DNA from: a virus
IMG/VR virus record: IMGVR_UViG_3300032820_000146
Location: 1-21,362 of that record
Strand: one strand, 5' to 3'
DNA length: 21,362 nt
This document shows, piece after piece, positions 1-21,362 of the stretch; the stretch's first letter is position 1; each line of letters begins with the position of its first letter. Under the pieces are notes generated by a model. That model was not told the DNA's origin. It did not search any database and was given only the letters and a program-made list of their open reading frames with translations. Made by a program: the position numbers and the translations under genes.

Positions 1-473
1 GTTGCAGCAGTTGGATCGGATACTGTACCAATAAAGGTAGTACCATTAATCTTTTCCATATTGACAACTAGTGGTGCTCCTCTACCAGTTGAACTATCAG
101 GATGATAATGACCTTGTGCTAGTATAAGGTAACTATCAGTATCACCATAGTCGTGAGCCATCGTAAAAGTAAACTGGAATGTACTATATCCATTTGGACT
201 TGATATAGCACCAAAGGTTGCAGTAATACCAGCACCAGCAGGGCCCGAACCCCAAGCACCTGCTGGACTTGTAGTAAAATTTGTAAACTCAGCAGTTCCT
301 TTATACCTAATTCCACCTGTCACGGAAACTCCGCCGGCAGTTGTTCCATCGGAAACTTTCAATATTGGTGTTGCCTGATCAGGATCAAAAAACAAATCCC
401 CCTTTCTACCAATAAATTGTGCTGCTGATGAACTACCTAATTTTTGTACTAATGCTCTAAATACAGATGCCAT
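1..473 (-). CDS. Tail-fibre/adhesin-like structural protein, N-terminal part (runs off the window)
   Basis: The frame opens with ATG at 473-471 and stays open to position 1, so about 157 N-terminal residues are visible and the C terminus lies outside. The start is supported by AAAGGAAA about six bases upstream. Residues 19-36 read QFIGRKGDLFFDPDQATP and are followed by LKVSDGTTAGG. This 'RKGDxFFDP...LxxSDGTTxGG' pattern is common near the N terminus of phage tail-fibre and receptor-binding proteins, where it forms a small beta-rich trimerisation or attachment module. After it come Gly/Thr/Ser-rich beta-type sequence and a segment GHYHPDSSTGRGAP around residues 128-141. No membrane segment or signal peptide is seen. 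It is the last visible gene of the leftward late unit, 17 bases after the gp26 frameshift extension. A fibre role is inferred from family pattern and position; the receptor-binding part is not visible. Confidence 0.6.
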   Translation of the reverse strand, partial: MASVFRALVQKLGSSSAAQFIGRKGDLFFDPDQATPILKVSDGTTAGGVSVTGGIRYKGTAEFTNFTTSPAGAWGSGPAGAGITATFGAISSPNGYSTFQFTFTMAHDYGDTDSYLILAQGHYHPDSSTGRGAPLVVNMEKINGTTFIGTVSDPTAA

Positions 474-490
474 TTAGTTTCCTTTTAATA

Positions 491-685
491 CTAATTTATT
501 TTAGCTTGTTCTTGTTCCATTCTCTCATTTTCTTCTTCAATATGTTGTATTAGCAATGTGAGATATATTTCTCTTTCATAACAAATTAAATTTTCTAGCT
601 CGGTTAAACTCCAATTATGATTTTGTACAATAGCGAATAGAGTTTTATAATAATTATGTAAATTATTATGGCCGAGCGCTAACCG
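491..685 (-). CDS. -1 frame extension of gp26: tail-assembly-chaperone-like T domain, made only by frameshifting
   Basis: This 64-codon stretch ends at TAG (493-491) and lies in the -1 frame relative to the gp26-like gene. Its frame is open back to a TAA at 724-722. From there to the last dozen residues it contains no ATG or GTG, and its only TTG lies in the middle of the helical core, so it cannot start on its own in any normal way. Joined through the T TTT TTC heptamer it gives a gp26 fusion of about 299 residues. The peptide is helical and acidic at its end: WSLTELENLICYEREIY followed by an EEENERMEQEQ run. The W-x-L-x-E-(I/L)-E...ERE-I-Y pattern resembles the short second product of phage tail-assembly-chaperone pairs (lambda T, P2 E', and unnamed equivalents in myoviruses). 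By position it could be compared with T4 gp51, which follows gp26, but T4 gp51 is much longer and no similarity was established. The role in tail assembly is inferred. Confidence 0.72.
   Translation of the reverse strand, partial: RLALGHNNLHNYYKTLFAIVQNHNWSLTELENLICYEREIYLTLLIQHIEEENERMEQEQAKIN
647..669 (-). repeat. A/T hairpin downstream of the slip site (9-bp stem, 5-base loop)
   Basis: On the minus strand ATAATAATT, loop TACAT, AATTATTAT form a perfect inverted repeat starting 15 bases after the slip heptamer. It could slow the ribosome as a downstream stimulator. All pairs are A-T and the spacing is longer than the usual 5-9 bases, so its contribution is uncertain. Confidence 0.3.
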
Positions 686-1389
686 AAAAAACTTTGCAGC
701 CCCTCCAGGACTGACTCTTGTTTACTGCCGCATTTCGAACAAGTAAATTCTACCTTATGTTTTAATTTGGGCATGGTATTAAAATAACCAATTAATTTCC
801 CGAATTGTTGTTGATTTAAAGACATTATAAAATCTTCTAATTCTTGTTCTGTATAATCTCTTATATCATGTATTTCGTCGCCTTCCCAAATAGATTCTAT
901 ACATGCCTTGGTAATTTCAAAAATAGAATCCATTTGCGATTCTTCAGGCGGTCTTGTCATTCTATCAATATCAGGATATTTTAATTTAACTTTTATTTTA
1001 TTAGTAAGTTTTATTACATCCGTATGATCTTTGCTGATCTCTAAACCAATATTTTCAAGATTAACTTGAACTGGTGTCTCCCCGTCACAATCTTTGGTTT
1101 GACAAGACAAGCTGATTTCAACATTTTGTCCAACTGAACGAGCTCTTAAATTTAGAAAAAATAATTCAATATCAAAAGCAGGAAGTTTTTCAATTTCAAC
1201 ATCATCGTCAAGACAACAGTTTTTAATAATTTCTTTTGTAGCTCTTACGATGTCCGCTGTTTCACCGCCTTCAAGAGCTGTTAGTAAAATCTTTTCTTCT
1301 TTAACAAGAAAAGGTCTATATTTTATTTTGTGATCTACACTATGTAATTTAAGTTCATAGGTAGGATTACCCACAATTGGTAAAGCCAT
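679..1389 (-). CDS. gp26: gp26-like baseplate hub assembly protein (T4_baseplate family), zinc-ribbon type
   Basis: A 236-residue protein starting at ATG 1389-1387 after GGAGATATA, a clear ribosome binding site. It matches the gp26-type baseplate proteins of T4-like phages in size, in gene order and in its start, LPIVGNPTYELKLHS. Two cysteine pairs are visible: C96-x4-C101 and C217-x2-C220 (FTCSKCGSK), which together could hold one zinc ion. The middle contains the charged segment around DIDRMTRPPEES and an acidic helical stretch. In T4, gp26 is needed for hub assembly but seems not to remain in the mature baseplate, which fits a chaperone. The last sense codons are TTT TTC GGT before TAG, forming a slip heptamer that leads into the downstream -1 frame. 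Most molecules probably end here, with a minority extended. Identification rests on recognised family features, not on a database match. Confidence 0.78.
   Translation of the reverse strand: MALPIVGNPTYELKLHSVDHKIKYRPFLVKEEKILLTALEGGETADIVRATKEIIKNCCLDDDVEIEKLPAFDIELFFLNLRARSVGQNVEISLSCQTKDCDGETPVQVNLENIGLEISKDHTDVIKLTNKIKVKLKYPDIDRMTRPPEESQMDSIFEITKACIESIWEGDEIHDIRDYTEQELEDFIMSLNQQQFGKLIGYFNTMPKLKHKVEFTCSKCGSKQESVLEGLQSFFG
685..691 (-). promoter_or_regulatory. Slippery heptamer T TTT TTC, candidate -1 ribosomal frameshift site
   Basis: Read on the minus strand, codons 234 and 235 of gp26 are TTT TTC, preceded by the T of AGT. This gives an exact X XXY YYZ heptamer. The zero-frame TAG follows after a single GGT codon. 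A one-base backward slip leads to CGG TTA GCG and into a 64-codon open frame that has no usable start of its own. The heptamer is placed exactly where it must be for the fusion to form. Confidence 0.72.
700..706 (-). promoter_or_regulatory. Internal Shine-Dalgarno-like GGAGGGG upstream of the slip site
   Basis: On the minus strand GGAGGGG lies inside the gp26 coding sequence (codons for LEGL), eight bases before the slip heptamer. There is no start codon at a suitable distance downstream in any gene, so it is not an initiation site. In E. coli dnaX a similar Shine-Dalgarno sequence about ten bases upstream stimulates -1 slippage. The same role is inferred here. Confidence 0.5.
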
Positions 1390-1412
1390 TATATCTCCAT
1401 ATTAAAAATTAA

Positions 1413-1970
1413 TTAATCAGATGGGGAAAATTCTCTTTGGGATCCATCTATCCATTTTTTATATTGAAAATTCACACTAAATTTTCCTACTTGATTCATT
1501 TGATCCCAACCCAAACTAATAGGATCAACATTGGTTGGAAAGGCCTCTAAATATTGAGCAACAGCAATTGCATCTTCCGTAGAAGATTTCGCGTATTGAT
1601 CAAACATTAATATATCAACTTGGCCCTTATAATTATCCTGCCATTCAATATTTGCTGATTCTGGATCAATTATATAATCCATCCAATTTAAAAACGTTTT
1701 TCTTGCCGACATAGCGTTTGTTAATATAAATCCTAATTGGAGTTCCGGATAAGTTGCTTCTCTTGCTAGTTTTCGAGTCGGACCATAATGTCTTAATTCT
1801 GAAGTCGCTATTGTTCTTCCTGGCATCGGGGCGGAATCACACAGATAAGATAATATTTCAGTTTCACCGACCTTGAGCAGGTTCGGCATCTTAAACCTTG
1901 CTACAAATCTATTTAAAGGAGCTAAACCTCTTTCCCCATCCAATTTCGATAAAAAGCTCTCTGTATTCAT
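1413..1970 (-). CDS. Tail-tube-fold baseplate protein, gp54/gp19-like (tube initiator candidate)
   Basis: A 185-residue protein with ATG at 1970-1968 behind CGGAGATTT. It has the hallmarks of the T4 gp19/gp54/gp48 tail-tube fold: an N-terminal FVARFKMPNLL strand, the segment SAPMPGRTIATSELRHYGPT, a middle FLNWMDYIIDPE, and the C-terminal pattern AFPTNVDPISLGWDQ followed by FSVNFQYKKW. These proteins build or start the inner tail tube on top of the baseplate hub. At 185 residues it is close to a plain tube protein (gp19, about 163) and much shorter than T4 gp54 (320). Its location among baseplate genes, away from any sheath gene, suggests a tube initiator rather than the major tube protein. 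Whether it is the gp54 equivalent or a second tube paralogue cannot be settled here. It lies 23 bases before gp26 and 16 bases after the 205-residue gene. Confidence 0.65.
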   Translation of the reverse strand: MNTESFLSKLDGERGLAPLNRFVARFKMPNLLKVGETEILSYLCDSAPMPGRTIATSELRHYGPTRKLAREATYPELQLGFILTNAMSARKTFLNWMDYIIDPESANIEWQDNYKGQVDILMFDQYAKSSTEDAIAVAQYLEAFPTNVDPISLGWDQMNQVGKFSVNFQYKKWIDGSQREFSPSD

Positions 1971-1986
1971 AAATCTCCGTTAAATT

Positions 1987-2604
1987 TTATATAAATTTTC
2001 TAGCGTGATGATCGATTATATCTTTACTATCATTCCAAACTTTAGCTTTTGTAACCCCCATGCCGCCGCCGCGAGATCTAAATTCCTCTACGGGCAAATG
2101 TAATGCGGTAGTCCATTCATTGGGTTCTATATGAATAAATTGTGAACGAACATATGAGCCTGTTAAATCATATTTATGAAGGGTAGGCTTAGCTTCTTTA
2201 TATCGAGTAAATCCTTTAATATCATTATATGTAACATGTAAATAAGCTTGCAAATCTTCTTCATTTAAAAACCCAATCAATTTTTTCATTAATTTTTCTC
2301 TTAATCTATAAGGGAGATAATGAAAATTCATTCCCAGCATACCTTTGGGATAAGGTTTTATTGGAATAACTAGCGGAAATGTATCATAATAAGGTAATTT
2401 CATTCTCGTTTTGGGCTGATAATGAAAAAAATACATTCTCCCTAATTTCAACTCTTTTTCTCTATTACCTTCACTTATAATATTATAGGGATTTTTAATT
2501 GATCCAACTCTTGCAACTATTAATGAGTGCCGGAGCTTTTCATACTTTTCCCTAAGCCATTCAACTGCATCATCTTCTATATGTGAAAGTTTTCGTAGTG
2601 CCAT
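1987..2604 (-). CDS. Conserved-looking phage structural-block protein of unknown function (205 aa)
   Basis: A complete 205-residue frame starting at ATG 2604-2602, three bases after the stop of the gp4-like gene. No strong ribosome binding site is seen, so it may be translated by coupling to gp4. The most distinctive part is GRMYFFHYQPKTRMKLPYYD, followed by a PLVIPIKPY-type segment and GMLGMNFHYLP at residues about 90-100, then a Lys/Arg-rich helix. Later segments are FTRYKEAKP and RSQFIHIEPNEW, and the C terminus is basic (HHARKF). Similar proteins seem to travel with gp4 and baseplate genes in marine T4-like phages, but I cannot assign a function. No signal peptide, membrane helix or catalytic motif is visible. 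Head/tail completion or baseplate assembly is a guess from the neighbours. Confidence 0.75.
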   Translation of the reverse strand: MALRKLSHIEDDAVEWLREKYEKLRHSLIVARVGSIKNPYNIISEGNREKELKLGRMYFFHYQPKTRMKLPYYDTFPLVIPIKPYPKGMLGMNFHYLPYRLREKLMKKLIGFLNEEDLQAYLHVTYNDIKGFTRYKEAKPTLHKYDLTGSYVRSQFIHIEPNEWTTALHLPVEEFRSRGGGMGVTKAKVWNDSKDIIDHHARKFI

Positions 2605-2607
2605 GTA

Positions 2608-3051
2608 TTATTTAGAGAGCAATTGATCTTCTGTTATAATTTTAAATTTCCAATTTTTATACTCACAAAATGTGGTAGCAGCTTTCCATTTAGCTTCATT
2701 TACGCCATATCTTTTCATTTCTAATAAATACCTACCACTTTTCCTTTTATTCAAACGAGGCTTAGGTGGAATAGTTTGTGATTTAGGTTTAACTTCAATT
2801 ATTGAAGTTTCAAAGGTCCCATCATGTTTTTTTATTTTAACCCAAAAATCTGGATAATATTTGTGTATTTTCTTATCAAAAGGTGATCTATACGGTATAA
2901 ATATTTCTTCACTGGACCACTTAACAATGCTAGCATTAGAATCACAATAAACCATGAAACGCCTCTCCCACAAACTTCTATAAATTATATTAGTGGGATT
3001 TCCTTTATATTTATCGCGATGTTTTGGTTTAAATTTTCCTTTGTACGCCAT
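2608..3051 (-). CDS. gp4: gp4-like head completion nuclease
   Basis: 147 residues from ATG 3051-3049. A longer in-frame start upstream was rejected because it would run back across the divergent promoters and the start of the gene at 3105. The N terminus YKGKFKPKHRDKYKGNPTNI and the following YRSLWERRFMVYCD match the T4 gp4 (gp50/65) head-completion family of about 150 residues. A PD-(D/E)xK nuclease arrangement is visible: E29 in LWER, D68 in YYPDF and E86-x-K88 in IIEVKPK. A TnsA-like C-terminal segment NEAKWKAATTFCEYKNWKF follows. In T4 the protein is required to finish filled heads before tail joining; the nuclease-type site suggests DNA end processing. It is the first gene of the leftward unit, about 30 bases after the inferred transcription start of a TATAAATA promoter. 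Confidence 0.85.
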   Translation of the reverse strand: MAYKGKFKPKHRDKYKGNPTNIIYRSLWERRFMVYCDSNASIVKWSSEEIFIPYRSPFDKKIHKYYPDFWVKIKKHDGTFETSIIEVKPKSQTIPPKPRLNKRKSGRYLLEMKRYGVNEAKWKAATTFCEYKNWKFKIITEDQLLSK

Positions 3052-3072
3052 AATAAATAATCGATAAATAAT
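3052..3072 (+). promoter_or_regulatory. Tandem late-promoter-like boxes for the rightward unit
   Basis: Two copies of ATAAATAAT (3053-3061 and 3064-3072) are separated by CG, giving an 11-base period. With the base before them they read AATAAATA and GATAAATA, each one mismatch from the T4 late box TATAAATA. The second copy would start transcription near 3076 and give a leader of about 29 bases before the gene at 3105. Confidence 0.4.
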
Positions 3073-3086
3073 TAGATATATTAAAC

Positions 3087-3094
3087 TATTTATA
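3087..3094 (-). promoter_or_regulatory. T4-type late promoter box TATAAATA for the leftward unit
   Basis: On the minus strand the spacer reads TATAAATAGTTTAATATATC, an exact match to the T4 late -10 element. It lies 36 bases ahead of the gp4 start, predicting transcription from about 3081 and a leader near 30 bases. It is the only exact TATAAATA on this strand in the spacer. Phage sigma (gp55-like) and sliding-clamp dependence are assumed from T4. Confidence 0.6.
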
Positions 3095-3104
3095 CGGAGA
3101 AACA

Positions 3105-3986
3105 ATGGCTCAGAAAGCAGATCTAACATATCCTGACAATCTCGGGGCAAAATCTGGTGGAGGTGACGAAAGTCATTGGGTCCTATTTACTTCGTTTCCT
3201 CAACTTTTTGCGCAAACTACATCTGCTGCTGAATATAGTATAGCTCTTCCTATGGGGGCCCAAGCATTAATTTCAACATCAGAAGCAGTATATGCGGAAC
3301 AAGAAGGATTAGGAACAGTTCTTACAGAAGCGTCACAAAAAGTTGCCTCAGGAATAAGCGATTATATGGATTCTGAAGGTACTTTCCTAGACTTTATTGC
3401 GTCCTTTAAAGATATTAATTATGGCAAAATGGGAGAGGCTGCCGCGGAGCATGCACTAGGTACAACAATAAAAAAATCTGATTTATTAAAAAAAGCATTG
3501 GGTGGTTCGAATATTGCAATTAATCCTAAAATGTCTTTACTATATCAGGGTCCCGGAAAATTTAGAAAATTTGTATTTGAATTCCCCATGGTAGCAAAAA
3601 ATCAGAAAGAAAGTGAAACAATTCAGGAAATTATAAAAGCTTTCAGAATCTCAACTTTACCCGGATATGCGGATCCGGTGGGGAATATCGCCGGCATCGG
3701 TTCAACTCAAACCGGTGCCGGTGGAACTGAGCGCAAAAAAGGTGCCGGATCAAACTTTTATACTTTTCCAAGTACTTGGGATATTAGATTTGGTCACACG
3801 AAAGGCGCGGATGAAAGACCATTTAGAATAGCAAGAAGTGTATGTAATAGTGTTATAGCTAATTATGCCGCAGCTGGAGTACCATTCTTTTTCAAAAAAG
3901 ATAGCCACGCTTTTGAAATAAAATTAACTGTTTCTTTTACAGAAATCGTTATTATTACCAAAGAATTAGTTGAACAGGGATTTTAA
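3105..3986 (+). CDS. gp48: gp48-like baseplate tail-tube cap protein
   Basis: 293 residues starting at ATG after CGGAGAAACA, a strong ribosome binding site. The second half has the tube-cap signature: NPKMSLLYQGPGKFRKFVFEF (positions about 140-160), then a helix with KESETIQEIIKAF, then FYTFPSTWDIRF and a C terminus ending in VIITKELVEQGF. This is the pattern of gp48/gp54 proteins that sit on the hub and nucleate the tail tube. It is shorter than T4 gp48 (364). Residues about 186-216 form a Gly-rich loop (AGIGSTQTGAGG) whose DNA is clearly more GC-rich than the rest of the gene. A cysteine (C-N-S-V) and a helical stretch ARSVCNSVIANYAAAG lie near the end. The stop overlaps the next start by one base (TAATG). 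It is the first gene of the rightward unit. Confidence 0.72.
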   Translation: MAQKADLTYPDNLGAKSGGGDESHWVLFTSFPQLFAQTTSAAEYSIALPMGAQALISTSEAVYAEQEGLGTVLTEASQKVASGISDYMDSEGTFLDFIASFKDINYGKMGEAAAEHALGTTIKKSDLLKKALGGSNIAINPKMSLLYQGPGKFRKFVFEFPMVAKNQKESETIQEIIKAFRISTLPGYADPVGNIAGIGSTQTGAGGTERKKGAGSNFYTFPSTWDIRFGHTKGADERPFRIARSVCNSVIANYAAAGVPFFFKKDSHAFEIKLTVSFTEIVIITKELVEQGF

Positions 3987-4543
3987 TGTCATATTTTTCT
4001 TACTTACCAAATATTCAATATAATATAACCGGAAGCAAATACGGCGAAACAACTACTGCCAGAGATATATTTATTCGAAATTTATTAAAACAAAATGTGA
4101 TTGATAAAGCTTTAAATTTTGATTTACATACTATAGGAGATACTGAGCGACCTGATACAACATCTTTTCTTGTATATGGTGATGTCAAATATGATTGGAT
4201 AATATTTTTAACCAATAAAATGATGAATCCCTATTTCGATTGGCCTTTGAGTTCCCAAGATTTTACAAAAATGATAAAAGGAAAATATGGGTCCATTGAC
4301 CGAGCCAAAAAACAAATTCATGAATATAGACAAGTAACACAAGAAGAAACTGATACGACTAAATTAATGGAAGTTATAATTGATAAAGATGCATATAATA
4401 TTCTACCGGATTCAGATAGAAAAAGAATATCCAAATATGATATAGAATTTAAAACAAATGAAGCAAATAGACGTATTAAAATAATTGATAGACAATATGT
4501 TGAAGATATTATGAAAGAAGCTCAAACTAAACGATACAGGTAA
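3986..4543 (+). CDS. gp53: gp53 baseplate wedge protein
   Basis: 185 residues, close to T4 gp53 (196). The start ATG overlaps the upstream stop (TAATG), so translation is coupled. The family pattern is clear: an N-terminal SYFSYLPNIQYN, then ARDIFIRNLLKQ, then the core FLVYGDVKYDWIIFLTNKMM (T4 has a similar IYGNPQLYWVLLMCND) followed by NPYFDWPLSS and a Gln/Tyr/Lys helix. The C terminus ends with a basic RRIKIIDRQYVEDIMKE helix, as in T4. gp53 locks adjacent wedges together around the hub in T4. The order 48-53-27/5-25-6-7 fits a baseplate operon. Confidence 0.87.
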   Translation: MSYFSYLPNIQYNITGSKYGETTTARDIFIRNLLKQNVIDKALNFDLHTIGDTERPDTTSFLVYGDVKYDWIIFLTNKMMNPYFDWPLSSQDFTKMIKGKYGSIDRAKKQIHEYRQVTQEETDTTKLMEVIIDKDAYNILPDSDRKRISKYDIEFKTNEANRRIKIIDRQYVEDIMKEAQTKRYR

Positions 4544-4548
4544 TAAAT

Positions 4549-6513
4549 ATGGCAGATGATGCAATTGAAGCCCAGCGCGAACTAGTTAAGTTTCAAAACC
4601 CCCCACAGAAAGCTTCGCCAGTTAGTATAGGTCATCCGAAAGCAAAAGAAATTGAGAAATCGGCAACTCAAGCTGGTTTGTATGATATTGTAAAGTGTGA
4701 TATAGTAACTCCAAATGTAACAGATGCTGAAGCCGATAATCGCCCTAAACCAGTTAATATTATACCAATGATTGATAAATTAACTGTACATGAAGATATT
4801 AATAAACCTTATTTATTATGTGATATTGCAGTAAGAGATTCTTATGGATTTAGAGAAACTATTCCACTTATAGGTGAAGAATTTCTCCGACTTGAAGCAC
4901 AGACCAGAGGGTTTGACAAGATTGACGCTGATAATCCTCTCGATAATATTATTAAAAAGACATTTAGAGTATATTCTATTTCTCCTATAGTTAATTCTAC
5001 CGAAAGAATGAAATTATATGTTCTCCATTGTATTTCAATAGAAGCTATTATTAGTGAAAAAAAGAAAATAAGTAAAGGATATGGCCAGTTTGGGGATGGA
5101 GGAGTAAAAATTGAAACAGTCGTTAAGGATATTTACGAAAATTATATCGTAAAGCCACTGACAACTTACTATTCAGGATATATAGAAGGAATGCTCGAAC
5201 CCAAAAAGCTTATAATTGAACCAACACAAGATAAACATTCTTTTGCTTTTCCTTTTAAAAATCCATTTGATATTATGGATGATTTGGCTGAAAAAGCGAC
5301 ATCTTTAAATGAACAAGAAGAACAGGGAGATATGGAAGATGATGTATTTAACGAACAAAGCGAAGCCCCTCCAGCAGATGGCGCTTTATATATGTTTTAT
5401 GAAACTTTAACTCAATTTAAATTTGAAAGTTTAGAAACAAGTTTTAAAAGAGAACCTAAACGAAATTTTGTGGCAAAAATAGATTCTACAGTAGATGCAA
5501 AGGATAGATTTGCTAACCAGGGTTGGCCGGGAATTGCATTTAATAATGTAGAAGAATATAGTATTGATAGTATGTTTGATGTTATTGATAATATGAGAGA
5601 AGGAATGTATGCTGCTAAATTAATAACGCATGATATAGTTCGAATGAGATATGAAACTATAGGATATAGATATATTGAGAAAAAAGAAGATCTCCAACTG
5701 GAATTGGTTGCCGAGGAAGTAACGACTGAAACTAATCCAGGAACAGGAGACGCAGATTCGTCCGACAAGAAACTAGCAGATTTTACCGTTTCGCTTGGAA
5801 ACGGCAAACTTTGTTCATACAATCATGATTGTTTAATTGATGATGATGGCGGAGAAGGTGCTCGTGTAAAATTAATGGGGACGAATTTTAATCATTCATA
5901 TTTTATGCAAATGAATAGAAAATCCCTTACGGGCACTGGTGGCGCAGAACCAGGCATTAACGAAACTAACGTTGAGTATCGATCACAAAAAAGAGATTCA
6001 CAATTTCAGCAACTTGATAATATAAAAATAACCCTTAAATTAGCCGGAGATTCATCTTTAAGAGTTGGAGATATTATTTGGTGGCATATGCCATCACACG
6101 CATTTTTAAATAGTGGTACGGCCGGAGAGGATCCCTTTTTAAGTGGAAAATATATTATGACAAAAATAAAACACGTATTTACGAATAAACAATATTATCA
6201 AGAAATACAAATTAGAAAAGATTGTTTAGAAAATACGCCACCTAGTTTAGATGAAACTGTAATTTCAGGTTACGCTGGTGGAATGTCTGCACACATGGAA
6301 GATGAGGAACGGCTGAAATCTTATAAAGCCGCGGTTGATCCTATTCCAGTGAATGATCCTGGAGTGATAGATATGACAAACCAGACGCAGGGAGAACAGA
6401 CATTTAATCAGGCTTTTGCTGCGGCAAGAAAGAGAGCTGGTGGTAAGGGTGGAACCTTTACGTATAAAGGGAAATCGTATCATACAGGAACAAAAGAAGA
6501 AGCAACTTCATGA
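4549..6513 (+). CDS. gp27-like baseplate hub protein with long C-terminal tail
   Basis: 654 residues from ATG 4549, with AGG about eight bases upstream, five bases after gp53. Segments typical of the T4 gp27 / P2 gpD hub fold are visible: an N-terminal part with YLLCDIAVRDSYGF and GEEFLRLEAQTRG, a second domain with RMKLYVLHCISIEAI, a central FPFKNPFDIMDDLAEKA and ALYMFYETLTQFKFESLE, and a C-terminal LRVGDIIWWHMPSH, then LSGKYIMTKIKHVF and YYQEIQIRKDCLE. Hub proteins of this class form a trimer that joins the spike to the tail tube. It is longer than T4 gp27 (391), mainly through an acidic linker (residues about 255-275) and a tail after residue 570. Residues 617-646 contain FNQAFAAARKRAGG then GTFTYKGKSYHT, a short module discussed in the findings. 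Placement directly before the gp5-like spike supports the hub role. Confidence 0.72.
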   Translation: MADDAIEAQRELVKFQNPPQKASPVSIGHPKAKEIEKSATQAGLYDIVKCDIVTPNVTDAEADNRPKPVNIIPMIDKLTVHEDINKPYLLCDIAVRDSYGFRETIPLIGEEFLRLEAQTRGFDKIDADNPLDNIIKKTFRVYSISPIVNSTERMKLYVLHCISIEAIISEKKKISKGYGQFGDGGVKIETVVKDIYENYIVKPLTTYYSGYIEGMLEPKKLIIEPTQDKHSFAFPFKNPFDIMDDLAEKATSLNEQEEQGDMEDDVFNEQSEAPPADGALYMFYETLTQFKFESLETSFKREPKRNFVAKIDSTVDAKDRFANQGWPGIAFNNVEEYSIDSMFDVIDNMREGMYAAKLITHDIVRMRYETIGYRYIEKKEDLQLELVAEEVTTETNPGTGDADSSDKKLADFTVSLGNGKLCSYNHDCLIDDDGGEGARVKLMGTNFNHSYFMQMNRKSLTGTGGAEPGINETNVEYRSQKRDSQFQQLDNIKITLKLAGDSSLRVGDIIWWHMPSHAFLNSGTAGEDPFLSGKYIMTKIKHVFTNKQYYQEIQIRKDCLENTPPSLDETVISGYAGGMSAHMEDEERLKSYKAAVDPIPVNDPGVIDMTNQTQGEQTFNQAFAAARKRAGGKGGTFTYKGKSYHTGTKEEATS

Positions 6514-6540
6514 TAAAAAATATATTATATAAAGGATAAA

Positions 6541-8622
6541 ATGGAACCCGATTTTATGGGAAAAGAAGGCTTTGTTTGGGCCGTTGGTGTTGTAGAAGAT
6601 AGATTTGATCCTCTATATTTGGGAAGATGTCGAGTAAGGTGGCTTGGCTGGCACACTAAAGATAAGATGGACCTACCCACTAGTCTCTTGCCATGGGCTT
6701 TTCCTTTAATGCCGATCACCTCAGCTTCTCAAACAGGAGTAGGAATGAGCCCAACTGGACCTGTTGAGGGTTCATGGGTTATGGGATTTTTTAGAGATGG
6801 TGACGCCGCTAATGATCCGGTTATGATCGGCACATTAGGAGGCCGGCCGGATAAACCTTGTAATCCCGATGAAGGTTTTAATGATCCAAGAGATTATTCT
6901 CCAGCGTTTTATCAAGTAAATGCTGAGACTGGTGAAATCGCAATGGGGGATGAAAAATTCACAGATGTTCCACAACATCCTCTAAGTGTTAAATTCAATA
7001 AAAAAAGAGGAATTGAAATAATTGAAAGGAGTGATAAAGCTGCTTTAGTTCAGGGTCAAACAGAAGCAGACGGGACGCTTACCGAAGGAGTCTTAGTTAA
7101 AGAAACAGATTCACAGGAATCAAAAGTTCCAGATTATGAATTTTCTTATAATTATCCTCTTTTTAGATATTTGGGCGAACCAACGACCCCGAGATTAGCT
7201 AGAGGTCGAAAAGATGGTAGTACAAAAATTGATACAATTTTAGGTCGAAATCCCCATGGTGAACCGCAAATTATACAGCAGGGCACCTCTATTGTTCAAA
7301 CAAAAGCGGATTTAAGAATGCTTCCTTATCCTTGCGCCAAGGGTACAAGAAAAGGCACTTTTCAAGAACCAGTTTCTCCTTATGGCGCCATTTATCCGTA
7401 TAATCATGTACATGTATCAGAAAGTGGTCATGTTATTGAAATTGATGATACTCCAACGAGAGAAAGATTACATTGGTGGCATCGTTCCGGCACCTATAGA
7501 GAAATAGGCCCACTAGGAACTATGGTTGATAAATCTAATCGAGATTATTATTCTTGTGTTTTAAAAAATACTCATGAAACAGTTGGCGGCTTCAAATATT
7601 CAGCCGTAAAGTATGGATATGAATTAGCCGTAAATACTGCCGGAGGACAAGAAGATTATTGGTTGCGAGTTAAAGGAGGTGGTGACGTACATTTAGAATC
7701 AGAACAAGGCAATTTTGAAGTATATTGTAAAGATGGAATTGCTTTTGTCACTGCGGCTAAAATTGAATTTAACGCTAAAGAATCTATTGCATTCAATACG
7801 CCTTTGTACTTAGAAGGGGAACGAGCCCTTGATTTACCAACTCTTCATGGGGGCCCCATGCTTCCGAGTGTCGACAACACCGGAACATATATTACAAGAA
7901 AAGGTAATTCCGTAGAAAATATTGGTGGCTCAAAAACTTTAACTGCTTCACAAATAACACAAAGTACCATGGGTGCGTACGGTTTATCTGCTCAAAGTGA
8001 AACGAAAAACTTTTCGCATGGCAGTGAAGAAATTATTCAAGGAATGAATGCAATAAACGAGGGAGGTGGTGCTGGTAAATCTGTTGTATGTATGAATGGA
8101 ATTATTAATTTAAGATCTGCCGCAACAGAGTCCACCGGTGGCCTATTATTCCAATTAAATAAACTTCCTTCTAAATCTGAAAAAGGTGCAAAAGCTTCTT
8201 CAGCCGGATATTTAGCTATTACTCCTAAAAATCCAGCAACAGCTAGAATAACAATGGCTACTCCACTTGGCGCTATAACAATGAAAAATAAAGTTGGAGA
8301 AATTTCTCTTGGCGACTCTCCCTCAGGAGAAATAAAAATTCAAAGCAGTGGAGCAATGGGAGAAATAAATATATCGAACAAAGCAAAAGGTGTAATAGCA
8401 ATTGATGGTGCCGGCTTAATAGCAATTAAAAATGATGTGGCTTCTTTAAGAAAAGTTCTAGATGATTTTTTTACAGAATATGCAATGCATAAACATGACG
8501 TAACAGGTGGTGTTCCTGCCGCTCCGGGTCCAATTGTTGGAGGCATAGCACTTCCTATGGTTCCGGGAACATTTCCAAAAACTGTAGAGTCGCAAACAAA
8601 TTTAAATTCATTATTATCATAG
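6541..8622 (+). CDS. gp5: gp5-like baseplate hub/spike protein without lysozyme domain
   Basis: 693 residues with ATG 6541 behind AAAGGATAAA. Residues about 10-110 form the gp5 N-terminal OB-fold: FVWAVGVVEDRFDPLYLGRC, RVRWLGW, then LLPWAFPLMPITSAS and GSWVMGFFRDGD. Residues about 285-345 contain a spike module with NHVHVSESGHVIEIDDTP, RLHWWHRSGTYREI and GTMVDK, as in VgrG/gp5-type spikes. The second half has alternating short hydrophobic strands (GEIKIQSS, GEINISNK, GVIAIDG) expected of a trimeric beta-helix needle. The C terminus carries MHKHD (H650 and H652), an H-x-H pattern like the metal-binding tip of P2 gpV-type spikes, although here it is followed by a Gly/Pro-rich tail of about 40 residues. 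T4 gp5 has a lysozyme domain between OB-fold and needle; no such catalytic domain is seen. The protein pierces the outer membrane. Confidence 0.83.
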   Translation: MEPDFMGKEGFVWAVGVVEDRFDPLYLGRCRVRWLGWHTKDKMDLPTSLLPWAFPLMPITSASQTGVGMSPTGPVEGSWVMGFFRDGDAANDPVMIGTLGGRPDKPCNPDEGFNDPRDYSPAFYQVNAETGEIAMGDEKFTDVPQHPLSVKFNKKRGIEIIERSDKAALVQGQTEADGTLTEGVLVKETDSQESKVPDYEFSYNYPLFRYLGEPTTPRLARGRKDGSTKIDTILGRNPHGEPQIIQQGTSIVQTKADLRMLPYPCAKGTRKGTFQEPVSPYGAIYPYNHVHVSESGHVIEIDDTPTRERLHWWHRSGTYREIGPLGTMVDKSNRDYYSCVLKNTHETVGGFKYSAVKYGYELAVNTAGGQEDYWLRVKGGGDVHLESEQGNFEVYCKDGIAFVTAAKIEFNAKESIAFNTPLYLEGERALDLPTLHGGPMLPSVDNTGTYITRKGNSVENIGGSKTLTASQITQSTMGAYGLSAQSETKNFSHGSEEIIQGMNAINEGGGAGKSVVCMNGIINLRSAATESTGGLLFQLNKLPSKSEKGAKASSAGYLAITPKNPATARITMATPLGAITMKNKVGEISLGDSPSGEIKIQSSGAMGEINISNKAKGVIAIDGAGLIAIKNDVASLRKVLDDFFTEYAMHKHDVTGGVPAAPGPIVGGIALPMVPGTFPKTVESQTNLNSLLS

Positions 8623-8627
8623 GTAAT

Positions 8628-8798
8628 ATGGCAAAAGACGAATGGCATCAGCCAGATAAAATAGGAGTTCATCCTACATTAGTTGAATTGGCTGAAAAAA
8701 CTAAAAAATTAATAGAATTAGAAAATCTATTATTGGAAACCGTTAAAGCAGATATAAAAAAATTTAACGAAAATGAATTGAAAAGAAGGAAAGAATAA
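8628..8798 (+). CDS. Small helical charged protein, unknown function (56 aa)
   Basis: A 56-codon gene, ATG 8628 to TAA 8796-8798, fills the whole gap between the gp5-like gene and the next gene. Its stop overlaps the next start by one base (TAATG), and AGG lies just upstream of its own ATG, so it is very likely translated. The protein starts AKDEWHQPDKIGVHPTLVEL and continues as one long amphipathic, Lys/Glu-rich helix (KKLIELENLLLETVK) ending in basic LKRRKE. A dimeric or trimeric coiled coil is plausible. No family is recognised. Its place between spike and the large structural protein suggests a small assembly factor or a minor hub component. Confidence 0.68.
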   Translation: MAKDEWHQPDKIGVHPTLVELAEKTKKLIELENLLLETVKADIKKFNENELKRRKE

Positions 8799-11700
8799 TG
8801 GCTTTAACAGTTGATTTAGACTTACTTGGTACAACTACTAATGCAGATGGCTCTGAAGCAAAAGGACCGGTTTTTGGAACTACCGGAGAAGAAATAGCAT
8901 ATGATCCGGATCTTTGGGACTCTCAAACATTAGGTGATATAAGTTTCTTAAAACCTTTTTTTAAAGCTTCAGCAAAGGGTTTGGAACTTCATAAAGCAAA
9001 TGCGCTATTTATTAGAGAAATATATGAATTAAATAAATCTCTGATGTTTTCTAAAATAGATCCTATATTTGCGGCAATTGATGCAATCCTAGATGAAATT
9101 TTAAAATTATTAGCAGATTTACGAGGCCTTGGCTTTTACATGCTTCCGGTTCATGCTGGAGCGGTTGAAGAAAATGTAGAACGAAATCCTGTGACAGGTT
9201 CTTTATTTTTTGGGAATGACGTTTACGTTCCGGCCAAAAAAATTCCGGCAATTGGTACACCCGGTACCGATACTTACACAGCCCCCACTTATACGCGTGC
9301 CAACACCAATGCCGCTGGTCAGTTTGATTCAGTGGCGACGGATCCTATTACAGGTGAAACAATCTATGTTTCAGCACCGGAGATGAGTGAAACTCCACTG
9401 ACATGGTCTGGAGGTGGCATAGGTGCTCGCATTGACAAGTATTTTATAAAAATGAATAATTGGACAGGTTTGATGTCATTAACTCCCGGAGGGATTTTAC
9501 AAACTATAGATAAATCTTTTGATGATTTAGGTGATGTGCCGAAGTTTTTTAAACAAGCAATTGCGGAGGGAAAGGTTAAGAATGAAGACGGAACATTAGC
9601 AAAGCTGTCACAATATGTTCCTAATGTTGATATATCACAGTGGAAAGATTTAATAGATCCAAGTTATTATAAATCAGGCAGACCAATTATGTCTGATTCA
9701 GCTACAGTTGGGGGCATTATTTTTATAATGGGCATGCCGGATTTTGACAAATTTAAAACAATTTTGGAAAAGTTTAATAAGCTTATAGAAATTAAAGGCT
9801 TTGTGACATTGCTAGATGATATTAACAAAATATGGACCGGTCCAGGCAGCAATGTTACTCATAGATTATTAGTATCTAAAGTAGCGAGGATAACTGTTGC
9901 TGATGGTACAGAAATGGCTAGCTTGTCAAGTGGGGCTAGCCCCACTCTGGCTACCGCAGACCAGGAAACGATAACTGCACAAGGAGAAGACAAATACTAT
10001 ATTATGGAAGACGAACAGTCCGGTCTGTTTGAAGTACAAGATCCAAAGGAAACTAATAGAATATTAAAAAATGATAAACATGTTTATGCTCGCGTAAGAG
10101 AAGTTATAGAATCTAGACCATGGCTCAATGAAAAAATGGACATGACTGCAGCAAAAGCCATGGCTTCTACGGACCTTCCTTTGACAGAAAGTAGAATAAG
10201 ACAGATACATATAGGAACAAAAGTAAACCGTAATCCTTTGCCATATATGAATCAAACATTAGAGATTGAATATTTTGAAAGTGGGGGCGAAGAATTTCAG
10301 GCTGGTGATTTAATATATGAGGCCGTGCCGGCAACTACGCCAGGAATCCCGAGCTCGCACCCGGAATCCAAGCAAAAAGCAGTGCTGCCGAACGATCAGA
10401 GCGATACATACCATCAAGTCACGGAAGGAACATGTACAGTGGGTATAGTAGTAGATGCTTATGATGATAATGCTATACCAGAATCTCCTAACTGGTCCGG
10501 CAAAAGTTTAGAGCAACTATTTCCAGCTTTGGGTCCACTACTTAATAAATGTGAAGCAGAAATAAAAGGGATAAAAGCTGGTGTTGCATCTGCTAAAACA
10601 ACTTTAGATCCTATTATAGCATGGCTCGATGGCAAAATAGACGATGTAGAGGCATTTGCAAAAGATATTGAAGAAATATTAGAATTATTTGCTAATGGTG
10701 TTCCAGCTACTGGCATGTATGCTTTATATTTAGAACCAAGACCTGGCGGAATAGCTAAATTTAGAGAAAGAATGATGGCTGCAGGAGGTGATCGCAAACC
10801 ACCGGAAGAATTAAAATTTTGTGCTGGTGTGTGTTTTTTAGGAGGAGGTCCGACTGGAAATCCACTTTTAAGATCCATAGATATATTATCTTTGTTACTA
10901 GGTTTAAGACAACAAACTGCTGAGGAAGTAAAAACAGCGCAGACGATGGACGAAATAGGTACTCCTGTTTATAAAGATAATAAAGAATATGTGATCGATG
11001 ATAAAGTATATTATAAAGAAGTTAATTATATATGTATCGCGAATGCGCCTGCAGGGGAACCTCCGCTAATTATGAGCACTGAAGGTACTGGCGGAGCAAT
11101 ACTCAATGCTACTTATTGGAGCGTAGTCGGAGGCACGATTGGAGCAGATACAGAAGTTGATGTCGGAGACGTAAGAACACCGGAAGAGATAGCAGCAGCT
11201 AAACTTGCTTGGTTGAAGGCAGCCAAAAACGCATTAGCTTTAATTTTGGAATATTTGGATGGTTCGCCACCTTCCGGAAAAAATTTGAGAGAAAAAATAA
11301 TGGATGTTAATCGTTTTGGTTCTATTGATCCACAAACCAACGTATTTGATGGTCCAGATAGAAATATTTATGATGAATTAACACAATTGAGAGAAAATGA
11401 TTTACGAGAATTGGAATTATTAGTCGACAGAATTAAAGAAATGATACAAGCAATTGAAATAAACTTGATTCAAGAGTCACTCAAAACCAGTAAAGATGAC
11501 GAAATCCCTAAAGGAAGTTTAAGATCTATAGGTAAGACATTGATGATAATAAAAGGTGAATTTGTAGATGAGGTTGATGATTTTGAAGCCGGACAACGCG
11601 CAGTCAAACCAAATACTACAGTTACCATACTTCATCCTCTTTTAGATTCTTCCGGAGCAACAAGATCTGTTGAAATGTTATCTAATACAACCATAGCAGT

Positions 11701-12448
11701 TCTTGAAGAAGAATTTCCTGTTGATATAGACGAATCATTGTCTTATAATGTAATTTTAAATAATAATGTTGAATCAGTTTACAAGTATCAGGATGAAAAT
11801 AAAATCGCTGGTACTAACACTTACAGGCATCCAGGATATAGATTAAGAGAATATAAAGCTAAAGCTAATACTGTTTCAATAGCTGTTCCAAATGACTCAG
11901 GTGAATACACACAACTTCCAGTTTGGGCATCCGGTCAGGCCGGCCCGGAAGGCGATGTTCGTACTACCGCTCATTATCCAGAAGGTACTGTGGTAAAAAT
12001 TAACGGAACTGTTCCGGTTTCAGAAGGATATCTTGCGGACACCACTGGTGTTGTGGATGTGCTAGCAGAGGAAGAGCAAGCAGTCGCCGATACATGGATG
12101 GCCCTAGGTGTTTCTGAAGACGATAAAATTACTGTTGATTTTGGATCCGGCACTGGCGGACCGATCACCAAAGCAGTGGATTCAACAATTGGAGAAGAAT
12201 ATATTAAGGTTGACTCTGCTTTTATCATCGGAACTGGATCACCAGAAATATTTCTATACCATGAAGAGTGGTCTTTTGAAATATCGGACGCGACGTTGGC
12301 TGAAATTGCTAAATCACAAAAGATACAAGGGAGCAGAAATAAATATGCAGATTATTTAGAAGAAATTAATGAACTAGCGGATACAGTTTATGATTATCTC
12401 ACTACTTTTGAATCCAAAACATGGCCGGCAGTTGATACAGAAGAGTAG
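8798..12448 (+). CDS. Large virion/baseplate structural protein (1216 aa), function unknown
   Basis: The longest complete gene in the window, coupled to the 56-residue gene by TAATG with AGAAGG upstream. It lies between gp5 and gp25, where marine T4-like phages often carry a large structural protein. Two similar segments are visible. The first has LRGLGFYMLPVHAG (about 108-121) and then TVGGIIFIMGMPDFDKF (about 301-317). The second has ATGMYALYLEPRPGGIAKF (about 636-655) and FCAGVCFLGGGP (about 672-683). Long helical stretches flank each copy (for example IDAILDEILKLLADL). Residues about 720-776 (YVIDDKVYYKEVNYICIANA then ATYWSVV) resemble a carbohydrate-binding module of the CBM5/12 type. 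The C-terminal third is beta-rich and acidic. No signal peptide, membrane helix or catalytic motif is evident. Several patches (around 9240-9420, 9930-9960, 10320-10400 and 11930-12180) are more GC-rich than the rest. A connector or fibre-attachment role is a guess. Confidence 0.75.
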   Translation: MALTVDLDLLGTTTNADGSEAKGPVFGTTGEEIAYDPDLWDSQTLGDISFLKPFFKASAKGLELHKANALFIREIYELNKSLMFSKIDPIFAAIDAILDEILKLLADLRGLGFYMLPVHAGAVEENVERNPVTGSLFFGNDVYVPAKKIPAIGTPGTDTYTAPTYTRANTNAAGQFDSVATDPITGETIYVSAPEMSETPLTWSGGGIGARIDKYFIKMNNWTGLMSLTPGGILQTIDKSFDDLGDVPKFFKQAIAEGKVKNEDGTLAKLSQYVPNVDISQWKDLIDPSYYKSGRPIMSDSATVGGIIFIMGMPDFDKFKTILEKFNKLIEIKGFVTLLDDINKIWTGPGSNVTHRLLVSKVARITVADGTEMASLSSGASPTLATADQETITAQGEDKYYIMEDEQSGLFEVQDPKETNRILKNDKHVYARVREVIESRPWLNEKMDMTAAKAMASTDLPLTESRIRQIHIGTKVNRNPLPYMNQTLEIEYFESGGEEFQAGDLIYEAVPATTPGIPSSHPESKQKAVLPNDQSDTYHQVTEGTCTVGIVVDAYDDNAIPESPNWSGKSLEQLFPALGPLLNKCEAEIKGIKAGVASAKTTLDPIIAWLDGKIDDVEAFAKDIEEILELFANGVPATGMYALYLEPRPGGIAKFRERMMAAGGDRKPPEELKFCAGVCFLGGGPTGNPLLRSIDILSLLLGLRQQTAEEVKTAQTMDEIGTPVYKDNKEYVIDDKVYYKEVNYICIANAPAGEPPLIMSTEGTGGAILNATYWSVVGGTIGADTEVDVGDVRTPEEIAAAKLAWLKAAKNALALILEYLDGSPPSGKNLREKIMDVNRFGSIDPQTNVFDGPDRNIYDELTQLRENDLRELELLVDRIKEMIQAIEINLIQESLKTSKDDEIPKGSLRSIGKTLMIIKGEFVDEVDDFEAGQRAVKPNTTVTILHPLLDSSGATRSVEMLSNTTIAVLEEEFPVDIDESLSYNVILNNNVESVYKYQDENKIAGTNTYRHPGYRLREYKAKANTVSIAVPNDSGEYTQLPVWASGQAGPEGDVRTTAHYPEGTVVKINGTVPVSEGYLADTTGVVDVLAEEEQAVADTWMALGVSEDDKITVDFGSGTGGPITKAVDSTIGEEYIKVDSAFIIGTGSPEIFLYHEEWSFEISDATLAEIAKSQKIQGSRNKYADYLEEINELADTVYDYLTTFESKTWPAVDTEE
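9929..9946. repeat. Perfect 18-bp palindrome AGTGGGGCTAGCCCCACT
   Basis: An exact inverted repeat with no loop lies inside the 1216-residue gene (codons for SSGASPT). It is GC-rich in an AT-rich gene, and GGCTAGC also occurs 18 bases earlier (9916-9922). No known function is assigned. Confidence 0.6.
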
Positions 12449-12449
12449 G

Positions 12450-12457
12450 TATAAATA
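12450..12457 (+). promoter_or_regulatory. T4-type late promoter box TATAAATA before gp25
   Basis: The 30-base gap between the 1216-residue gene and gp25 holds an exact TATAAATA, followed by a GGAGA ribosome binding site at 12466-12470. Transcription would start near 12463, giving a leader of about 15 bases. This would let the wedge genes 25-6-7 be expressed separately from the hub genes. Confidence 0.5.
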
Positions 12458-12478
12458 AAGTAACTGGAGAAATTATAA

Positions 12479-12901
12479 ATGGCAGATGCAAAATTTACAG
12501 AAATAACTTATAGTTCAGAAGACGGCAGGGCAATATATTCTGATGTAGATTTGTCGTTCAAAGTTCATCCTGTCACAGGAGATCTTCTCAAAACAAAGAA
12601 CGCTACCGTTATAAAACAGTCTATGCGTAATGTTTTACAAACTAGAGAATTTGAAAGAATTGGACACCCCGAAATTGGATCGAATTTACAAACTTTGTTA
12701 TTTGATCCCATGAGCCCAATAACAGAAACCCGATTAAAAATAAGTATTGAATCAACTATGACAGCCTTAGAACCACGTGCCGTAATAAAAGATATTCAGG
12801 TTTCTTCTGAAGATGACAGAAATAGATATAGAGTAAAAATAATTTTCACTATGCTGGGGCAACAATCTTCGGAAACTTTCGAACAATTTTTATATAGATA
12901 G
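12479..12901 (+). CDS. gp25: gp25 baseplate wedge protein
   Basis: 140 residues, close to T4 gp25 (132), from ATG 12479 behind CTGGAGAAATTATAA. It belongs to the GPW/gp25 family: KQSMRNVLQTREFERIGHPE then GSNLQTLLFDPM is the classic core, and the conserved EPR motif is E98-P99-R100 in ALEPRAVI. gp25 is the centre of the wedge and connects it to the first sheath ring; the same fold occurs as TssE in type VI secretion. It ends nine bases before gp6. No oddities were seen. Confidence 0.95.
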   Translation: MADAKFTEITYSSEDGRAIYSDVDLSFKVHPVTGDLLKTKNATVIKQSMRNVLQTREFERIGHPEIGSNLQTLLFDPMSPITETRLKISIESTMTALEPRAVIKDIQVSSEDDRNRYRVKIIFTMLGQQSSETFEQFLYR

Positions 12902-12909
12902 GAATTACT

Positions 12910-14796
12910 GTGGCAGAACAATCAGCAAAATTACAAGTATCTGAACTAGATTATATTGGAATTAAATCAAACTTAGTAGCATTTTTAAAAAGTCAAAGTG
13001 AATTTTCAAATTTTGATTTTGCTGGATCTGGCTTAGATGTTATAATGGATTTACTTTCATATAATACATATTATAATTCTTTTTATTTGAATATGTTAGC
13101 CAATGAAATGTTTTTAGATACAGCCGAACTTAGAAATTCTGTTGTAGCAAAAGCCAAACAAATAGGTTATACGCCACGATCCGTTCAAGGAACTAAAGCA
13201 ATTGTTTCATTAGATATAGTTCCGAATGATTCCGCAACAACTATGATTGTTGAAAAAGATAAAAGATTTTCATCAACTATTAATGATCAAAAATATATAT
13301 TTACAACAGCAGATTCTTATGCTGGAATATTGGATGCAACTGGAAAATTTACGATAGATGATGTTCAATTAAATCAAGGTGTCAGAATAACACACAAATA
13401 TAAAGTTGATTATAATAATAAAGAACAACAATTTATATTACCAAATTCTAATACTGATGTAACGACTCTTTCTGTTGTTGTAAAATCTTCACCTTCTTCA
13501 ACTGAAACACATACCTATCAACTAATATCAGATACAGTTAAGGTTACACCTACATCTAATGTATATTTTCTGTATGAAAGTTTTGAAAATAAATTTGAAG
13601 TTCAATTTGGAGATAATAAAGTTGGCTACAGACCGGCAGATGGAAGTCAAGTTCTTTTAGCTGCAAATATATCTGATGGAGCAGCTACTAATAAAGCTAC
13701 AACATTTAGAGCAGTAGATCCAATAGGTGGATATGCTAATGTTTCTATAGAGACCACTACAGCTGGATATGGAGGAGCAGGTAGAGAAACTATTGCTGAA
13801 ATTAAGTATAATGCTCCAAAATTATATGAAACTCAAAATAGATGTGTAACATTAAATGATTATAAAAGAGTTGTGGAAAAAGAATGGGTTAATGCTGAAT
13901 CTGTAACATGCTGGGGTGGAGAACAAAATGACCCTCCGAGATATGGAAAAGCTTATATTGCTGTTAAACCTAAAAGTGGATTATTTTTAACAACAAAAGA
14001 TAAAGAAGTTATTAAAAAAGAAATTTTAGCAACAAAGAATATGGTATCAGTTACACCAGAAATTGTGGCGCCAGATTATCTATACATTGCAATTCTCGCT
14101 AACGTTCGATTTGATCCAAATAAAACTATACAATCCCCCCAACAAATAGGTGAAAGGATTGTTGCAACATGTTTAGATTATAATAATTCGGAATTAGGAA
14201 AATTTGATTTAAGATTTAGATATTCACGAATGACCACTTTAATTGATAATTCTGATCCGGCTATTCTGAACAATCAAACAACAGTTTTATTATTTAAACG
14301 ATTAGTAGTTGAGCTAGGTCAAGCATTTAACTATTCTCAAAATTTTTCTAATCAGATAAAATTTCCCTATAAAGGATATAAAGGAGCATTAAAATCTTCA
14401 AAATTTGAATATCTCAATGAAAATACTAATGTATTAGAACAAAATACATTATTAAATGATACAGACGGAATTATTCAAGTTGTAAAAGAAGAAGCTGGTG
14501 CAGTAGCAATCGTTAATTCTAATGTAGGAACAATAGATTATGAAACTGGTAAAATGACGTTGGTAGGATTTATACCTAATTCTGTTGAGAAGGTAGTAAA
14601 TAATAATACTATTGAAATATATGTTGAAACCAATGTTCAAGATGTTACACCCATTAGAGAACAAGTTATAATAATTAATAGAAAAGATGTAACAGTTAAT
14701 ATGATAGTAGATACCGCCCAATCAACCGGTGATTTTGTTCAGGCAACAGTTAATGAAACACCAGCTTTGGTAGTATATGGAGCTAATACTGCATAA
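12910..14796 (+). CDS. gp6: gp6 baseplate wedge protein (GTG start)
   Basis: 628 residues compared with 660 for T4 gp6. The start is GTG at 12910, with AGGA about seven bases upstream; no ATG lies near enough to replace it without losing the conserved N terminus. Residues about 36-64 show the gp6 pattern SGLDVIMDLLSYNTYYNSFY, then NEMFLDTAELRNSVV and QIGYTPRSVQGTKA. The middle part contains LNDYKRVVEKEW and AYIAVKPKSG, seen in the baseplate J-type wedge fold. In T4 two gp6 chains per wedge form the inner ring that controls sheath contraction. The stop overlaps the next start (TAATG), so gp7 is translated by coupling. The gene is more AT-rich than its neighbours. Confidence 0.92.
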   Translation: MAEQSAKLQVSELDYIGIKSNLVAFLKSQSEFSNFDFAGSGLDVIMDLLSYNTYYNSFYLNMLANEMFLDTAELRNSVVAKAKQIGYTPRSVQGTKAIVSLDIVPNDSATTMIVEKDKRFSSTINDQKYIFTTADSYAGILDATGKFTIDDVQLNQGVRITHKYKVDYNNKEQQFILPNSNTDVTTLSVVVKSSPSSTETHTYQLISDTVKVTPTSNVYFLYESFENKFEVQFGDNKVGYRPADGSQVLLAANISDGAATNKATTFRAVDPIGGYANVSIETTTAGYGGAGRETIAEIKYNAPKLYETQNRCVTLNDYKRVVEKEWVNAESVTCWGGEQNDPPRYGKAYIAVKPKSGLFLTTKDKEVIKKEILATKNMVSVTPEIVAPDYLYIAILANVRFDPNKTIQSPQQIGERIVATCLDYNNSELGKFDLRFRYSRMTTLIDNSDPAILNNQTTVLLFKRLVVELGQAFNYSQNFSNQIKFPYKGYKGALKSSKFEYLNENTNVLEQNTLLNDTDGIIQVVKEEAGAVAIVNSNVGTIDYETGKMTLVGFIPNSVEKVVNNNTIEIYVETNVQDVTPIREQVIIINRKDVTVNMIVDTAQSTGDFVQATVNETPALVVYGANTA

Positions 14797-17700
14797 TGGC
14801 CGATAATAGAATTTCTGAAATTATTCAAAATCAATTACCTTCCTTTTTTATGGAGGAAGGTTCCAATCTCCCTCTCTTTCTTACTAAGTATTTTGAATTC
14901 CTAGAATCTTATCAAATAGAATATACCGATTTAATTTTAGATGAATATAATATGGTTCTCGAAGATGATAATGATGCTCATTATATTTACGGAACAGCTC
15001 TAGATGAAGGATTAATATACACAACATCTGATGAAGGTGTTGAATATGATCCTGGATTACAAACAGGTTATTATTTTCCAATATATGGTAACAAGCCAGA
15101 CGCTATAGCAGCTTCTGATGATCCAGAAATAGTTTATGAATTACATTTAGAAGAATTCGCAGGCCGTACATTTTATATGCCTCAAAAAGGTGGAGAAAAT
15201 GGAACCAACTTTGGATTATTTGAAGATGATCCGCCCGTAACAACATTAACTCAATATTCAACTGCCGGAACAAAATTTCTATTAGAAAGCACTCCAGACG
15301 ATAATCCGAGTGTTAGTGAAATTGATGAATTATTGGTAGAATCAGATAGAGATCCAACTACCGCAACATTTCAATTAGGTGAATTAATTGTTGGTCAAGT
15401 ATCCGGAGTTCAAGCAATAATTACAGGTGTTCAAAATCATGGCATTTTTCCAGCTGGCAAATATATGTCCACAGATATTACCAGTGATAATTATAAAACC
15501 GATCCCCATGTATTATTTGCACGACCTGTAAATTCTAAAGCATTTCTTCATGGCGAAACAATAATTGGGAAAAGATCCAGAGCAAAAGCAATTGTTGGTC
15601 AAACTGATAAAGACATTAAAAGAAATCCTCTTCGAGCTGCCGCTGATTTAGATTTGGTTAATGATATAGATGAAACCGATAATATGTACCTGGCCCGGTT
15701 TCGAGATGATTTTTTAACAAATATTCCTATGGGTTCCGTTGGAGATTTAAGACAAGCAATAAAAACCGCCAAAGAAATTTATAGGTCAAGAGGAACAGAG
15801 GATTCATTTTTATGGTTATGGAGAACTGTTTATGGATCGGAACAACTTTCCTTTATATATCCAAAAGAAAGATTATTAAGACCATCTGATGGAACTTGGA
15901 AATCACTAAAATCTATTAAAATTTTTACTGGAACATCTTTATATCCAGATGATTTTAATAGTAAAATTATTAAAGGTGAACAATCTCAAGCAACAGCTAC
16001 TGTTGATAATTCAATTTCATATTTTGAAGGAACAACTGGTGTCACAGAATTATTTTTAACCGATTATACTAAAGGATATGATGTTCGTTTTGATGTTTAT
16101 TCTGATTTTCAAGCAGACGAAACAATAGCAACAATTGAAACATATGTTGACGCAGAATTAATGGGAAGTGATAATTCGGAAGACGTGGTTAAAGCAATGA
16201 ATTTCCCCACAGGTTCTTCTAGAGGAACATGTATTGCGGTTATTGGTGAAATTGATATTATAAGTAATGGAACAGGATATGCCATTAACGATGAACTTAT
16301 AATTACAGGTGGTGCCGGAAAAGGGGCTGTAGCTCGCGTGGCTACCACTGCTAATGGTGCTATTGATGAAATTATCATTGATGATGGAGGTAATGGTTAT
16401 TATGGAGGTGAACGTTTAGAAATTAATAATTCCGGAACCGGAGGAAGAGGCCACACTGGTGTAATTTCCAAAGTGCTTCCCACAGGAGTGTTTAGAAGTT
16501 CTAATACAAAGGTTAGCGCAGCTATATCAGTTGCTGAAGGTGGAACCTCTCCATCAGCTATATTATTAAATTCGGCTTCTTTTTCAATTGAAGAAGAAGA
16601 TGTTAAATATCCAGAAAATATTAATACACACTTTAGCTCAAGTAATACAATTACGTTTGTTGCGGAAGTAGCAAATCAAGATACCGCAGACGCCGGAGCA
16701 AATATATTATTAGAAGAAGGAGATGGTTTAATTCTTATTGATAGTACAGATGGAACCGCTGATGCTGGAGATAATATTCTTTTCCACACTAAAGCTTTTG
16801 AAGATGATATACAACCAGGTTATTATGTCTATGATTCTAAAACAGGAACCAGGGGAACAATTGCAGGCCCTTCAGTAAATAATTCAGCTTTTGTATATGC
16901 ATTAGAAAGCCCAACAGCTCCTAATTTTGTTGATGGTTCAATGTGTGATCTTTATTACAGTGCAAATGGATCTGCAGTTCCAGGTAAATCTAATATGTTT
17001 ACCATTAGCACGATTCAACCCGCCGGTTATTATGAAATTACAGATGAAGAAGGAGAATATGAAAATCAATTCGGAGATGGTTCAAAATCAGTTTCAGATT
17101 ATTATGGAGGAACTGCTTATACCTATACAGGTTTCGGGTCCATTTCTGAAACTCGAGTAATAACTACAGGACTTGATTATATAAGAGCTCCTAGATATGC
17201 AGCAAAAAATGAATCTACTTTAGGTCTAGAACAATGGAGATTTGAAGATCCTATAACAGGAAAAAATACTGGTCGATTAACATATTTAAATTTAGCTGAA
17301 AATGTTTATGGAAAATATAGATTTGGTGAATCTGTTATAGGGGTAACATCTGGTAAGAAAGCAAAAGTAATATTACCTTCTGTTAATTCTACATCAAATT
17401 CTACTTTTAGTACCATGAAGGTTCAAGATGAAGAAACAACTTTTTCTCTTGAAGATGTAAATGTTCTTCAAAATAATGTTGGGGACTTTGAGGATGGAAG
17501 TATTTCAGGACTTTCAGCTTTTTCTTCAAAAAGAACAGCCGTAGATACCGGCAGCCACACACTTTCATTAGAAACATCTAATACTATTTCCGGTTCATAT
17601 AGTGGTAAGATAGCGGTTAATGATCAGTTAGATACTTATATTGGTTTACGTTCAATAGATAGTGAAGAAGGTGAAGCATATGCGAATACTATTATTCCCG

Positions 17701-20700
17701 GAAATCAATATAATGCTAAAATTTCTTTTAGAGCCAGCAAAAGTCTCAGATTTACTGAATTAAGATATGGTCATTCAGATACTGATGTAGATTATGAACC
17801 GGTAGGTTCCGAAATAGGATTAACTCAAACAGTTGTTTATACGCTTCCAGAAACAACTAATGCGGATCAAGTTTATACTTTCGAAGGAAAATTTGTAGCA
17901 AGTTCAGATCGTTATCACGCTGTTTATTTATTTGCAAATACTCAAACTTCTACATCATATGATTTACATATAGATAATATATCAATCGCTGATATATCAT
18001 CTCGCGGAAAAATTCAATATGAAGGATTTAATACTGCTGATGATATAGAATCATTTATGATGTTAGAACCCGCAGATTTTATTCCTGGCGAAATAATCAT
18101 TTCTTCCCAAGGTGCTAGAACAGCAACTTTAGCATCTTCAAATTCTTCTTATCAGGAAATAAATTCTGGTTATGGTAACAATGCTATTTTAAAAGCCGGA
18201 GCTTTAAAAACAGGAGCTATCAAATCCCTTTCAATTACTACAGCAGGTATTAATTATAATATTTTACCTGATGTGACTTGTCCCGAGGGAGATAATAATG
18301 CAACATTTTTAGCTATACGAACAGCTATAACAAATTATCCCGGTAAGTTTCAAGATCAAATGGGATTCATTAGTGATATTATCAGGATTCAAGATTCTTA
18401 CTATTATCAAGATTTTTCGTACGTTTTAAGATCGGACATTCAAATTAATGAATTTAGAGATTTAGTTAGATCTTTTGTTCATCCTGCAGGTTGGAATGTT
18501 TTTGGAGAGATTGGAATATTACTTTTGTTAAATGTAGACGTATCTGCTGAATCAGATACTATTAAAAAGCTTGAATTATTTGTTGATAGAACACCAGCAT
18601 TTATTCCTACATATGGTCCACTTACAGTCAGCCAGAGAGGCACCGATACAATTTATAATAGTACTACCATGGGTCCTTATACTAGTATTTTCGGACAAAT
18701 TGATATGTGGACGGGCGAGGTTCATAAAATGCATATTGAATTTTTGGATCCGCGAACAATAGGATTTGGTGTTACAACAGACGATAGGCATTTTGCATTT
18801 CATGCCGGACGAGTAGATTGGTTAGTTGGTCGTGGATGGGACTATGAACCTTACAGCCGAGGTTTGGCTGGACAATTTGATCCGTGGAACGATGGATATG
18901 ATTCAAATCGCACAGGGAGAGTAGAAATACCTCATCATTTTTCGCAGCATGATAAAGCGCGTCTTAATTCTACTGAAAAAATTGCTCCTTGGTATCCAAA
19001 TGTATTTCCAGAATTAGTCATTCCCGGTCACTATGAAGGAAATGAATGTACGGGCCACAGTGCCTTTGGCGGAGTTTCATTATGGGGTAAGTCAACTCAC
19101 TATAATACAGAAAATAGATGGGGCCCAGTGCATACGACAAGTGCATGGGGCGCAACTGCTGGAGCACAAAGACCAGCCGACACCTATTGGGGCCTAGGTG
19201 GAGATGGAGACCCAGATACAGCACGTAAAGGCGGTATAGATTATTGGTTAGAGATAGGTATATTAGGTAAGTATCGATCTCCGGACGGAACACATGTAAT
19301 GCCAACAATTACTACTTATTATACTTACGGACAAGAAGAAATTGAATTACTTGCGAACTTGTGGAAAGCTAATCATTATCTCGAAGTTAAATCTCACCTC
19401 GAAATTTTTGATCGTTGGGGCTTACAACGGATACAACTTGATCTTCCAACTTTATCAGGCGTGTCTACTTATGTTAGCATGGCAGACTCTGTTATAGAAC
19501 CTACTTTTCCAGAAGCTGCGTTTGGCTGGCCCATAACAGAATATCCAAATCCTGCATTACAAGAAATAATGGTAACAGTTGCAAGTACTGATTTTCATTT
19601 TGATGGTGTAAACATTAATGATAGTGCTTGGTCAAGAAAACTTATTAAAGGGGTTACATATCGTTTCAATCAAGAAGATAGTTCTAATGCAAACCATCCA
19701 TTAAAATTTGCTAGTGTGCTTGATGGTATTCATAATGGAAGTTGGACATCAAGTATGGAATTTTCTTCCACTACTACAGGTACTGCCGGCAGCGGCGGTG
19801 CTTATGTCGACTTTAAAATCCCAGATCATACTTATAAAACTTGGTTACCTCCGGATGAACTAGTTGATTGGGAACCTGATTTTTATCGTGCATTATTTGC
19901 ATATTGTCATAATCATTCTGGCTATGGTGGCCCAATAATGACGGAAAATAAATCAGTTCTTTCTTCAACTATAGAAGTGACTCCACACACTCCAGCTGCA
20001 GCGGTCGCTGAACCACAATTAACTGCTATTAATACAGGAACTCAAGCAACCTTATCTGGTCAATCGTATGCAAGGCCAAGAGATAGAAAATTAAATAATC
20101 CAAATACATTTATAGTTGCGGGTGCAAAAGTATATGGTGGAATGGCAGTGGGATTAAGACCTGATGGAAAAGTAGAAAGAGTATATGAAGTAGGAAACGT
20201 ATTGTTTCCACGTATTAATTATGTTCATTCATTATTAGGAATAGTTAATGAAGATGCCGAAGTAGGAGAAGTTGTAACAGTAAGAGATACAGATTCTATA
20301 GAAGAACGTGTTTGGGATTTAATACCGGGAGCAGAATATTATCCCAATTATAGTCAAATAGTTTGGGAAAAAGGTAGCGACCACGAATGTTGGCTCACTA
20401 CAGTGCCGCCTACAATAACTTCTGCAGATAGTTTAGATAGAATTAAATTAGGAAAAGCAGCAACTAAAGATCAATTAGATTTATCTTTTCCTCAATGGAA
20501 AATGTATGAATATCGGGCTAATGAAGATATTAGTAAAGGACAAGTAGTTGGTTTAATGTCTAATGGAAAAATTCAACTAGTATTTTGCGAAGGTGATGGT
20601 ACTGCTAAACCCCAATTAGATGGTTCTCATTCATTATTAGGATTAGCAAAAACAGATATAGCATCCGGCGATTGGGGTGAAGTCGTTACAATAGACAAAT

Positions 20701-21362
20701 CTCTACAAATGGCTGCTTTTCCAACTGGCTCTCATAATCCACTCCCTGGAACAGGATTAACAAAAGGTACAAATTATTATGTTGACTATAGAGATTCAAC
20801 AATAAAAGAATTTGGAGCTTATAGTAATCATCCTGATAATATTATTGGGATTGCTGTACAAAACGATATAATTAGAATAACTGCTAAGTTACCAATTCAT
20901 CAAACATATTCACCACAATGGGATTTGACAACTACAGAATATCCATTTCCAACATATTGTCCGGTTAGGACTTCCCCTTATCCTGATGAATATTTTCTAG
21001 CACATGACTCTATAGATGCAGCTGAACAATATGATGGTCAAGTAATTAACAGCTTAGTCCACACAAATGTGACCCCAGTTAGAAATTTGGAACAGGGTTC
21101 AACTGTTTACTTTGATGATATAAATATAATATTAGAAGAGTCTGATGGGATGTTATTAGAAGATGGAGATGAATTATTAGCAGAAGATGGCACAAATGCT
21201 GCTACTTCTTCGATTGGTAAGCTAATAATTGAATCTGAATTTTTACTATATGAAGATCTCATAAATACAGGAATAGGTCAAGAACCGAATAGAAAAATGA
21301 ATATTTATAGTCGTCATGACGCTAAATATATCGTGGGCGATTTGACCACAACGACTTTTAAC
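14796..21362 (+). CDS. gp7: Giant gp7-like baseplate wedge protein, mosaic with adhesin-like domains (3' end outside the window)
   Basis: The frame opens at ATG 14796, overlapping the gp6 stop, and stays open for 2189 codons to the window end; T4 gp7 has 1032 residues. Two segments identify it. Near the N terminus are LPSFFMEEGSNLPLFLTKYF and, at residues 326-360, IYRSRGTEDSFLWLWRTVYG with IYPKERLLRPSDG. At about 1202-1236 are YYYQDFSYVLRSD and RDLVRSFVHPAGWNVFGEI. In T4 the equivalents (FYSTKGIEASYKFLFKVLYN and FVHPVGF) lie much closer together. Between them are repeated modules of type GExIxGxxSGxxAxV (192, 246, 387, 838, 1092), a Gly-rich beta repeat (484-561), an ILLEEGDG motif (637) and a galactose-binding-like beta domain (about 920-1067). 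After them come a Trp/His/Gly-rich region, a cupredoxin-like domain (about 1597-1716), a duplicated module (1776-2029) and an LLEDGDELLAEDG stretch. Domain borders are estimates. It forms the outer wedge and may also bind the host surface. Confidence 0.85.
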   Translation, partial: MADNRISEIIQNQLPSFFMEEGSNLPLFLTKYFEFLESYQIEYTDLILDEYNMVLEDDNDAHYIYGTALDEGLIYTTSDEGVEYDPGLQTGYYFPIYGNKPDAIAASDDPEIVYELHLEEFAGRTFYMPQKGGENGTNFGLFEDDPPVTTLTQYSTAGTKFLLESTPDDNPSVSEIDELLVESDRDPTTATFQLGELIVGQVSGVQAIITGVQNHGIFPAGKYMSTDITSDNYKTDPHVLFARPVNSKAFLHGETIIGKRSRAKAIVGQTDKDIKRNPLRAAADLDLVNDIDETDNMYLARFRDDFLTNIPMGSVGDLRQAIKTAKEIYRSRGTEDSFLWLWRTVYGSEQLSFIYPKERLLRPSDGTWKSLKSIKIFTGTSLYPDDFNSKIIKGEQSQATATVDNSISYFEGTTGVTELFLTDYTKGYDVRFDVYSDFQADETIATIETYVDAELMGSDNSEDVVKAMNFPTGSSRGTCIAVIGEIDIISNGTGYAINDELIITGGAGKGAVARVATTANGAIDEIIIDDGGNGYYGGERLEINNSGTGGRGHTGVISKVLPTGVFRSSNTKVSAAISVAEGGTSPSAILLNSASFSIEEEDVKYPENINTHFSSSNTITFVAEVANQDTADAGANILLEEGDGLILIDSTDGTADAGDNILFHTKAFEDDIQPGYYVYDSKTGTRGTIAGPSVNNSAFVYALESPTAPNFVDGSMCDLYYSANGSAVPGKSNMFTISTIQPAGYYEITDEEGEYENQFGDGSKSVSDYYGGTAYTYTGFGSISETRVITTGLDYIRAPRYAAKNESTLGLEQWRFEDPITGKNTGRLTYLNLAENVYGKYRFGESVIGVTSGKKAKVILPSVNSTSNSTFSTMKVQDEETTFSLEDVNVLQNNVGDFEDGSISGLSAFSSKRTAVDTGSHTLSLETSNTISGSYSGKIAVNDQLDTYIGLRSIDSEEGEAYANTIIPGNQYNAKISFRASKSLRFTELRYGHSDTDVDYEPVGSEIGLTQTVVYTLPETTNADQVYTFEGKFVASSDRYHAVYLFANTQTSTSYDLHIDNISIADISSRGKIQYEGFNTADDIESFMMLEPADFIPGEIIISSQGARTATLASSNSSYQEINSGYGNNAILKAGALKTGAIKSLSITTAGINYNILPDVTCPEGDNNATFLAIRTAITNYPGKFQDQMGFISDIIRIQDSYYYQDFSYVLRSDIQINEFRDLVRSFVHPAGWNVFGEIGILLLLNVDVSAESDTIKKLELFVDRTPAFIPTYGPLTVSQRGTDTIYNSTTMGPYTSIFGQIDMWTGEVHKMHIEFLDPRTIGFGVTTDDRHFAFHAGRVDWLVGRGWDYEPYSRGLAGQFDPWNDGYDSNRTGRVEIPHHFSQHDKARLNSTEKIAPWYPNVFPELVIPGHYEGNECTGHSAFGGVSLWGKSTHYNTENRWGPVHTTSAWGATAGAQRPADTYWGLGGDGDPDTARKGGIDYWLEIGILGKYRSPDGTHVMPTITTYYTYGQEEIELLANLWKANHYLEVKSHLEIFDRWGLQRIQLDLPTLSGVSTYVSMADSVIEPTFPEAAFGWPITEYPNPALQEIMVTVASTDFHFDGVNINDSAWSRKLIKGVTYRFNQEDSSNANHPLKFASVLDGIHNGSWTSSMEFSSTTTGTAGSGGAYVDFKIPDHTYKTWLPPDELVDWEPDFYRALFAYCHNHSGYGGPIMTENKSVLSSTIEVTPHTPAAAVAEPQLTAINTGTQATLSGQSYARPRDRKLNNPNTFIVAGAKVYGGMAVGLRPDGKVERVYEVGNVLFPRINYVHSLLGIVNEDAEVGEVVTVRDTDSIEERVWDLIPGAEYYPNYSQIVWEKGSDHECWLTTVPPTITSADSLDRIKLGKAATKDQLDLSFPQWKMYEYRANEDISKGQVVGLMSNGKIQLVFCEGDGTAKPQLDGSHSLLGLAKTDIASGDWGEVVTIDKSLQMAAFPTGSHNPLPGTGLTKGTNYYVDYRDSTIKEFGAYSNHPDNIIGIAVQNDIIRITAKLPIHQTYSPQWDLTTTEYPFPTYCPVRTSPYPDEYFLAHDSIDAAEQYDGQVINSLVHTNVTPVRNLEQGSTVYFDDINIILEESDGMLLEDGDELLAEDGTNAATSSIGKLIIESEFLLYEDLINTGIGQEPNRKMNIYSRHDAKYIVGDLTTTTFN
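19584..19943 (+). other. Cupredoxin-like domain within the gp7-like protein, Met ligand position is Tyr
   Basis: Residues about 1597-1716. Landmarks are VTVASTDFHFDGV, GVTYRFNQEDSSNANHPLKF (H1634) and AYCHNHSGYGG (C1704, H1707). Many marine phage fibre proteins carry this module with an ending like YYCxxHSGMGG, matching the Cys-His-Met copper ligands of plastocyanin. Here the Met position is Y1710. The fold assignment is from pattern recognition. Confidence 0.6.

Follow-up and report, generated by a model that had tools for sequence, protein, structure and literature searches.

The window, by which we mean the whole analysed stretch of 21,362 nucleotides (IMG/VR record IMGVR_UViG_3300032820_000146), contains a gene resembling gene 26 of phage T4 whose end is overlapped by an open frame that has no evident start codon of its own. 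This raises the question of how the second frame is translated and what it encodes. The sequence-only reading had proposed a G/GT-like programmed -1 frameshift inside a T4-type baseplate operon, and the comparative evidence presented here supports that proposal. Judged from these sequence comparisons, the locus is very probably a marine T4-like tail-assembly chaperone locus in which a -1 slip yields two proteins, TAC-N (gp26) and TAC-NC (gp26-gp51).

The gp26-like gene and its slip site

All coordinates of the gp26/gp51 locus refer to the minus strand. The first gene is an open reading frame of 236 amino acids (1389-679; codons 682..1389, stop codon TAG at 681-679), which is matched over its full length by the Pfam family PF12322 (T4_baseplate, E=1.2e-61) and by phrog_150 of PHROGs (baseplate hub, E=9.7e-66). 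By these profile matches it is the equivalent of T4 gp26 and would be TAC-N, the short form. Its 3' end reads AGT TTT TTC GGT TAG and contains the slippery heptamer T TTT TTC (691-685) in phase for a -1 slip, followed by GGT (684-682) and the stop codon. After a slip, reading would continue as CGG TTA GCG... up to a TAG at 493-491, adding 64 residues to the first 235 and giving a long product of 299 residues. The heptamer one codon before the gp26 stop and the short and long forms of 236 and 299 residues, all of which had been read from the window alone, are thus borne out.

Identity of the -1 frame

The -1 frame (TAC-C; 64 codons and a stop, 491..685) is open from after a TAA at 724-722 to the TAG at 493-491. 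No ATG, GTG or TTG is present in this frame of the window within the first 75 nt past the gp26 stop; its sole TTG lies inside the segment ..YLTLLIQH.. and its sole ATG near the C-terminus. The extent of the frame and its lack of a usable start are therefore as first described. The encoded tail matches phrog_634, 'baseplate hub assembly catalyst' (gp51), with E=3e-24 over positions 58-118 of 121, and is still found at 3.4e-27 by a profile built without the window's clade; a search of Pfam returned no family for it. On this profile evidence the downstream peptide is gp51 itself, cut down to its C-terminal domain. The sequence-only reading had regarded it as the short partner of a chaperone pair and left it without a name; its description as a frameshift tail is supported, and the peptide can now be assigned to gp51. 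Cyanophage gp51 has been described as lacking the first ~200 residues of T4 gp51 (PMC3037559), and the tail encoded here likewise lacks the N-terminal ~200 residues.

To examine selection on the frame, 11 sequences from the window's clade were compared over the 165 bases that follow the slip. Summed over sequence pairs, 457, 222 and 764 changes fall at codon positions 1, 2 and 3, respectively, and single-base codon changes are synonymous in 471 cases versus 227 non-synonymous. The excess at third positions together with the synonymous bias shows that the -1 frame is coding sequence under purifying selection. The other two frames of the same stretch contain 66 and 81 stops.

Several public annotations of gp51 begin at internal codons, namely in HTVC008M (L126, 5052-5189), Ochrobactrum phage OC (L034, 2256-2396) and S-CREM1 (L028, 2744-2917). 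These are probably misannotated frameshift tails in which the beginning of the -1 frame has been cut off.

Conservation of the arrangement across relatives

Relatives were fetched by gp26 alone, using peptide patterns that exclude the slip region, which gave 26 close loci, 80 more from an alignment and isolate phages in addition. An in-phase T TTT TT[C/T/A] is present in the last gp26 codons of 107/107 distinct loci (TTTTTTC in 97), many of which are related, so that the counts do not represent independent events. In all 105 loci not cut by a contig end, the -1 frame stays open for 53-68 codons. The set includes Kyanoviridae, Emmerichvirinae (AS-zj, VmeM-32), Schizotequatrovirus R11Z, Pootjesviridae OLIVR5, Busanvirus ACP17 and Menderavirus YB07; three T4-type genomes and two outliers were viewed separately from it. 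Conservation of both the heptamer and the open frame in gp26 homologues, which had been suggested as a check on the frameshift, is complete in this set, and the arrangement is therefore not due to chance.

A start codon of its own in the downstream frame of homologues, or loss of the heptamer from an intact frame, had been named as observations that would speak against frameshifting, and each is seen in part of the relatives. In S-PM2 and many Kyanoviridae an ATG lies in the -1 frame 2-14 nt past the gp26 stop, which would allow these phages to produce free gp51 as well; an in-frame ATG occurs before +60 nt in 91/107 loci. S-PM2 and these Kyanoviridae belong to sister groups of the window, whereas none of its closest relatives (65-98% identity) has lost the heptamer, and an ATG near the beginning of the -1 frame is found among them only in L017. 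Loss of the canonical heptamer with retention of a homologous -1 frame is seen in the two outliers, the Ackermannviridae phage allotria (tail homology E=1.2e-5) and Vibrio phage D532 (E=0.0026), where the best of 500 shuffled decoys reached 0.19, but never in the closest relatives. In allotria (L041, ~2180-2400) the gp51-like -1 frame has no start codon near its beginning. In D532 (L039, ~2160-2400) it is joined to gp26 through a TAATG overlap, a sequence feature that would suit reinitiation.

Signals around the slip site

Codon usage at the slip site is strongly constrained. The codon before the two phenylalanines always ends in T in the 107 loci (AGT, TCT, GAT, AAT, GCT or GGT), and the second phenylalanine codon is TTC in 91% of loci as compared to a background of 27%. 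A Shine-Dalgarno-like GGAGG, a candidate 5' stimulator, is located at 702..706 in the window, 10 nt upstream of the heptamer, and GGAGG or GAGG occurs at exactly this distance in 76/107 loci. The glutamate of a conserved LEGL motif is encoded by GAG in 79% of loci versus a background of 27%, with a Fisher p of 6e-25 that is overstated since the sequences are related. It is this choice of GAG in LEGL that places GGAGG or GAGG exactly 10 nt before the heptamer. Shine-Dalgarno stimulators of -1 shifts, of which dnaX is a named example, act at a spacing of 9-14 nt (PMC5009743).

Downstream of the heptamer, folding of the single window sequence predicts a three-way junction at 598..677 (-20.3 kcal/mol, z -2.56) as a candidate 3' stimulator. 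Its closing stem of 6 bp, GCUCGG/CCGAGC, pairs 677-672 with 603-598 at a 7-nt spacer from the heptamer and encloses two predicted hairpins (669-647 and 645-606). Across 104 loci the folding-energy signal relative to dinucleotide-shuffled sequences is strongest immediately past the heptamer (mean z -1.43), as compared to z of -0.6 to +0.2 in eight control windows taken upstream. In an alignment of 13 related sequences two pairs of the closing stem change on both sides (A-U/G-C, compensatory), and the whole predicted structure has 10 double-change cells compared to 4.3 in shuffles (0/500), these changes being counted on the single-sequence structure and not on the RNAalifold consensus. The pairing is destroyed when the partner strand is slid. 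RNAalifold favours a different pairing in which the slip site is buried; therefore the exact fold is uncertain, and the presence of a structure is better supported than its form.

Two further features of this region were noted. The conserved residues NNLHNYY are encoded at 647-669 (minus strand) by a near-perfect palindrome (ATAATAATT...AATTATTAT), and S-PM2 has a comparable long hairpin at the corresponding position. A terminator-like hairpin at 713-697, shortly before the heptamer, was also considered and proved to be at chance level.

gp26 and gp51 in the T4 group

In T4, S16 and Acinetobacter AB1I1T there is no heptamer; gene 25 comes next after gp26, and gp51, with 249-251 amino acids, is encoded on its own and transcribed divergently. 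Searching with a profile of the gp26+gp51 fusion from the marine set matched T4 gp51 (249 aa) with E=4.6e-12; residues 207-245 correspond to the tail domain (E=4.5e-7), and ahead of them there is a weak match to gp26, the E-values referring to a search of six sequences. T4 gp51 thus consists of a diverged gp26-like part followed by the tail domain, from which it appears that T4 encodes both the short and the long form, as two separate genes. While the domains are homologous between T4 and the window, T4 has an inverted, separate gp51 with its own diverged gp26-like part and no heptamer, whereas in the window the gp51 domain is in the -1 frame. T4 was still named as an exception to G/GT frameshifting in a 2016 review (PMC5009743). 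The statement of the sequence-only reading that genes 26 and 51 are separate in T4, with no frameshift described there, agrees with this review and with the gene layout.

Frameshift model and alternative explanations

In the model that we propose, most ribosomes would stop at the TAG and produce TAC-N (gp26, 236 aa). A fraction of the ribosomes would be paused by the Shine-Dalgarno-like GGAGG 10 nt upstream and by the RNA stem 7 nt downstream. A paused ribosome would slip back by one base on U UUU UUC, its two phenylalanine tRNAs re-pairing with UUU UUU, and would then read the -1 frame to produce the 299-residue TAC-NC (gp26-gp51). From the signals in the sequence we infer that slippage occurs and that GGAGG and the stem stimulate it. 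The Shine-Dalgarno-like element, heptamer and stem together provide a concrete candidate signal that may fix the proportion of short to long chaperone. If lambda G/GT is taken as a guide, the role of TAC-N would be to coat the tape-measure protein, and TAC-NC would use its C-terminal domain to recruit tail tube subunits.

The main alternative is that gp51 is translated alone, by internal initiation or by stop-start reinitiation after gp26, the heptamer being incidental. In S-PM2, P-SSM4, P-SSM5 and others gp51 is indeed annotated from a start just past the gp26 stop, most loci have the early in-frame ATG described above, and the GGAGG could act as an initiation site. However, a start codon is absent from this position in the window and its nearest relatives, all 107 loci have the heptamer in the same phase with a choice of phenylalanine codon that departs from background, and in T4 a single protein still joins a gp26-like part to the gp51 domain. 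We therefore regard independent translation of gp51 as very unlikely. The long form could also arise by slippage of the RNA polymerase on the T run and not of the ribosome, as every site has six T in a row and HTVC008M up to eight. Transcriptional slippage in bacteria has, however, been described for stretches of 9 A or T (PMC5009743), in 91% of loci a TTC codon keeps the T run from exceeding six, and the Shine-Dalgarno-like element at a distance suited to -1 shifting and the downstream structure are ribosomal signals; this origin of the long form seems slightly less probable still. As the junction is a homopolymer, an indel from assembly or sequencing might have split one gene in two, but the same split is seen in more than 100 loci and in isolate genomes such as S-PM2, P-SSM4, HTVC008M and OLIVR5. 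Such an error is refuted by the conservation of the split and its probability is negligible. Ribosomal frameshifting into the gp51 frame thus best accounts for the locus.

Relation to known frameshift systems

Vladimirov, Gautam and Davidson are said to have identified the chaperone genes of T4-like phages in 2022 (doi 10.1016/j.virol.2021.11.003), with frameshifting conserved in several T4-like groups, while T4 itself reportedly uses the separate genes 26 and 51. In passages citing their work, one paper mentions poly-T frameshift signals in the TAC-N genes of T4-like phages (PMC12846349), and another mentions T4-like phages that, rather than frameshifting, carry one gene for the short form and a second, fused gene for the long form (PMC10885494). 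Since the frameshift arrangement has already been published for several T4-like groups, the window represents a new instance of a known arrangement. So far as these passages describe it, the gp26/gp51 pair (TAC-N/TAC-NC) of Vladimirov et al. comprises orthologous genes with the same poly-T -1 logic; the window differs in belonging to another, unannotated marine clade, and the Shine-Dalgarno-like element and the structure peak were measured here. For very abundant marine T4-like phages the present analysis corrects the annotation, as gp51 would be the tail of a gp26-gp51 fusion and not a stand-alone gene. This would explain why cyanophage gp51 had seemed to be only '20% of the length' of its T4 counterpart (PMC3037559).

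The layout of the signals resembles that of E. coli dnaX, with an internal Shine-Dalgarno-like element ~10 nt 5', an X XXY YYZ heptamer and a stem a few nucleotides 3'. The likeness is in layout only: dnaX is an unrelated gene, and its shift makes the short form, the opposite outcome to gp26/gp51. In the literature searched, which covered Vladimirov et al. 2022 through papers that cite it, no description was found of a dnaX-like layout (Shine-Dalgarno-like element at 10 nt, structure peak after the heptamer) at T4-like chaperone genes, and the search found no ribosome-profiling paper on T4-like cyanophages. A broader hypothesis, which we consider equally likely to be right or wrong, is that the chaperone frameshift of T4-like phages is driven by a conserved dnaX-like signal, made up of U UUU UUC, the Shine-Dalgarno-like element 10 nt before it and a 3' structure, which in this clade takes the form of a covarying three-way junction, and that frameshifting is ancestral, the T4 lineage having lost it through duplication and fusion of genes.

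Predicted fold of gp26

An AlphaFold2 model of gp26, built from an alignment of the window with IMG/VR rows, has a pLDDT of 87. Foldseek returned no significant match for this model. A second structural comparison placed 3FGX at the top (Z 8.1), followed by 2OB9, a tail assembly chaperone of HK97 (Z 7.0, rmsd 3.4, 79 residues); both matches fall in the N-terminal ~95 residues, and the third row has a Z of 4.8. These matches lend support to a chaperone fold of the N-terminal domain in the model, at Z values of 7-8 that lie within the range which, as the tool warns, can reflect a common arrangement. The predicted fold of residues 1-87 resembles the HK97 chaperone, compared to which gp26 has an extra part of ~140 residues.

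The slippery sequence of lambda G/GT differs from T TTT TTC. The lambda system is alike in pairing a short chaperone with a minor long form, which is made by -1 frameshifting and carries a C-terminal domain, and in predicted role (PMC5009743). It is by analogy with such systems that we infer a chaperone role for gp26 and gp26-gp51.

Genomic neighbourhood

The upstream neighbour of gp26 is a tail tube protein-like gene (1413..1970, minus strand; phrog_45, E=4.2e-31; Phage_TTP_2). Genes resembling tail tube, DNA end protector (gp2) and head-completion genes lie on the same strand as gp26, and gp48- and gp53-like genes come next on the opposite strand. By sequence similarity these neighbours fit a T4-like tail block. 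The gene order is similar in Pelagibacter phage HTVC008M, in which a single small gene separates the gp26/gp51 pair from an annotated putative tape measure downstream.

Immediately past gp51, the window contains the start of a gene that runs off the contig (3-473, minus strand; phrog_36222). Its product has weak similarity to a hypothetical protein of Synechococcus phage S-CAM7 and is not recognisable as a tape measure. A 98%-identical relative (L001, 3917-6427) has a gene of 837+ residues at the corresponding place, for which no tape-measure profile match was found and whose C-terminal stretch (SSDIRLKEN..) matches a tail-fibre profile. The difference between the window and this relative after gp51 may reflect a segment inserted or replaced beside the tape measure.
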